NCBI GenBank assembly: GCA_027490155.1
Contig: JAIXYP010000002.1
Location: 1 to 64,000 of the forward strand
Origin: Cytophagaceae bacterium
GTDB lineage: Bacteria > Bacteroidota > Bacteroidia > Cytophagales > Flexibacteraceae
Direction of reading: 5' to 3'
DNA: 64,000 nt
A model generated the notes under the pieces. It worked only from the letters and a program-made list of their open reading frames with translations, did not search any database and was not told the origin of the DNA. Made by a program: the position numbers and the translations under genes. Below, one piece after another: positions 1 to 64,000 of this stretch. Within the stretch, counting starts at the first letter, position 1. Every line of letters begins with the position of its first letter.

Positions 1-819
1 CTCAATGGCAAAGACTTGCCTATCGCCTCCATCACGCAAGGCTGGCTAGACACCTATCGCCATTGGCTAGAAGGTGCAGGGCATTACAAGTCTGGCACCG
101 CAGCACGCCACCTCAGCTTTATCCGTACTTCGATCTTGCATGCCGTCGCCTCAAAGGCTATACAAGTCCAGGACAATCCTTTCCTAGGCTACCGGATCAA
201 GTCGGGCAAGGTCATCAAGACCAAACTAACCATTGCCGAGCTAGCCAAGGTCCTAACCGCCAAACCCACAACCGAGGCAGCCATCATTGCCCTTGACACA
301 TGGCACCTGCAATACTTCCTAGCCGGCATGCGCATTAGTGACGTGCTTCAGATCAAGAACAAGGACGTCACAGGCACACACCTAATATATGTAGCCGACA
401 AAACAGGTAAACCGCTTAAGCTACCAATCGTTGGTCAGGCCAAAACCATCATCGATAAGTATCGCGACACTGGTGAATACTTGCTGCCTTGGCTTAATCG
501 TCCTACCAAGCTATCCGATCCTACCAGACGGGTCGAGTCCGCCACCTCGAGCATCAATAAGCAGCTGGTGGCCATCGGCAAGTCGCTTGATCTTGAGGTT
601 AGGCTCACAACGCACCAGGCACGCCACAGCTTTGCCGAACATGCCCGCCGTACGACAGGTGACATCTATGCCATCAGCAAAACTCTGAACCACGCCAATC
701 TATCAGTAACCGAAAGCTACCTGTCCAGTTCTGATGATGCCACCGTCGAAAAGCTCCTTACCCAGATTTTTGCGCCTAACACAGACCTAACACAAACAAG
801 TGTCAATATTGACGCATAA
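1..819 (+). CDS. Tyrosine recombinase/phage integrase, 5' end outside window
   Basis: C-terminal part of a tyrosine site-specific recombinase. The reading frame is open from the first base, so the true start lies upstream. Catalytic residues of the family are visible: the first Arg in AGMRISD (about base 331), the HxxR box in THQARHS (about 610-630), a His in LNHANLS and the nucleophilic Tyr in ESYL (codon 718-720). A SAM-like core-binding segment precedes the catalytic domain. Such enzymes cut and rejoin DNA through a 3'-phosphotyrosine during integration, excision or inversion. It resembles Bacteroidota mobile-element integrases more than XerC/XerD, but target and element are unknown. A terminator-like hairpin and an AT-rich orphan gene follow. 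Confidence 0.88.
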   Translation, partial: LNGKDLPIASITQGWLDTYRHWLEGAGHYKSGTAARHLSFIRTSILHAVASKAIQVQDNPFLGYRIKSGKVIKTKLTIAELAKVLTAKPTTEAAIIALDTWHLQYFLAGMRISDVLQIKNKDVTGTHLIYVADKTGKPLKLPIVGQAKTIIDKYRDTGEYLLPWLNRPTKLSDPTRRVESATSSINKQLVAIGKSLDLEVRLTTHQARHSFAEHARRTTGDIYAISKTLNHANLSVTESYLSSSDDATVEKLLTQIFAPNTDLTQTSVNIDA

Positions 820-925
820 AGCATACATGCTTATTTGATAACCGCTCTAGCGTTATCGTGGCGTATGTTTTTTGTTTGTTTTACGGTATGTGGGTTAGAG
901 CCTTCCTCTCTGCAAGTATCTTAGC

Positions 926-959
926 AATCCCCAATAAGCCTGTGTTTATTGGGGATTTT
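926..959 (+). terminator. Intrinsic terminator after the integrase
   Basis: Perfect 12-bp stem (AATCCCCAATAA, 926-937, with TTATTGGGGATT, 946-957), an 8-base loop and trailing T residues. It lies about 105 bases after the integrase stop. The stem is nearly symmetric, so it could also act on transcripts from the other strand. Confidence 0.7.
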
Positions 960-1088
960 ATACTATCAGCCACAAAATAGTTTCAAACCGCATAAAGGTA
1001 ATAGTGATTTTGATAAATTGCGCTAACAGATTGTAGTATTAACTACCATCTCCTGTTAAAGGCAAGCACTCTAAAAGTTACCAATAAA

Positions 1089-1673
1089 ATGGGCCGGCAA
1101 ATTAACTTCTACATCTTTCCATCAGAGGTACCACAGATCCTTGATATTGCCGACGAGGTAGGCTTAAAGCCAGTGATCAGGGCGATAAGATACGCCGAAA
1201 AAAATCCTGAGCATATTAGCCTTGCTGGGAAAATAATCCCACTAGAACTGGCTAAATCCATCCTTACAAACAATGACATATCTCTTGGTCTTACATTGGA
1301 AAGTTTGAGCGATTCACTAATATTGCAAAACTGGTCAGGTGTTCGAACCCACTTAGATACAAATTATTCTGAATTTATAGAATTAAGCAAATCCCAATAT
1401 AATAAATCAGAATTTAGAACATGTAGATTATATCTTCAATCTGGTTACTATGACAAGGAAGCAAATTGGATCTCTAGATCGGAAGACTTAATTTCTCATT
1501 ACCATAAACTAAAACGAAGATTGCTTAGTCGCATTTTTGTAAAGCGCTATTTCGGAAACTACCTCATCTATATGACCAAATCAATAGCACAGGGAATCGA
1601 TGAGGGGAAAATAGAGCACAGTATTGCACCCTCGTACATAAGGGTGCTAGATGGTTATAAGCCTCAGGGTTAA
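1089..1673 (+). CDS. Uncharacterised 194-aa protein, N-terminus MGRQINFY
   Basis: Intact ORF from ATG for a soluble protein without signal peptide or membrane segment. I do not assign a function. The N-terminal MGRQINFY resembles the start of a poorly described group of small proteins found sporadically in bacteria (recalled, not searched). The C-terminal half is basic and aromatic-rich (KLKRRLLSR, KRYFGNYLIYMTK). The DNA is visibly richer in A and T than the flanking genes and uses more A/T-ending codons, which suggests recent acquisition. It follows the integrase in the same direction, so it may be cargo of the same element. Confidence 0.6.
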   Translation: MGRQINFYIFPSEVPQILDIADEVGLKPVIRAIRYAEKNPEHISLAGKIIPLELAKSILTNNDISLGLTLESLSDSLILQNWSGVRTHLDTNYSEFIELSKSQYNKSEFRTCRLYLQSGYYDKEANWISRSEDLISHYHKLKRRLLSRIFVKRYFGNYLIYMTKSIAQGIDEGKIEHSIAPSYIRVLDGYKPQG

Positions 1674-1770
1674 GTACTTAGTTTTAATCACCGAGTTGGC
1701 TACCCGTCTAAAGGGAGGAATAGCCTCACCAAGCCATGAAACTAAAGTCAGTATTATAAGGTGCAACAAT

Positions 1771-3555
1771 TTACCCCAACATCAGCCCACCTTTTACCAA
1801 ATACCCTGCTTCCGCAGTTTTGACACGAAACTGAATGGTATAACTGCCAGCCTTGATGGTCTCCTGACTAAAGACAAACATATAGGATAGACCTGACCAA
1901 ATCGCTTTTTGGTAAGTATTCTGAACCTTAACCTCCATACCGGCGGCGTCTAGGATCTGGATCTGTAACAAGTCCGTCACCAGTTTGCCATTAGGAGGGG
2001 CACCGCCAGATAGGCGAAAGGCTGAGCCATCTGATTTAGCAAGCGAGAACCAACAACGAAGTACAGTATAGTCACGATCTAATACAACAGTTTCGGTCCC
2101 AACTCCATCAACTATTTTGGGTAAGAAGTTGTGCACCAAACTTGGTTTGGTAGGCGGATTAGGCTGTCCTTCAACTCGTAGGTTAAGTTTTGGCTTGGCA
2201 CCATTAACGATCCAAATCATTTGCTCAGGATGGAGGACAATTTTATCCTCTAGGCTTTGAGGACTTATGTAATCTGAATACACCACTTGCCACTTACCCG
2301 CTAAGTTCATGGTCTGGGTAGTTTGCCCCGGATTGACCAACACATAAATTGTGCTGTTGCCTGCCATAAGCTTATATCCATGAACCCCACCAAGGCCCGG
2401 TGCTTCGCCAATCAAAGAGGTCTGGCCTGACTTCCGATAGGCGGCAAACATCCGTTGCACATCAGCCATTTGCTGCATCTCCAGCGCATCTAGCAGTGTG
2501 AGATCACCATAGAAAGTCTGTATTGCCGCACCCCTAGCCAATGACAAAATCCACATCCGGAGCCAACCTGCCTTGCCACGTTTGTAGCAAGTCCCTGTAT
2601 TTCCTATCATGAAGGCAGTGTTGTCAATGCGATCCAAAGGGATGTCATTATCGTGATACTGCCGCACCATGTGGCAAGAATAGAGGTCCTTACTTTTCCA
2701 GATATCCGACTGCGGAACATCCCCTGGCCGAGGGTCACCACAATACATAGCATCCATCACCGCAAGCCATTTGGTATCCACCACCTTGACAATAGGCTTG
2801 CTTGTGCTGGACTGATCCCCACCAAAACCATTGTAGGCTAAAAACTCAGCTGCAGGGTTGCGTTGTTTGAAAGCTTTAAGTGCATCAAAAAATGCCTGCT
2901 CACTGAGCCGGACAATGTCCCTTAGCAGGTATTTGCGTTCGATGGCTGGTGTTGCTGCCCTAAAATCCGCAAAGTCAAACTTAAAAATCCTGAACCCTTG
3001 ATCATATAATCCTTGCATCGCCAAGACTAAATCGGCCAAATAAGGCCCATCAATCAGACAATAAGCCAAGCCAGATCGACTCAGAGATTTTTTCCAAATA
3101 GCATCTGGTGTTGTTATGACTTGGGTATAATTGATTTTGGCCACATTTGTTGATAACCAAATCCCTGGCTTTATTCCTGCTGCTTTGCAAGCTGCAAGCC
3201 ACTTGTCAGGTCCGTTTGGGAAACCAGTTTTGTCCCAAACTCGGTATCTACTACTAGGTTCGTACCAGAAGGCATCCATGATATAGCCATTGCAAACAAA
3301 ACCTTTGGCCTTCATCTGGATCAAGGCCTCTAATTGCTGCATGGCCAAAGCTTCCGTCAATGGTTTGTCATCCGAAAGCAAGTCGTAGGCAGCCCAATTG
3401 ATGTAATAGTATTGGTATTGGCGAGCACTCTGCACCGCCACTTTTGTTAGGCTCTCGCTAGACCAATTGGCTTGATTGGCTTGGCTAACAATGGTTGGCA
3501 AGGCCATGGCACCCAAACCGAATGCGCCCTTCGACAAAAAAATCCTGCGTTTCAT
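1771..3555 (-). CDS. Tat-exported alpha-galactosidase-like glycoside hydrolase (GH36/GH27-like)
   Basis: 594-residue protein from the ATG at 3555. The upstream in-frame extension is rejected because the twin-arginine-like leader (MKRRIFLSKGAF followed by a hydrophobic stretch) begins here. The body resembles a TIM-barrel glycosidase of the GH27/GH31/GH36 clan: GIKPGIWLS, then FKFDFADFR, where Asp194 occupies the usual catalytic nucleophile position, and a C-terminal beta-sandwich-like region. The expected role is hydrolysis of alpha-linked galactosides or related glycans after export. The exact family and substrate cannot be fixed by reading alone. It lies 95 bases downstream of the photolyase gene on the same strand and ends about 100 bases from the convergent orphan gene. 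Confidence 0.68.
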   Translation of the reverse strand: MKRRIFLSKGAFGLGAMALPTIVSQANQANWSSESLTKVAVQSARQYQYYYINWAAYDLLSDDKPLTEALAMQQLEALIQMKAKGFVCNGYIMDAFWYEPSSRYRVWDKTGFPNGPDKWLAACKAAGIKPGIWLSTNVAKINYTQVITTPDAIWKKSLSRSGLAYCLIDGPYLADLVLAMQGLYDQGFRIFKFDFADFRAATPAIERKYLLRDIVRLSEQAFFDALKAFKQRNPAAEFLAYNGFGGDQSSTSKPIVKVVDTKWLAVMDAMYCGDPRPGDVPQSDIWKSKDLYSCHMVRQYHDNDIPLDRIDNTAFMIGNTGTCYKRGKAGWLRMWILSLARGAAIQTFYGDLTLLDALEMQQMADVQRMFAAYRKSGQTSLIGEAPGLGGVHGYKLMAGNSTIYVLVNPGQTTQTMNLAGKWQVVYSDYISPQSLEDKIVLHPEQMIWIVNGAKPKLNLRVEGQPNPPTKPSLVHNFLPKIVDGVGTETVVLDRDYTVLRCWFSLAKSDGSAFRLSGGAPPNGKLVTDLLQIQILDAAGMEVKVQNTYQKAIWSGLSYMFVFSQETIKAGSYTIQFRVKTAEAGYLVKGGLMLG

Positions 3556-3650
3556 ACCATCAAGGTACCATTTTGACCAATACCTAGGCCAAGACCGCAC
3601 ATTTATTGGCAGGAAAAACCCAGAAAAACAGGCTCAACAATTCTTCTGCC

Positions 3651-5300
3651 TTACAACTCATCCACTCGCGCCTTGTAGTCCGTAGCCTGTGCCAGGACCT
3701 TTTGCAGCTCCTCAGGTTCAAACTTGCGCATTGCCATGTAGGCCATTCCAATCCTCGGATTCTTGGCCAGCAAGGCCTCATGCCGATGATAAAAGTCCCA
3801 ATACAGGCTATTAAAAGGACAAGCCCTGTCACCATGGCGCTTTTTCTTATCATAATAGCAGCCACCACAGAAGTTGCTCATCTTATCAATGTAAGCCGCC
3901 GCAGACACATAAGGTTTGGTCCCGACAATCCCGCCATCAGCATACTGACTCATCCCGCGAGTATTGGTGATCATGACCCATTCTAGCGCATCGATGTAAA
4001 CGCCAAGGTACCAGGCATCAACTTGGTCAGGATGCACACCGAGCAACAAAGCAAAGCTCCCAGTCAGCATTAGGCGCCGGATGTGATGGGCATAGGCATG
4101 GTCAAGCGAGGCGTTGATGGCATGGGATAGGCAATTCATCTTGGTTTTGCCAGTCCAGTACCATTGCGGCAGGTCAGCCTTGTGGCCAAAAAAGTTAAGC
4201 ATCCTGAAGTCTGGCATTTTGGCCCAATAGACCCCACGCATATACTCCCGCCAACCTATTACCTGCCGCACAAATCCCTCAGCCTGGGCTAAGGTTATCG
4301 GGGTCATTGTGACCTGACTTTGATGAAAGGCAGTCTCTACCGCCCTAACGACCTCTAGTGGATGCAAGAGCTTGACATTAAGCGCAAAAGACAACCGACT
4401 ATGGAACAAAGTCAGGTGCTGCCCATCCATGGCGTCTTCATAAGTGCCAAAGTGGGGCAAGCATTTTTCGACAAAGAAGGCTAACCATCTCAAAGCTGCC
4501 ACCCTTGTTGTCGGATGATAAAGTTGTCTCCCAGATGGCAGCCTACCCATAGTCTCCACCCCCTGTGCTCCAAGCATCGCCTCAATCCATTGGGTTTCGG
4601 ATGTGGACTGTTGTTGGTTTTCGTCCGCAGCTGGCCAGGTCGGCACCATGACCTTATGGTCAAACTTCTTGCGGTTGTCAGCATCATAATTCCACTGCCC
4701 AGATAACGGGTCCTTGCCATTGGGCTCCATCAGGACATTGTATCGGGCCCGCATCTTACGATAAAACCGCTCCATTAGGTAGGATTTGGGGCCGAACATT
4801 TCGGACAGCTCAGTGCGGGAGGTCAGAAAATGTTCTGTATCAGCAACCACACATTCTATCCCTTTGCCACGCAATCCATCAGCCAAGCCCTTGAGCTCCT
4901 TATCCAGACGATATTCATCTGGCAGTTGATAGGCCCATTGAGTTGCCCTTACCCTGTCAATTAACTGGGCTAGCGTATCCACCAAATTTGGCTGATTGGC
5001 GGGATTGTCTAGCGCAAAATACTGCACTACATGCCCGGCCTCTTCGAGGTGCCGCCCAAAAGCTCGCATGGCTTTCATGAAGGAAATTACCTTCTGGATA
5101 TGGTGCCGGACGTAATCCGTTTCAGATCTGGCCTCGATGAAAACATAGACCACCATTGGATCCTGTGTGCCGAACCAGCTATGCTGATGATTGAGCTGGT
5201 CGCCCAAAATGAGCCGCACCTCCCTAAAAGTTGCGTTGGGGGCAATGGTCGGGATCTGAAGAGGAGCAAATGCAGCAGGTAGGGACTGTTGGTGGGCCAT
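3651..5300 (-). CDS. Iron-sulfur photolyase/cryptochrome-related protein (PhrB/FeS-BCP type)
   Basis: 549 residues from the ATG at 5300; a GTG 18 bases further upstream is less likely. N-terminal Rossmann-like segment (LILGDQLNHQHSWF) and a C-terminal FAD-binding helical domain (WREYMRGVYW, GMSQYADGG). Four Cys that would hold a [4Fe-4S] cluster occur at about residues 390, 478, 481 and 494. Their spacing (88, 3, 13) matches that of Agrobacterium PhrB (Cys350, 438, 441, 454). Members are light-dependent (6-4) photolyases or blue-light receptors carrying FAD, a lumazine-type antenna and the cluster. It would protect the cell against UV photoproducts. It starts 52 bases from the 3' end of porD on the same strand. 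Confidence 0.9.
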   Translation of the reverse strand: MAHQQSLPAAFAPLQIPTIAPNATFREVRLILGDQLNHQHSWFGTQDPMVVYVFIEARSETDYVRHHIQKVISFMKAMRAFGRHLEEAGHVVQYFALDNPANQPNLVDTLAQLIDRVRATQWAYQLPDEYRLDKELKGLADGLRGKGIECVVADTEHFLTSRTELSEMFGPKSYLMERFYRKMRARYNVLMEPNGKDPLSGQWNYDADNRKKFDHKVMVPTWPAADENQQQSTSETQWIEAMLGAQGVETMGRLPSGRQLYHPTTRVAALRWLAFFVEKCLPHFGTYEDAMDGQHLTLFHSRLSFALNVKLLHPLEVVRAVETAFHQSQVTMTPITLAQAEGFVRQVIGWREYMRGVYWAKMPDFRMLNFFGHKADLPQWYWTGKTKMNCLSHAINASLDHAYAHHIRRLMLTGSFALLLGVHPDQVDAWYLGVYIDALEWVMITNTRGMSQYADGGIVGTKPYVSAAAYIDKMSNFCGGCYYDKKKRHGDRACPFNSLYWDFYHRHEALLAKNPRIGMAYMAMRKFEPEELQKVLAQATDYKARVDEL

Positions 5301-5351
5301 ATCAAAGCTAATAACCACGCCCCTAGCCCAGCGGTTTTGCCACGTTGACCT

Positions 5352-6260
5352 TTACTTGATCAACTTTTCGTAATCATCTGTTTTGGTAGGGTCCAACTCG
5401 GTAAGCAAGGCGAAAGCGGATTGCTTTTCCTGCGGGGTGCCACCTTTGAAAATGCTGATAATCTCGTCACCTTTGGCATCAAAGAACATATTCAGCAGCA
5501 CCGAAATAGGCTTTTGCTGCCTGATGGCCTTGATCTTGGTCAGCACATCCATTACCACTGGCGGCATAACCTCCTTCTTTTGGGCCATCATATCCAGCCC
5601 TAAGCGATGGTAGTTATAGAGCCCTTCGCGGAAAGGCCCAAAGGCTTGGTTTTGCAAATTCTCCAGCAACCAATACCGATTATTCGTACTCTCGAATGCC
5701 TGCCAGCCCTTCATGCCACCTTGCAGGGCGTTGGTCATAACATTTTGCGCCCGTTGGTAGTAAGACTTGCCACCACCGAGTTCGTAGGAATCCGCATCTA
5801 GCCCGATGATCATCAAGGCATAAAAACCCATTGCTGAGGTCAGGTTGCTATTGAAGTTGGCCTCATTGAAGTCCATATTTTGGCCTTCTGTGTAGCCAAA
5901 TGCCCAGTCCTTATCGATGTAGTTCATCATGACCGACTCATAGTTCGTGCCGTAAATAGGCCTCGCACTCTGAATCTGGACTGTGGCCTCAAACTGACCG
6001 ATGCTTGGCACCTTCGTGATCGTAATCACCAAGTTGCAAGCGATGCGCTCGTCATTCAGGTAGTTATCATTGGTCCAACGACGCAGATTCATGAAGTCGG
6101 TGAGCGTTTTTTTCATGTCCTCGAAGACACGCCTATCCGTAATATCTGCCCCTTGGGTGTTGATGATGACGTTACAGCTCAGCTCTTGGGCACGGCAAAT
6201 CGGCCCACAAAGTGTGAGTAGGCAACAGGCCAACAATCGCAAGATCCTAAGTTTGGTCAT
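5352..6260 (-). CDS. porD: PorD/DUF4835 family protein (type IX secretion-associated)
   Basis: 302-residue protein with a signal peptide (LRLLACCLLTLCGPICRAQ, cleavage near residue 24). The mature part begins ELSCNVIIN and contains the conserved tract FMNLRRWTND, all typical of DUF4835. This family is named PorD in Porphyromonas, where it is linked to type IX secretion. The start codon overlaps the coaBC stop (ATGA), implying translational coupling. The order bamD, omega, coaBC, DUF4835 is conserved in Bacteroidota. The assignment to T9SS is family knowledge, supported here by several T9SS cargo genes in the window; the molecular role of PorD is poorly understood. Confidence 0.85.
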   Translation of the reverse strand: MTKLRILRLLACCLLTLCGPICRAQELSCNVIINTQGADITDRRVFEDMKKTLTDFMNLRRWTNDNYLNDERIACNLVITITKVPSIGQFEATVQIQSARPIYGTNYESVMMNYIDKDWAFGYTEGQNMDFNEANFNSNLTSAMGFYALMIIGLDADSYELGGGKSYYQRAQNVMTNALQGGMKGWQAFESTNNRYWLLENLQNQAFGPFREGLYNYHRLGLDMMAQKKEVMPPVVMDVLTKIKAIRQQKPISVLLNMFFDAKGDEIISIFKGGTPQEKQSAFALLTELDPTKTDDYEKLIK

Positions 6261-7564
6261 AGCACCAGCAGTTGTGGTAAGGTGTGTGTCTCGAGCTGGG
6301 TAGCTAGCTTGGTATTTAGTAGACGGCTAGCGAAGTCCAAAATTGCATTTGCCACCTCCGATTTCGGGAGGAGCGGCAACTCTGTTGACCCATTTTCCGT
6401 AACAAAAGTGACGATATTGGTATCCGCACCAAAGCCTGCACCTTGTTGTTTGGCATCGTTCAGGACGATCATGTCCATGTTTTTGGCCCTAAGCTTGCCT
6501 TGTGCGTATGCTAATAGGTTTTCCGTCTCCAACGCAAAGCCGATCATAACCTGATCAGATCGTTTTGTATTGCCGATTGTCTTAGCGATATCAGGATTCT
6601 GGACTAAGGTTATGGCAAAATCCTCACCAGATTGTTTTTTGATTTTTTGCTCAGCCACCGTCGCCACGCGATAGTCGGCCACAGCGGCCGCAAAGATGCA
6701 AACATGAGCCTCATGAGCATACTGTTGACAGGCTGCCAGCATATCCTGAGCTGACTGAACCAAGATGACCGATACCTTTTCAGATTGAGGTCGTAAATGC
6801 GTAGGACCAAGCACAAGGATAACCCTAGCGCCCAGATGTGTAGCAGCATCAGCCATTGCGATACCCATCTTGCCCGTGCTATGATTGCCAATGAAGCGCA
6901 CAGGGTCGATAGCCTCATGGGTTGGGCCTGCTGTGATCATGACAGTTTTGCCAACCAAATCTTGGTTTAGACCAACGGTTGGGGCCTTAGATGAAGCAAC
7001 ATTAAAGAAATGCCGTACCCAGTCTAGTATATGCTCAGGCTCTGCCAAACGACCTTGTCCGCTGAGGCCACTCGCCAGTTCGCCAGACTCTGCCTCGATA
7101 ACATGGTTACCGAACGATTGCAACCGCTCCAAGTTCTGGACTGTGGCTGGATGAGCATACATATCAAGGTCCATCGCTGGGCACCAGACGACAGGGCAGC
7201 GGGCAGATAGATAAGTTGCTAACAGTAGGTTAGGGCATAGACCATTGGCAGCTGAGGCCAGGGTTTGGGCAGTGGCTGGGGCAATGACCATAAGGTCGGC
7301 CCAAAGACCTAGCTCCACATGGTTATTCCAGAGCCCACCTTCTGCCCGTTCAAACGACGAAAGCACCTCGTTATGAGACAGGGTGCTTAAGGTCAATGCA
7401 GGAATAAAGTGGGAGGCAGCCTCAGTCATGATTACCCGTACCTCAGCACCAGCCTTAACAAAAAGCCTAACTAGCAGGGCAGATTTATAGGCCGAAATGC
7501 TACCAGTTACACCTAGCAAAATGCGTTTGCCAGCCAAGGATTGAGCGTCTATGACCATGGACAT
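6257..7564 (-). CDS. coaBC: Bifunctional phosphopantothenoylcysteine decarboxylase / phosphopantothenate-cysteine ligase
   Basis: 435 residues. N-terminal FMN-dependent CoaC flavoprotein domain (LLGVTGSISAYKS, NHVELG with the catalytic His near 82, PAMDLDMY near 129-136). C-terminal CoaB ligase domain (MITAGPTHEAIDPVRFIGN, NHSTGKMG, KIKKQ, NDAKQQGAGF). Together they ligate cysteine to 4'-phosphopantothenate and decarboxylate the product to 4'-phosphopantetheine in coenzyme A synthesis. Cytosolic and normally essential. The substrate-clamp segment reads SGLSGQGR without the Cys found in E. coli, a variant I recall from Bacteroidota relatives. Starts 52 bases after the omega gene; ATG at 7564 or two codons later at 7558. 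Confidence 0.96.
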   Translation of the reverse strand: MSMVIDAQSLAGKRILLGVTGSISAYKSALLVRLFVKAGAEVRVIMTEAASHFIPALTLSTLSHNEVLSSFERAEGGLWNNHVELGLWADLMVIAPATAQTLASAANGLCPNLLLATYLSARCPVVWCPAMDLDMYAHPATVQNLERLQSFGNHVIEAESGELASGLSGQGRLAEPEHILDWVRHFFNVASSKAPTVGLNQDLVGKTVMITAGPTHEAIDPVRFIGNHSTGKMGIAMADAATHLGARVILVLGPTHLRPQSEKVSVILVQSAQDMLAACQQYAHEAHVCIFAAAVADYRVATVAEQKIKKQSGEDFAITLVQNPDIAKTIGNTKRSDQVMIGFALETENLLAYAQGKLRAKNMDMIVLNDAKQQGAGFGADTNIVTFVTENGSTELPLLPKSEVANAILDFASRLLNTKLATQLETHTLPQLLVL

Positions 7565-7616
7565 TTTGATCTTGCTGATGTAAGCGAAGCTATTTATGGA
7601 CTGTCAGGACAGCGGA

Positions 7617-7970
7617 TTACTCTGCCGTTTCTTTGGCTGGATTGCGCCAATATACTTTGCTTTCCTTAAAGTCCTCTAGGGCAACCTGGATTGGCTTTGG
7701 TTGGCGCTCATACATACGGCTGATCTCGATTTGCTCACGGTTTTCGTGGATTTCCTCAAGGTTATCTGGTCCGTTGCCAAACTCAGCCAACTTTTCGTTG
7801 ATTTCGTTTTTCATCGTGATCGCCACTTGGTTCGAATAGCGTGCTATAACGTTCAGCGACTCATAAACATTGCCAGTTGGCTCGACAAATTTGGCTACAT
7901 CACGGGTGATGAGGGCAGTTGGCACATTGGCGAACTGGTTCTTTACGGCTGGGGCTTTCGGCTTTTGCAT
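7617..7970 (-). CDS. rpoZ: RNA polymerase omega subunit, Bacteroidota type
   Basis: 117-residue protein with the Rpb6/omega core: NVYESLNVIARYSNQVA, the equivalent of the conserved segment that clamps the beta' C-terminus. Its position between bamD and coaBC is diagnostic for Bacteroidota, where omega is divergent in sequence. Function: assembly and stability of RNA polymerase and possibly ppGpp response (family knowledge). No signal or membrane segment. Gap to bamD is 110 bases, to coaBC 52 bases, so the genes are probably co-transcribed. Confidence 0.88.
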   Translation of the reverse strand: MQKPKAPAVKNQFANVPTALITRDVAKFVEPTGNVYESLNVIARYSNQVAITMKNEINEKLAEFGNGPDNLEEIHENREQIEISRMYERQPKPIQVALEDFKESKVYWRNPAKETAE

Positions 7971-8080
7971 TTTGATGACGACTAAATTGTAACTGTTGTG
8001 GTAGTATAGGTAGCGGCTAGATTGCTATTGGTCCTTGCGTCACTAGGGCAAGGCAACAATAGAAGGCTGCCGTGTTGATC

Positions 8081-8974
8081 TTAGCGTTTGCTCGACGGTT
8101 CAACCTCTGCTGTGGGTTCTGGTTTGCGGTTCAGTGCCTTCGCTGCAAAGGTATAATAGGTTTCTGCATCGCGGATAAACTTACTTTTGGGGTAATTGTC
8201 AACGAATGCCTCGTACATGTCCATTAGGTCCGACAGGCGATCATTACGTTTAGACTCGATACTATTCTCGACGTAGTTATACTGGTTCACTATCCGGAGA
8301 TATGCTGCCTCCTCGTTGTATTCGCTATCCGGGAAATCCTTCCGGAAGTTCTCTAGGGCGATCAATGCAGCTTTGTAGTCTTCCTTTTGGTAGAACAACT
8401 TGGCGTTCTCAAAGGCCTTCCGCTCTAGCTTGAAACGCAACTGCCCTATCAAGGACTGTATCTGTTCACGTTTTTCGTTTTCTGGATACTGCCGTACGAA
8501 GCTCTGGATCGCATCAATAGCCGTCAACGTGTTCGACTGGTCAAGGTTGTACTCAGGCGAGTCTTCAACCATTGACAGGCAATACATATAGTAGGCCTCC
8601 TCGGCAAACGCACTGCGAGGGAATGTCTCGTAAAACGTCTTGAAGTAGTAGGCACTCAGGATCAGCTCCTTCATGTAATACTTGCAATAGGCGTAATACA
8701 GCTGCGACTTTTCGTAGTTCTCGTTGCCCTTCAGTAGAGGAATAATTTCGTCTAGCAAGGTGCCCGCTCTGAAGTAGTCCTTACGGTTATAGTAATCAAG
8801 CGCACCAGCATACTTCTCGTTTATGTCAGTACTCTTCTGCAGACGAGAGAACTTGCCACAGCCCGTCAGGAGCAACAACCAAAGCATCGGGACTACCCAA
8901 AAAGTGCGTTTTGTCGTTTTGATCTGATTCAATAGCTGATGCAAGTGTTGCCACATAGTTTGCAAAGGTCGCAT
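8081..8974 (-). CDS. bamD: Outer membrane assembly lipoprotein BamD
   Basis: 297 residues with a lipoprotein signal: hydrophobic run then LLTGC, lipidated Cys39. The mature protein is a chain of TPR-like helical hairpins (YAGALDYYNRKDYFRAG, AYYFKTFYETFPRSAFAEEAYY, YKAALIALENFRKDFPDSEY, DMYEAFVDNYPKSKF), as in BamD. It is anchored to the periplasmic face of the outer membrane and works with BamA to insert beta-barrels, which here would include PorV and the TonB receptor. An alternative start at Met7 would give a more usual leader length. First gene of the minus-strand bamD-rpoZ-coaBC-porD set. Confidence 0.92.
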   Translation of the reverse strand: MRPLQTMWQHLHQLLNQIKTTKRTFWVVPMLWLLLLTGCGKFSRLQKSTDINEKYAGALDYYNRKDYFRAGTLLDEIIPLLKGNENYEKSQLYYAYCKYYMKELILSAYYFKTFYETFPRSAFAEEAYYMYCLSMVEDSPEYNLDQSNTLTAIDAIQSFVRQYPENEKREQIQSLIGQLRFKLERKAFENAKLFYQKEDYKAALIALENFRKDFPDSEYNEEAAYLRIVNQYNYVENSIESKRNDRLSDLMDMYEAFVDNYPKSKFIRDAETYYTFAAKALNRKPEPTAEVEPSSKR

Positions 8975-9148
8975 TTTCTGTCTAAAGCACCAAAACTAAA
9001 CCAAGTCTGCCATTCAGGGCTCCAAAGATGGCGTTTTAGTCTTGTTTTAACCTAGCCCTAACAAGTACGTGGTTAATTAGCGATGGTGTTAATGCTGCGC
9101 CAATCCAGAACGCAGGTACTGTCTTATACATTGCATCAAGAGGTATAA

Positions 9149-11140
9149 CTATTGTGCCGATAGGATCAAGAGAGCACCACCACCAATAGCCATATCCAGA
9201 CTGATGGAGGATTTGTTACTTGTTGTCGTAGTGCTGACAGCATAATCATTACCGTTCCTATCGACATTGAAGCCATCTCGGAAATGCTGGACATCGAATT
9301 GCCCCTTTGGCAAGAATCCAAGGTTGACAGTCACTTTAGTTGGGGTATGAGCCATCCCACCAATATACCACTTGTCGCCTTTCCGTTTGGCTAAGACCAG
9401 GTGTTTGCCAAGCTCTGCGGATATAACCCTAACTTCGTCCCAAGTGGTGGGCACATCTGACAAAAATGCCTCTACTGGTTTGTCCTGAGCGTAATGTAGG
9501 GGGGACTCGCACAGCATCTGGAGAGGTCCGTCATAGAGGACATACATCGCTAGCTGATGACAACGTGTACCTTGTGACATAGGCTGGATGAAAATGGGCC
9601 TAAACTCGTTTTTATTGGCATTGCGCATCGCCCCTGGGGTGAAGTCCGCATGGCCAGCCACCAGCCTTATAAAGGGATAAAGCACTTGCTGGTAGGTCGT
9701 AAGCTCTTTGCTCCACTTGTTTTGCTCGTTACCATAGATGCCCTCACGGTTGATTTCATTGGGCCAAGTGCGGTTAAGACCAGTGGGTTTGAAAGTCCCG
9801 TGAAAATCTAGCAAGAGTTTGTATTTAGCCCCCTCACGCAAGGCACGCTCCATAAAGTTGACCATGTACTGATCATCCCGATCCATAAAATCGATCTTGA
9901 AGCCTTTGACACCCATTTTGCTGTAGATGCTGTAAACTTCGGTCATCTCCTTGTCAAGTGCATAGCCAGTTCCCCAAAGGATAATGCCAACATTTTTTGA
10001 CTTGCCATAATTAACGATCTCATTCAGGTTAATTTCGGGTACCACCTTGAGCATAGTTTCCATGCTAGTGGCCCAGCCCTCATCCATTACGACGTACTCT
10101 AGCTTATTAGCCGCGGCATAGTCGATGTACCATTTATAGGTCTGAGTATTTTTGCCAGCTTTGAAGTCGATGCCCCATAGGTTCCAGTTATTCCACCATT
10201 CCCAGACAGCTTTGCCGGGTTTGATCCAGGCAAGGTCTTCAATCAAGCTTGGACGGGCTAGAAGGTACACCAAATCAGAGTTGACTAGGTCTGCGTCTGA
10301 ACTCGTGACAGTAAACACACGCCACGGGAAATGCCGATCGCCATCTGTTTCTGCAATATGGTTACCCCTTCCGGTAGGTCGACTGAGGTCATAGTCAGCC
10401 TTACCACCAGCCATACCTTTGATGGTTGTTACCACACGGGCAAACTCACCGTCTAGTACATTGCCACCTGGTTGGTTAGATTTCAGGTTCCACCCTGAGT
10501 AATCTTGCAAGTCACTCTCGGTTATCAGTATCCGGGTTTTGTTGGGTGTGGTTGCCAGCAATGGAAGGTTAATCACTTTAGCTGTGTCCAGCTTGCTGAT
10601 TGGTAAGGTGTCATAAGTACTCTCGAAGCTACAGAACAAGTCACGGTACTTGGCGTAGGCAGCGAAGAGTTTAGTATCCGTTGGCAGTTTGATTTGCGAT
10701 TGCTCAGTCAACACCTTGACGCGTCCCTTTTGTGTAGTCACCCAACGATAAGCTGCGCCATCATTAAAAACACGCACCACAAGACCATAGCCGCCTTCGA
10801 AAGTCACCTCGGCCTCATTAAAAACATAGGGCACGGTCGCCTTTTTGTAGAAATTACCTTTGGCCACTGTGTTGACTTGCCGATCTGTACGTTTGTCAAC
10901 ATCAGCATCATGACCTAACACCTTGCCATTATCTAGCGCAATGCTGATATTAGATTGCTGTACAACCTCTACACCCTTTAGGCTAATGCTGTACGACAGC
11001 TGGGACCCAGGTAGCAAGGTGAATATTAATTGCCCATCTGGCGAAACTACCCGGACTGGTTTGGTATTGGCCTGCACAGCGTACCCCATGCCAATCAAAA
11101 GCAAGGAAATGGTCAGAAACAAAAAAGAATGGCGCCTCAT
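9149..11140 (-). CDS. GH97 glycoside hydrolase, probably retaining alpha-galactosidase subtype
   Basis: 663 residues with an N-terminal signal peptide (FLFLTISLLLIGMGYAVQA). GH97 landmarks in order: N-terminal beta-sandwich (VVSPDGQLIFTL), the barrel segment EWWNNWNLWG, YVVMDEGWA, GVKGFKIDFMDRDDQ (Asp417) and LDFHGTFKPTGL (Gly448), then TWPNEI and a C-terminal sandwich. In inverting GH97 enzymes such as SusB a catalytic Glu sits at the position of Gly448. Retaining enzymes such as BtGal97b use an Asp in the KIDF segment instead. The pattern here therefore fits retaining cleavage of alpha-galactosides. Periplasmic or surface location expected. No SusC/SusD pair adjoins it, so it is not in a canonical polysaccharide utilisation locus. 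Confidence 0.92.
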   Translation of the reverse strand: MRRHSFLFLTISLLLIGMGYAVQANTKPVRVVSPDGQLIFTLLPGSQLSYSISLKGVEVVQQSNISIALDNGKVLGHDADVDKRTDRQVNTVAKGNFYKKATVPYVFNEAEVTFEGGYGLVVRVFNDGAAYRWVTTQKGRVKVLTEQSQIKLPTDTKLFAAYAKYRDLFCSFESTYDTLPISKLDTAKVINLPLLATTPNKTRILITESDLQDYSGWNLKSNQPGGNVLDGEFARVVTTIKGMAGGKADYDLSRPTGRGNHIAETDGDRHFPWRVFTVTSSDADLVNSDLVYLLARPSLIEDLAWIKPGKAVWEWWNNWNLWGIDFKAGKNTQTYKWYIDYAAANKLEYVVMDEGWATSMETMLKVVPEINLNEIVNYGKSKNVGIILWGTGYALDKEMTEVYSIYSKMGVKGFKIDFMDRDDQYMVNFMERALREGAKYKLLLDFHGTFKPTGLNRTWPNEINREGIYGNEQNKWSKELTTYQQVLYPFIRLVAGHADFTPGAMRNANKNEFRPIFIQPMSQGTRCHQLAMYVLYDGPLQMLCESPLHYAQDKPVEAFLSDVPTTWDEVRVISAELGKHLVLAKRKGDKWYIGGMAHTPTKVTVNLGFLPKGQFDVQHFRDGFNVDRNGNDYAVSTTTTSNKSSISLDMAIGGGALLILSAQ

Positions 11141-11386
11141 ATCGGATTAGGAAAAGCTATTAAGTTTAGAGTATTGGGGACTTTATTCGGATCCTCTGGG
11201 CCTGATCGGTCACCATATTCACCAGAACGAACGATAGTTAGGCCACTTATAGTATTGACAATGCAATATTAAGTCAGGCGGCGCAAAAGCCTAGGCATCA
11301 ACCTTCCTAGCCCAAAAAGTATATAACCCTAGTTTGCCTCGCTAACATGGAGTTGGCTGCCTGTTTAGGGACTTTCCTTTTACTAA

Positions 11387-12127
11387 TTACACCAAGTCAT
11401 TGCGCCGCTCTATCCGTTCGGAGACAATCTTGACCATTTCTTCGGTAGCTGGTGCAAAAAGACTGTCAACCCCATTGAGGTAGAGCAGATGGCATTCATA
11501 ACTGGGCAACAAATAGAGGTCATGGGTCGAAAACAGGACCAATTTACCTGCCTTGGCCCATCCGCTGATGATGTCCATCACGAGGCGTTTGTTGTGTAAG
11601 TCCAGTTGTTGAGTAGGTTCGTCTAGCAAAACAAGCTCGGCATCCTGAGCTGCGACTTGGGCAAGCCATACTAACTGTTGTTCGCCACCACTGAGCTTAA
11701 TCATCGGAACATTAGCCAAGTGCCCAATCCCACAATCGGCCATAAGCCGCAGGCAATGGCTGGTATCCTCTGGGGAATATCCTTGCCAAAAGTGTTTATG
11801 CCGATAACGACCAGCCAAAACAATTTGGAGGGCTGTGGCATCAAAAATGGGTAATTTTTGTTGGGGTAACCATGCCAATATACCAGTAGCAAACCGATCG
11901 GTTAGCGCATTCAGGTCTTGGCCATTTAGCTGTAGGTTACCATATACCCGAAGGCCTGGGTCTGCAACCAAATGGCGCATCAGCGTGGTTTTCCCAGCAC
12001 CATTGCGGCCCACCAGAGCTACTAGGTCGCCAGACTGACACGAAAAAGCATGAAGGCGAAACAAGCAGGCTGATGCAGCCCCTCGTTTCGCCTCCAGATT
12101 ATTTCCGACTAAAGTTGTCGTCCTAAT
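11387..12127 (-). CDS. ABC transporter ATP-binding protein (BtuD/FecE-like), start uncertain
   Basis: ATPase with Walker A GRNGAGKTT, a Q-loop (WLPQQK), signature LSGGEQQ, Walker B LVLLDEP and switch His in FSTHD. It resembles cofactor/iron-siderophore importers of the BtuD/FecE group, but no permease or binding protein lies nearby. The first strand of the fold begins LVGNNLEA, only eight codons after the stop of the upstream DUF2795 gene. No ATG, GTG or TTG is available in that space. The coordinates use the ATT at 12125-12127, which overlaps the DUF2795 stop. Other possibilities are an ATG at 12307, wholly inside the DUF2795 gene in another frame, or an internal TTG that would cut off the first strand. 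Confidence 0.85.
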   Translation of the reverse strand: MRTTTLVGNNLEAKRGAASACLFRLHAFSCQSGDLVALVGRNGAGKTTLMRHLVADPGLRVYGNLQLNGQDLNALTDRFATGILAWLPQQKLPIFDATALQIVLAGRYRHKHFWQGYSPEDTSHCLRLMADCGIGHLANVPMIKLSGGEQQLVWLAQVAAQDAELVLLDEPTQQLDLHNKRLVMDIISGWAKAGKLVLFSTHDLYLLPSYECHLLYLNGVDSLFAPATEEMVKIVSERIERRNDLV

Positions 12128-12344
12128 ATTCGTCGTCGTTGAACAAGAAGTCTTCTTTGGTCGGATAGTCAGGCCAAATCTCCTCAATGCTCTCGAAAGG
12201 CTGACCATCGTCTTCCAACTCCTGCAGGTTTTCGATAACCTCCAGTGGTGCGCCCGACCGGATGCTGAAGTCGATGAGCTCGTCTTTGGTGGCAGGCCAC
12301 GGGGCATCCTCGAGATAAGATGCTAGTTCTAGAGTCCAGTACAT
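12123..12344 (-). CDS. DUF2795 domain-containing protein
   Basis: 73-residue acidic protein beginning MYWTLELASYLEDAPWPATK and ending in an acidic tail (NDDEY). It is close to a family found across Bacteroidota (conserved phrase SGAPLEVIENLQELED). Function unknown; DUF2795 is a small helical domain. Its stop codon overlaps the probable non-standard start of the ABC ATPase gene, so the two are likely translated from one mRNA. A good promoter match lies about 55 bases upstream, divergent from tsf. Confidence 0.9.
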   Translation of the reverse strand: MYWTLELASYLEDAPWPATKDELIDFSIRSGAPLEVIENLQELEDDGQPFESIEEIWPDYPTKEDFLFNDDEY

Positions 12345-12399
12345 AAGTGTAGTTGTTTACCTCAGATAATGCCCTTACACAGGGCAGTATTTGAGGCCG

Positions 12400-12429
12400 C
12401 AAAAATAGAAGTAGATTTGAAAAACCAAC
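12400..12429 (-). promoter_or_regulatory. Bacteroidota-type promoter for the DUF2795-ABC pair
   Basis: On the minus strand: a TTG element (12426-12428), 18 bases, then TATTTTTG (12400-12407). This matches the Bacteroidota -33/-7 consensus and points toward the DUF2795 start at 12344. Confidence 0.6.
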
Positions 12430-12474
12430 GTGATTCGGAAAAAACTTTTCCTTGTCCGACAAAGTGCTCGGAAG

Positions 12475-12506
12475 TTTGCTATTGTACCAGAAAATCACGA
12501 CTTTTG
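12475..12506 (+). promoter_or_regulatory. Probable promoter for tsf
   Basis: TTTG (12475-12478), 20 bases, then GACTTTTG (12499-12506), one mismatch from TAnnTTTG. The expected RNA start is near 12513, giving a leader of about 70 bases before the tsf ATG. Confidence 0.55.
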
Positions 12507-12581
12507 CGGCTGATTTCCGGAAAACTGTGGCTACTTTCACCATCAGCCCAGCACTCCCCGGATCTGTAAAGACCAAAAATC

Positions 12582-13412
12582 ATGGCAATTACCGCTCAAG
12601 ACGTAAACAAACTGCGCCAAATGACAGGTGCCGGTATGATGGACTGCAAAAAAGCCCTCACCGAATCCGATGGCGATTTTGAAGCCGCTGTAGATATTCT
12701 GCGCAAAAAAGGCCAGAAAGTATCCGCTTCCCGTGCCGATCGCGAAACAACCGAAGGAGCTGTCTTTATCAAACTTAGCGACGATAGCACCTTTGGTGTG
12801 GCTATTGCTCTAGGTTGTGAGACTGACTTCGTGGCCAAAAACGAATCGTTCCTTGCCCTAGGCAACTCCATTGCAGAGCTTGCTTTTCACAAGAAATTCG
12901 CCACCACCGACGAGCTTTTGGCCGCTAGCATCGGTGGCTACACAATCGAGTCTTCGATTATCGACCTTTGTGGCAAAATCGGTGAGAAAATCAGTATCGT
13001 TACCTACGAAAAAGTTGAAGGTGACAAAGTTATCAGCTACCTGCACAGCAATGCCAAACTAGGCGTTCTATTGGCCTTGAAAGGTGTCAACGGAACAGAC
13101 GTAACCGAAGTAGGTAAAGACGTTGCAATGCAGATTGCAGCCATGAAGCCAATCGCGATCGACAAAGACGATGTGGATACCACAGTCGTTGAGCGCGAAA
13201 TCGAAGTCGGCAAAGAACTAGCTCGTAACGAAGGCAAGCCAGAAGCCATGCTTGACAAAATCGCTCAAGGTCGTCTCCAGAAATTCTACAAAGAGCAAAC
13301 CTTGCTCAACCAAGAGTTCGTTAAGGATAATAGCAAGACAATCGCCCAGTTGCTGGACGGTGTTACCAAAGGTCTTACCGTGAGCGCGTTCAAACGCGTA
13401 ACTGTTGCCTAA
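12582..13412 (+). CDS. tsf: Translation elongation factor Ts
   Basis: 276 residues from ATG. The N-terminal UBA-like domain carries the family signature (LRQMTGAGMMDCKKAL) and is followed by the TDFVAKNE motif that contacts EF-Tu, then the core domain (KDVAMQIAAMKP). EF-Ts exchanges GDP for GTP on EF-Tu. In most bacteria tsf directly follows rpsB. Here no rpsB is present: the upstream neighbour is a divergent DUF2795 gene, and tsf appears to have its own promoter and terminator. Confidence 0.97.
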   Translation: MAITAQDVNKLRQMTGAGMMDCKKALTESDGDFEAAVDILRKKGQKVSASRADRETTEGAVFIKLSDDSTFGVAIALGCETDFVAKNESFLALGNSIAELAFHKKFATTDELLAASIGGYTIESSIIDLCGKIGEKISIVTYEKVEGDKVISYLHSNAKLGVLLALKGVNGTDVTEVGKDVAMQIAAMKPIAIDKDDVDTTVVEREIEVGKELARNEGKPEAMLDKIAQGRLQKFYKEQTLLNQEFVKDNSKTIAQLLDGVTKGLTVSAFKRVTVA

Positions 13413-13462
13413 GCAGTTAGGTAAGTAAATGGGTCTCACTATGTGTGATACCAACCCCAGAC

Positions 13463-13494
13463 AAAGCCCAAGTAGTCTAGCTTCTTGGGCTTTT
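13463..13494 (+). terminator. Intrinsic terminator after tsf
   Basis: Stem AAAGCCCAAG (13463-13472) with CTTGGGCTTT (13484-13493), followed by T residues, about 50 bases after the tsf stop. Confidence 0.8.
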
Positions 13495-13711
13495 CTGTTT
13501 ATAGGCCATTCCTCGATGGCTAGAACTGGTTATATACCACATTACAATGACGATTTTGCGACCTAAACCCGTTGCCTGAAGTCTGCCAAAAATATCGAGG
13601 TCAGCACCCCAGCCCTACCTATATTTGCGGACGAGCCTAGCAAGTAAAATTTGATACAATTTTACATTGCTTGCCCCCCAAACCTAGTCCCCCCAACCCA
13701 CAAAACGCCTC

Positions 13712-14371
13712 ATGAAGTTTTTCATCGACACTGCCAACCTAAGCGAAATCAGCGAAGCCAATGACCTTGGTGTACTGGATGGCGTCACTACCAACCCATC
13801 CCTGATGGCCAAAGAGGGCATCACTGGCAAGGATAACATCATGGCGCACTACAAGGCCATCTGCGACATTGTTGATGGTGACGTGAGTGCCGAAGTCATT
13901 GCAACCGACTATGAAGGCATGATCCGCGAGGGCGAGGAGCTGGTCGAAATTAATCCTGACAAAATCGTTGTTAAGATCCCGATGATCAGGGACGGCGTCA
14001 AGGCCATTAAGTATTTTAGCAACAAAGGCATCAAGACCAACTGTACCTTGGTGTTTTCGGCTTCGCAAGCATTGGTTGTTGCCAAGGCGGGTGCTACCTA
14101 CGTCAGCCCTTTCGTTGGACGACTGGATGACATCAGCGTTGATGGTCTGGACCTGATAGATCAGATTGTAACCATCTATGACAACTACGGTTTTGAAACC
14201 GAAGTGTTGGCCGCCAGCGTCCGTCACCCGATGCACATCGTCAAGTGTGCCGAAATCGGTGCACATGTGGCTACCCTCCCACTATCAGTTATCCTGCAAT
14301 TACTCAAGCACCCATTGACGGACCTAGGCCTCGAGAAATTCTTGGCTGATTATGCCAAGGGCAACAAGTAA
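13712..14371 (+). CDS. fsa: Transaldolase / fructose-6-phosphate aldolase, small type
   Basis: 219 residues, the length of the short transaldolase (TalC/FSA) group. Visible motifs: [28 protein letters not shown] with the Schiff-base Lys near residue 90, and SPFVGRLDD. It transfers dihydroxyacetone units in the non-oxidative pentose phosphate pathway, or cleaves fructose 6-phosphate; sequence alone does not separate the two activities. Monocistronic, with a strong terminator downstream. Confidence 0.94.
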
Positions 14372-14443
14372 TCTACTGATTCACCTTAGGTTGCATGCCA
14401 AATCTGTCATCAGCTATGGCACGAAACCAATCTAATCCTTAAG

Positions 14444-14475
14444 CGCCCTGATAGAAACCTATCAGGGCGTTTTTT
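14444..14475 (+). terminator. Intrinsic terminator after the transaldolase gene
   Basis: Perfect 11-bp stem CGCCCTGATAG (14444-14454) / CTATCAGGGCG (14459-14469) followed by TTTTTT. Confidence 0.9.
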
Positions 14476-14531
14476 CGTCATACATTGGCCCTGGCTTAGC
14501 TAGTCTATCAATTTCATCACTCTCCTACCCT

Positions 14532-15863
14532 ATGCAACGACGCAAATTTCTGGCTGCGACTGGTCTAGCCACTGTTGGTAGTATCACGGCAAGCACTGTG
14601 CTAATGGTTGGCCCAAACCAGGCAAATGGCCAAGCGCCAACAATCAACAAAAACCTGACAGAAGGCAGCAATCCTCGCACTTGGTGGCTCCAGCAGTTGC
14701 AGAAGTTAGTTGATCCCGTTTGGAAAAATTTAGCGGCAGGTAAGTTGCGGGCCAACATGCCAGTTGAAGTGCGGCCTGGCAACCCTATGAATCGCAAATC
14801 AGTATCTCACCTAGAGGCCATTGGGCGCAGCTTGATGGGACTTGCGCCATGGTTAGGGGCTGACCTCAGCAGCGCCATAAGCATAGACCAACCCGCCAAT
14901 GCGGAGCTGGAGAGCGAAATCCGGCAACAAGCAAGCTGGCGAGCACTTGTCATAAAAGGCCTAACCCAAATGACAGACCCTAAGTCAAAGGACCATATGG
15001 TGATGGAAGGCGACAACCAGCTTCTAGTTGATGCCGCTTTCATCTGCTATGCACTTTTGCAACCTGGTGTCTGGGAGGCCATTTTCCAAAAACTACCAGA
15101 GGCCAACCGCGACCAGCTTGTCGATGGATGGCTCATGACCCGCAAGATCAAACCCTACAACAACAACTGGTTACTGTTTAGTGCTATGGTCGAGTTGGGG
15201 CTTGAGCGCGCTGGTGAGGTCCGTCAAGACAATGTCCTGTCCACCGCCATAAGCAAACATAACGAGTGGTATAAGGGGGATGGCATCTATGGCGATGGTC
15301 CTAGCCTCCATGCAGACTACTACAATAGCTACGTCATCCACCCTTTCCTTAACATGGTATTGGCACGCTATGGGTCAGGCAATGAGCCACTCGTCAAAGA
15401 CCAAAAGGATCGCTCAAGTCGCTATGCCATGATCCAGTATCGCCAGATTATGCCCGACGGATCGTTCCCGATCATTGGTCGCAGTATCTGCTACCGCTGT
15501 GGGGCTTTTCATCACCTAGCTTCAGTAGCCTATGCTGATTCGCTTCCTAAGGATATGCCAGCCCTTAGTGTCCGGGCAGCGTTAACCGCAACCATCACCA
15601 AAACCTTAGGACCAGCAAACTATAGTGCCGATGGTTGGCTACTGCTGGGCTTGAATGGTCACCAACCCACATTGGCCGAGGACTATATTAGTACTGGCAG
15701 TCTGTATCTGGCTAGCGCTGCATTTATGCCCCTTGGCCTTTTGCCTACACACCCATTTTGGGCACCAATGACCCTAGGTTCGCCCCAGCCAGCAGCCATG
15801 CCCAACGCTTTCTGGGCAGACCCAACTCTAGTACCACCTATGGACAAGGCCATCTATAACTAA
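14532..15863 (+). CDS. Tat-exported DUF2264 domain protein
   Basis: 443 residues with a twin-arginine leader (MQRRKFLAATGLATVGS). The body matches DUF2264 as I know it: an alpha/alpha-barrel-like protein with tracts such as EAIGRSLMGLAPWL, NNNWLLFSAM, YGDGPSLHADYYNSYVI and GRSICYRCGAFHHLA. DUF2264 proteins are often encoded with glycosidases and polysaccharide lyases, and the fold suggests a glycan-acting enzyme, but no reaction is established. Export to the periplasm in folded form is inferred from the leader. No glycan genes are adjacent, although two glycosidase genes lie within 13 kb. Confidence 0.82.
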   Translation: MQRRKFLAATGLATVGSITASTVLMVGPNQANGQAPTINKNLTEGSNPRTWWLQQLQKLVDPVWKNLAAGKLRANMPVEVRPGNPMNRKSVSHLEAIGRSLMGLAPWLGADLSSAISIDQPANAELESEIRQQASWRALVIKGLTQMTDPKSKDHMVMEGDNQLLVDAAFICYALLQPGVWEAIFQKLPEANRDQLVDGWLMTRKIKPYNNNWLLFSAMVELGLERAGEVRQDNVLSTAISKHNEWYKGDGIYGDGPSLHADYYNSYVIHPFLNMVLARYGSGNEPLVKDQKDRSSRYAMIQYRQIMPDGSFPIIGRSICYRCGAFHHLASVAYADSLPKDMPALSVRAALTATITKTLGPANYSADGWLLLGLNGHQPTLAEDYISTGSLYLASAAFMPLGLLPTHPFWAPMTLGSPQPAAMPNAFWADPTLVPPMDKAIYN

Positions 15864-15932
15864 GGGCTAGCCTACAAAGCTAGGTAGCTACCTTGTCAAA
15901 CCAAATCTCAGACCAATGCCCCCCTATAAAAC

Positions 15933-15969
15933 AAACGTCCTCGCTGTCTTAATAACAGCGAGGACGTTT
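15933..15969. terminator. Bidirectional terminator between DUF2264 and M16 genes
   Basis: Perfect stem AACGTCCTCGCTGT / ACAGCGAGGACGTT with a short loop, A residues on the left and T residues on the right. It sits between convergent genes and can serve both. Confidence 0.85.
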
Positions 15970-16003
15970 TCCTTATTAGGGCTTTGATCTAGTCTTGGGA
16001 AGA

Positions 16004-18913
16004 CTATTTGCCAGTGACTGGGGCACCAAACTTGTCAAGCTCGACAACTGGGTAGCCAAGTTTTTGCAACAGCGGAAGATTCTTGGCAGCATCACCAACA
16101 ACGACGATGTTCATCTTGTCGTCAGTCAATAGCTTTTTGGCCAGTGCATCTACATCCGCCTTTGTGAGTTCGGTCAGGACCTTATTCTGATCAGCGGTGA
16201 ACGAAGGGGCCAAGTTGTAGCGCAACATGGTGGCTAAGAAACCAAGTTTTTCTTCGGCTGACTCGTACTTGAGGGCCTCAGCTTGACCTATGGCTTTTTT
16301 GGTATAGGCCAACTCTTCTTCATTGATACCGTTTTTGCGGAAGTTGCTAATCTCGGTCATGAAGTCAACAACAGAGCTATCGGTAGCATTGCCACGGACA
16401 CCTGCTGAGGCATTAAAGACCCCGAAGGTGCTACCACCATTGAAGCCCGAGCGGGCACCATAGGTGAAGCCATGTTTTTCGCGTAGCAAAAGGTTGATAC
16501 GGCTATTAAAGCTACCACCGAGTGCGTAGTTAAAGATACCTGCTTTGTAGTAGTCCCCAGTGGCGTCATAAGGCAGACCTACAGTACCAACACGAATTTC
16601 AGATTGAGGTGCTTTATCCTTGTTGACCAAGTAGATGGTCGTTTTGCTGATCGGCAAAGCAGCGGCCAGTTTAGGAGCCAAGGTTGCGATCGGACGGAAA
16701 CGGGTGAAGAGCTGCAACTGCGGCAACAAGAAAGGAAGTGACTTGTCCGAGGCAACAACCATGAACGCATCTTTGGCTGGGAACATCTGGTTGTAGCAGG
16801 ACTTGACATCATCGATGGTAAGTGCCCCTACAGACTCTTCAGTACCAGAGGCTGGGATGCCCAAAATGTTTTTAGGGCCATACATTAGGCGGTTAGCCAC
16901 TTTGCCAGCAATAGCTGTTGGCTGCTCGCTCGCATTCTTGATTCCTTCTAGGGTTTGCTCCTTCAGACGTTTGAAATCCTCCTCGTTGAAGGCAGGGTTC
17001 AGCAAACGCTCTTCAGCCAAACGCATAGTCTGAACAACGTTTTTGGTTGGTGTAGCGATGTATACCGTAACGTCTTCGTTGGCAACGCTGACATTGATAC
17101 TAGCACCTAGCTTCTCTAACTCATTAGCAAAAGCCTCGGTCGAGTATTTTTTTGTGCTTTCTTCTAGCAAATTGGCTGTCAAGGTCATGATGCCAGCTTT
17201 ACTAAGCATATTACTCTCAAGGGCACGGCCACCTTTAAAGTTGGCAAAAACATAAGTCATCGGTTGCTCATCGCTCTGGATACCATTTACCGTAATGCCA
17301 TTGGTCAGAACAGATTTGCTAAATGCAGGGATCGTGACGATAGGTGTAGGACCGACTTTTGGCTTAACACTGCGCTTGAAGCTATCCTTTGCCTTGGTAT
17401 AAGTAAGGCCTTCGTACTCCTTGCTTGGTTTGACTGGTGTCTCGATGACGGTATAGTTGTCGGTATTTGCAACCATATCAGTTTTGCCCTTAGGCACAAC
17501 TGTAAGGATAACGGCAGGCTTGTTCTCTAGGTATTTGCGGAAGGCAGACATTACCTTGTCCTTGGTAATGTCAGCAACATATTTTTGATCCTGAATAAAC
17601 TGCTTCGGGTTACCGTTTGACAAGGTTTGGTTGGCAGCAAGGATACTAACCTTATCGCTCACGGTGCTGAGTTGGGACAAGAACTGAACCTCACGACTAG
17701 ACTTGAAGCGGGTGATGTCATCATCATTAACGCCAGTTTTGCCCAGCTCCTCAATGCTCTGACGCACAATGGCCAACAGATCAGCAGGTTTTTTGCCTGG
17801 GAACGGATCGACCATGATCATGATCTCACCGCTGAGCTCGCTGGTTGGGTGATAGGCGACTGCATTGCGAGCCAAGCCAGTTTTGACAAGATTCTTGTAC
17901 AAGATCGAGTTGGCACCTCCACCTAGTTTTTCGCACATCGCATCAATGGCGGTTTCATCCGGATGATGGGCCTGCACGGTTGGTAGGGTCAGATAAAGAC
18001 GAGGTAAACGTGCGAAGTTATCCTCGTAGCTAACGTAGCGGTCCTTGTCCAGCTTAGCAATTTGTGGGGCTGCATTCTTGACCTCTGGGCCACGTGGGAT
18101 GCTTCCGAAATATTTGCCAACAAGGTTTAGTACCTCAGCCTCTTTAACATCACCACCAATGGTAAGGGTGGCGTTGTTTGGTCCATACCAACGGAGGAAG
18201 AAGTTCTTCAAATCCTGAACGTTGACACGGTCAAGGTCAGCTACATAGCCAATGGTGCTCCAGCTATAAGGATGCCCGAATGGATACAGATTACGTCCCA
18301 TAACCTCATTAGAGATACCGTATGGCACGTTATCATAGCGCTGGCCACGTTCGTTCTTGACGGTCGAACGCTGAACCTCAAATTTCTGTTGGGTAACAGC
18401 ATCGAGCAAGAAACCCATCCGATCTGCCTCTAGCCAAAGGGCTGTTTCGAGGTAGTTTTTAGGCACTGTCTCAAAGTAGTTGGTGCGGTCCTTGTTGGTA
18501 GACCCATTCATGGTACCACCAGCACCAGACACGATCTTGAAATGCTCTTCGTCAGCGACATTGTCCGAACCTTGGAACATCATGTGCTCAAAAAAGTGGG
18601 CAAACCCACTTTTGCCTACCTCTTCGCGTGCCGAACCTACATGATAGGTAACATCGACGTGGACGATCGGGTTGCTTTTGTCTTCATGGATAATAAGCGT
18701 AAGTCCGTTCGGTAGCTCATACTTTTTGTACGGGATACCGATCTCACCACCCTTGGGCACATATTGCTCAATGAGTTTGATCTCGACGGGAGGAGTGGCT
18801 ACCGCTGCGGCTTTGCGTGCGGCAGGCGGTGTGGGACGTTGGGCCATACCGACACCACTGACCAAAAGGGCAGTTGCGAGCAGGCTGGCTTTCAGTTTGA
18901 AAGATCCGAACAT
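16004..18913 (-). CDS. M16 family zinc metallopeptidase, two-domain, secreted
   Basis: 969 residues from the ATG at 18913, where a signal peptide begins (FKLKASLLATALLVSGVGMA); 29 upstream in-frame codons are rejected. The first half holds the inverted zinc motif HFFEH (about residues 106-110) with the downstream Glu in ETALWLEADRMG. The second half repeats the M16 fold (LTANLLEESTKKYS, the RINLLLREKHGFTYGARSG segment) without the zinc motif, as in pitrilysin-like fusions. These peptidases degrade small peptides in a closed chamber; a periplasmic or cell-surface location is inferred. Monocistronic, with a terminator shared with the convergent DUF2264 gene. Confidence 0.94.
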   Translation of the reverse strand: MFGSFKLKASLLATALLVSGVGMAQRPTPPAARKAAAVATPPVEIKLIEQYVPKGGEIGIPYKKYELPNGLTLIIHEDKSNPIVHVDVTYHVGSAREEVGKSGFAHFFEHMMFQGSDNVADEEHFKIVSGAGGTMNGSTNKDRTNYFETVPKNYLETALWLEADRMGFLLDAVTQQKFEVQRSTVKNERGQRYDNVPYGISNEVMGRNLYPFGHPYSWSTIGYVADLDRVNVQDLKNFFLRWYGPNNATLTIGGDVKEAEVLNLVGKYFGSIPRGPEVKNAAPQIAKLDKDRYVSYEDNFARLPRLYLTLPTVQAHHPDETAIDAMCEKLGGGANSILYKNLVKTGLARNAVAYHPTSELSGEIMIMVDPFPGKKPADLLAIVRQSIEELGKTGVNDDDITRFKSSREVQFLSQLSTVSDKVSILAANQTLSNGNPKQFIQDQKYVADITKDKVMSAFRKYLENKPAVILTVVPKGKTDMVANTDNYTVIETPVKPSKEYEGLTYTKAKDSFKRSVKPKVGPTPIVTIPAFSKSVLTNGITVNGIQSDEQPMTYVFANFKGGRALESNMLSKAGIMTLTANLLEESTKKYSTEAFANELEKLGASINVSVANEDVTVYIATPTKNVVQTMRLAEERLLNPAFNEEDFKRLKEQTLEGIKNASEQPTAIAGKVANRLMYGPKNILGIPASGTEESVGALTIDDVKSCYNQMFPAKDAFMVVASDKSLPFLLPQLQLFTRFRPIATLAPKLAAALPISKTTIYLVNKDKAPQSEIRVGTVGLPYDATGDYYKAGIFNYALGGSFNSRINLLLREKHGFTYGARSGFNGGSTFGVFNASAGVRGNATDSSVVDFMTEISNFRKNGINEEELAYTKKAIGQAEALKYESAEEKLGFLATMLRYNLAPSFTADQNKVLTELTKADVDALAKKLLTDDKMNIVVVGDAAKNLPLLQKLGYPVVELDKFGAPVTGK

Positions 18914-19207
18914 GAAATTGAAAGGGATTGTGAAGGGTACTGTGGGTGGATTGAGGTAATAATGAGTTTGCAGTCTGGGTAATGAATCTAGCAAGGGCAC
19001 TTAGGCAAATAGGAACAATGCCAACGCAACATGCAGGGAAAGTCGTACTTATCAATTTGCAAGCTAAACAGATAGCCGAGATATGGTAAGTGGTCCTTGC
19101 CTAACGGCAATGCAGCCCGATGATGGGCCAAAATACTAGATCAACGGCAGGGATAGCAAGTACCAAATCAAATTTCGGACCAAGCTAGCTCTAACTGATA
19201 TAGGAGC
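18914..19207. other. Intergenic region between cystathionine synthase and M16 peptidase genes
   Basis: No convincing ORF and no clear Bacteroidota promoter seen. It should hold the M16 promoter. Short antisense reading frames here lack any recognisable feature. Confidence 0.4.
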
Positions 19208-19262
19208 AAAAACCAAAAGAGGTCAGTGGCCATGCTGGCAACTAACCTCTATGGTGGTTTTT
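19208..19262 (-). terminator. Probable terminator after cystathionine beta-synthase
   Basis: Nested inverted repeat: outer AAAAACC (19208-19214) with GGTTTTT (19256-19262), inner AGAGGT (19218-19223) with ACCTCT (19245-19250). Read on the minus strand it ends in a T run just after the gene. Confidence 0.55.
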
Positions 19263-19269
19263 ATAGACC

Positions 19270-20643
19270 CTATTTGGCGATTGCCGTCAAAAGGTCAGCC
19301 TGGGTGATAATATGAACATTGTTGGCTTCATCTCGGACCAAAAGAGCCTTGTTTGTTGGCGTGATTAAAGTTGAAAGTACTTCAACCGTGTTATCTAGCG
19401 CAACAAATGTGAACGGTGCCTTCATCAGGGTCGAGACAGCTGCGTTACGTATCTCTGGGTTTTCAATCAGAGACACTAAAATATCACTATCCGTCAGGCT
19501 GCCGACAATGGTCCCCTCTGGGTTAACGACCGGGATCTGAGAAACGCCAGACTGTTGCATCAGCTTAACAGCCTCTCCAACGGATGATGTATGGACGATC
19601 GTGAACAACTTGCTGGTACCATTCTTAGACCTGACGATATCCTTGGCCGAGGCAAAGCCCCGATTCTCGAGGAAGCCATGGTCTTTCATCCAGACGTCGT
19701 TGTAGACCTTGCCCAAATAGCGGCTGCCATGATCAGGTAGCAGGATTACTAAAGTATCCTTCTCAGTCAGGTTTTCGCGAGCATACTCCAGCGCACCCCA
19801 AACCGCAGAGCCACAGCTCCAACCAATGAAGATTCCTTCCTCACGGGCCATACGACGGGCGGTAAGTGCACCATCCTTGTCGGTCACCTTCACGAAGGCA
19901 TCAATGTAGTTAACATCAGCTATTTCGGAGATTTCGTCACGGCCAATACCCTCTACTAGGTACGGATAGACCTCGTTGTTGTCCACAACACCAGTGTCCT
20001 TATATTTTTTATAGACAGACCCATAGGTATCAATACCAACAACCTTGATGGCCGGATTTTGCTCCTTTAGGTACTTGGCAGTCCCGACAACCGTCCCAGC
20101 TGTGCCTACACCAGCCGCAAAACAGGTTACACCACCTTCGGTGTCGCGCCAGATCTCAGGGCCTGTTGACTTGTAGTGGGCTTCTAGGTTTGCAGGGTTG
20201 TCATACTGATTTGGCCAATAGCTCCCAGGAGTCTCGCCATGGATTTTGCGAGCCATAGAGTAATAAGACCGTGGATCTTCGGGAGCAACATTTGTCGGGC
20301 AGACCACCACCTCAGCACCGACAGCACGTAGCACATCCATTTTTTCTTTGGATTGCTTGTCGTTCATGGTCACGATGCACTTGTAGCCACGTGCAATGGC
20401 AACCAGCGCTAGGCCCATACCTGTGTTGCCACTAGTACACTCAACGATTGTGCCGCCAGGCTTAATCAGTCCACGGCGCTCAGCGTCGTCAATCATCGTG
20501 ATCGCAATTCTGTCCTTGACGGAGTTGCCAGGGTTGAAGTACTCGATCTTGACTAGGACGGTGGCTTTGATGCCGGCAGCGACCTTGTTGAGTTTCACAA
20601 GGGGAGTGTTGCCAATCAGTTCGGTGATGTTTTGGTAGTACAT
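19270..20643 (-). CDS. Cystathionine beta-synthase (PLP enzyme with CBS pair)
   Basis: 457 residues. N-terminal fold-type II PLP domain: LIGNTPLVKL, NPGNSVKDR with the cofactor Lys at residue 43, CTSGNTGMGLA substrate loop and GVGTAGTVVG phosphate-binding loop. C-terminal part (about 335-457) holds two CBS motifs (SGVSQIPVVNPEG, NKALLVRDE). It condenses serine (or O-acetylserine) with homocysteine or sulfide, in transsulfuration or cysteine synthesis. The CBS pair may sense an adenosyl ligand. Domain order matches eukaryote-like CBS without the haem segment. It diverges from the receptor-like gene next to it. Confidence 0.92.
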   Translation of the reverse strand: MYYQNITELIGNTPLVKLNKVAAGIKATVLVKIEYFNPGNSVKDRIAITMIDDAERRGLIKPGGTIVECTSGNTGMGLALVAIARGYKCIVTMNDKQSKEKMDVLRAVGAEVVVCPTNVAPEDPRSYYSMARKIHGETPGSYWPNQYDNPANLEAHYKSTGPEIWRDTEGGVTCFAAGVGTAGTVVGTAKYLKEQNPAIKVVGIDTYGSVYKKYKDTGVVDNNEVYPYLVEGIGRDEISEIADVNYIDAFVKVTDKDGALTARRMAREEGIFIGWSCGSAVWGALEYARENLTEKDTLVILLPDHGSRYLGKVYNDVWMKDHGFLENRGFASAKDIVRSKNGTSKLFTIVHTSSVGEAVKLMQQSGVSQIPVVNPEGTIVGSLTDSDILVSLIENPEIRNAAVSTLMKAPFTFVALDNTVEVLSTLITPTNKALLVRDEANNVHIITQADLLTAIAK

Positions 20644-20757
20644 AATAGGTAAGTATATACAAAAAAACAGGCGGTGGCCACAAATAATAAGGGCTCGAGA
20701 CCAGTCAGCCTATTAGTTTTGCTGTGTCTGAAGGCAAAGATAACTTGCACGGCGAAT

Positions 20758-21414
20758 ATGGACCGAATAAAAAAGCGGATAGAACGTGAGCGTACCCTTG
20801 GCAAAGTGATCATTGCTATGGTCTTGTTGTTGCTGATGGGGATTGTTGCTGGCACAGGCATCAATCGAGTACGAAAAGATTTTGGCAACGCCTTCACCCA
20901 ACACATGTTTCCGACGCTGGATATCTTTCATGCGGTCGAGCGGCAGTACCAGAACCGATATTTGCTTGACGAGCTCATAACGGGCACGGGTAGGTCATCA
21001 GAGATCTTGGCCTTAGACATTAGGCGCAACAACCAGATCATCGACTCCATCGCCAATCATTATGTCACAAGTCATACGGTGGAGTCTGCTGAGCAGCAGG
21101 ACTTCAAAGCTTATGTGTCTGCCGCAACAGACTATCGTCGTCTTGAGTCACAACTAATTCGGCTTGCAGTATCAGGCAAAAGCGATAGCGCTCGTTACAT
21201 TTACCAGCATCGGTCGCAGGAACTCTTCACCAAAGCCGTAACCCCGATCGACAGGCTCGAGAATGACCAAATTAGCTATATCTCAGAAATTTTTGAAGAA
21301 GCCGAGTTAACTGGCAAACGGGTCAGCACCGTGATCTACGTAATGGGTCTAATCGGGATCATATATGCCATTTGGCTGTCAATTAGGTACGCCCGGCAGC
21401 ACCTCTCAGAATGA
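20758..21414 (+). CDS. Membrane protein with 4HB_MCP-like sensory domain and no signalling domain
   Basis: 218 residues from the ATG at 20758. Layout: basic N-terminus (DRIKKRIERERTLGK), a transmembrane helix (VIIAMVLLLLMGIVAGT), about 145 residues of predicted long helices in the periplasm, a second transmembrane helix (VIYVMGLIGIIYAIWLSI) and a short basic tail. This is the topology of the four-helix-bundle sensor of methyl-accepting chemotaxis proteins, but HAMP, methylation helices and the CheA-binding hairpin are absent. It could be a stand-alone sensor, a partner of another protein or a truncated receptor. The in-frame region upstream of Met29 is rejected because it overlaps the divergent promoter area. 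Confidence 0.68.
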   Translation: MDRIKKRIERERTLGKVIIAMVLLLLMGIVAGTGINRVRKDFGNAFTQHMFPTLDIFHAVERQYQNRYLLDELITGTGRSSEILALDIRRNNQIIDSIANHYVTSHTVESAEQQDFKAYVSAATDYRRLESQLIRLAVSGKSDSARYIYQHRSQELFTKAVTPIDRLENDQISYISEIFEEAELTGKRVSTVIYVMGLIGIIYAIWLSIRYARQHLSE

Positions 21415-21448
21415 GTCAGCACGATACCATATCATATCCATCAACATT

Positions 21449-21475
21449 GGCCAACATCTTGAGGTTGGCCTTTTT
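21449..21475 (+). terminator. Intrinsic terminator after the 4HB-type gene
   Basis: Stem GGCCAAC (21449-21455) / GTTGGCC (21464-21470) followed by TTTTT. Confidence 0.75.
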
Positions 21476-21495
21476 GTTTATCCAGCCCTGAACGC

Positions 21496-21529
21496 AAAAA
21501 AGCCCTGACATTGCTGTCAGAGCTTTTTT
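21496..21529 (-). terminator. Intrinsic terminator after rplT
   Basis: AAAAAAGC-CCTGACA / TGTCAG-AGCTTTTTT hairpin with a four-base loop and T run on the minus strand. It closes the infC-rpmI-rplT set against the convergent upstream gene. Confidence 0.75.
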
Positions 21530-21576
21530 GTTCGCTTGCCTAATCCTGAACGTAAAGCTTCAGTCAGGCAAGCACC

Positions 21577-21921
21577 TTATCTTACTTTATCTACCACTGC
21601 TTTGAAAGCAGCCGGATGATTCATAGCAAGATCAGCAAGCACCTTACGGTTGAGGCTGATCCCTGAAGCATTGATTTTGCCCATGAGGGCAGAGTATGAG
21701 AAGCCTTGCTCGCGAGCGGCAGCGTTAATACGCTGGATCCAGATACCACGGAAAGTACGTTTCTTGGCTTTACGATCACGGTAGGCGTAGGTGAGACCTT
21801 TTTCGACAGCGTTTTTGGCGACTGTCCAGACGTTTTTACGACGTCCAAAATAGCCTTTGGCAAGGCTCATGATGCGTTTGCGACGTGCGCGGGACGCTAC
21901 GGAATTGACACTTCTAGGCAT
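21577..21921 (-). CDS. rplT: 50S ribosomal protein L20
   Basis: 114 residues, standard L20 length. Begins [18 protein letters not shown] and contains [21 protein letters not shown] and [22 protein letters not shown]20 nucleates 50S assembly on 23S rRNA. In E. coli and Bacillus it or its operon leader regulates infC-rpmI-rplT; whether that holds here is unknown. About 186 bases separate it from rpmI, longer than usual. Confidence 0.98.
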
Positions 21922-22107
21922 TTCTTGTTGTTTTTTGGCAATTGGTGCTGGGCTTGCCAGACTTGGAGGTACCTAATGGCCGGGTAATACGAATAAACCA
22001 ATTACTAGCGTTGAGGTGCTCAATCTGCCTTTGTTGGCCTTAAAGAGATCCAACTTTGTTGTCATATTGACTAGATGATGTCGGCGCATGGCCAACGAAA
22101 CATCAAC

Positions 22108-22302
22108 TTAGATGTTCAACATGGCACGCACACGTCCTTCGTCAGCTGTGGACACGAGGCCTACACCTGCAAGGATACGCTTGCGCTTGGTTGATTTCTT
22201 GGTCAGGATATGACTGTGATAAGCGTGCTTACGCTTGATTTTGCCAGTACCAGTCAGCGTAAAACGCTTCTTGGCAGCGGACTTGGTTTTGATTTTTGGC
22301 AT
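22108..22302 (-). CDS. rpmI: 50S ribosomal protein L35
   Basis: 64 residues from the ATG at 22302 ([20 protein letters not shown]). Very basic, with the typical [20 protein letters not shown] tract. The in-frame extension upstream is rejected because the conserved start is clear. A strong hairpin lies between this gene and infC. Confidence 0.98.
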
Positions 22303-22317
22303 GATAAAAAAGATTAA

Positions 22318-22353
22318 GGGCCGCAAAGATAACAAAAAAATCTTTGCGGCCCC
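22318..22353 (-). promoter_or_regulatory. Hairpin and promoter-like element between infC and rpmI
   Basis: Perfect 13-bp inverted repeat: GGGCCGCAAAGAT (22318-22330) and ATCTTTGCGGCCC (22340-22352). On the minus strand the 3' arm includes TATCTTTG (22324-22331), a -7 box match, with a TTG element about 21 bases upstream (22353-22355). T-rich sequence follows (TTAATCTTTTTT) just before rpmI. It could be an attenuator, a processing site or a promoter for rpmI-rplT. Confidence 0.55.
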
Positions 22354-22380
22354 AATATCAGTATTCGGAAAGTAAGTCGG

Positions 22381-23142
22381 CTATGCTTCAGCCGAAGTTT
22401 CGATGCTTGACGCGGTAGCTGACTCAGTTGTTGAGTCAACCGATGGCTCAGTAACTTGGTCGGCCAAACGATCCTCAGCAGTTTCTTCGTCTAGACCCGT
22501 CATGTCAATCTGATCTGGAAATGGCATTGCGAGTGCAGGAGCTGGAGTAACCTTAGACTCGGAAGATCGGCCACTATTATTGGTGCTGACAACCTTTGCT
22601 GGCCTAGGGGACAGGAACAAGAACATCCGTTTGCCTTCTAGCTTAGGAAGCTGATCAACCTTGGCATACTCTTCTAGCGCCTGAGCAAACCGAAGTAATA
22701 GGATTTCCCCACGCTCTTTGAAGACAATAGTACGCCCCACAAAGTGGACGTAGGCCTTAATTTTATCACCATCTTTAAGGAAACCGATGGCATGCTTAAC
22801 CTTGAACTCAAAGTCGTGTTCGTCCGTGTTAGGACCAAATCTGACCTCTTTGACCACCACTTTGTGGGTTTTGGCCTTGAGCTCCTTGCTTTTTTTCTTC
22901 TGTTCGTATTTGAACTTGCTGTAGTCCACCACCCGACAAACAGGCGGAACGGCTGTCGGAGAGATCTCAACCAAATCAAGGTTGATCTCGCGTGCCATGG
23001 CTAGGGCTTGCTGAAAGGGGTAGATCCCAGGGGCGATATTCTCCCCCACTACCCGGACTTCCGGCACTCCCTTAATTTTGTCGTTGATGCGGTTGGGCTC
23101 CTCTACCGGGCCTCTTGGCTGAGGAAATCTTGAACGGATGAT
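22381..23142 (-). CDS. infC: Translation initiation factor IF-3, apparent non-AUG start
   Basis: IF-3 with N-domain ([20 protein letters not shown]), the linker rich in Lys, C-domain ([34 protein letters not shown]) and a 60-70-residue Ser/Thr/Glu-rich tail common in Bacteroidota. The first AUG/GUG/UUG in frame is the GTG at 23067, but that would remove the start of the N-domain, which continues upstream as [12 protein letters not shown] up to a TAG at 23164-23166. No ATG, GTG or TTG occurs in that stretch. The coordinates use the first of two tandem ATC codons (23140-23142 and 23137-23139). E. coli infC starts at AUU and Myxococcus IF3 at AUC, and IF3 represses such starts. Product about 253 residues. 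Confidence 0.93.
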
Positions 23143-23166
23143 AGGCTTATCAGTTTTGTTTAGCTA

Positions 23167-23614
23167 CAAAATTGCAAAATCATATCTGTAATGTCAAAAT
23201 AATAATCACTCAGTTTTTCCTGACCAGCATAGCGCTAACAATACATGGCATAAACTAGGGCTTGGTAGGACCACAAAATGGCCCATATTTGCTATGTAAG
23301 GAGACCATAAATGGCAGCCCGAGGAACACTTGTTAATAGTACGGTAACATTCCAGACCTACCGTGGCAGTATCTTGCAGATATAAAATTATAGGTGGTGA
23401 TACGCCCACTGATGTATGCTGAAGCTGTTTAGGCAGTTCGTTTATGACCCTAACCTCAGTACCAAGCCTACACATCGTGTGCGACAAACACATTGCCTAC
23501 CGACAAGCTATAGCTTGAGCCCAAACCGCTTCTATGGACAACTTTACAAGGTCAGTCATCAATCCGGAAATGCAACGTCAACCAATAGGTCAGACTCGAA
23601 GTCTACTTAGTAAG
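23167..23614. other. Intergenic region between divergent infC and the PorV-like gene
   Basis: About 450 bases without a gene I can support. It must hold both promoters. AT-rich near infC. Reading frames on either strand have no recognisable motif. thrS, which often precedes infC, is absent. Confidence 0.5.
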
Positions 23615-24655
23615 ATGCCGTGGCCAACCAAAAAGGTATTTGTGACCGCAATTTGTGCTGGGCTGATGATCATGGTGGCCTCAATGGCACAGGCACAATT
23701 GTTCCCCAACCTTGGTGGGCAGCGTGTCGGTATTGCTGGGATGCCCTTTCTCAAAAACGACCTTAGTCCTCGCAGTGTTGGTATGGGTGGTGCCAATGTG
23801 AGTCTGTCTGGAGACATCTATGCAGCCAGCAATAATATTGCCCTTGCAGCCGAAGTACCAACTGGTACAGCAGGGATCAGCAACCTAGTTTTTGGTGGCC
23901 TCAACCACAACTATGCCGCCATAATCCTACCCTACCGAAATACAGGTTCATGGGTATTGTCAGTCAACAACCTATCTGCTGGTCAGATGGATGTCCGGAC
24001 CGAGTTCAGGCCAGATGGAACAGGTGCCAAATTCAGCACCACCAATATGTCTGCCGGGGTGGGTTATGCCAAGCACCTGTCTGATATGTTCAGCTTTGGC
24101 GTCTTTGCCAAGTACATGTACGAGTCAGTAGCAGAATATAGCGCCTCTGCAGTAGCTGCTGACATCGGCTTTCTATACAAAACAGATTGGCGTAATCTGC
24201 GGTTTGCTGCTACCCTGCAGCATTTCGGGACTAATGCAACCTACAGTGGTAGCGCAGTCCGTGAGCCCTTCAACCGCAATAGCCAAGAGGCCGAGACCTT
24301 CCCGACACCCATTACATTCAAGATGGGGGCCTCAGTAGATGCCATTGATTTCGAAAAACACAAGTTAGTCGCAGCCGTCCAGCTCTATCACCCGTCTGAC
24401 AATACAGAAAATGTCCGCTTAGGGCTAGAGTACAGCTACAACGATCAGTTTTTGGCCCGTGCCGGGTACCGCATCAATGTGCCTAACGAAACCCTGCCTA
24501 GTTTTGGCCTTGGCCTCAGGCAAGAGGTGGCGCAGCTACCCTTGGTCATTGATGCCGCTGTCCAGCCTAGCAATATGCTCGGCATGATCTGGAGCCTTGG
24601 CTTTAGCCTTGGCCTCAACAAAACCCAAGTTGAAGAGCCCAAGGGTAACGAGTAG
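23615..24655 (+). CDS. PorV/PorQ-family outer membrane beta-barrel protein
   Basis: 346 residues from the ATG at 23615, where a signal peptide begins (VFVTAICAGLMIMVASMAQAQ); in-frame starts at 23534 and 23570 are less likely. The mature protein shows SPRSVGMGGANVSLSGDIYAASNN, the hallmark of PorV/PorQ and related FadL-like barrels, then alternating strands (NLRFAATLQHFG, RAGYRINVP) and a terminal aromatic strand. PorV escorts T9SS cargo from the translocon to the attachment complex; PorQ-like proteins have related roles. This copy is next to a lipoprotein gene and away from any translocon gene, so it may be a paralogue serving a subset of cargo. Confidence 0.85.
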   Translation: MPWPTKKVFVTAICAGLMIMVASMAQAQLFPNLGGQRVGIAGMPFLKNDLSPRSVGMGGANVSLSGDIYAASNNIALAAEVPTGTAGISNLVFGGLNHNYAAIILPYRNTGSWVLSVNNLSAGQMDVRTEFRPDGTGAKFSTTNMSAGVGYAKHLSDMFSFGVFAKYMYESVAEYSASAVAADIGFLYKTDWRNLRFAATLQHFGTNATYSGSAVREPFNRNSQEAETFPTPITFKMGASVDAIDFEKHKLVAAVQLYHPSDNTENVRLGLEYSYNDQFLARAGYRINVPNETLPSFGLGLRQEVAQLPLVIDAAVQPSNMLGMIWSLGFSLGLNKTQVEEPKGNE

Positions 24656-24766
24656 TCCCTCCGGACTAGGTCCTAGATCCTCTTCTACCTCATTGTTCTT
24701 TCTGAACCTCCTATCGATTCCATCCTGATGCTTCAGATGACATCCAGAACCAACCAGTCTACCACA

Positions 24767-26068
24767 ATGCTGTCCAGCAAATTTACCATGATGGTCTGCC
24801 TTGGCCTCTTGGTGATGCTCACGGCTTGTAATGATTTTTTTGGCAAGAAAACTTCCAAAGATTTCCTGCCCATCACCAATAACATCAACACTACTGTCAG
24901 CTATGCACAAGTGTTCCCCAACCTGGTACCTATGGGTGGACAGAGCTGGAACCCAGTCAACATCTGTATGGGGTTTGATAACCTGATCTATGTAGTGGAC
25001 TCCGCCAAAGGGATCTATTGTTTCAATGAAGCCGGAGTGGAGCAAAGTTATTTGCCACTACCAGGCGTGACTTATGTAACTCAAGATCGGCGCCTAGATC
25101 TGCTAGCAATTACTAAAGACACCGCCACTATTATCCAAGGTGCCCAACCGCAGCTGACTAGCATTATTAACCGCATCAATATCAAGACCACCAACCCGAA
25201 CAACACCTATACGATCGGGCTTTCAGTCTTTAATGGCTTATCTGCTGCGGAAAAGTCAGCCCGCATCAAACGTATTGTTTTCCCGCTCTTTTTGGGCCAA
25301 ACAGGGCGTAACACAGCTTTGGCGAACATCAACCTCAATGCCATTGCCATGTTAGGGGACAATGATTATTATGTCACTTGCAGCAGCAACATCAAGTCAA
25401 ACGAAAGCGACGACTTTAATAACAATGGTGTCCTGCTTTGCACAGACCCTGATAACGAAGCCCGTGTGCGGGCATGGACCCCTGTCAACATTGTAGGTGC
25501 TGGAGGAACAAACTTTAACTATTTCAGCCAGCCATTTGCGATAACCTCATTGGCCCAACCACCCAATAGTGTCAACCTGATTGGAGCTCGGAGTCGCGAC
25601 TTTATCTTCAGCTCGCTGGATGACCAAGAGCTAGTCAAGGTGCGCTACATCAGCCAGAACACCTCTGGTGAGATCCCTTTTTACCAAGACAAAGACCTAC
25701 CCACCTCCGTTCCGACAGGGACCGCCGACGGTGTACTTTACCAACTCGGAAGGTTCAAAGGTCCACGTGGCCTAACTGTTGCTGGTGACAACAGCCGCTA
25801 CCTCTTTGTGGTGGATAAGGACAGTATTTACCAGTTCACACTCGATGGTCTCGAAGGTGTGCCTCCCACTGCTGCCAGCTCAAGCCGTAAACTTATAAAG
25901 GTCAGCACCGGCGGTAAAATCTGTGGTGTGGCTGACAATGGCGCCACCTCATGTGCAGATCTCTTGGTGCGCCCCATCAGTGTAGGCTATGACAATAGGC
26001 TTGTCTATGTGGTAGATGGAAGTCTTAAGAAGGTACTCCGATTCCGCCTGACGACGGATTTTCAGTAG
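24767..26068 (+). CDS. Lipoprotein with beta-propeller-like repeats
   Basis: 433 residues from the ATG at 24767, chosen because it puts the lipobox (LTAC, Cys21) at the usual distance; earlier starts at 24728 and 24737 are possible. The body has spaced blades of the NHL/6-bladed type: PVNICMGFDNLIYVVDSAKGIYCF, FKGPRGLTVAGDNSRYLFVVDKDSIYQF, RPISVGYDNRLVYVVDG. Function is not known. It lies about 110 bases after the PorV-like gene and shares its terminator, so the two probably act together at the outer membrane. No enzyme motif seen. Confidence 0.75.
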   Translation: MLSSKFTMMVCLGLLVMLTACNDFFGKKTSKDFLPITNNINTTVSYAQVFPNLVPMGGQSWNPVNICMGFDNLIYVVDSAKGIYCFNEAGVEQSYLPLPGVTYVTQDRRLDLLAITKDTATIIQGAQPQLTSIINRINIKTTNPNNTYTIGLSVFNGLSAAEKSARIKRIVFPLFLGQTGRNTALANINLNAIAMLGDNDYYVTCSSNIKSNESDDFNNNGVLLCTDPDNEARVRAWTPVNIVGAGGTNFNYFSQPFAITSLAQPPNSVNLIGARSRDFIFSSLDDQELVKVRYISQNTSGEIPFYQDKDLPTSVPTGTADGVLYQLGRFKGPRGLTVAGDNSRYLFVVDKDSIYQFTLDGLEGVPPTAASSSRKLIKVSTGGKICGVADNGATSCADLLVRPISVGYDNRLVYVVDGSLKKVLRFRLTTDFQ

Positions 26069-26144
26069 TCTAAAGTTATTGCCCAACAACATTAGGATAG
26101 GTTAAACCCTAGTTGAGGCATAGACAAACATTTCTGACCAAAAG

Positions 26145-26173
26145 TGGGCAAGTCTGGACTTGCCCATTTGGTT
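26145..26173 (+). terminator. Intrinsic terminator after the propeller lipoprotein
   Basis: Perfect 10-bp stem TGGGCAAGTC / GACTTGCCCA with a two-base gap, then TTTGGTTT. It separates the PorV-lipoprotein pair from mnmE. Confidence 0.75.
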
Positions 26174-26212
26174 TAATATCAAATTCGTTCCAGTCTGCCC
26201 CGGTACATCATC

Positions 26213-27616
26213 ATGCTTCCTCACCTTCACCTAGTTGCCAATAGCACAATAGTTGCGCTTTCGACTCCACCCGGGACCGGTGCATTGGCGATCATCAGAA
26301 TGGCGGGGCCAGATACTTATCGCATACTCGACCAAGTTTTCAGGGGTAAGCGACCGTCCGAGGCACCTGGCTATACCATATTATACGGTCACATACAGGA
26401 TCCTGCTAGCCTAGCCACTCTGGATGAGGTGCTAGTCTCTGCCTTCAGAGCCCCGCATAGTTATACTAAAGAGGATTCCGTTGAGATCAGCTGCCACGGG
26501 GCACCACTCATCGTGCGTCAGGTGATCAGCCTTTTGTGTCGCCTAGGTGCGGTCTTGGCCCAGCCTGGCGAGTTCACCCTGCGGGCCTACAAACATGGTC
26601 GGTTTGACCTCGCCCAAGCAGAAGCCGTTGCAGACCTGATCCATGCCGAAACAGAAGCCGCCCAACGTATGGCCTTCAGCCAGATGCGAGGTGGCTTCAG
26701 CAAACGACTATCTGCCCTTCGTGAGAAACTAATCCACTTTGCCTCCCTCATTGAGCTAGAGCTAGACTTTGGCGAAGAGGATGTGGAGTTTGCCAATCGG
26801 CAGGACCTAAAGGACCTTCTAGGCAGCCTGCTTGCGGACATTGGCGGATTGATTAGCTCCTTCAGCACAGGTAATGCGCTCAAAAACGGAGTGCCTGTCG
26901 TTATCGCTGGGAGGCCCAATGCTGGCAAAAGCACCTTGCTGAACGCCCTGTTACAAGAAGAGCGTGCCCTTGTGAGTGACATCCCGGGCACAACTCGTGA
27001 TACAGTCGAGGATACCATCGTCCTTGGTGGCCTTCAGTTTCGATTCATCGATACGGCAGGCCTGCGTGAGACTACTGACGTTGTGGAGGCCATGGGGGTT
27101 AGCCGTACCCGTCAGAAAATGCAGGATGCCCAAGTGATCTTGTACATGCTCGATCTCCGTACAACAGACTATGGGGCTTTGATCGCTGAGGCACAGGCTG
27201 CACTTGTCCCCCTTTTGGCTGAGGGAAAACAAGTGATCTTAGTCGGCAATAAAGTCGATGACGTCAGCTCAGCCGTCTTGGCTCTTTACCAACAGGCCTT
27301 CCCTGACTTGGTCTTGATATCGGCACTTAACAACTTGGGGCTCAATGTCTTGACGGCCAAACTAATCAGCACGGTGCAGCTACATCTCCCTTCCGAAACG
27401 GATGTAGTCGTGAGTAACCTACGACATGTGGAGGCTCTCCGCCTTGCAGAAGCAGCCCTAGAACGTGCACTAACAGGCCTCCATAACGGATTGACTGGAG
27501 ATTTCTTGGCTCTGGACATCCGCCACGGACTATATCACCTTGGCGAAATCACGGGCGAAATCACGACCGATGACCTGCTAGGTAATATCTTCTCCCGTTT
27601 CTGTATCGGAAAGTAA
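26213..27616 (+). CDS. mnmE: tRNA modification GTPase MnmE
   Basis: 467 residues. N-terminal tetrahydrofolate-binding domain (TPPGTGALAIIRMAGP), helical domain, inserted G domain with G1 GRPNAGKS (233-240), G2 GTTRD (259-263), G3 DTAG (280-283) and G4 NKVD, and the catalytic C-terminal CIGK. With MnmG it installs the carboxymethylaminomethyl group on wobble uridine of several tRNAs. The 3' end overlaps hipT on the opposite strand by 39 bases. Confidence 0.98.
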   Translation: MLPHLHLVANSTIVALSTPPGTGALAIIRMAGPDTYRILDQVFRGKRPSEAPGYTILYGHIQDPASLATLDEVLVSAFRAPHSYTKEDSVEISCHGAPLIVRQVISLLCRLGAVLAQPGEFTLRAYKHGRFDLAQAEAVADLIHAETEAAQRMAFSQMRGGFSKRLSALREKLIHFASLIELELDFGEEDVEFANRQDLKDLLGSLLADIGGLISSFSTGNALKNGVPVVIAGRPNAGKSTLLNALLQEERALVSDIPGTTRDTVEDTIVLGGLQFRFIDTAGLRETTDVVEAMGVSRTRQKMQDAQVILYMLDLRTTDYGALIAEAQAALVPLLAEGKQVILVGNKVDDVSSAVLALYQQAFPDLVLISALNNLGLNVLTAKLISTVQLHLPSETDVVVSNLRHVEALRLAEAALERALTGLHNGLTGDFLALDIRHGLYHLGEITGEITTDDLLGNIFSRFCIGK

Positions 27617-28579
27617 GGCTGGTTCGTACTGGTAGTCCAGCCCCAAAACGGCTGCTCTTTCGGCCACAATTTGGTGATAAACTTGTTTGGCCTCATCTGT
27701 CAGGAAGGAGGCGTTGATCAAGTCAGGCCAAGTCTGGAGGGCTTTATTAAAACGCTTTTGGGTATTCTCGATAACTTTGGCAGGTAGCTCAAGCACGGTG
27801 CTCCCTAGATGATCGATAAGGTCTGCCTTGGTGAGGCGATTACGTTTGCCATTAAGGGTGAGGGCGAATTGTTCCTTATCCTCTGGCATTGCTAGCTGGG
27901 TATTGATAAGATCATAAGCAGGTGATAGCCGCCAACCTTCTGCCGTTTCAAGCATCGAGAAGTTTTTGAGGTGCATGTCTGAGTTGCCCGTCAGCCAAGT
28001 AAAGAGCACCATGTAAAACAAATAGAGTTTGTCTTGGCCGGCCACAGCACTATACTTATTGATGACCTTGGCTATTTTCTCGACACTACCCCTGTACTTA
28101 TACTCCGTCAGGGTTTCTGTCAGCTGAGCCATATCTTCCATGCCGTACTTCAACCCTGTGTTGGTACGATCAAACCGAAGTGTCAAATAAGCCAACGATC
28201 CATCCACCAGATAGACTAACCCTGCCTCTGCAACCGGCAGGATCAAGGTCTTGGCTAGGCGCATGGTCAAGTGCTCATTTTCTGGTAGCTGCTTAAAAAG
28301 GACTGATTGGGGCTTCAGTATGTACTTACCACTGTAGCCGACAACTGTTAGGCGCTTGGTTTTTTCACCCTTATCCTCGCCCAAAGACAATTTTGGCTGG
28401 ACCCCAGTTACCGATCCTTTGCTACGGATGTAACGCTCAGCTATGGCATCAAGCGTTGCTACCGAAACATCAATGACGGGTGGGTGGGGCTGACCAAACA
28501 ATTTGCGCGCACATGCTGGGTGGTAATGCGATTGAGCATCTTTGGCTAGCTTGGCATAACATATCCTACATCTGTCCAT
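27578..28579 (-). CDS. hipT: HipT-like Ser/Thr kinase toxin
   Basis: 333 residues, a HipA-type kinase lacking the usual N-terminal subdomain. N-terminus has a possible metal knuckle (CRIC near 4-7, HPAC near 20-23). The regulatory loop reads GSVTGVQPK, with Ser56 and Thr58 aligning to the autophosphorylated Ser57/Ser59 of E. coli HipT and Ser150 of HipA. Kinase motifs: KYILKPQ (ATP-binding Lys), GNSDMHLKN (catalytic Asp and Asn) and SPAYDLINT (metal-binding Asp). HipA phosphorylates GltX and HipT phosphorylates TrpS; the target here is unknown. It follows the HipS-like gene by nine bases. The HipA core is split between two genes, as expected for hipBST. Confidence 0.9.
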   Translation of the reverse strand: MDRCRICYAKLAKDAQSHYHPACARKLFGQPHPPVIDVSVATLDAIAERYIRSKGSVTGVQPKLSLGEDKGEKTKRLTVVGYSGKYILKPQSVLFKQLPENEHLTMRLAKTLILPVAEAGLVYLVDGSLAYLTLRFDRTNTGLKYGMEDMAQLTETLTEYKYRGSVEKIAKVINKYSAVAGQDKLYLFYMVLFTWLTGNSDMHLKNFSMLETAEGWRLSPAYDLINTQLAMPEDKEQFALTLNGKRNRLTKADLIDHLGSTVLELPAKVIENTQKRFNKALQTWPDLINASFLTDEAKQVYHQIVAERAAVLGLDYQYEPALLSDTETGEDIT

Positions 28580-28588
28580 ATCGTCATG

Positions 28589-28918
28589 TTAGTTCGGTAC
28601 TGAACAATCTTCTACACTAACAGCACCTATACAATCAACACAAGCGACAAGTAATAAACCCATACGATCCCTAGGTTTGACCTTCCAGTTGCTCGTGGCG
28701 ACATCTAACAACCAGCCCTCAGGAATCAACCCATCAAAAAAAGAATGCAGCTGACGATCCTTGTATGGCTGCGTTCTCAAAGGCATTGTCAGGCTGATTG
28801 GTTGCGCCCCTGGTGTTTGGAGGTAGTCAGGGTTATACGAAAATAGGTAATGATCCGTCTCCTCGGTCAGCAACCCAGCCTTTTGATTTTTGAATAAGAT
28901 CCATGCCTGTCGTTTCAT
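28589..28918 (-). CDS. hipS: HipS-like protein (free HipA N-terminal subdomain)
   Basis: 109 residues matching the N-subdomain-1 of HipA: AGLLTEETDHYLFSYNPDYL, LTMPLRTQPY and SFFDGLIPEGWLLD, then a Gly-poor end (GLLLVACVDCIGAVSVED). In the HipBST family this piece is a separate protein, and in E. coli O127 HipS, not HipB, neutralises the kinase by occluding its active site. The start overlaps the hipB stop (ATGA), and hipT follows directly. It contains two nearby Cys (ACVDC) that I do not interpret. Confidence 0.88.
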   Translation of the reverse strand: MKRQAWILFKNQKAGLLTEETDHYLFSYNPDYLQTPGAQPISLTMPLRTQPYKDRQLHSFFDGLIPEGWLLDVATSNWKVKPRDRMGLLLVACVDCIGAVSVEDCSVPN

Positions 28919-29136
28919 AACCCCTCAGTTGATTGCGATGAATTGGGTGTAGGCACAAGTGAAAAGCCCAAAAAAGCCAAAAGCTGCTCTAGTTTGTTAA
29001 ACTGAACTGTGGGTTTTCCACCCTCTACCTCTCGTACAAATCGATACCCCAAACCAGACTGAAAAGCTAACTCCTCCTGAGTGAGCCTCAATGCCTTGCG
29101 TCTCGACGCAACGAATTTCCCGATAGTTGCCATCAT
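28915..29136 (-). CDS. hipB: HipB-like Xre-family DNA-binding protein
   Basis: About 73 residues. Cro/C1-type helix-turn-helix: IGKFVASRRKALRLTQEELAFQSGLGYRFVREVEGGKPTVQFNKL in three helices (scaffold LTQEELA..SGL, recognition YRFVREVE), then a hydrophobic C-terminal helix. Two tandem ATG codons (29136, 29133) fit the family start; an ATG at 29172 would add twelve residues. It is first in the hipB-hipS-hipT order. It probably represses its own operon through the palindromic sites upstream. Confidence 0.87.
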   Translation of the reverse strand: MMATIGKFVASRRKALRLTQEELAFQSGLGYRFVREVEGGKPTVQFNKLEQLLAFLGFSLVPTPNSSQSTEGL

Positions 29137-29170
29137 ATTGGTTCTTGATAGGGCTGCCACGTCAAAAATC

Positions 29171-29433
29171 ATCCTTATCGGGTACAAATATAGGCAAATT
29201 TCCGAAATCATACCTGATCGGGTACAAAAATCAACTAATAGCAGTAAAAGTGTACCCGAACGGGTATAGAAAGAGTCGTAAATTTTACCGCATTTCCAGC
29301 AAATCCAACTCAAATACCAAAGCCCAGCTAATATCTAGGTTATTTTTACCGCAATTGCGGTAAAAATAAAGCTAATCGTACCCGATCGGGGCGAAAATGT
29401 CATATAAGAGTTAAAATCATACCCGATCGGGTA
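29171..29433. promoter_or_regulatory. Operator array upstream of hipBST
   Basis: Five copies of a 14-bp palindrome with consensus TACCCGATCGGGTA: 29171-29184 (degenerate left half), 29211-29224, 29253-29266, 29379-29392 (degenerate right half) and 29420-29433 (perfect). Centre distances are 40, 42, 126 and 41 bases, close to multiples of four helical turns. A -7 box TATATTTG lies on the minus strand at 29185-29192, directly next to the first copy, while the second covers the region where -33 would be. HipB binding is inferred. Confidence 0.8.
29341..29368. repeat. 28-bp perfect palindrome in the hipBST upstream region
   Basis: Left arm TATTTTTACCGCAA (29341-29354), right arm TTGCGGTAAAAATA (29355-29368), no loop. 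A matching half-site TTTTACCGCA occurs at 29283-29292. The sequence differs from the TACCCGATCGGGTA sites, so it may bind another regulator; as RNA it could also form a hairpin. Confidence 0.75.
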
Positions 29434-29463
29434 CAGAAAATCATTCGAAACCTCAGGCCAAGC

Positions 29464-30024
29464 CTACAATAAACCTAGCACCTTACAGGCCTTCATGATG
29501 CCAACGATGCTGAGGCTATCCGTGATCTGGTTGTCAAGGACAAGGGTTAGCGCCTCCCGTAGGTGGATCTTCTTGATCTTGAGATCCTCAGTTTCTTCAA
29601 ACTCCGTGGGTCCCTGCGTAAGCCCTTGAGCTAAATACAGATGCCCCTCCTCATTACAGACAGAGTTGCTGGTATGGATGCGGCTAAGGTAGGTCCAACG
29701 TTCGGCTAGCAAGCCTGTTTCTTCACGTAGCTCTCGTTGGGCACTTTTGAGCGGGTCAATGCCGATTGGGCCACCACCTTCAGGGATTTCCCAAGTGTAC
29801 TCGTTAAGTGGATATCGGTACTGCCCTACTAGCCAAGTGTATCCCTCCTCATCAACGGGAACGATCCCGATAGCCAAGTTCTTGAAGTGAACAACTCCAT
29901 AGATGCCAGGTTTACCACTTGGGTTGATGACTTGGTTTTCCTCGACCGTAATCCAGGGATTAGCATACTTGAGGTCGGTACGTTTTGTCAGCCACGGATT
30001 GGAATACTGCTCTAGCTTAGCCAT
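29464..30024 (-). CDS. Nudix hydrolase, ADP-ribose pyrophosphatase-like
   Basis: 186 residues with the Nudix box region EGGGPIGIDPLKSAQRELRE then ETGLLA. The REL-x-EE-x-G core that binds metal is present, but the Glu expected seven residues before it is Ile (GID). N-terminal strands (NPWITVEENQVI, GIYGVVHFKNLAIGIV) fit the ADP-sugar pyrophosphatase group. Likely hydrolyses a nucleoside diphosphate sugar such as ADP-ribose. It lies upstream of the hipBST operators in the same direction; no terminator was recognised between them. Confidence 0.86.
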   Translation of the reverse strand: MAKLEQYSNPWLTKRTDLKYANPWITVEENQVINPSGKPGIYGVVHFKNLAIGIVPVDEEGYTWLVGQYRYPLNEYTWEIPEGGGPIGIDPLKSAQRELREETGLLAERWTYLSRIHTSNSVCNEEGHLYLAQGLTQGPTEFEETEDLKIKKIHLREALTLVLDNQITDSLSIVGIMKACKVLGLL

Positions 30025-30165
30025 AGTTGGGTTGTGATCAGCGGACTATTCAGGTCTCTGGCTGTCAATGAGAATGAGGAAAAAGACCTGACCCACAAAA
30101 CTGTCAGGAGACGGGTACACACCCAAAGGGCATGTAGGCCAAAGAAAAGCACAATGGATGATAAT

Positions 30166-31884
30166 CTAATGCCTAAAGGCCATTTTCATTCCCTTGAAGT
30201 GGTCCGCATTCAGGTCTTTGTCCGTGAAGACCTCCAAGATCATGAGCTTGTCTGATGCCCATAACTGCTCAAGCGCTTGAGTTAGCTCAGCCAATGTGTG
30301 GGCCGCTATATATTGACAGCCAACCTGTTGTGCCAAGAGGGCAGCAGTGTGACCTTGCCAGGTTTCAAACAATTCCCCAAGTTCAGGCTGCTGGGCTGGC
30401 CCGTCGATCATCCTGAAAATATTGCCCCCCGCATTGTTAAGCAGTACCACCTTGAGGTTGGTTGGGAGTTTGGCCTGCCAAAAGGCATTGCGGTCATAAA
30501 AGAACCCGACGTCACCAGTCAGCAACAGGGTTGGCTCGCTGGATACTATGGCATATCCTAATGCCGTACTGCTACATCCATCAATGCCACTGGTACCACG
30601 GTTAGCGAAAACCAAGTTACGGTTCCCTTGTTTGAGCCCAATAAAATTGGCATACCGTACACTCATACTATTAGCCAAATGGACTTGCCATCCGTCAGGT
30701 AACAGGTTCAAGACCGCCTTGGCCACATCGAGGTCTGAAATAGGCTGAACGGCTTCATTCAAAAAATCATCGAGGGTAGCCAGCGCCTTGGCCTCAGCAG
30801 CTTGCCAAGCCTTGTAGTAAGGATTAGGGGACTCCTGATTGCCACTGAAGAAAGCCTGCTCACCTACCCGAGTAAAAAACTCGACGGGATCCGTTCGGAT
30901 AATATGGGTTAATGATTGATATACGTCAGCGACATAGCCTGTGGTCTCGATGTGCCAATGATGTTTAGGTTTCCAGCGCCGCATCGCCAGCTTGAGGTTT
31001 TTACTCATGACCGACTTGCCGACCGTAACCAACAGGTCAGGGGCAAGGTCAGGGTCGGCATCCATCAAGAAAAGGTCATGGTGGCTGATCGAGTCCCGAA
31101 CTTGGCTGCTATTGGAGATGATGTCTGCAACAAGTGGTGCACCACTATAGAGTTGTGCTGCATAGAGGGCATTATTGAGCTCATGCTGATAGACACCTTG
31201 GCCCACTACAATGAGTTTACGCTCTGTGGCTAGCCAGCGGTTGATCAGATCATGGGCTAGGTACTTACCGAGTAGTGGTTTGTTAGACGTTTGCTGGATG
31301 ATACGTACCGCTGACAAGTCTGGCAGCTGGTCTGGCGCTGGGTAGAATGGTTCACGGAAGGGAAAGTTGAGATGAACTGGCCCAGCAACTACACCTACAG
31401 ATCCACCACTCGCGCCTAAGCTAGCCCACCAAGCCTCATTCGCGATGCGATTGACATGCCAAGTTGCATCAGGATGCATAGTGTCCACCGGCAAGGAATA
31501 GCTTGCCACTACTCTGGTGCCGAACAGGTTCGTCTGGTCAATCGTTTGTCCATCCCATTGGTCGATCCACTCAGCAGGTCGGTCAGCAGTGCAGATTAAC
31601 AAGGGGAGCTCCTGATAATAGGCTTCGGCAACGGCAGGGCTGTAATTGAGGCCTGCAGTGCCACTGGTACAAATTAGGACGATGGGCAGCTTGGTGGCCT
31701 GCGCCATACCAAGTGCCACAAAGGCTGCACTGCGTTCATCGTTCTGGACGGTGACAGTAATGCTAGGATGGCGTGCAACAGCTAATGCCAAAGGAGCAGA
31801 CCTAGAACCTGCCGAAACAACAGCATGACGGAGCCCTTGTTGTACCCATACCTCTAGCAAATGACAAACAGACGCAAAATTCAT
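30166..31884 (-). CDS. menD: 2-succinyl-5-enolpyruvyl-6-hydroxy-3-cyclohexene-1-carboxylate synthase
   Basis: 572 residues from the ATG at 31884 (MNFASVCHLLEVWVQQGL); 23 upstream in-frame codons are rejected. Motifs of MenD: VVSAGSRSAPLALA, NDERSAAFVALGMA with the catalytic Glu, SGTAGLNYSPAVAEA, TADRPAEW, and the ThDP-binding segment (TGDVGFFYDRNAF, NNAGGNIFRMI). It adds succinic semialdehyde to isochorismate in menaquinone synthesis. Other men genes are not in the window. It diverges from the MATE gene. Confidence 0.96.
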   Translation of the reverse strand: MNFASVCHLLEVWVQQGLRHAVVSAGSRSAPLALAVARHPSITVTVQNDERSAAFVALGMAQATKLPIVLICTSGTAGLNYSPAVAEAYYQELPLLICTADRPAEWIDQWDGQTIDQTNLFGTRVVASYSLPVDTMHPDATWHVNRIANEAWWASLGASGGSVGVVAGPVHLNFPFREPFYPAPDQLPDLSAVRIIQQTSNKPLLGKYLAHDLINRWLATERKLIVVGQGVYQHELNNALYAAQLYSGAPLVADIISNSSQVRDSISHHDLFLMDADPDLAPDLLVTVGKSVMSKNLKLAMRRWKPKHHWHIETTGYVADVYQSLTHIIRTDPVEFFTRVGEQAFFSGNQESPNPYYKAWQAAEAKALATLDDFLNEAVQPISDLDVAKAVLNLLPDGWQVHLANSMSVRYANFIGLKQGNRNLVFANRGTSGIDGCSSTALGYAIVSSEPTLLLTGDVGFFYDRNAFWQAKLPTNLKVVLLNNAGGNIFRMIDGPAQQPELGELFETWQGHTAALLAQQVGCQYIAAHTLAELTQALEQLWASDKLMILEVFTDKDLNADHFKGMKMAFRH

Positions 31885-31934
31885 AACCGATCGAAAAAGG
31901 CACCTGCATCGATACGTTGGCGGGCCTAGGTCTG

Positions 31935-31942
31935 CAAATGTA
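31935..31942 (-). promoter_or_regulatory. -7 box for menD
   Basis: TACATTTG on the minus strand, about 50 bases before the menD start. No clear -33 partner. Confidence 0.4.
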
Positions 31943-31964
31943 ACGGCATACAACCGCTATGGTT

Positions 31965-31972
31965 TACTTTTG
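31965..31972 (+). promoter_or_regulatory. -7 box for the MATE gene
   Basis: TACTTTTG on the plus strand in the menD/MATE divergent region. No clear -33 partner; the leader would be about 115 bases. Confidence 0.4.
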
Positions 31973-32094
31973 CATCCAAATACACCAAAGTTGGATCTCA
32001 GGTTTACTAGATGCGTGTAGGCCTGGACTGGGCTCAATATGCTCATGACTAGCAAAACGGTCATCCCAACCAATATCATCCACTCCCGATTCTG

Positions 32095-33480
32095 ATGCCA
32101 AGCCGACGACGATTACACCTCATCCGGACCCTTAACCTAGCCTGGCCAGTTGTTATCTCCCAGGCAAGCCACATGCTAATCACATTTTGTGATACGCTGA
32201 TTGTGGGCCGCATTGGGGAGGTAGAGCTGGCAGCCTCTGCCTTGGCATCAAGCATCACCTCGGTACTATTGGTCTTTAGCATTGGTTTTAGTTTCCCAAT
32301 ATCATCCTTGGTAGCGCAATCCGTGGGTGAACGTGACCAACATAAAACGGTCCAGCTCTTTAAACACGGAATGCTGATGTGTCTGGCCATAGGCACAATC
32401 GTCGTCTTGGGTGGATTAATGGCGATGCCCTTGCTCCGATACCTACGACAACCAGAGGAGGTCATGGTCATCTTGCCGCCATTCATGTTACAGCTACTAT
32501 TATCCCTGCTACCAGTCATGATCTACCAGGGCTTTCGGCAGTTTATCGAGGGCCTCGGGGATACACGTCCGGCCATGATCGCAGGTTTGCTAACAGTTGG
32601 CATAAACGTTGGGCTCAACTACGTTTTTATCTTCGGCTATTTAGGTTTTGCTGCTCAAGGTGTGGTCGGCAGCGGGATGGCGTCTCATGTTGCACGTTGG
32701 TTCTTAGCACTAAGCCTTGGCGCTTACATTTTGACTCAACCAAAGTACAGGGTCTATTGGCAGTCCTTTTTTCAGACACCTTTCAGGATCGGGGTGTTGC
32801 GGGAGCTGATAAAGTTCGGTTTCCCCATTAGTCTTCAGCTCGTGTTCGAGGTGGCGGTCTTCAGTGCGGCAGCCATCATGATCGGCTGGATTAGCCCACA
32901 GGCACTAGCAGCCCACCAGTCAGTGCTCACACTCGCAGGTCTGACCTATATGGCGGCCTCTGGTATCGGGACGGCTACTAGCATCAGGGCTGGCAACTTC
33001 TTTGGCGCTCGTGACAACGTTCAGTTGCGGCTTGCTAGCCAGACAGGCATCAGGTTGGCTGCCACCTTTATGGCGGGTTGCTCTATCCTCCTGATCGCCT
33101 TTCACCAGCTGATACCATGGTTGTTCCTCCATGAGGCAAATTCGGTCCTGATCGCAAGCCAGCTACTATTGGTTGCTGCTCTATTTCAAGTGGCAGATGG
33201 TGTACAGGTTGTACTACTTGGCGCCTTACGTGGCATCAATGACGTCAAATACCCCACCCTTATCACCTTGGTGGCCTATTGGGTTGTCGCTATGCCACTT
33301 GGCTATGTATTGGCCTTTTGGTTCGACCTTGCTGCACTCGGGGTCTGGATTGGGCTATGCCTAGGCCTTTTTGGAGCCTCAATCACGCTTTTCTTTAGGC
33401 TTAAATACCAACTTAGGGTGCTGGACAAGCGTCTGCCCAGCATGGCACCAGAGTCCTCGGCAACTATGATTGCTCATTAG
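32095..33480 (+). CDS. MATE family multidrug efflux transporter (NorM-like)
   Basis: 461 residues with twelve hydrophobic helices. MATE features: early AWPVVISQASHMLITFCDTLIVGRIG, internal two-fold repeat starting near residue 240 (GFPISLQLVFEVAVFSAAAIMIGWI), and a linker LKYQLR near the end. These proteins export cations or drugs in exchange for Na+ or H+ across the inner membrane. Substrate cannot be inferred. Confidence 0.93.
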   Translation: MPSRRRLHLIRTLNLAWPVVISQASHMLITFCDTLIVGRIGEVELAASALASSITSVLLVFSIGFSFPISSLVAQSVGERDQHKTVQLFKHGMLMCLAIGTIVVLGGLMAMPLLRYLRQPEEVMVILPPFMLQLLLSLLPVMIYQGFRQFIEGLGDTRPAMIAGLLTVGINVGLNYVFIFGYLGFAAQGVVGSGMASHVARWFLALSLGAYILTQPKYRVYWQSFFQTPFRIGVLRELIKFGFPISLQLVFEVAVFSAAAIMIGWISPQALAAHQSVLTLAGLTYMAASGIGTATSIRAGNFFGARDNVQLRLASQTGIRLAATFMAGCSILLIAFHQLIPWLFLHEANSVLIASQLLLVAALFQVADGVQVVLLGALRGINDVKYPTLITLVAYWVVAMPLGYVLAFWFDLAALGVWIGLCLGLFGASITLFFRLKYQLRVLDKRLPSMAPESSATMIAH

Positions 33481-33538
33481 GGCACATCCATAGCCCTTTG
33501 GGTTCACAAATCAAATTTACAATATCTATCACCTCCAG

Positions 33539-34840
33539 ATGCGGAACCGCACAGCCAAAATCGTTAACGACCCAGTTCATGGTTTTATCACCTTGCCTGC
33601 CGGCTTGCTGCTAGACCTGATCAACCATCCATGGTTACAGCGGCTGAGGCGGATCAAACAGCTCGGGCTGACAGAATATGTATATCCTGGGGCACTTCAT
33701 ACACGGTTCCACCACGCATTGGGCGCCATGCACCTAATGGACCTAGCCCTTGAAACACTGAGCAGCAAAGGTCACGACATTAGCCCTGACGAATGGGAGG
33801 CAGCCAAGGCAGCCGTCCTACTACATGACGTTGGCCATGGACCTTTTAGCCATGCGCTGGAGTACACAATCCTGACAAATGTGGATCATGAACATATCAC
33901 CCTGCTCGTGATGCAACAACTGGTGCAAGAGCTGGGTGGCAACATGAGCTTGGCCCTCCAGATGTTCAATGACACCTATCCACGTCCATTTTTTCATCAG
34001 TTGATCAGTGGGCAGCTAGATGTCGATCGGTTAGATTACTTGGCCCGAGATTCTTTCTTCACAGGTGTGATAGAGGGCGGTGTGGCAAGCCAAAGGATTA
34101 TCAAAATGCTCAACCTGGTCAATGACAATCTGGTGGTTGAGGAAAAAGCCATTTACAGCATCGAGAACTTTTTGGTGGCCCGTCGCCTGATGTATTGGCA
34201 AGTTTATCTTCATAAAACGACCGTCAGCACCGAGCAGATGTTGGTGCAATTGCTCCGCCGTGCTCGCCACCTTGTTGCTGAGGGGGTACCCCTTCAGCTT
34301 GCAGATCCACTAGCACACTTTTTTCATCCGACCACCCTACTTGCACCAGGCGAAGAACCTAGGATACAGCCCAACGACCTCCAAAGCAGCAAAGCCCCCG
34401 CATGGTTAGCGCACTTTTTGTTGCTAGATGATGTGGACATCTGGGCTGCAATCAAACGTTGGGCACGGCACCCTGACTTGGTCCTGAGCGAACTTTGCAA
34501 GGCTTTACTTGAGCGCAAATTGTTCAAGGTCTTGATCAGCGACAAACCCTTTGACTGGGAGCGCAGCACGTCCATGTTGCCCCTTGGCCCAGCCGACCTA
34601 TCTGTCCAGACAGCCGATATCCCATATCTACTCTGCACTGGCGAGATCAATAATACTACCTATTTTGCTGGTGCCAACAATATCCGGATCCTGACCAAAA
34701 GTGGCCAAGTTAAAGACATCATGACAGCAAGCGATGCACCACACGTCCAGGCCATGGACAACGCCGTTACAAAATATTACCTTTGCCGCCATCCTAGGCT
34801 GACCCAAGGCTCCATCCTTGATGCACAGGCACTAACATAG
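33539..34840 (+). CDS. HD-domain phosphohydrolase (dGTPase/SAMHD1-like group)
   Basis: 433 residues. HD-superfamily metal ligands: His in LHTRFHHALG (near 54-59), His-Asp in LLHDVGHG (96-97) and the distal Asp in LDVDRLDYLARDS. N-terminal NDPVHGFITLP is typical of the bacterial YdhJ-type HD proteins. These act on phosphate esters of nucleotides; some are dNTP triphosphohydrolases. The C-terminal half has no motif I recognise. It lies between the MATE gene and lpxD on the same strand. Confidence 0.9.
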   Translation: MRNRTAKIVNDPVHGFITLPAGLLLDLINHPWLQRLRRIKQLGLTEYVYPGALHTRFHHALGAMHLMDLALETLSSKGHDISPDEWEAAKAAVLLHDVGHGPFSHALEYTILTNVDHEHITLLVMQQLVQELGGNMSLALQMFNDTYPRPFFHQLISGQLDVDRLDYLARDSFFTGVIEGGVASQRIIKMLNLVNDNLVVEEKAIYSIENFLVARRLMYWQVYLHKTTVSTEQMLVQLLRRARHLVAEGVPLQLADPLAHFFHPTTLLAPGEEPRIQPNDLQSSKAPAWLAHFLLLDDVDIWAAIKRWARHPDLVLSELCKALLERKLFKVLISDKPFDWERSTSMLPLGPADLSVQTADIPYLLCTGEINNTTYFAGANNIRILTKSGQVKDIMTASDAPHVQAMDNAVTKYYLCRHPRLTQGSILDAQALT

Positions 34841-34902
34841 GCTAAAAGCCCTAGATCGGGCCAAACCAAACTACTACCCTACTATTATCACCCTAGACCA
34901 CT

Positions 34903-35946
34903 ATGCAAATCACAACCGGACAAATTGCTGCTCTGATAGGAGGCCAGCTCATTGGCAACCCAGACCAAGCCATCAACAACGTTTGCAAACTTAATGACGG
35001 CAAACCCGGTGCGATCAGCTTTTTGGCCAATGCCGACTACGAACAGTATATCTATACCACAACTGCCTCCGCAGTCTTGGTTGCCGACACGTTCGTACCC
35101 AAAGGCGAGATTAATGCAGTCCAGATTGTGGTCAAAGATCCTCATGCGGCATTCGTTGGTCTGCTAGAGCAATATGCCAAGTTGCAGGAAATGACAAAGG
35201 TTGGCGTAGAAGAGCCTAGCTACATTGGCCAAAACACCACAGTAGGCGAGGGAATCTACCGTGGGGCCTTTAGTTATATCGGGCACAATGTCACCCTAGG
35301 TCAGCAGGTCAAAATTCACCCTCATGCCTATGTAGGAGACAACGTAACGATTGGCGATAGCAGCATCATCCATCCCGGAGCTCGCATTTTGGCCAACACC
35401 GTGATCGGTAAGGGCTGTGTTATTAACGCTGGCTGCACCATCGGCACACCAGGATTTGGCTATCAACCACAGGCAGATGGTAGATACAAAGCAATACCTC
35501 AGCTTGGTAACGTTATCCTTGAAGATTATGTCGAGGTAGGCGCCAATACCACCATAGACCGTGCGACAATGGGTAGCACATTAATCAAACAAGGGGTCAA
35601 GCTCGATAACTTGGTGCAAGTAGGGCACAATGTAACCATTGGGCAGAATACCGTTATGGCCTCGCAGTCAGGCATAGCGGGCAGCAGCGCTATTGGTGCC
35701 AATTGTATCATCGGAGGCCAAGTAGGCTTTTCGGACCACCTTAAAATTGCTGATGGGTCCAAGTTTGGTGCTCAGACAGGTGTCCATGCCAGCATCACGA
35801 ACGCTGACCAGCTCTGGATGGGCAGCCCGATGATGCCGATTAAGGAATATCTCCGGAGCGTGCTACATGTGCAACGACTTGATAAGCTCGCCAAACGGGT
35901 CAATCAGCTAGAGCAGAACGAAAAGCGTCATCATCCGGAGGCATAG
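34903..35946 (+). CDS. lpxD: UDP-3-O-(3-hydroxyacyl)glucosamine N-acyltransferase
   Basis: 347 residues. N-terminal uridine-binding domain (ISFLANADYEQYIY), then a left-handed beta-helix of hexapeptides, with GAFSYIGHNVTLG, HPGARILANTVIG, the substrate loop GTPGFGYQPQ and catalytic His in VQVGHNVTIG. Adds the second hydroxyacyl chain in lipid A synthesis. First of three lpx genes; 225 bases separate it from lpxC. Confidence 0.97.
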   Translation: MQITTGQIAALIGGQLIGNPDQAINNVCKLNDGKPGAISFLANADYEQYIYTTTASAVLVADTFVPKGEINAVQIVVKDPHAAFVGLLEQYAKLQEMTKVGVEEPSYIGQNTTVGEGIYRGAFSYIGHNVTLGQQVKIHPHAYVGDNVTIGDSSIIHPGARILANTVIGKGCVINAGCTIGTPGFGYQPQADGRYKAIPQLGNVILEDYVEVGANTTIDRATMGSTLIKQGVKLDNLVQVGHNVTIGQNTVMASQSGIAGSSAIGANCIIGGQVGFSDHLKIADGSKFGAQTGVHASITNADQLWMGSPMMPIKEYLRSVLHVQRLDKLAKRVNQLEQNEKRHHPEA

Positions 35947-36132
35947 GTTTCTGTTTTACCCGATCTGGTTAGCCTAGCTAACAGTCTAGTTTGCATCTCA
36001 GCGTCTGTTTTATGTTATAAGGGTAAGCTTTTTTAGCCTTAGCAAATCGTTAACCAATCGGCAAAAATGCCCTTCTAGACCTAGATAAGGCAATTATGGT
36101 CCTACTATCTGACAGACAGGTGTGATGTTGGC

Positions 36133-36163
36133 TTTTAGGTACGAAAAAAGGTCACTACTTTTG
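36133..36163 (+). promoter_or_regulatory. Promoter immediately before lpxC-fabZ
   Basis: TTTTA (36133-36137), 18 bases, TACTTTTG (36156-36163). The -7 box ends only eight bases before the lpxC ATG at 36172, so the transcript would have an extremely short leader. Confidence 0.6.
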
Positions 36164-36171
36164 AGACTTAT

Positions 36172-37566
36172 ATGAATACCAAACAGCATACCATCAAGGC
36201 CCCTATCAGTATCGAAGGGGTCGGGTTGCATACAGGTGTTATCTGCACCCTTACGTTCCGGCCCGCTGCCATCAACCATGGCATCAAGTTCAAACGCATT
36301 GATCTACCTGGCGAGCCAGTAGTGGAAGCCGATGTGGACTACGTGGTGGACCTAAGCCGTGGCACAACACTTGAAAAAAATGGCGCACGCGTCAGCACCG
36401 TCGAGCATTGCCTTGCAGCCCTAGTTGGTATGCAAGTAGATAATGTCATGGTGGAGATGAACGCCATCGAGACCCCAATCCTGGACGGAAGCGCTGGCCC
36501 TTATGTCGAGATGCTAGAGGAAGTTGGTGTAGAAGAGCAAAACGCCTTTAGGCACTACTTTGAGGTCACCGAGCCTATCATCTATAAAGATGAAGCACGC
36601 GACGTTGAGATAGCCGCCTTACCCCTCAATGACTATAGGGTGACGGTCATGATCGACTACAACTCGCCCGTACTAGGAAGCCAACATGCTTCCTTGACTA
36701 ATATCACAAGGTTTGCAAAGGAAATTGCTAGCTGTCGGACGTTTTGTTTCCTGCATGAGCTAGAGTTTCTCTACAAGCAGGATCTCATCAAGGGTGGGGA
36801 CCTAAGCAACGCAATTGTGATCGTGGACCGTGTGGTAGACGACAACGACCTAGACTATTTGGCCAAGTTGTTCAACAAACCAAGGGTCGAAGTCCGGAGC
36901 GAAGGCTACCTCAACAACGTTGAGCTACACTACAAAAACGAACCTGCCAGACACAAACTGCTAGACGTCATGGGCGACTTGGCATTGGCAGGGAGGCCTA
37001 TTAAAGCACAAATCTTGGCAGCGCGCCCAGGGCATGCGGCTAACTTTGAGTTCGCCAAAAAACTAAAAAGGAAGATGATGGAACAAATTAGTAAGGCCGT
37101 GCCCGTGTACGACCCTAAAACCCCACCAGTGGTTGATGTAAACAAGATTTACAAAATGTTGCCGCATGCCTACCCATTTAGGCTAATTGACAAGATCATC
37201 TACCTGGACAGCACTGTCGTAACCGGAGTAAAGAACGTCACGATTAACGAGCCATTTTTCCAAGGTCACTTCCCTGGCAACCCAGTAATGCCTGGCGTTC
37301 TGCTAATCGAGGCCATGGCCCAAACTGGTGGTATCCTTGCGCTTAACACCTACGAAGACCCAGAAAACTACTGGACCTACTTCCTCGGCATTGACGAGTG
37401 TCGGTTCAAGAAGATGGTCGTCCCGGGCGATACCGTTATCTTCAAATGCGAACTCATGGCACCTATTCGCCGTGGTATCGTCAAGATGCGTAGCCAAGCC
37501 TTTGTGTGCGACACCATCGTTTGTGAGGCAACTCTATCTGCCATTCTTGCCCCCAAAGCATCATGA
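36172..37566 (+). CDS. lpxC-fabZ: Bifunctional UDP-3-O-acyl-GlcNAc deacetylase / 3-hydroxyacyl-ACP dehydratase
   Basis: 464 residues, a fusion characteristic of Bacteroidota. LpxC part (1-310): IEGVGLHTG, zinc ligands in STVEHCLAAL, and HKLLDVMGDLAL, and the catalytic His in PGHAANFEFAK. FabZ part (325-464): LPHAYPFRLIDKI, then FFQGHFPGNPVMPGVLLIEA with the catalytic His and Glu. LpxC does the committed step of lipid A synthesis and FabZ dehydrates hydroxyacyl-ACP, which competes for the same acyl pool. The stop overlaps the lpxA start (ATGA). Confidence 0.98.
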   Translation: MNTKQHTIKAPISIEGVGLHTGVICTLTFRPAAINHGIKFKRIDLPGEPVVEADVDYVVDLSRGTTLEKNGARVSTVEHCLAALVGMQVDNVMVEMNAIETPILDGSAGPYVEMLEEVGVEEQNAFRHYFEVTEPIIYKDEARDVEIAALPLNDYRVTVMIDYNSPVLGSQHASLTNITRFAKEIASCRTFCFLHELEFLYKQDLIKGGDLSNAIVIVDRVVDDNDLDYLAKLFNKPRVEVRSEGYLNNVELHYKNEPARHKLLDVMGDLALAGRPIKAQILAARPGHAANFEFAKKLKRKMMEQISKAVPVYDPKTPPVVDVNKIYKMLPHAYPFRLIDKIIYLDSTVVTGVKNVTINEPFFQGHFPGNPVMPGVLLIEAMAQTGGILALNTYEDPENYWTYFLGIDECRFKKMVVPGDTVIFKCELMAPIRRGIVKMRSQAFVCDTIVCEATLSAILAPKAS

Positions 37567-38345
37567 TACAACCACTTGCCTACATACATCCCGAGGCTAA
37601 AATTGGGGCGAACGTGGTCATTGATCCATTCGTGACCATAAACAAAAACGTTGAGATCGGTGACGGAACCTGGATTGGGTCACACGTGACGATCATGGAA
37701 GGTGCAAGGATCGGCAAAAACGTCAAAATATTTCCAGGTGCTTGCATTTCTGGTTTTCCACAGTCGCTCAAGTTTAACGATGTCGAGACCTTTGTTTACA
37801 TCGGTGATAACACGGTAATCCGTGAGTGCGTCACCATCAGCCGTGGCACGACCGACAAGTACAAAACTGTCATCGGGGCCAACTGCATGCTGATGGCATA
37901 CAGTCACTTGGGACATGACTGCACAGTCGGCGATAATGTTATCATCATCAACAACGTCCAGATTGCAGGGCATTGCACCGTTGACGATTGGGCTGTAATT
38001 GGGGGATCATCCGCTATCCACCAGTTCACCAAAATCGGCGCTCATACCATGGTAGCTGGTGGTTCGCTTATCCGGAAGGACATCCCTCCGTTTATTAAGG
38101 CTGGTCGGGAGCCGATGGTTTATGCTGGTATTAACAGCATTGGCCTCCGCCGTCGTGGTTATAGTAACCAGAAAATCAAAGAGATTCAGGACATCTACCG
38201 CATAATCTACCTAGGAGGCAATAACGTCTCCAAGGCCCTTGACCGCATCGAGATGGAATGCCCACCTAGTGACGAGCGCGACGAAATCACTAACTTTATC
38301 CGCAACTCAGAGCGGGGCATCATGAAGGGTTTCACCCGCGAGTAA
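37563..38345 (+). CDS. lpxA: Acyl-[ACP]-UDP-N-acetylglucosamine O-acyltransferase
   Basis: 260 residues. Left-handed beta-helix with hexapeptides (YIHPEAKIGANVVI, IGDGTWIGSHVTI), catalytic His in AYSHLGHDC, and the C-terminal helical part (GLRRRGYSNQKIKEIQDIYRIIY). First enzyme of lipid A synthesis. Translationally coupled to lpxC-fabZ and followed by a terminator. Confidence 0.98.
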   Translation: MIQPLAYIHPEAKIGANVVIDPFVTINKNVEIGDGTWIGSHVTIMEGARIGKNVKIFPGACISGFPQSLKFNDVETFVYIGDNTVIRECVTISRGTTDKYKTVIGANCMLMAYSHLGHDCTVGDNVIIINNVQIAGHCTVDDWAVIGGSSAIHQFTKIGAHTMVAGGSLIRKDIPPFIKAGREPMVYAGINSIGLRRRGYSNQKIKEIQDIYRIIYLGGNNVSKALDRIEMECPPSDERDEITNFIRNSERGIMKGFTRE

Positions 38346-38377
38346 GGGCACATCAGCTCTTGAGCTTTATACTTGTG

Positions 38378-38408
38378 CAGGTCGTGCTTTCACGGCCTGT
38401 TTTTTTTA
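38378..38408 (+). terminator. Intrinsic terminator after lpxA
   Basis: CAGG-T-CGTG / CACG-G-CCTG hairpin with a four-base loop, followed by eight T residues. Confidence 0.85.
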
Positions 38409-38665
38409 TGCACATATACCAACTCTAGCTGACAAACATACAGATCTATGGGAAGATGAGGTATTGTAAGCAAGGGAAGGGAATTAAATTAACTATTCAA
38501 ATTTTTACACCTAAACAAATAAGTAAATTAAAATCAGGCAACTATCCGAAAACTAAATAAAAAAGCCATCATGAGGCTTCAGGAACCCAACACCTTATCT
38601 CATTTTGTTAACCTTGGCATAACATTGCCACCGCCTGCCTAGGGTATTTTTGCATCTATAGAGCT
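38409..38665. other. AT-rich intergenic region before the T9SS/TonB locus
   Basis: About 255 bases with no ORF I can support. It includes a small hairpin (AAGCC / GGCTT near 38560-38580) and the promoter at 38625-38652. Confidence 0.5.
38625..38652 (+). promoter_or_regulatory. Promoter for the five-gene T9SS/TonB locus
   Basis: TTG (38625-38627), 17 bases, TATTTTTG (38645-38652). The ATG of the first gene lies 13 bases after the -7 box, implying a very short leader. Confidence 0.6.
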
Positions 38666-39988
38666 ATGCCAAAATACTACCTCCATCTTCACCGATTAAT
38701 AACCTCTTTGGCTGCCATTGGGTTCCTTAGTTGGTTGCTTTGTATTAAGGCCTACGCTCAGGATACCTTGACGGTGATGCAGTATAACCTCACCAACTAT
38801 GGCAACCTCAACATCCCTGGCTGCACAGCTGCCATTAATGGCGTAGCTATCAAGGACCCCTACCTCACGACCATTTTGTCATACACACGCCCTGACATCT
38901 TTGGTGTGAACGAGATGGTACGTTTCGAAGCAACAGCTGACCGGCCCAAAAACATCCTGAATGGTTTGGGGTACGGTGTTTTCGGCCGTGACCGCTTGTT
39001 CAACAACACAGGTAGCGATTTGGTCAATACCTTGTACTACAATACCAACAAGGTCGTCCTCAAAAGCCACACCGCCATCAATGCTCCAGTCAGGACGATA
39101 GATCATTACAAGTTGTATTATAAAGCAGGTGACTTGGCCACCAACCCTGATACGGCCTTCATCAACATCCTGATATGCCACCTCAAGGCAGGTAACACCG
39201 CCTCTGACAGCTCCTCCCGACGTCTAATGGCTGATGCAGTCGTCAACTACCTCACGACCAACCGTGTAAGAGGCGCAGTTATTATGCAGGGTGACTTCAA
39301 TTGCTACTCAGCGTCCGAACCAGCAATGACACGGCTTATGGCCCGCAACACCTGGGGCCCTGTTAGGTTATCAGACCCGCTCAATGCCCTTGGGTCCTGG
39401 ACATCCAACCAGAACTTTGCACAATACCACACCCAAAGTTCTGTCGTGACTAGCAATGGTTGCCTTTCAGGCGGTGGGCTGGATGATCGGTTTGACATTT
39501 TCTTGGCTAACCAATACCTACTGCGTGACTCTAATGGCGTTTCCATTGTCCCAAATAGTTATAAAGCCATAGGCAATAATGGCCGTGTTTATAATAACAC
39601 AGTTAACGTTTCCGGCAACAATTCGGCCCCAGCTAACGTGCTTTCGGCCATGGTCAACTTTAGCGATCACCTCCCAATTGTCCTTAAACTGAGGGTAAAT
39701 CGACCTGTAATTACAAGTCTTGACTCAAAGTCAGTAGTCCTGACTCCTAGCTTAAGGTACAACGTAGCAACACAATTGATTAATGGCACCATACCTGCAG
39801 CTCTCGATCAGCAACTAACCATAACGCTCTGCAATAGTGCAGGACAAGTCCTACGGGTTGCCAAGTCAGAGGAAACTGCTGGCAATCAGGTGACTTTCCG
39901 TGTTGGGGACCTGCCAACTGGCGCCTATTGGGTCCAAATCAGTGGCTCCACAAATCTCATTAAACCTACCAAACTGTTTATATGGTAG
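38666..39988 (+). CDS. Secreted endonuclease/exonuclease/phosphatase-family protein with T9SS sorting domain
   Basis: 440 residues with signal peptide (LITSLAAIGFLSWLLCIKAYA). The EEP fold is visible: VMQYNLTNYGN at the first strand, FGVNEMV with the metal-binding Glu, ICHLKAG, QGDFNCYS (Asp210, Asn212) and SDHLPIVL (Asp334, His335). The last 75 residues form a T9SS-like C-terminal domain ending LPTGAYWVQI...KLFIW. EEP enzymes cleave phosphodiester or phosphomonoester bonds in DNA, RNA, lipids or inositol phosphates; the substrate here is not determined. First gene of a co-directional set of five; its 3' end is close to or overlaps the next gene. Confidence 0.85.
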   Translation: MPKYYLHLHRLITSLAAIGFLSWLLCIKAYAQDTLTVMQYNLTNYGNLNIPGCTAAINGVAIKDPYLTTILSYTRPDIFGVNEMVRFEATADRPKNILNGLGYGVFGRDRLFNNTGSDLVNTLYYNTNKVVLKSHTAINAPVRTIDHYKLYYKAGDLATNPDTAFINILICHLKAGNTASDSSSRRLMADAVVNYLTTNRVRGAVIMQGDFNCYSASEPAMTRLMARNTWGPVRLSDPLNALGSWTSNQNFAQYHTQSSVVTSNGCLSGGGLDDRFDIFLANQYLLRDSNGVSIVPNSYKAIGNNGRVYNNTVNVSGNNSAPANVLSAMVNFSDHLPIVLKLRVNRPVITSLDSKSVVLTPSLRYNVATQLINGTIPAALDQQLTITLCNSAGQVLRVAKSEETAGNQVTFRVGDLPTGAYWVQISGSTNLIKPTKLFIW

Positions 39989-40017
39989 TCGTTTCTGCCA
40001 AGTCTTTACACCGCTTC

Positions 40018-42303
40018 ATGCTCAGGACCCTGACACATATCACCCGCTTGACCAAACCAGTTTTGATGCTGGTTGCCCTGCTACATGGCACAATCCTAGT
40101 GGCACAGCAGGTATCTTGTGGTGTAATAGAAAAACAGACCAAGGCTAGCGAAGTCTATGTAACAATAGATCGGAACGGGGTCTTAGGCAATGGCTTTAGC
40201 GGCACTTGGGTTCCAGGAGTTTGTAGCGACGGTCGGTATGCCTCGATGCAATTCCCACGCAGTAGCGGTGTCGAGCACATCCAGTATGGTGGTATCTGGA
40301 TGGGTGGACGCAGCAAACAGCGTAATGCAATTGGTGTAAGTACAGGAGCCTATAACGTTAGCCGAGCTTACAGTGTAGGCTCGCGCGACTTTGAGTTCTT
40401 CGCCCCCATGGGCAAGACGATGACCGAAATCAGCAATGACAAAAGTGCAGGTAATCTCTTCAGGCCTCAAGCCCTTTCTACCCAAGACTTCTATACCAAC
40501 TTTGCAGATACAGCTGCCGTTTTTGTACCTGGTACCCAGATCAGGATTGACAATACAGACCGCGCACCTCTGGGCCTAGCAGTAGATATGGCTTCCTATA
40601 ACTGGAGCCTTTCTGCCACCCGGAATTTTGTGATCCTCGAGTATAAAGTGCGGAATGTTGGCCGTGACACCATTAGCAATTTTGCTGCTGGTTTCTGGTT
40701 CGAGGGTGTTGTCCGGAACATCAATGTTGTCCAACCTACAGCTGGAACCAACTTCTATAACAAGGGTGGCAATGGCTACATCGACTCCCTTGACATTGCA
40801 TACGAGTTCGACGCCAACCCAGACCCACGCAACGAGGAACGAGCCAATAGCTATGTCGGTGTCAAGTATCTTGGCGGGTATTATAAAGACACCGTACGTG
40901 ATGCCAACGGCTTTGTCCTACGTGATGGAAATGGCAACCTATTGCGGGATGCTCAAGGAAAAATCCTGCGTGAACAGGTCTATGGACATAAACGCAATCC
41001 CTACTTCATCAATAGTCAGAACCCAGTAATAAAAAGCAGATTCACTAACAATTGGTACACTTGGTTCTTCAGCAACCCGAACCGCCAGTGGTACACTCGT
41101 CCAGCCAACGATAACATCCGCTATCAGTTCATGACCCGAGGCTTTAACCGTTTCGGAGCTGGTTCTGCCACTGATAGTTTAACTCCTACCCAAGTCCAGA
41201 ACGACACTCGAGGAGCTGGCAACCGCAGTTCACTTGTCTCTGCGGGTCCGTTTGGTACTGTTTTCCCAGGGGATACCGTTACTTTTTCATTTGCAGTGGT
41301 CTGTGCCAAAAAGCAAGAAGATGGTCAAGGCCTTTGGCTAGACACACCAGAACAGCGCAAGTTGCTCACGACGGCAGCAACACGGGTCCAGACCATTTTT
41401 CAGGGCAACGACCTCAACTATGATGGAAAACCAGATGCTGGTGCCGAGACAGGTGGCGGTCGCTTTTTGCTACCAAGTCCACCCGATGCCCCTAAGGATA
41501 CCATTATCGCTCGTGATAACTCCATTGACATCTACTGGACAGCCAATGCCGAGCGCAGTCAAGACCGCCTAACCCGAGAGCGTGACTTTGAGGGATACCG
41601 TATTTATGGCTCTAAGTTTGCCTATGATGTTACCCCACAAAATACAGAGTCAGTGTTGGACACCATGGCTCAGTGGGACATCAAAGGCAATAACATCTTT
41701 GCCGACAATGGCTTTGCGAGCATCAAGATGCCACAGCCCTGGATTGTAGGTCAGGACACGTTTGTGTACAAGTATAGCATCCGTAACGTGCCCAATGGCT
41801 GGCAACAGCAGATCGGCATTACCGCCTTCGACCGTGGTGACCCTGCCTCAAGCCTAGAAAGCGAGGAGTCTAGCCTTCAGACCACCTTACGCTCGGTTTT
41901 TCCAGGGAAAGAAGCCAATGCCAATTTAGCTGACAACAAACCATTTGTATATCCTAACCCCTATTACCTGACTGCTAACTGGGAAGGACCTGCAACAACA
42001 GGTGCAAGTACCAACCGTAAACTCCTGTTTGCTAACCTCCCAGCCCGTGCCAAAATCAGGATTCTGAACGCTAGTGGCGACCTGATTGACGAGCTAGACC
42101 ATGACCAGAGCTACAATGGGGCTGATATTAACTGGTTCAGGACCAAAACAGAAACCGACAAAACCACGATGTCTGGCGGCGAACATGCCTGGGACATCTT
42201 AAGTAAATACACCCAAATTGTTGCCGGAGGCCTTTATCTATTCACTGTCGAGGACAAGGATAGCGGCAAAACCTTCGCTGGCAAATTTGCGGTTGTCAAA
42301 TAA
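40018..42303 (+). CDS. Large secreted protein with T9SS-type C-terminal domain, function unknown
   Basis: 761 residues from the ATG at 40018 (signal peptide with VLMLVALLHGTILVAQ); an ATG at 39982 would overlap the preceding gene by seven bases. A long beta-rich N-terminal part, a tandem D-x-x-G-x-x-L-R repeat at residues 295-318, an FN3-like segment (PPDAPKDTIIARDNSIDIYW), and a C-terminal domain that begins FVYPNPY and ends GLYLFTVED...KFAVVK, typical for T9SS cargo or gliding-type sorting. No catalytic motif was recognised. Probably surface-exposed or released, encoded with the EEP protein and TonB receptor. Confidence 0.78.
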   Translation: MLRTLTHITRLTKPVLMLVALLHGTILVAQQVSCGVIEKQTKASEVYVTIDRNGVLGNGFSGTWVPGVCSDGRYASMQFPRSSGVEHIQYGGIWMGGRSKQRNAIGVSTGAYNVSRAYSVGSRDFEFFAPMGKTMTEISNDKSAGNLFRPQALSTQDFYTNFADTAAVFVPGTQIRIDNTDRAPLGLAVDMASYNWSLSATRNFVILEYKVRNVGRDTISNFAAGFWFEGVVRNINVVQPTAGTNFYNKGGNGYIDSLDIAYEFDANPDPRNEERANSYVGVKYLGGYYKDTVRDANGFVLRDGNGNLLRDAQGKILREQVYGHKRNPYFINSQNPVIKSRFTNNWYTWFFSNPNRQWYTRPANDNIRYQFMTRGFNRFGAGSATDSLTPTQVQNDTRGAGNRSSLVSAGPFGTVFPGDTVTFSFAVVCAKKQEDGQGLWLDTPEQRKLLTTAATRVQTIFQGNDLNYDGKPDAGAETGGGRFLLPSPPDAPKDTIIARDNSIDIYWTANAERSQDRLTRERDFEGYRIYGSKFAYDVTPQNTESVLDTMAQWDIKGNNIFADNGFASIKMPQPWIVGQDTFVYKYSIRNVPNGWQQQIGITAFDRGDPASSLESEESSLQTTLRSVFPGKEANANLADNKPFVYPNPYYLTANWEGPATTGASTNRKLLFANLPARAKIRILNASGDLIDELDHDQSYNGADINWFRTKTETDKTTMSGGEHAWDILSKYTQIVAGGLYLFTVEDKDSGKTFAGKFAVVK

Positions 42304-42435
42304 CGATCTTACCATTACCCCAAACTCACTTCATCATCACATGGTGATTTAGGTTCCGAATTAGTGCCCTATTACCCACAAGTATACTCTGATTAACTCC
42401 TACCAAACAGTAGAAACCAGTTTTCCCCTTTGAAT

Positions 42436-44646
42436 ATGAAAAGGATTTTACTCCTAGCGATTTGCGCCCTTGGCCACTGGGCAACCCAGGCCAATGCCCA
42501 GATCATCAATACCACCATCAGTGGTATCCAGACCGTTTCTCCACAGGACCTTGCTGCATGTATCGACACGCCTAGGTTTGTGACTAAAAAGGTCAAAGTA
42601 CGTGGTGTGGTCATCAACCGTGGTGGTATAGCCCAAACACAGTCAGTCGGCAACCGTCAGGTCTGGATCCGTACTGCATCTGCTTATGGCGGTCCTTTCA
42701 CAGCCATCGGTATGCGTGCTACTGCCAACCAACAAAATGTTGGCGTTGATATGCTGAACCTAGAAGAAGGTGATAGTATCACTGTCGTCGGTAATGTTGG
42801 CGAGTTCATGGGTTCGCAAGATGCAGAGACACAAATAAACGTCTCGCCTACCGATACTATCACGCTCGAAGGAAGCGTTGCCAAACCACAACCAGTCTTG
42901 GTTAACCTTGGTGACTTGCAAGGCACTACTCGTATCAATAACCTGCCAACTGGCGAGCAGTACGAAGGTGAGTTCATCTTGCTACGTAATGTAACCGTAA
43001 CTGAGGTTGGTCCATTCACCTCTGGTGGCGAAAACCGCGTTAGCTTCTGGGTCCGCGACCAAGCAGGCAACCAAATGAACGTTACTGATCGTTTTGCTGC
43101 TCAGCGCCCGCGCCTTGGCTTCATTGCTCCATCAGTTGGTGATGTCTTTGATAGCCTAATGGGAATTGTAATCCATAGCCGCAATGGTTGCCCAGGCTCA
43201 TTGCCAAATAACAGAGGATACCAGATCGCCCCTTTTGACAGCAGCCATTATGTCTTTGGCCCTTCTGCACCAGGCATTTTTGCCGTGACTCGTAATCCAG
43301 TTTGCCCTCGTGGTACAGATGCTGTTACTGTCTCGGCGACGATTACCAATGGCTACGGAGCCGGTGGTGTTCGCCCATCAGTATCTGCTGTTACTTTGCA
43401 CTATGCAACAGGTACTGGTACAGGTGGCTATCAAACCCTAACCATGACAGTTGGCGCTGGCGGTGGAAACACCTACTCAGCTATAATCCCAGCACAAGCT
43501 AATGGTACCTTCGTCCGCTACTATATCACTGCTACTAACAGCATCAACCTGACAAACACATTGCCAAACGTAACAGGCACTGCCAATCCATACTTCTACT
43601 CAGTTAATGACAATGGTTGTACGATTCGTGACATCCAGTACACTCCTTTTGTCACAGGTGCTGGGTCAAATGCCAATGGCGAGTCTGGCTACAAGGGCCT
43701 GATCGTTGAAGTAGAAGGTGTAGTCGTATCTGATACCGCTGACAACCGTGCTTGGAACGCTGCAGCAGCTTCAAGCCCATCCAGCAGTATCACGATTCAA
43801 GAAGAAGGCGCTTTGGCTTGGGGCGGAATCAATGTTGCGAACTCGAACAACGTTGTGAGTACCCTCCGTCGTGGTACCAAAGTCCGCGTACGTGGCACCG
43901 TTGGTGAGTTCAACCAGATCACCCAGATTCAGGGCACCGTCACCGTCACCAACAACAACCTTGGCACTGGTACAATCACCCCATTAGTGGTTTCTCCATC
44001 GGCTCTGGCACGTTACAATGGCCTGACCAACGAGCAATATGAGAGTATGCTTGTCCGTGTCGAAAAACAAGGCACAACACAGATCGCCGTCATTGATACC
44101 AACTACCTGATCACCCCAGTAGCAGGCCGTAACTTTGGCGAGTGGCGTGTAGGTTATGACCAAACAAGCCCACAAGACGGAGCCATCATCCTGACTGGTA
44201 CGGCAACCTCTACCAGCCGTAATGTTGGTTACATCAACAGCACACGTTTCGCTTCTAACTTGTTTGTTGCACCAATCATCATCAGCTACGACTCACGTTG
44301 GGATTATGCCCAAGGCATCGTATCACAAACCTTTGGTGACTTGAAACTTTTACCACGTGACAATGGTGACTTCGGCAACTACACAGTAGGCCTTGCCAGC
44401 AATGTTGCTAGTGCTACCTTCAGTGTTTATCCTAACCCAACCACAGGTACTGTCAACATCCTGAGCAGCACAGAGGTCAACGGTGGCACCGCCATCCTGA
44501 CTGATCTTGCTGGTCGTGTCGTTGCCAACCAAACAGTCGCTGGCAATAGCCTGAGCCTTACTGGTATCAATGCTGGCCTTTACCTAGTCCGTATCACCGA
44601 TGCCAATGGCCGCAACCTTGGCACACACAAACTTGCTGTTCGCTAA
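42436..44646 (+). CDS. Secreted OB-fold-like protein with T9SS type A sorting domain
   Basis: 736 residues from ATG (MKRILLLAICALGHWATQANA signal). Two segments look like the OB-fold seen in extracellular nucleases (YhcR/ExeM type): VKVRGVVINRGG...GDSITVVGNVGEF near 40-130, and SITIQEEGALAWGG...KVRVRGTVGEF near 455-500. An Ig-like/FN3 region lies between. The end is a classic type A sorting domain: FSVYPNPTTG, ILTDLAGRVV, GLYLVRI. Nucleic-acid binding is inferred from fold resemblance only. It could partner the EEP protein two genes upstream. Confidence 0.8.
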   Translation: MKRILLLAICALGHWATQANAQIINTTISGIQTVSPQDLAACIDTPRFVTKKVKVRGVVINRGGIAQTQSVGNRQVWIRTASAYGGPFTAIGMRATANQQNVGVDMLNLEEGDSITVVGNVGEFMGSQDAETQINVSPTDTITLEGSVAKPQPVLVNLGDLQGTTRINNLPTGEQYEGEFILLRNVTVTEVGPFTSGGENRVSFWVRDQAGNQMNVTDRFAAQRPRLGFIAPSVGDVFDSLMGIVIHSRNGCPGSLPNNRGYQIAPFDSSHYVFGPSAPGIFAVTRNPVCPRGTDAVTVSATITNGYGAGGVRPSVSAVTLHYATGTGTGGYQTLTMTVGAGGGNTYSAIIPAQANGTFVRYYITATNSINLTNTLPNVTGTANPYFYSVNDNGCTIRDIQYTPFVTGAGSNANGESGYKGLIVEVEGVVVSDTADNRAWNAAAASSPSSSITIQEEGALAWGGINVANSNNVVSTLRRGTKVRVRGTVGEFNQITQIQGTVTVTNNNLGTGTITPLVVSPSALARYNGLTNEQYESMLVRVEKQGTTQIAVIDTNYLITPVAGRNFGEWRVGYDQTSPQDGAIILTGTATSTSRNVGYINSTRFASNLFVAPIIISYDSRWDYAQGIVSQTFGDLKLLPRDNGDFGNYTVGLASNVASATFSVYPNPTTGTVNILSSTEVNGGTAILTDLAGRVVANQTVAGNSLSLTGINAGLYLVRITDANGRNLGTHKLAVR

Positions 44647-44845
44647 GCCTAGCAAACAGCTACTAGCCTAGCGCCTTTGCCACAGTTCGGGGCCTAAAAC
44701 CGACTGTCGAGATCAAAGGACTAGCCAATATAGCTGGGTGGGTTTTGCCGCCTGCCCAGCTACCACACCTGACAACCAATTGTCGCCATGCCAAGATCCT
44801 TGGCGCGTGAGACGACAGGCTGATCAGCCAAACCACAACCCCAAA

Positions 44846-46486
44846 ATGCCTGCACCCTACAGGAAAGTTATTGCTGCCCTCCTACCCTTTTTGTCAGCTC
44901 AGTGGCAGACTATTGGGCGATCAGTCCGTATGGGTACAATGGCGTTTGCAGCTCTGCTGACATTCACTTTTGCGCTCAACAGCTGCCGCAATGCTACCGA
45001 TGATGTACTTGATGCTGGCACAGTACCAACCACAAGGTTGATTTTCGAATCAATCGACCGGACAGACAGCCTCAGTACCAAGGTCCGTCTCCAATGGTCA
45101 GGATCCGTAAAGGATGGCTATATCACTGGTTACAAAATATACTGGGCCTACAACGCTGCACCAGACCCCAATGCCGCCTTGGCCACAGTGTCACAAATAA
45201 CCTCTGGTGTTGACAGTACATTTTTGTTTTCGCTTCGTGGTTCTGCTGGTGGCACAGTGCACTTTTATGTGCAAGCACTGGACAATAGGGGTCGGGCAGG
45301 CGTACCTGCTTATCTGCAGATTAAGGTCAAAAACTTCTCACCAAAGGCCCAGATACCATCCTCTAGTCTGCCTGTTGCCAACGATGTCTTCAGCGTCCTA
45401 ACCTTTGCCGTCGCCACCAATGACCCAGACGGAGCTGAAACCATTGACAGCCTTTTTGTTAGGGTCAATAATGGGGGTTGGTTCCCGATCAATCCGAGAG
45501 CCTCATTAGTTAGCTTGGTTGCCAATGATCCCTCAACCACAAATTCAACCAACACAGCCGCTAAAGTCTACAGCACCGTCGAGACAACAAGCATTATTAG
45601 CCGGCTAGAGTCTGGTTTGGCTTCTGGCCTTAGGGTTGGTGATAGTAACAGGGTTTATGTGCGCTGCAAGGACATTGCAGGTGCATTCAGCAACATTGAC
45701 TCCAGTAGTAGGCGCATCTTTGTCCGTCGCAAGACGAGCGATCTATTGGTAATCGACTCCTGGAACGGAGCTGCTCCTAATGCAGATGCCATCAATGCTG
45801 CCTTGTTAGGAGCGGTCTATCCTAATGGATATGACAGGATCGATCTATATCAAAACAACAATGCCTATCAACCCATCCAGCCTAGGCTCTGGAAGGTCAA
45901 TTTTGGTCTGATTTTACAGCAGTATGCCAAAGTATTCTGGTACTCGGATGTGTCTAACCACATCATTAACAACGTGGCGGACCCCAATAGTGCCCTGATC
46001 CAGACAGCCGCCCCAGCCCTCAAAGACTATCTTGACAACAACGGCAGGCTATTGGTCAGCTGCCGTAACTACATCATCCCGGACGGCACGCCAAACACCA
46101 AGTCCTACCCTAACGGCTCCCAGATCACCCGCATCCTGTCCATCGACACGATCTTCAACAATGATCTCAATGTCCGGATGCAGTCAAACGTATCCTTGTC
46201 ACCAGCTGCTGGCTCTGGCTACCCGACGCTCAAACTATATAATGGTTTGGTGACTGGCTTTATGCCCTTTGCCAACCTAAGCGATGCCTCTGTGCTTTAT
46301 ACCGGGCCAATGACCCGTAGTGGAAGCCCTTATGCCAATAACTTGGTAGCCATCAGGCGACAGAATGCCTTTACCGGCAAAACTAATTTGGTCTTCTTCG
46401 GTATTGATTTTCATCTCTTTTCGGGTGATGCTGCCGCACAACAAGCTGTGCTTGACCGTGTCCTCAATCAAGAATTTAACTGGTAA
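44846..46486 (+). CDS. Putative lipoprotein with FN3 domain
   Basis: 546 residues from the ATG at 44846; a start at 44930 would give a more compact lipoprotein signal ending ALNSC, an imperfect lipobox. Mature part: an FN3 domain (VRLQWSGSVKDGYITGYKIYW, GTVHFYVQALDNRGRAG), then a second Ig-like domain and a C-terminal region with a Rossmann-like look (LLVIDSWNGA, AKVFWYSDVSNH, LDNNGRLLVSCRN, NLVFFGIDFH), resembling proteins that present a glutamine amidotransferase-like fold. No catalytic triad was confirmed. It ends three bases before the TonB receptor, so likely its outer-membrane partner. Confidence 0.72.
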   Translation: MPAPYRKVIAALLPFLSAQWQTIGRSVRMGTMAFAALLTFTFALNSCRNATDDVLDAGTVPTTRLIFESIDRTDSLSTKVRLQWSGSVKDGYITGYKIYWAYNAAPDPNAALATVSQITSGVDSTFLFSLRGSAGGTVHFYVQALDNRGRAGVPAYLQIKVKNFSPKAQIPSSSLPVANDVFSVLTFAVATNDPDGAETIDSLFVRVNNGGWFPINPRASLVSLVANDPSTTNSTNTAAKVYSTVETTSIISRLESGLASGLRVGDSNRVYVRCKDIAGAFSNIDSSSRRIFVRRKTSDLLVIDSWNGAAPNADAINAALLGAVYPNGYDRIDLYQNNNAYQPIQPRLWKVNFGLILQQYAKVFWYSDVSNHIINNVADPNSALIQTAAPALKDYLDNNGRLLVSCRNYIIPDGTPNTKSYPNGSQITRILSIDTIFNNDLNVRMQSNVSLSPAAGSGYPTLKLYNGLVTGFMPFANLSDASVLYTGPMTRSGSPYANNLVAIRRQNAFTGKTNLVFFGIDFHLFSGDAAAQQAVLDRVLNQEFNW

Positions 46487-46489
46487 CCC

Positions 46490-49429
46490 ATGATGATAAA
46501 GTCCTACACCTATCGTTACCAGCTCCAGACCTTTATTCAGTTGCGGGCAATACGATTCCTTTTTATCGGGATGATGGCATTGCTTACTATGACCCTGCAA
46601 CCAGTTTGGGCCCAGCAACCTCTCACTGCTGATGACGCCAACCTAGGTGTCCTCAAAGGCAAAGTGCAGGACAGCAAAACCAAAGAAGAGCTAGTCGGTG
46701 CCACAATCTTCATCGTCGGTACCTATAAGGGTACCTCTACCAACCTAGAGGGTGAGTATGCCCTTAAGAATATAAAGGCAGGAGACTATACCATCAAGTT
46801 TAGCATGGTCGGCTATGCCGAACGAGTCTATAATGGTATTCGGATTGGCAAGGGCGAAATCAAGGTCCTGAACGTGCAACTCACCGACGCTCTCCAGACC
46901 AGCACAACAATTGAGGTCATTGGCGAAAAAGCTGTGGTTGACCTTGAGAGTGGTAAATCTGAAGTGACTATTGGTGCCAAAGACATCAAAGAAATGAACG
47001 TCCGGAACGTACAGGACGTCGTAGCGTTACAAGCTGGCGTAAGCCAAAGCCCAGATGGATTACAGATCAGGGGAGGCCGTGTATACGAAACCCAATTTAT
47101 GGTCGATGGTATTAACGCAACTGACCCTTTGGCGGGTACAGGCTTTGGTACCGAAGTTAGCTCTGGGTCCGTTCAGGACGTAACTGTCGTAACTGGTGGC
47201 AGTGATGCCGAGTTCAACGGCACAAGCGGTATCATCATGGCCAAAATCAAAGAAGGTGGTGACAAAACCCAATTCTACGGATCATGGCAGCGGGATAACT
47301 TCGGGGTCAACAAAATGTCTGGAACGTCATGGGATACCGATAATGCTGAGCTCGCGATCAGCGGTACCGTCCCCGGAACAGGTAAAAAGCTGCGCTATTT
47401 CGTAGGTGGCAGCATGAACCTGACCAATACCTACTTCCGGTACACAGCCAACAAACTGAACAGCAGCATTACCGATAATACCAACCTACCAGGAGGTGGT
47501 CAGCTTAACTGGGCCCCTCGGCAGGATAATAAATGGACCAATACAATCAAACTGAGCTATGACATCACAAGTAAACTCAAACTCAGTGTAACAAACCAAC
47601 ATAGCCTACTGATCAACCAAAACACCCGTTCGTTGCAGATCATTGGTTTCAACGAGATCATGGTACCAGGCCTTCAATGGGCATTTGCCAACCAGCTAGA
47701 CAACGCAACGACTTATACTGCCCGGACCAACCTGACTGCACTTAACCTCAAGTACTTGATCAGCAAAAACTGGGTACTGGACCTAACGGCTGGTCGGTTC
47801 ATGACCAATATGCGTGCAGATGCCAATGGGCGCCCATGGAGGGATCAAAGTGCTGATAGACTCTATAATGCATCTAGTATCGTAGGGGACCCTGTTGGTG
47901 GATATAATCCGACACCTAACAACCCTGACTCATTGGTTTTTGCTTTGCCAGCAGATGGCCTTAATAACAACAATGGTATCACCTCACTTTGGCATGACCA
48001 TTACGTTGAGGAGCTTACTGCCAAATGGAAGTTTAGCTACTTCACTGATAACCGTCGGCACTACATCAGCTTTGGGCAAGAACATAAAGAGCAAGACATG
48101 CAATGGATTGACATCAGCCAGCCTTGGGTTGGAGCGCCTATCCGCTTGCCGAACGGAGTCTTCACTCAGTCCCAACGCATTGGATCTAGCAATGATATCT
48201 GGTCAGTCAAACCATCGACAGGTAGTTTCTTTTTCCAGGACGAAATTCGGTATAAAGGCATCATTGCAACACTTGGTGGTCGCCTTGAGTACTGGGCACC
48301 GGGTAAATTTGCCGACAATGCCGTAGAAGACCCAGCCGCCCCCGTAATCGATGCTATCCGGAGTGATTACAAAGCCCAAACGACACCTTTCCTAGATGGA
48401 CGCCGCTACAAAGCCCGCTTGCTTCCTAAGCTCAGGGTCAGCTTCCCTGTCACCGAAAATAACGTATTGTACTTCAACTATGGCCATGCGATGCGTCTGC
48501 CGCACCCAAGGTTTGTATATGCAGGTCTAGATCCGAAATACCAAAATGCCTCTGATCTAGCCGATCTTGGCAACCCGAACCTCAACCCAGAGGTGGCCGT
48601 TAGTTATGAGTTCGGCATCAAGAGTCAAATTACCCGTGACCTTGGTGTGACCTTCACGGCCTTCTACAAAGACTACTTTGACTTCATCGTCAACCAAACG
48701 ATTACGGTACGTGGGCCAGATGGCCGCTTTACGGAGAAACTATTCAGCATCAACCAAGACTATGCCCGTGTACGTGGTGCTGAGGTAATGGTGAACTACC
48801 GCTTCAGCAAATGGCTTCGGGCAATGGGCAATGCCTCCTTCCAGATGGCAACTGGCAAGTCTAACTCAGCTGCCGAAAGTCGCCTCCAGATCATCCGTCG
48901 TGGTGGTGCTGACCTAAGCCGTGAGCAATACCTAGCTTGGGACCGCCCGTTTGACCTCAAAGGTACCTTGATCTTCACCCCAGATAGTAGCTTTGGCAAA
49001 TATCTGCAAGGCATCAGAGTCTTTGTCAGCACGACCGCCAAGTCTGGCTTGCGCTATACACCTGCCCAAGTCGTCGGATATGATACTCTGCTCAACAACC
49101 GGCCTTTATACGAGTCGGTCGAAAACAAACCGTTTGACAAAATCGGCAGCTGGTGGTTCTGGACCGATTTGCGTATCACACGTGATTTCCGTCTTGGTGC
49201 GGGCCGTATGATTAGCTTCAGCATCGAGTGTAGTAATGTGTTCAATACCCAGAACAGCCAAATCGTTAACCCTACCACAGGCACGGCCTACCAAACAGGT
49301 GACCCAGTGCTTCGGGATGTACGCGACCCTAACTACCCACGCCCTGACGATAGTGGCACACCGAATACCAATCCAGCAAGGTTCCTGCCTCCACGCCAGA
49401 TCCTATATGGTGTTTCGTTTACGTTCTAA
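46490..49429 (+). CDS. TonB-dependent receptor with carboxypeptidase-like N-terminal domain
   Basis: 979 residues. Signal peptide near 20-41, CarboxypepD_reg-like domain (GKVQDSKTKEELVGATIFIVGTYKG), plug (VRNVQDVVALQAGVSQSPDGLQIRGGR, VDGINATDP, EFNGTSGI) and a 22-strand type barrel ending QILYGVSFTF with the terminal Phe. It imports a ligand energised by TonB. It is not a SusC/SusD pair: no SusD follows. Its immediate partner is the preceding lipoprotein, and the locus suggests uptake of something the secreted EEP protein releases. Confidence 0.92.
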   Translation: MMIKSYTYRYQLQTFIQLRAIRFLFIGMMALLTMTLQPVWAQQPLTADDANLGVLKGKVQDSKTKEELVGATIFIVGTYKGTSTNLEGEYALKNIKAGDYTIKFSMVGYAERVYNGIRIGKGEIKVLNVQLTDALQTSTTIEVIGEKAVVDLESGKSEVTIGAKDIKEMNVRNVQDVVALQAGVSQSPDGLQIRGGRVYETQFMVDGINATDPLAGTGFGTEVSSGSVQDVTVVTGGSDAEFNGTSGIIMAKIKEGGDKTQFYGSWQRDNFGVNKMSGTSWDTDNAELAISGTVPGTGKKLRYFVGGSMNLTNTYFRYTANKLNSSITDNTNLPGGGQLNWAPRQDNKWTNTIKLSYDITSKLKLSVTNQHSLLINQNTRSLQIIGFNEIMVPGLQWAFANQLDNATTYTARTNLTALNLKYLISKNWVLDLTAGRFMTNMRADANGRPWRDQSADRLYNASSIVGDPVGGYNPTPNNPDSLVFALPADGLNNNNGITSLWHDHYVEELTAKWKFSYFTDNRRHYISFGQEHKEQDMQWIDISQPWVGAPIRLPNGVFTQSQRIGSSNDIWSVKPSTGSFFFQDEIRYKGIIATLGGRLEYWAPGKFADNAVEDPAAPVIDAIRSDYKAQTTPFLDGRRYKARLLPKLRVSFPVTENNVLYFNYGHAMRLPHPRFVYAGLDPKYQNASDLADLGNPNLNPEVAVSYEFGIKSQITRDLGVTFTAFYKDYFDFIVNQTITVRGPDGRFTEKLFSINQDYARVRGAEVMVNYRFSKWLRAMGNASFQMATGKSNSAAESRLQIIRRGGADLSREQYLAWDRPFDLKGTLIFTPDSSFGKYLQGIRVFVSTTAKSGLRYTPAQVVGYDTLLNNRPLYESVENKPFDKIGSWWFWTDLRITRDFRLGAGRMISFSIECSNVFNTQNSQIVNPTTGTAYQTGDPVLRDVRDPNYPRPDDSGTPNTNPARFLPPRQILYGVSFTF

Positions 49430-49469
49430 GGGGATGTATGTCCTACCGAGGGCACTTTAATCCATCAAA

Positions 49470-49505
49470 CAACAGCCAATCACTAATAATGATTGGCTGT
49501 TTTGT
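49470..49505 (+). terminator. Intrinsic terminator ending the T9SS/TonB locus
   Basis: Perfect 12-bp stem AACAGCCAATCA / TGATTGGCTGTT followed by TTGTTTT. Confidence 0.9.
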
Positions 49506-49651
49506 TTTGCAGGAGCGCCTTGGCCCTACCGTATCATAAGTGCGGCACCTTAGTGCAAAAGTGCACTAGCTAGCCACCAACCATATCCAGTGGATCCAAT
49601 ACGGATAAGGACTAGTTCTGACTATTGGGGATCAGTCCTGACCTACAAAAG

Positions 49652-49686
49652 CAAAAAAACACCCCAGCCGAAGCCGAGGTGTTTCT
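49652..49686 (-). terminator. Terminator after queA
   Basis: AAACACC (49657-49663) / GGTGTTT (49678-49684) stem with a GC-rich interior and an A run on the plus strand (T run on the minus strand). Confidence 0.7.
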
Positions 49687-49718
49687 CAATATATCTTTAC
49701 TTGAAACAAGCCTAGGCC

Positions 49719-50834
49719 TTAGTCAATGATTAGCATCGCATCTCCGTAGGTGAAGAAACGGTACTCCTCTTTCATCGCCACTTGGTAGGTCTCCTTGATT
49801 AGCTCATGACCAGCAAAAGCGGATGCCATCATATAGAGGACACTCTCTGGCATGTGCAGGTTAGTGATCAGGGCATTGGCGATTTTGAACTCGTAGTTCG
49901 GGAAAATAAACTTATCAGTCCATCCCTCTACTGGTTTAAGGCGGCTATTGGCACTTACGCTGCTCTCCATAGCCCTCATAACGGTGCTACCAATTGCTGC
50001 GACACGTTTTTTCTCATCCAGAGCCTTGTTGACAATATCACATGTAGGCTGGGTGATCTTGAAGTTCTCGCTATCCGTTTTATGTTTGGTCAGGTCCTCG
50101 ACATCAACAGACCTAAAGGTACCAAGACCAACATGGAGTGTCAGGGTCGGGATCTGAACACCTTTGAGGGCCAGACGTTTAACAAGTTGTTTCGTGAAGT
50201 GAAGGGCACTAGTTGGTGCGGCAACAGCGCCGATGTTCTTGGCAAATACCGTCTGATACCAATCACGATCTTCGGGCATTACCTCACGACCTAGGACATC
50301 CTTAGGAATAGGCGTTTCACCAAGGGTATCAATGGTTTTGTAGAAGTCCTCGCTGTTACCGTCGTACAAGAACCTGATTGTCCTGCCACGGCTTGTTGTG
50401 TTGTCGATGACCTCTGCCACTAGGCTACCATCCCCAAAATAGAGTTTGTTACCCACCCTGATTTTACGGGCAGGGTCCACCAAGACGTCCCAAAGGTGGT
50501 ACTCTTTGTTTAGTTCGCGGAGCAAAAAGACCTCGATCTTGGCACCTGTTTTTTCCTTGTTGCCATAGAGGCGTGCAGGGAAAACCATGGTGTCGTTAGC
50601 AACCATCACATCACCTTCGTCAAAGTAGTCCAGTATGTCTTTGAAGATCCTATGCTCGATCTGCCCAGTCTTACGATGAAGCACTAACAAGCGCGACTCA
50701 TCACGGTTGTCTTTGGGTACGGTGGCAATTAGTTCAGAAGGTAGGTCAAATTTGAACTCGGATAGTTTCACGCGTGCAGCTGAGGGTTGGTGGTCAATCG
50801 TTGGCTCTGGATTCAGAGACATAATATGTGCCAT
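49719..50834 (-). CDS. queA: S-adenosylmethionine:tRNA ribosyltransferase-isomerase
   Basis: 371 residues from the ATG at 50834 (another in-frame ATG at 50822). QueA motifs: DFLPSEL-like start ([12 protein letters not shown]), [28 protein letters not shown] and [12 protein letters not shown]. It transfers the ribosyl group of SAM to preQ1 in tRNA, making epoxyqueuosine. A -33/-7 promoter lies about 100 bases upstream. Confidence 0.97.
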
Positions 50835-50944
50835 GCTACTGAACAATATTTGTCAGGGCGACATAAACACAAAAGCTTTTGGCAACATGTCCCAATAAAC
50901 CCTATTGAACAGGATAGATTTTGGCCACAATACTAAAAGGGCTG

Positions 50945-50976
50945 CAAAGGTACAAATTCCTCAGGCTCAACGCAAA
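50945..50976 (-). promoter_or_regulatory. Promoter for queA
   Basis: Minus-strand TTTG (50973-50976), 20 bases, TACCTTTG (50945-50952). The leader would be about 100 bases. Confidence 0.65.
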
Positions 50977-51243
50977 ACATTTTTTTGATGTCGGCAAGGC
51001 CACCTAACAGGATTTAGGGGTGCAATTCGTCAGGCAAGATGGATGGCTGGGTCGATAGGCCTTTACCTAGAATTGGGACATGATTTTACAAACCAATTAT
51101 CCACTATTATAGCCTCCCTAACATTATCAAATCTGTAAATTGTAGGTCAGAGGCTTTCGCATTCAATATTTGGTCTAACTTTGCCCCGCAAATAACGGCC
51201 CTGCCGACTAGGCAGTCACAACCACTACCCCGCCCTATTTGCT
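50977..51243. other. Divergent region between queA and guaB
   Basis: No ORF supported. Contains the guaB -7 box TAACTTTG (51176-51183), about 60 bases before the ATG. A clear -33 element is lacking. Confidence 0.45.
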
Positions 51244-52716
51244 ATGCTGGACGACGCGCAAAAATTCTTGGCCCAGGCCCTCACCTACGATGATGTGCTA
51301 CTGGTGCCGGCCTACAGCCAGACCCTCCCGAAGGATACCAAAACCCAAACAATGCTGACCCGTACCATTGGGCTTAACATCCCCTTGGTTTCTGCTGCTA
51401 TGGATACGGTTACGGAAAGTGATCTGGCGATTGCGATGGCCCAAGAGGGTGGCATCGGTATCATCCACAAAAACATGAGCATCACGGCTCAGGCCGAAGA
51501 GGTCAGGCGGGTCAAACGCTCTGAGTCCGGCATGATCACCGACCCAGTCACACTCCGTGCTGACGCCACCCTCGGCAAGGCCAATGAGCTGATGCGTAGC
51601 CACAAAATTGGTGGTATCCCTGTCGTGGACGAAAATGATGTCTTGGTAGGCATCATTACCAATCGGGATTTACGGTTCGAAAAAGATCCGCAGAAACCAG
51701 TCAGCATGGTCATGACTCGCGAGAACCTAATCAAGGCCCATGAGGGTCTAGGGCTGGACCAAGCGGAGGAAATTCTGCAAGAATACAAAATCGAAAAGCT
51801 ACCGATCGTTAGCAAGGAGGGCAAATTGGTAGGCTTAATTACCTATAAGGACATCGAGAAACGTAAGTTCCGCCCATGGGCCTGCAAAGACCACCTCGGG
51901 CGTCTACGGGTCGGTGCTGCAGTCGGCGTTACCGCCGATACCATCGAACGGATAGAAGCCTTGGTTCGGGCAGGAGTGGATGTTATAAGCATCGATACCG
52001 CCCATGGGCACAGCAAAGGAGTGATTGATACGCTTAAAGCTGTCAAAGCCCACTTCCCTGACCTACAGGTGATCTGTGGTAACATTGCTACTGCTGCAGC
52101 TGCCGAAGCCCTGATCGAAGCCGGCGCTGATGGCATCAAAGTGGGTGTCGGGCCTGGCTCTATCTGTACCACGAGGATCATCGCTGGGGTTGGTGTGCCA
52201 CAGCTGTATGCCGTATATGAGGCTGCTAAGGTTGGCCAAAAACATGGTGTGCCGGTGATTGCAGATGGTGGCATACGGTTTAGTGGAGATGTAGCCAAGG
52301 CAATTGCGGCTGGTGCTAGCACAGTTATGATCGGGTCGTTATTGGCGGGCACCGAAGAGGCCCCTGGCGAAATGATCATCAGCGAAGGTCGCAAGTTCAA
52401 GACCTATCGTGGTATGGGCTCCTTAGAAGCAATGGAGGATGGCAGCAAGGATCGCTACTTCCAGGACAGTACAACGGATGCCAACAAACTAGTACCTGAA
52501 GGAATCGTTGGCCGTGTCAACTTCAAAGGCAAAGTCAGCGAGGTGCTCTACCAACTCGTTGGTGGACTCAAAGCCGGTATGGGATATTGTGGCGCTGCTG
52601 ATATCAATGCCCTGCAACAGGCACAGTTTGTCAAAATCACCTCAGCAGGCGTGCGCGAAAGCCATCCGCATGACGTCCAGATCGTCCGAGAGGCCCCTAA
52701 CTATACCACCAAGTAA
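51244..52716 (+). CDS. guaB: Inosine-5'-monophosphate dehydrogenase
   Basis: 490 residues. TIM barrel with [10 protein letters not shown], an inserted CBS pair (about 95-205, [18 protein letters not shown]), [10 protein letters not shown] with catalytic Cys308, the flap RYFQ and C-terminal HP. Oxidises IMP to XMP, the committed step of GMP synthesis. Monocistronic as seen. Confidence 0.98.
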
Positions 52717-52884
52717 CATTTTATCCGATCTGCTGCAGGAGGTCACCAGCCTTAACTAAAAAGGCATGGAGATATCCTGTACCTGATACAACCTATATTT
52801 GTGACCTTCGTCTAGGAATTGCACTACAACAACCAAAGACTAACTCTTAACTCCACCCTAACACCAACCTATTACCAACAAAAG

Positions 52885-54684
52885 ATGATCCCTCAGATAG
52901 ACCCTTTACTTAAAGTTGCCATTGCCAATGCCTTTGACGCCTGCTTCCAACATACTGTGGCAGCCTCAGACATCACTTTGGCAAGCACCCGTAAGGACTT
53001 TGAGGGACACCGAACCTTGGTAACCTTTGCCTACACCAAAGTATTGGGCAAGGGTCCTGAGCAAATTGGGCAGGCATTAGGCGCATACCTCTTGGCCAAT
53101 GAGCCATTGGTATCAGGCTTTAATGTCGTCAAGGGATTCTTGAACTTGGTGGTTAGTGATACATTCTGGGCAACCGCCTTTGAGGCCGAGGTCAGCACCC
53201 CTACCCTGAGCCAACTAGAGCCTAAGACCGACAAGGTAATGGTTGAGTATAGCTCGCCCAATACCAATAAACCAATGCACTTGGGGCATCTCAGGACCAA
53301 CTTCTTGGGTTATGCCGTCTCTAACATACTAAAGGCTGCAGGGCATGAAGTCGTTATGGCCAACTTGGTCAATGATCGAGGTATCCATATCTGCAAGTCC
53401 ATGATTGCCTACCAAATGCTGGCAAATGGTGCCACCCCCGAAAGCACTGGCATCAAGGGGGATCATTTGGTTGGGGACTATTATGTGGCATTTAACAACC
53501 TCCTAAAGGCTGACATAAAAGCACTTGAGGACCAAGGTATGAGTGAGGATGAGGCCAAAAAACAAGCCCCCATCCAGCTCAAAGCACAAGAAATGCTTCA
53601 GGCTTGGGAGGCTGGTGACCGTGAAGTTATTGACCTCTGGACCAGGATGAACGGCTGGGTTTATACCGGCTTTGAGGCCACCTACAAGTCTATCGGTGTC
53701 AGCTTTGATAAGTATTACTACGAAAGCCAAACCTACCTTTTGGGCAAGGACATCGTCGAAGAGGGTTTGGCCAATGGCGTGTTTTACGCAAAAGAAGATG
53801 GATCCGTCTGGATTGACCTAACTGCCGAAGGGCTAGACCACAAACTTGTCCGCCGTAAGGATGGGACCTCGGTCTATATCACCCAAGACATGGGGACATC
53901 GGACCTTAAATATGCGGACTTTGGTGCTACCAGAAGTATTTATGTCGTAGGTAACGAACAGGACTACCACTTTGCCGTCTTGTTCCAGATCATGAAAAAG
54001 CTCGGTAGGCCCTACGCCAATGGACTATACCACCTCAGCTACGGTATGGTGGAGCTGCCCGCTGGCAAAATGAAAAGCCGTGAAGGTACGGTGGTCGATG
54101 CTGATGACTTGGTGGCCTTGATGATCGAGACAGCGCGCGAACGCACCATGGAACTAGGCAAGGTGCTAGACTTTGACACTGAAGAGGCAAATGCCCTGTT
54201 CGAAATGCTAGGGGTTGGTGCCATCAAATACTATTTGTTGAAGGTAGAGCCCCAGAAGACCATGATCTTCAACCCTGCCGAAAGCATTGATATGCAAGGC
54301 AACACTGCTACCTTTATCCAATACACCCATGCGAGGATCAGGAGCATTGTGCGCAAGGGGACCGAAATGGGCCTTCGGCTAGGTATTGAGGCCAATGTGC
54401 CAGTACCAACAGAGCTAAACAAAACAGAACGAGAACTCATCATTCTGCTTTCTGAATTGCCAATCAAAGTCCAAGAAGCAGCCGACAACTATAGCCCTGC
54501 TGTCATCGCCAACTATACATACGAGTTGGCACGGGCATACAACCAATTCTTTGCTGAGTCCCCCGTTTTCAAAGCCGAAACCCCAGAGCTGATCCAGTTC
54601 CGTGTGGCACTGAGCGAGATAACAGGCCGTGCAATTAAAGAGGCCTTTGGATTATTGGGCATCCAGGTGCCAGAGAGAATGTAA
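52885..54684 (+). CDS. argS: Arginyl-tRNA synthetase
   Basis: 599 residues from the ATG at 52885; a TTG at 52819 is rejected since the family N-terminus begins here. N-terminal Add-1 domain, class I HIGH motif as HLGH in SPNTNKPMHLGH, KMSKS-like KMKSREG, and the DALR anticodon-binding domain (YTHARIRSI to the end). Charges tRNA-Arg. A hairpin-type terminator follows. Confidence 0.97.
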   Translation: MIPQIDPLLKVAIANAFDACFQHTVAASDITLASTRKDFEGHRTLVTFAYTKVLGKGPEQIGQALGAYLLANEPLVSGFNVVKGFLNLVVSDTFWATAFEAEVSTPTLSQLEPKTDKVMVEYSSPNTNKPMHLGHLRTNFLGYAVSNILKAAGHEVVMANLVNDRGIHICKSMIAYQMLANGATPESTGIKGDHLVGDYYVAFNNLLKADIKALEDQGMSEDEAKKQAPIQLKAQEMLQAWEAGDREVIDLWTRMNGWVYTGFEATYKSIGVSFDKYYYESQTYLLGKDIVEEGLANGVFYAKEDGSVWIDLTAEGLDHKLVRRKDGTSVYITQDMGTSDLKYADFGATRSIYVVGNEQDYHFAVLFQIMKKLGRPYANGLYHLSYGMVELPAGKMKSREGTVVDADDLVALMIETARERTMELGKVLDFDTEEANALFEMLGVGAIKYYLLKVEPQKTMIFNPAESIDMQGNTATFIQYTHARIRSIVRKGTEMGLRLGIEANVPVPTELNKTERELIILLSELPIKVQEAADNYSPAVIANYTYELARAYNQFFAESPVFKAETPELIQFRVALSEITGRAIKEAFGLLGIQVPERM

Positions 54685-54715
54685 TCGCATTTACCAGAGA
54701 CAATCGAAAACAAAA

Positions 54716-54740
54716 AAGAAGGGCCATTGGTCCCTCTTCT
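54716..54740. terminator. Possible terminator after argS
   Basis: Imperfect stem AGAAGGG / CCCTCTTCT with a bulge; T-rich after (GCATTTTAG). It lies between argS and the convergent T9SS remnant. Confidence 0.45.
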
Positions 54741-54788
54741 GCATTTTAGATTATTGGTGGTTAGATTGGACCAATCGCTAGACGCGCA

Positions 54789-55301
54789 TTAACGCACCAC
54801 CAACCGCCCCTTCTGCCCCAGCACTTGGTATAGGTATGGGCCAGCAGATAGGTCAATCGGTAGGACCTCAGAATTGTTGACTTGTTTGGTGCTGACCACC
54901 CTGCCTAATACATCTGTAATGGTGAAGGTGTGAAGACCTTCTGGTAGGCCGTTCAGTACAATTTGGTTGGTGGCTGGGTTGGGATAGAGGTTGATGGTAG
55001 ATTTAGGCAAACTCGATGGTGTCGATACCAAGACCAACGGGTTTTGCCAAACGTTGCCGAGGGTGTCGGTGGTGGAGAGAATTTAGGTAGTGTGGCTTGA
55101 AGGCACCGAACCAACCAATCCTAAACGAATGCTACCAAAACCTTCCTCTAGACCTCCTAGATAAATATCAGGCTGAATAAAAACAGAGGTATCAGCTGAT
55201 CCAGTAGTTGCCCCATGGCTCCAATTGAAAAATCGAACTCCCCATTTACTATTTGGATGAGAAACACCTGCAAAACTAATCAGACTAACCATCCCAGTCA
55301 A
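54789..55301 (-). pseudogene. Broken T9SS cargo gene with type A sorting domain
   Basis: On the minus strand one frame reads a short region (VSHPNSKWGVRFFNW, SVFIQPDIYLGGLEEGFG) up to a TAA at 55083-55085, and the same frame continues directly as TDTLGNVWQNPLVL, then a type A sorting domain (INLYPNPATNQIVL, FTITDVLGRVV, GPYLYQVL, RLVVR). The segment before the stop and the sorting domain thus look like one protein interrupted by a nonsense codon. The N-terminus also looks damaged: the only nearby ATG (MKDRF) runs into a TGA in another frame. Parent function unknown. Confidence 0.7.
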
Positions 55302-55377
55302 AATCTATCTTTCATAACAAAAGCATTCAGCTACTAGACAAGAATTCCTACCCATAGGGTTGCCTAAGGTACAAAAA

Positions 55378-55401
55378 AACTCTAGCGGTGAGGCTAGAGT
55401 T
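55378..55401 (-). terminator. Intrinsic terminator after accC
   Basis: Perfect 9-bp stem AACTCTAGC / GCTAGAGTT with an A run on the plus strand (T run on the minus strand). Confidence 0.85.
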
Positions 55402-55428
55402 CTCTTTAGGTCAATATGGAATACTGGA

Positions 55429-56775
55429 CTACAAATCCGAAAAATCAAAGCTGGTCTCCAAGAACTTGGTCGTGAACTCCCCACTCTTGAAGTTGTCATT
55501 GTCCATGAGTTTGAGGTGGAAGGGTATCGTAGTTTTGACACCTTCGATCACGAACTCACTCAGGGCACGCTTCATCCTGACAATGGCCTCCTCACGGGAC
55601 TGGGCGCTGACGATGAGCTTAGCGATCATGCTGTCATAGTTCGGCGGGATGGTATAGCCAGCATAGACGTGAGTATCAATGCGGACACCATGGCCACCAG
55701 GAGCATGGAAGTTGGTGATCTTGCCTGGGCTTGGCCTAAAGTTGTTGGCTGGGTCCTCGGCATTGATACGGCACTCGATCGCAAACATGCGTGGGGTATA
55801 GTTTTTGCCAGAGATCGGCACACCTGCCGCCACCTTTATCTGCTCTTTGATCAGGTCAAAATCCGTAACTTCTTCCGTGACCGGGTGCTCCACCTGGATA
55901 CGGGTATTCATCTCCATGAAGTAGAAGTTGCGGTCTTTGTCCACCAAGAACTCGATGGTACCTGCACCTTCATAGTCGATGCTGCTAGCACCTTTGATGG
56001 CAGCTTCTCCCATTTTCTGACGCAGTTTGTCGGTCATGAAAGGAGATGGGCTTTCTTCGACCAACTTCTGGTGCCGGCGCTGGATGCTGCAGTCGCGCTC
56101 GGAAAGGTGGCAGACTTTACCATATTTATCTCCGACGATCTGGATCTCGATGTGGCGAGGCTCTTCGATGAATTTCTCTAGGTAGAGGCCATCATTACCG
56201 AAAGCGTTAGCAGCCTCCATTTTGGCATCGTTCCAAGCCTTCTCGAACTCCTCATCATTTTTGACGATACGCATACCCTTACCTCCACCTCCGGCAGTAG
56301 CCTTGAGGATGACAGGGTATTTAATTTTGTTGGCTAGGCGGATCCCCTCTTTTATGTCAGCTAGCAGGCCTTCAGAGCCTGGAATGGTAGGGACACCAGC
56401 TTTTTTCATCGTGGCCTTAGCGCTGGCCTTGTCACCCATCTGGGCGATCATGGATGGTGTTGGCCCGATGAACTTGATGTTATAGTCTTGACAAACCTTG
56501 CTAAATTCCTCATTTTCGGACAGAAAGCCGTACCCCGGGTGGATCGCATCTGCGTTGGTGATCTCGGCAGCAGCGATGATATTCGGAATATTGAGGTAGG
56601 ACAACTTGCCGGGAGGGGGGCCAATACAGACCGCCTCGTCTGCAAACCGAACGTGGAGGGAGTCCTTGTCCGCAGTGGAATAGACAGCAACGGTCTGGAT
56701 GCCCATCTCGCGACAGGTCCTGATCACACGGAGGGCAATCTCGCCACGGTTGGCAATAAGTACCTTCTTAAACAT
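55429..56775 (-). CDS. accC: Biotin carboxylase subunit of acetyl-CoA carboxylase
   Basis: 448 residues. [17 protein letters not shown] at the start, ATP-grasp loop [14 protein letters not shown], and [14 protein letters not shown] carrying the catalytic residues. Carboxylates biotin on AccB, the first step of fatty acid synthesis. It follows accB on the minus strand with a gap of about 190 bases. Confidence 0.97.
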
Positions 56776-56968
56776 AAGCTAGAGGGTTTGGTGTATGTCA
56801 GTACGTACTCCGTAATCCGGATTGGTACTGACCATGCCTTGATGAATAGTGTAATAGCCTAGGCAAACAGCCGCAAATCCAATCAAGCGACGCCCCATGA
56901 CAACTTAGTTACAGGTGCAAGTTGAAAATTGGCAGCTAACTACCTAATTGGCAAATAGATCAGCTGAC

Positions 56969-57454
56969 TTAGGATACAGCGATCTTGAACAATGGCTGAT
57001 CATACTCAACAGGATTGGCATTCTCGACCAAAACCTCCACTACCCGACCATTGTGTTCACACTCGATCTCATTAAAGAGCTTCATGGCCTCAATGATACA
57101 GATGGTCTGGCCTTTTTTGACCTCGTCACCAACACTAACCAAAGCTGGCTTGTCAGGTGACGGCGACCGATACAGTGTACCGATCATTGGTGACTTCTGG
57201 ATAACAACATTGGCAGCATCGGCTACTGGGGCTGGAGCAGCAGGAGCAGCAGGAGCTGATACTGGTGCAGGGGCAGCAACTGGTGCAGCAGGGGCTACAG
57301 CAGCAGGGGCAGTAGGGGCAGGCTGAACTACAGTCTGGACAGTTGAGTGGCGCTTAACGCTGATGCGTAAACTGTTTTCGGCCTGGATATCAACTTCGTC
57401 TAGGCCTGAGGCGGCGATAAAGTTTAGGAGCTCTAGTATTTCGTTAGCTTTCAT
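56969..57454 (-). CDS. accB: Biotin carboxyl carrier protein
   Basis: 161 residues. N-terminal helix segment, a Pro/Ala-rich flexible linker (about 42-80) and the biotinyl domain with EAMKLFNE, biotinylated Lys125. The linker is a low-complexity stretch, not a repeat element. Works with AccC and the carboxyltransferase, whose genes are not in the window. Confidence 0.97.
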
Positions 57455-57480
57455 CTTGATGGTGTTTTTGGCGCACTAAA

Positions 57481-57488
57481 CAAAGATA
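57481..57488 (-). promoter_or_regulatory. -7 box before accB
   Basis: TATCTTTG on the minus strand, 26 bases upstream of the accB start. A -33 TTG is at a slightly long spacing of 24 bases (57513-57515). Confidence 0.5.
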
Positions 57489-57545
57489 GTCACGCACGTT
57501 GGATGGATGCAGCAATAGGGAGGAAAAACGGGGCCTTATGGGCAC

Positions 57546-58115
57546 TTAGCTGTTTTTGACGCGTTCGCCATAGGTGCCTGTGCGCGTATCAACCCGGATG
57601 AGTTCGTCTTGCTCGATAAACATGGGCACGTTGATCACAGCACCAGTTTCGAGCTCTGCCTTTTTCATGGCATTGGTTGCAGTGTTTCCTTTGACAGCAG
57701 GCTCTGAATAAGTGATGAGCAACTCCACAAACGGAGGTAGCTCAGCATAGAGGGCAAGCTCGTTTTCGGCATGGAAAAAGATGTCAACACCTTGGCCATC
57801 CTTAAGGAACTGAGGGGCATTGATCTTATGGGCCTCTAGGGTGAGCTGCTCAAAGGAGTTGTTGTCCATGAAGTTGTAGCCAACCTCGTCCTTGTAGAGG
57901 AACTGGTGAGGACGCTTTTCGATCCGGGCTGTCTCGACCTTGACACCAGCAGTGAACGTGTTCTCGATTACTTTGCCCGTGTTGAGCGACTTGAGCTTGG
58001 TGCGGACAAACGCACCACCCTTGCCGGGTTTAACGTGCTGAAACTCAACGATGGTGTAGAGGTCGTTGTTAAATTCGATACAGAGACCGGTCGAAAAATC
58101 GGCGGTAGTTGCCAT
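57546..58115 (-). CDS. efp: Translation elongation factor P
   Basis: 189 residues, standard length. KOW-like N-domain with KPGKGGAFVRTKLK; Lys32 is at the tip that is modified or interacts with the P-site tRNA (Lys34 in E. coli). Then two OB domains. Relieves stalling at polyproline; relevant to the Pro-rich linkers in this genome. No lysylation genes (epmA) are in the window. Confidence 0.97.
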   Translation of the reverse strand: MATTADFSTGLCIEFNNDLYTIVEFQHVKPGKGGAFVRTKLKSLNTGKVIENTFTAGVKVETARIEKRPHQFLYKDEVGYNFMDNNSFEQLTLEAHKINAPQFLKDGQGVDIFFHAENELALYAELPPFVELLITYSEPAVKGNTATNAMKKAELETGAVINVPMFIEQDELIRVDTRTGTYGERVKNS

Positions 58116-58148
58116 AAATTGTGTTGTGAGACTGCTTAAATGGTGCTA

Positions 58149-58184
58149 AACCATAAAGACAGGTACTACCCTGCCTTTATGGTT
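58149..58184 (-). terminator. Hairpin between fabH and efp
   Basis: Stem AACCATAAAG (58149-58158) / CTTTATGGTT (58175-58184), extended inside by CAGG / CCTG. The T run is weak, so it may attenuate rather than end the upstream transcript. Confidence 0.5.
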
Positions 58185-58286
58185 GCGCTAATATAGTATA
58201 GTTGGTGGCATAGGTATGGCATGAAATTACTTTAATCTGTCACGCACACCAAAGGCCAAGGTTATATCAGACCAGGTGTTTCGGGA

Positions 58287-59282
58287 CTATTGGGCATCAT
58301 AAGCCCACTTGAGGTAGATGGCACCCCAAGTAAATCCGCCGCCAAAAGCAGTCAGGATCAGGTTGTCACCTTTCTTGAATTGTTTCTCAAACTCCCAGAG
58401 ACAAAGCGGAATGGTGGCATTTGTCGTATTGCCATACTTCTGGATATTGACCGTCACCTTATCTAGCGAAATGCCGACCCTATTAGCGGTGGCCTCGATG
58501 ATGCGGTTGTTAGCCTGGTGAGGTACCAACCAATTAAGATCTTCTTTGCGGAGATTGTTTTTGGCCATGATCTCGGCGGCGATTTCGCCCATGTTGGTGA
58601 CAGCGTGTTTGAATACAACTGCACCCTCTTGATAGACAACATGGTGGCGGGCATCGACGGTTTCATGGCTAGGCGGACGACGACTACCGCCAGCTTTCAT
58701 CTGGAGATATGGCAGGCCAATAGCATCTGTCCTGTGTTTGAAGTCGATGATACCTAGGTCAGCACTTGGCTCTAGCATAACGGCGGCAGCTGCATCACCA
58801 AAGATGATGCAAGTAGCACGATCGGTATAGTCGATAATGGACGACATTTTGTCGGCACCGACAACGATGACCTTTTTGTATCGACCAGACTCGATAAACT
58901 GCGACCCAGTCGTGAGGCCGAATAAAAAGCCTGAGCATGCAGCCTGAAGATCGTAGCTGAATGCATTAACAAGGCCAGTACCTGCTGAAATCAAGTTACC
59001 AGTTGCTGGGAACACGAAATCAGGGGTGGTTGTACAGCAGATTAGCAGATCAACATCTTCTGGTTTGGTATTGGTCTTGGCAAGCAAATCAAGGACGGCC
59101 GGGATAGCCATGTGGCTGGTGCCAGTACCTTCGCCTTTCAGGATACGGCGCTCTTTAATACCTGTCCGGGCGACAATCCAATCGTCGTTGGTCTCGACCA
59201 TGGTCTCCAACTCTTTGTTTGTCAGGACATAGTCTGGTACAAAGCCTGCAACGCCAGTGATGGCTGCAAAGATTTTTTCCAT
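58287..59282 (-). CDS. fabH: 3-oxoacyl-[ACP] synthase III
   Basis: 331 residues. Catalytic Cys116 in LQAACSGFL, His in VPHQANNRI and Asn in [11 protein letters not shown], the FabH triad. Condenses acetyl-CoA with malonyl-ACP to start fatty acid synthesis. Starts three bases after plsX. Confidence 0.96.
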
Positions 59283-59284
59283 GC

Positions 59285-60238
59285 TTAGGCTTCCGCCTCG
59301 CTGTATAGGCGAGTGATATGATGTTGAATGTCGGACTTGGCAACTGCGATGCCCTGCCTGACCATATTAACGACAGATAGCGGCCCAGAAACACCATGGC
59401 CAATGATCACGTTGCCATTGATGCCAATGATCGGGCTACCACCAAAACTTTCAAAATTGAGTTTGCTGATGAATTCGTCAGCATGGCCGTCTCTTTCTGA
59501 GTACATGTCGTAAAACGACTCGGCCATTTTGAGCACGACGTTGCCTACAAAACCATCAGTGACAAAAACATCGGCTCGGTCAAGGAAGATGTCTCTGCCT
59601 TCGACATTGCCGATAAAGTTAATGTGCGGACTAGCTTTGAGGAGCTGGTGTGCTTCTTTAAGCAATGTTGTTCCCTTACCTTCTTCCTCACCCATGTTGA
59701 GGAGGCCGACTTTGGGGTTTTCGATACCAATGACGTACTTGCTATACAGGTAACCTATCTCACCAAACTGGTTTAGGTGCTCGACTTTGCAATCAGCATT
59801 GGCCCCGACATCCACGATGATGCCCATACCACCTTTGAACTTTGGCGCAAAGCCAACAATGGCAGGACGCAATACACCAGGGATCACTTTGACGGAGAAC
59901 ATTGCCCCCACCATCATGGCACCTGTGTTACCTGCACTACAAAAGGCATCTATCTTACCAGCAGCCATAAGGCCATAACCGACAGCTATGCTGCTGTTGG
60001 GTTTACCCTGTAGGGCTTTGGTAGGATGCTCACCCATCTCGATAATATCGGGAGCATGGACAATCTTGAACCGATCATGGGCGACACCCTTGTCGGTCAT
60101 ATAGTCTTTGATGATCTTTTCGTCGCCTATCAAGGCCAACCCCACACCACTCGGTAGTGTGTCAAGCGTTTGTATAGCACCTTCTAGTATGGCATTGGGG
60201 GCGAAATCGCCACCCATTGCATCGACGGCAATAATCAT
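59285..60238 (-). CDS. plsX: Phosphate acyltransferase PlsX
   Basis: 317 residues. [19 protein letters not shown] at the start, [11 protein letters not shown] and [14 protein letters not shown]. Makes acyl-phosphate from acyl-ACP for phosphatidic acid synthesis. In the conserved order yceD-rpmF-plsX-fabH. Confidence 0.97.
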
Positions 60239-60292
60239 GCAGGGGACTTTTAGATTAGGGTCTAGGACAAATGTAACAGCGACTGACCGAAA

Positions 60293-60487
60293 CTAGGCGA
60301 CAGGAGCGTAGTTTTCGATCACGACACTACCCTTGTACATCAGGTTGCCTTCAACTACGTAGGCTGTATGACGAACGTGCGCCTCGCCTGTGGTGCTGCA
60401 GAGGCTGAGGGTTTTTGTGCTAGCAGTGTAGTGGGTACGGCGTTTGTCACGACGGGTCTTGCTAATCTTTCTCTTAGGATGTGCCAT
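60293..60487 (-). CDS. rpmF: 50S ribosomal protein L32
   Basis: 64 residues, [20 protein letters not shown] start and a short C-terminal region. The zinc ribbon Cys residues of many L32 are largely absent (only one Cys, in LSLCSTTGE), so this is the Cys-minus form. Confidence 0.96.
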
Positions 60488-60552
60488 TGTTCAACGGGAT
60501 AAAAGCGGTTGGTGATTTTAGCACCGACGGCTGTCTTTTGTGGGGGTATTAC

Positions 60553-61095
60553 TTAGTTAAGATTCTTGAGTTTTAGTAGCTGACTGAACGGATTAGTGTT
60601 CGGGTCGGCAGGCTCGTCATCATGGTCATTGGTTGCAGTTGTATAGATCAGGAGGTTGCCCTCACCATCTTGGTCATGATACTGGTGCCGAACATCAGGA
60701 TGAAGTTTCTTCATCGGGATGGATGTAATGATCATGTTGTAAAACAACTCGGCCAAGGACAACTGTGCAATGCCAGAAGGGATCTCAAACAAATGCTCGG
60801 TATGCTCAACCTCTTGCGAGCCAAACTGGAACACCACCCTTTCGACGACCGTTATCGGCTCGTCAAAAAGTTGGTCAGTACGGTCGCAGGTCAGCTCTAT
60901 CGTGCCAGATATCGCGGCCTTAACTACCAATAACGTTTCACTTTTCTCCAGTTGCACGTCCGCAACTAGAGCACCTTTGCTGATAGGGCTGTAAGGAAAA
61001 CGACCAAATAAATCTGCGTGGATGCTGAATGTCTGCTGGGTTTTGCCAAGCGGCATTCGTTTTACATCTACTGCCCAATGGTCCTCTTGTCTCAC
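60553..61095 (-). CDS. yceD: DUF177 family protein YceD
   Basis: 180 residues from a GTG at 61095. Pattern of the family: KGALVADVQLEKSETLLVV, ISGTIELTCDRTDQLFDEPI, ending in an Asp/Asn-rich tail. YceD is linked to 23S rRNA accumulation and its gene usually precedes rpmF, as here. One Cys of the usual metal-like CxxC site remains (LTCDR). No ATG is available upstream in frame. Confidence 0.9.
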   Translation of the reverse strand: MRQEDHWAVDVKRMPLGKTQQTFSIHADLFGRFPYSPISKGALVADVQLEKSETLLVVKAAISGTIELTCDRTDQLFDEPITVVERVVFQFGSQEVEHTEHLFEIPSGIAQLSLAELFYNMIITSIPMKKLHPDVRHQYHDQDGEGNLLIYTTATNDHDDEPADPNTNPFSQLLKLKNLN

Positions 61096-61117
61096 AACGC
61101 TGTCATCAAAAAGTTGG

Positions 61118-61148
61118 CAAAGATAGCCATTTCATCCGGAGTTTCAAA
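61118..61148 (-). promoter_or_regulatory. Consensus promoter for the yceD-rpmF-plsX-fabH operon
   Basis: Minus-strand TTTG (61145-61148), 19 bases, TATCTTTG (61118-61125): an exact Bacteroidota match. The predicted RNA start is about 15-17 bases before the yceD GTG. Confidence 0.75.
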
Positions 61149-61273
61149 ACTAAACTGGTTTTTGACCCATCTGAGTCGATCAGCAGACCCGCCTAAGTAG
61201 CAGACCAACATAATCAGTACGCAATGGCAAATATTGTTTTAATGGGGCCCCGCAACCTACCAAACGCCCTTGT

Positions 61274-62560
61274 TTAGCTCTGGATGATGCCTGCTATCGT
61301 TGCCGACAAATAGCTTGCCAAAGTACCACAAACGAGGGCTCTGAAGCCTAATTTAGCAAGGTCATGCCGGCGACTAGGGGCGAGCTCGCCAATGCCACCA
61401 ACCTGAATGGCGATGCTACTGAAGTTGGCAAAGCCGCAGAGGGCAAAGCTGACAATGATTAACGATTTAGGCGAAAGTGTCTCCTTGATCTTGACCAAGT
61501 CTAGGTAAGCAACAAACTCGTTGACCACCAATTTAGTACCCATTAAGGATCCTGCTGCCTGTATATCAACCTTTGGGACGCCCATGGCCCATGCAAAACC
61601 AGAGAAGAGCAGCCCCAAGATGTCCTTCATGCTAAGGGTTGCGAGGTTGATGCCAATCCCATCTAAGGACAATCCCAAACCAGCAAGCGAAGCACCACAC
61701 CAGCCCAACAGGCCATCAAGCATTGCAATCAAGGCAATAAAGCCAATTAGCATTGCGATAACGTTCAGCGAAATTTTAAGACCATCGCCTGCACCGTGAC
61801 TAATAGCATCGATTAGGTTGCTGCTTGTCTTCTTGACCTCGACCTTAACAACACCTTGGGTGTCACTCTTTTCGGTCTCGGGGTAGACAATTTTGGCGAT
61901 AACCAAGGCACCAGGTGCAGCCATGATATTGGCGGCCAAAAGGTACTCAGCAGGCACACCCAACTTAATATAAATAGCCATTACGCCCCCCGCAATGCAG
62001 GCCATACTGCCGGCCATAGAGGCCATGAGCTCGCTATTGGTCATGCCGGCTAGGTAAGGCTTGATCATGATCTGGGCTTCGACCTGGCCTACAAAGCCGC
62101 TTGCTGCATTGCTAAGAGCTTCGCTTCCGCTGACCCCCATCAGTTTGTGCATAACCCTCGCAAAGACCGTCACCACCCGCTGCATAATCCCTATATGGTA
62201 GAGTAGGCTAACCAAGACAGCCACGAAAATGATGGTCGGGATGATCTTGAAGAAGAAGATAAAGCTATTCTCAACCCCAAAGGTGCTGTCCATAATCCCC
62301 TTGTTGACCAAGACGCCAAAGACAAACTCAGCCCCTTTGTCGCTATAATTCAGGATGTTGGTCACCAAGGCGCCTAGCTTAGCGAAAAGCCGCTGTCCGA
62401 TCTCGACCTTAAGCACGAAAATCGCAAAGAATAATTGCAGACCTAGCCCCATGCCGACTAACTTGTAGTTAATCGCCTTACGGTTGTTGGACATAAAGTA
62501 GGCGATCGCCAAAATAAGGACGACGCCCAAAAGGCCAGAAAATCTTTCCACTACAGACAA
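61274..62560 (-). CDS. Concentrative nucleoside transporter (NupC/CNT family)
   Basis: 428 residues with multiple membrane helices. Motifs: GVSGSEALSNAASGFVGQVEAQIMIKPYL (substrate and Na+/H+ site region) and the FALCGFANFSSIAIQVGG helix hairpin. Imports nucleosides with Na+ or H+. Start is TTG at 62560 or GTG at 62551. No nucleoside catabolic gene is adjacent. Confidence 0.94.
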   Translation of the reverse strand: MSVVERFSGLLGVVLILAIAYFMSNNRKAINYKLVGMGLGLQLFFAIFVLKVEIGQRLFAKLGALVTNILNYSDKGAEFVFGVLVNKGIMDSTFGVENSFIFFFKIIPTIIFVAVLVSLLYHIGIMQRVVTVFARVMHKLMGVSGSEALSNAASGFVGQVEAQIMIKPYLAGMTNSELMASMAGSMACIAGGVMAIYIKLGVPAEYLLAANIMAAPGALVIAKIVYPETEKSDTQGVVKVEVKKTSSNLIDAISHGAGDGLKISLNVIAMLIGFIALIAMLDGLLGWCGASLAGLGLSLDGIGINLATLSMKDILGLLFSGFAWAMGVPKVDIQAAGSLMGTKLVVNEFVAYLDLVKIKETLSPKSLIIVSFALCGFANFSSIAIQVGGIGELAPSRRHDLAKLGFRALVCGTLASYLSATIAGIIQS

Positions 62561-62980
62561 ATAAGATGTAAGGGGCTACCTAACCGGACAAACTACTCTA
62601 TAAACACTATTTGTGTACGAAGGTCAGCCAAGGCGGAAACCAAAGGGTATGCCATGCGGCAAAGCAACAATAATAGGCAGGATATTGCAAATCCGATCCT
62701 TGGCTTGACAACATAGCTGTTTTTTCAGGCTTGTTGCGACCAGACATTGGCCATTCCAAAAGACCAATACCGTATTTATCATATGATTTTGGATGGCACC
62801 GGATCCGAATTTTGCCAACAATCGAACAAAATCAAGCAATTAACCTACCTTAGTCCTACCTCTGGGCCTACCTTTGGTGCTGGATCTTTAGCTTCGGATC
62901 TGAATACTTTACCTTGTAAAGGTATTAGAATAGCCCCAGACCCCACACGATAGATCCTACCACAACCACCAGGTTTTCTC
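62561..62980. other. Divergent intergenic region, nupC-like / small lipoprotein
   Basis: About 420 bases. Short frames on both strands lack any motif. No clear -33/-7 pair found. Confidence 0.45.
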
Positions 62981-63379
62981 ATGCCTAACTGCAAATCAAC
63001 AAAATATGTCCTCGGGCTCGCCGTTGCGCTACTTTTGGCCCTCAGTGGCTGCACAAAGCCTACCAAAATTGCGGGGTTGGATGCTGAGAAGTTTGGCAAG
63101 GACCCCAAAGGCTGCAATGGCTATCGCTCCTCTATCAAGCCCCTGCTAGAGGCCCATCTGCTTGACTTCAAGTCCTTGAGCGAACCTGAGATTATAGCCA
63201 CACTAGGCCCCGCAGACCGAAAAGACCTAAGCAGCAGGAGCCAAAAATACTTCCTGTATTACCTCAGCGGTGCCCCAGATTGTCCAATTCAAGATAGCAT
63301 GATAGGACGCCCTGTGGTTTTGCTTATCCGCTTCAACTCGCTAAATAGGGTGACAGAGTCCAGTATTGGGCTCGATTGA
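62981..63379 (+). CDS. Small lipoprotein, function unknown
   Basis: 132 residues. Lipoprotein signal (VLGLAVALLLALSGC, Cys24). The mature part (LLEAHLLDFKSLSEPEIIATLGPADRKDLSSRSQKYFLYYL) resembles proteins of the SmpA/BamE-like group that compare a threshold parameter (pattern LGxPD near ATLGPADR), but this is weak. Two further Cys (GCNGYR, PDCPIQ) may form a disulfide. Monocistronic. Confidence 0.75.
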   Translation: MPNCKSTKYVLGLAVALLLALSGCTKPTKIAGLDAEKFGKDPKGCNGYRSSIKPLLEAHLLDFKSLSEPEIIATLGPADRKDLSSRSQKYFLYYLSGAPDCPIQDSMIGRPVVLLIRFNSLNRVTESSIGLD

Positions 63380-63656
63380 TTTTTGAGGCCCTAATTCAGG
63401 TTCACCTATTTATGTTTAAGCGCACAAATAAGGGCTTTTCGTCCTTAAACGATAGACTCCTAGGTAAACCTGTATCTTAGACAACTAAAGATAAGGGACC
63501 AAGAAAATTGAGTTGCTGCGTTGGGCACCAGCTGCCAACAAGGTCCTATCTGAGTAAGCCTGCATATTTGATCTGATGTTTGGTAACATCCATCTGAACC
63601 AGGCACCTTGTCTTCTCAGCCATAGATGGACACCTGAAAAGCCAGTCAAAAAATAA
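63380..63656. other. Intergenic region with no gene
   Basis: About 275 bases between convergent genes. A weak inverted repeat GTTTAAG / CTTAAAC (63414-63450) may be a terminator for the lipoprotein gene. Confidence 0.4.
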
Positions 63657-63715
63657 GCTCTAGCGTTATACTAGAGCATAAAAAAAGCCTACTACGTGAT
63701 TACGCAGCAGGCTTT
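63657..63715 (-). terminator. Two tandem hairpins downstream of the PID-CTERM gene
   Basis: First GCTCTAG / CTAGAGC (63657-63677), second AAAGCCT / AGGCTTT (63684-63715) with an A run between on the plus strand. The second, with T run on the minus strand, is the likely terminator. Confidence 0.7.
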
Positions 63716-63738
63716 GTTCCATTAAAACAGTCCGGATG

Positions 63739-63960
63739 TTAGTCCTTTTGCTTAGCGCCAAAACCCTTAAGCTTACGAGCGCCAAAAGAAGCACCAGCAG
63801 CTAAAAGCAAACTGACACCCCCATCGACAGGGATCGCAAGTGGGTTAAGCGGATCTGGTCCTCCCGGATCAGGGCCTGCAGGCGGTTCAGCAGGAGGCTG
63901 AGCAGTTGCTACAGCCACAGCCATGAAGAACATGGCTGATAGACTTAATAGTTTTTTCAT
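63739..63960 (-). CDS. PID-CTERM-type miniprotein
   Basis: 73 residues: signal peptide (LLSLSAMFFMAVAVATA), a Pro/Gly-rich spacer (about 22-40) and a C-terminal tripartite signal: PVDGG, a hydrophobic stretch (VSLLLAAGASFGA) and basic RKLKGFGAKQKD. This fits the PID-CTERM sorting signal of Bacteroidota, here with Val for Ile. The protein consists of almost nothing but sorting signals. Sortase-like partner is not in the window. Confidence 0.78.
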   Translation of the reverse strand: MKKLLSLSAMFFMAVAVATAQPPAEPPAGPDPGGPDPLNPLAIPVDGGVSLLLAAGASFGARKLKGFGAKQKD

Positions 63961-64000
63961 GTCGAGAAGGTAAATTCTAGTTGAAAGGACTGAATAATGT

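Follow-up and report, generated by a model that had tools for sequence, protein, structure and literature searches.

Five short palindromic sites upstream of the hipB-hipS-hipT operon of a Cytophagaceae bacterium are very probably auto-repressor sites of HipB, set out along a spacing ruler that is conserved in relatives. The locus lies in a 64,000-nucleotide stretch of DNA, referred to here as the window. From the comparison of related loci, binding of HipB at the sites is strongly inferred and autorepression is inferred; cooperativity between the sites is plausible and looping by the two distal sites is speculative. In the reading that is considered likely here, all five sites are HipB operators, evenly spaced complexes jointly repress hipBST, and the distal pair extends the array or forms a loop.

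The hipB-hipS-hipT Operon and Its Relatives

The three genes lie on the minus strand. They are predicted to encode an XRE-type helix-turn-helix repressor (hipB, 28915..29136, with its ATG at 29136 or 29133), a protein resembling the N-terminal part of HipA (hipS, 28589..28918) and a HipA C-terminal-like kinase (hipT, 27578..28579). In characterised HipBST systems, HipS is the antitoxin and HipT the toxin. HipS matches Couple_hipA (E 2.6e-27) and HipA N-subdomain 1, which HipT lacks; HipT matches HipA_C (E 2.5e-45), and its profile begins at about residue 1 of solved HipT chains but only at about residue 140 of E. coli HipA. The best PDB sequence matches of both proteins are their Legionella counterparts, HipS(Lp) 7vkb/8ezr at E 1.6e-14 and HipT(Lp) 8ezr at E 7.1e-80 (profile A1), and HipT resembles its E. 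coli counterpart less closely (7ab3, E 2.1e-33, same profile). Residue S56 of HipT, in GSVTGVQ by the Gly-rich loop, may be equivalent to Ser150 of HipA; in other rows of the A1 profile the corresponding residue is A or T. By gene order and homology, the operon is thus assigned to the Legionella-like branch of HipBST systems.

The AlphaFold model of HipB (pLDDT 89.6, 49 alignment rows) has a helix at residues 30-37 (72-residue form) within a helix-turn-helix, and this helix is taken as the recognition helix. The top structural match of the model is Legionella HipB 8ezt (Z 10.8, rmsd 2.7, 67 aligned residues), tied with Shewanella HipB 4pu7 (Z 10.2), and further matches are other HipB structures, HipB-operator complexes among them. 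By sequence, Legionella HipB is a weak second match (E 4.2e-4) after DBP48.

At its 3' end, hipT is convergent with mnmE (trmE; 26213-27616), and the two genes overlap by 39 bases (27578-27616). The hipBST genes lie near mnmE in the window and in seven of the 78 other loci longer than 4 kb, from several lineages (the sister species locus L023 as well as L027, L038, L072, L095, L100 and L106). The end of mnmE is a known integration hotspot. HipT (27581-28579) also weakly matches the candidate anti-phage defence models PDC-M03A of PADLOC, with a best E of 1.1e-9.

The comparison drew on 155 loci with HipT relatives, of which 80 are named loci, the best 80 of at least 576 confirmed relatives, and the rest are the window and genomes of its order. 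The order sample, in which 117 of 390 genomes have a match at E ≤ 1e-40, supplied 29 loci (L108-L136) and 40 further places with E values from 7e-123 to 1e-104, in three of which the hipT match is interrupted by a stop codon. The window has the gene order hipB-hipS-hipT, and hipB and hipS occur together in 152 of the 155 loci. The other three (L039, L067 and L070), whose matches lie near contig ends and lack a detectable hipB and hipS pair, were dropped. A further nine of the 152 were redundant or had less than 200 bp of upstream sequence and were left out, giving 143 non-redundant loci with the window included; locus L013 (G002) is outside this set. As the sample consists of strong HipT matches, the counts below describe close HipT relatives rather than all hipBST loci.

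The Five-Site Array in the Window

The array lies upstream of hipB, between it and a nudix gene that ends at 29464. A repeat search that used no motif recovered the five sites described in the initial annotation, with centres 40, 42, 126 and 41 bp apart, as are their starts. O5 (29420..29433, centre 29426.5) is a perfect TACCCGATCGGGTA. O2 (TACCTGATCGGGTA, 29211..29224, centre 29217.5) and O3 (TACCCGAACGGGTA, 29253..29266, centre 29259.5) each differ from it at one position, and O4 (TACCCGATCGGGGC, 29379..29392, centre 29385.5), 126 bp from O3, differs at two. The promoter-proximal O1 (29171..29184, centre 29177.5; core ATCCTTATCGGGTA on the plus strand) has four mismatches and is asymmetric, with one arm degraded. 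The description of the sites as near-identical therefore suits O2, O3 and O5, suits O4 less well and fails for O1, so that the operator at the promoter is the weakest of the five. Measured upstream from O1, the distances to O4 and O5 are 208 and 249 bp, in agreement with the placement of two sites more than 200 bases upstream.

Allowing up to three mismatches to TACCCGATCGGGTA, the window holds seven matches, four of them in the array (O1 excluded), where 1.46 are expected from shuffles; none of 100 shuffles reached seven, the maximum being six. The genome-wide motif search, which had been proposed as a check, found places with zero or one mismatch at three array sites only in the whole 3.99-Mb genome. 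At three mismatches, the genome total of 156 places is below the 304 of a reversed-pattern control, and a genome-wide element was accordingly rejected.

The Distal Pair

An in-phase distal pair within 500 bp upstream of hipB is found at three of the 143 loci, namely the window, its sister species G001 and G009, and thus two of the three are sister species. The gaps that separate the distal from the proximal sites are 126 bp in the window, 124 bp in G001 and 168 bp in G009. On the HipS tree, G009 is not placed beside the window's group, and the arrangement may have arisen twice, three loci being too small a number for a claim.

It is a serious, if less probable, alternative that O4 and O5 do not act on the hipB promoter and instead mark a second or former promoter or control read-through from the nudix gene. 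By eye, G009 has a -7-like box, TATCTTTG, 28-35 bp downstream of its inner distal site, followed by a terminator-like hairpin. Against this, an exact TAnnTTTG box is absent beside O4 and O5 in the 3.2-kb stretch of the window that was scanned, and the gaps of 126 and 168 bp are whole numbers of 10.5-bp turns; the 124 bp of G001 is 11.8 turns.

Operator Spacing and the Promoter

The spacing was measured in two ways. In the first, which used no motif, 16-bp windows within 300 bp upstream of hipB were compared, and repeats were found at a lag of 40 in 64, of 41 in 85 and of 42 in 20 of the 143 loci, with echoes at lags of 80-83. Dinucleotide shuffles gave about two loci per lag among the 143, and the controls at lags 39-43 gave 0-2 of 143 in hipS/T coding sequence and 1-5 of 130 in far-upstream stretches. 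A repeat at any lag from 39 to 43 is present in 125 of 143 loci and absent from 18. In the second, sites were sought to 500 bp upstream of hipB with position weight matrices (PWMs) for four operator classes, which were seeded with words picked by eye and made no use of spacing. Two or more operators 39-42 bp apart were called at 141 of 143 loci and three or more in a row at 122, leaving 21 without such a triplet. Between -160 and -8, 278 of 289 adjacent pairs are 39-42 bp apart, compared with a mean of 16.8 and a maximum of 29 in 500 runs of random placement. Even a crude search for TACCN6GGTA with one mismatch found a 39-42 bp pair in 84 of 98 R-type loci, the largest of the operator classes described below.

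Counting pairs of 36-46 bp, the mean spacing is 40.6 bp (sd 0.6), with 40.60 (sd 0.65; 139 of 143 loci) for O1-O2, 40.64 (sd 0.61; 124 of 129) for O2-O3 and 40.67 (sd 0.47; 15 of 23) for O3-O4. The distance from O1 to the ATG is much looser (sd 9.1). T-type loci have a spacing of almost exactly 40 bp, and C- and N-type loci of almost exactly 41 bp. The proposal that the sites share one face of the DNA is well supported by the comparison as roughly the same face; at 10.5 bp per turn, 40.6 bp is 3.87 turns, so that the phasing is approximate. Judged by these relatives, the O1-O3 triplet is ordinary for the hipBST subfamily. The initial annotation had called the layout more elaborate than typical hip operators, which does not hold for a triplet at 40-41 bp, the subfamily norm, but does for the in-phase distal pair, which is unusual. 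Such operators are also carried by relatives labelled Chlorobium, Kapaibacterium, Methanimicrococcus (an archaeon) and Bdellovibrionales (L073, L081, L088 and L107). The row is regular in L073 and L107, with spacings of 41 and 53 in L081 and of 61, 61 and 31 in L088; horizontal transfer or mis-binned contigs are possible at these four loci.

A -7 box, TATATTTG (29185..29192, minus strand), directly abuts O1 and is conserved at 8 of 8 positions in the sister species. Its consensus, TAnnTTTG, is taken here to be the Bacteroidota-type -7 box, promoters of Bacteroidota being of another type than the sigma-70-type. By itself the box is insignificant (4 matches in 3.2 kb, equalled in 36 of 200 shuffles); the sole exact minus-strand TAnnTTTG in this 3.2-kb stretch is the one at O1. 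Across relatives, it is placed identically before O1, exactly in 65 of 143 loci and with one mismatch allowed in 102, compared with an exact box at the equivalent place in 3 of 143 loci for O2 and 3 of 129 for O3. In the window, O2 starts 18 bases beyond the box. Two sites had been said to flank and cover the box; it does lie between O1 and O2, but it is touched by the 18-bp extended operator of O1 rather than covered by two sites.

These observations bear on a somewhat unlikely alternative, in which HipB binds each operator independently, the array tunes the strength of repression, and the spacing is fixed because O1 sits on the start site and O2 on a -33 element. The end of the -7 box falls exactly 7 bp ahead of the O1 centre in the 65 loci with an exact box. 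In addition, gel shifts with Legionella HipB were read, in the passages of that study on DNA binding, as possible intermediate occupancy, unlike the case of E. coli HipB, and this reading counts against cooperativity (PMC10653801). However, the O2-O3 and O3-O4 distances, which fall beyond the core promoter, are as tight as O1-O2, such that promoter geometry alone is insufficient to explain the ruler. A second hipBST subfamily points the same way. It consists of 20 loci (L180-L199) from the same order, taken from weaker HipT matches, with the gene order hipB-hipS-hipT and paired inverted-repeat-like sites upstream. With 14-bp windows and thus slightly laxer settings, repeats fall at lags of 60, 61 and 62 in 5, 9 and 5 of the 20 loci and at lags 39-43 in 0-3. 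Gene order and paired sites are alike in the two subfamilies, whereas the spacing is about 61 bp in one and about 41 bp in the other, suggesting that 41 bp is not dictated by promoter geometry alone.

HipB as the Probable Owner of the Sites

Residue 31 of the putative recognition helix divides the loci into classes, with R in 98, T in 23, C in 16 and N in 6. The 'RF' class pools the helices other than ALTV, GLCF or GLNF (GLRF, GYRF, GLRL, GIRF and GVRF). The operators vary in parallel: position -5 of the half-site is C in 94% of R-type operators and T in 96, 88 and 86% of T-, C- and N-type operators, and the outer TATA is common to all classes. In a leave-one-out assignment, operator class equals HipB class at 139 of 143 loci (97 of 98 R, 23 of 23 T, 16 of 16 C and 3 of 6 N). 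The best HipS tree needs six class changes, the minimum possible being three, a rough count given the few columns and many weak forks of this tree. Since operator class follows the recognition helix, HipB is the likely owner of the sites. Orthologous loci lacking both motif and spacing had been named beforehand as an outcome that would refute the proposal; the comparison found instead that the spacing varies by only about 1 bp among relatives and that the motif changes in step with HipB.

Ownership by a regulator other than HipB is very improbable. A second, unrelated palindrome in the same region would be in keeping with another regulator, but the match between operator class and HipB helix, and the confinement of the closest genomic matches to the region upstream of hipB, argue against one that owns the five sites. 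This second palindrome, left out of the initial annotation, is a perfect 30-bp palindrome between O3 and O4 (29340..29369, core TACCGCAATTGCGGTA), with a half-copy, TTTTACCGCA, at 29283..29292 on the plus strand that is conserved at 8 of 10 positions in the sister species. It was considered as a HipB operator and rejected, as the class PWMs do not call it. A motif within it, TACCGCAWWTGCGGTA, occurs exactly at two places in the genome, between O3 and O4 and between amidohydrolase-like and glycoside hydrolase-like genes, where the amidohydrolase-like gene lies beside a transporter-like gene (gene names assigned by eye). In the sister species, the copy beyond hipBST is exact and the O3-O4 copy has one mismatch, and positions of the second-palindrome motif include about 1501-1516 in both L178 and L200. 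The second palindrome may belong to a sugar regulator.

An RNA element was also considered for this region and rejected. The stretch 29270-29375 folds better than shuffles (z -4.83 on the minus strand and -3.29 on the plus strand), and the perfect DNA palindrome within it would by itself cause this folding excess. Rfam gave only two chance-level matches (E 0.2 and 0.39), neither of which came near its gathering score.

Conservation in the Sister Species

G001, the one further genome from this genus included in the search, keeps all five sites at spacings of 40, 42, 124 and 41 bp. The operator cores are identical at 67 of 70 positions (13 of 14 in O1, 12 of 14 in O4 and 14 of 14 in each of O2, O3 and O5), and the hipB coding sequence at 201 of 216. 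Over the 5'UTR together with the O1-O2, O2-O3, O3 to half-site and O4-O5 spacers, identity falls to 73 of 126 positions, or 46-68% in each part. This pattern of kept operators and mostly drifting spacers suggests selection on the sites, with the distances preserved. Of the other parts, the second palindrome is identical at 22 of 30 positions, nine bases beside O4 at 8 and the stretch from O5 to the nudix gene at 21 of 30. The block on the O3 side of the second palindrome (29293-29339) is identical at 36 of 47, above most spacers; inspection of its six frames by eye in the window and G001 showed no shared ORF.

The least probable alternative, a recent tandem duplication with spacing conserved by descent only, could draw on the five copies of a 26-nt unit that the repeat search found in this single intergenic region, but it is largely refuted by the divergence of the O2-O3 (13 of 28) and O4-O5 (15 of 27) spacers around kept operators, by a likeness between copies that reaches only a few bases beyond the operator, and by the presence of the row in four operator classes with the repeated class changes on the weakly forked HipS tree.

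Comparison With Known Hip Systems

Evenly spaced operator triplets are already known in Legionella-like HipBST systems. The operator passages of the Legionella pneumophila study describe three evenly spaced HipB operators, with O1 over the predicted promoter, a layout found genus-wide in 28 species (PMC10653801). According to the same passages, HipB binds each of the three, with shifts consistent with HipT and HipS joining on the DNA (PMC10653801). The window shares with Legionella the evenly spaced triplet upstream of hipB and the position of O1 at the promoter. It differs in its motif, in its distal in-phase pair, where these passages describe no further upstream sites, and in its spacing of 40-42 bp centre to centre, compared with gaps of 53 bp between Legionella operators (PMC10653801). 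If the 53-bp gap is counted edge to edge, the Legionella operators would lie 71 bp apart centre to centre. That study also reports that HipBST_Lp homologues are widespread in the Fibrobacterota-Chlorobiota-Bacteroidota superphylum and that the Legionella operator motifs are absent upstream of E. coli hipBST (PMC10653801).

In the portions of the E. coli K-12 hipBA study that concern operators, four sites of the form TATCCN8GGATA are described, and O1 and O2 are reported to be cooperative (PMC3376134). Their centres are 28 bp apart, as counted from the published oligonucleotide (PMC3376134), suggesting that whole-turn phasing is not a general rule of hip operators. Multiple palindromic HipB operators are common to hipBA and the window, and autorepression, reported for hipBA, is predicted for the window; hipBA differs as a two-gene system with TATCCN8GGATA instead of TACCN6GGTA-like sites and with its 28-bp O1-O2 spacing. 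The hipBST operon of E. coli O127 has the gene order of the window, and its HipT is distantly related, as noted above. Its HipB represses the hipBST promoter, for which leaky HipBST or HipBT suffices and HipB alone needs high expression, according to the promoter passages of that study (PMC10627512).

Where the Legionella paper mentions Bacteroidota, no Bacteroidota operators were found, its operator passages concerning Legionella species (PMC10653801), and Bacteroidota are unmentioned in the main text of PMC8262856. A literature search, with subscription papers mostly outside its reach, found no report of HipB operator spacing in Bacteroidota, which does not prove such spacing unpublished. 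To the known triplets, the sequence comparison adds a ruler of 40-42 bp that is conserved among Bacteroidota relatives, the covariation of operators with HipB and the distal pair.

Proposed Mechanism of Repression

In the favoured reading, O1-O3 would form the standard promoter array of the subfamily. O1, just downstream of the -7 box, presumably lies over the transcription start; O2 would cover the -33 region, about four helical turns upstream of O1, and O3 would follow four turns beyond. Spaced about 41 bp apart and on roughly one face of the helix, HipB dimers, probably as part of HipB-HipS-HipT complexes, would silence hipBST jointly. The 40-42 bp spacing would then be a geometric ruler, determined by the contact between adjacent complexes or by the bend that they give the DNA, and with such a fixed ruler the filling of the sites, and with it repression, should hinge on several operators at once. 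At a distance of 41 bp, the footprints of two HipB dimers are about 20 bp apart; the dimers are thus unlikely to touch directly, and a bridge would have to come from HipS/HipT or from bending of the DNA. The distal pair, with the same internal spacing and about 12 turns (126 bp) upstream, most likely extends the array or loops to the proximal complexes. Cooperative binding, looping and wrapping of the DNA, as suggested in the initial annotation, are hypotheses at this stage. The regular row suggests a repressor, perhaps with its toxin, that assembles like beads on a molecular ruler.

A bolder version, offered tentatively and held to be doubtful, is that HipB2-HipS2-HipT2 complexes tile the DNA through a contact made by the toxin every 41 bp or so, making the toxin a cooperative co-repressor, with a ruler specific to each subfamily and a loop closed by the distal sites. 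For the present subfamily the ruler would measure about 41 bp, for the second one in Bacteroidota about 61 bp and for Legionella possibly 71 bp, all near whole turns of about 10.15 bp. If this were true, the in-phase distal pair of this genus would close a repression loop, creating a switch that counts toxin and antitoxin.

How HipB, HipS and HipT assemble on DNA, and whether the toxin takes part in repressing its own operon, are questions on HipBST systems for which the Legionella study calls for further work (PMC10653801). A spacing that stays constant to about 1 bp across the phylum, while the letters of the operators follow HipB, would offer a clean and cheap test of repression. The ruler also predicts HipB operators for uncharacterised hipBST loci of Bacteroidota.
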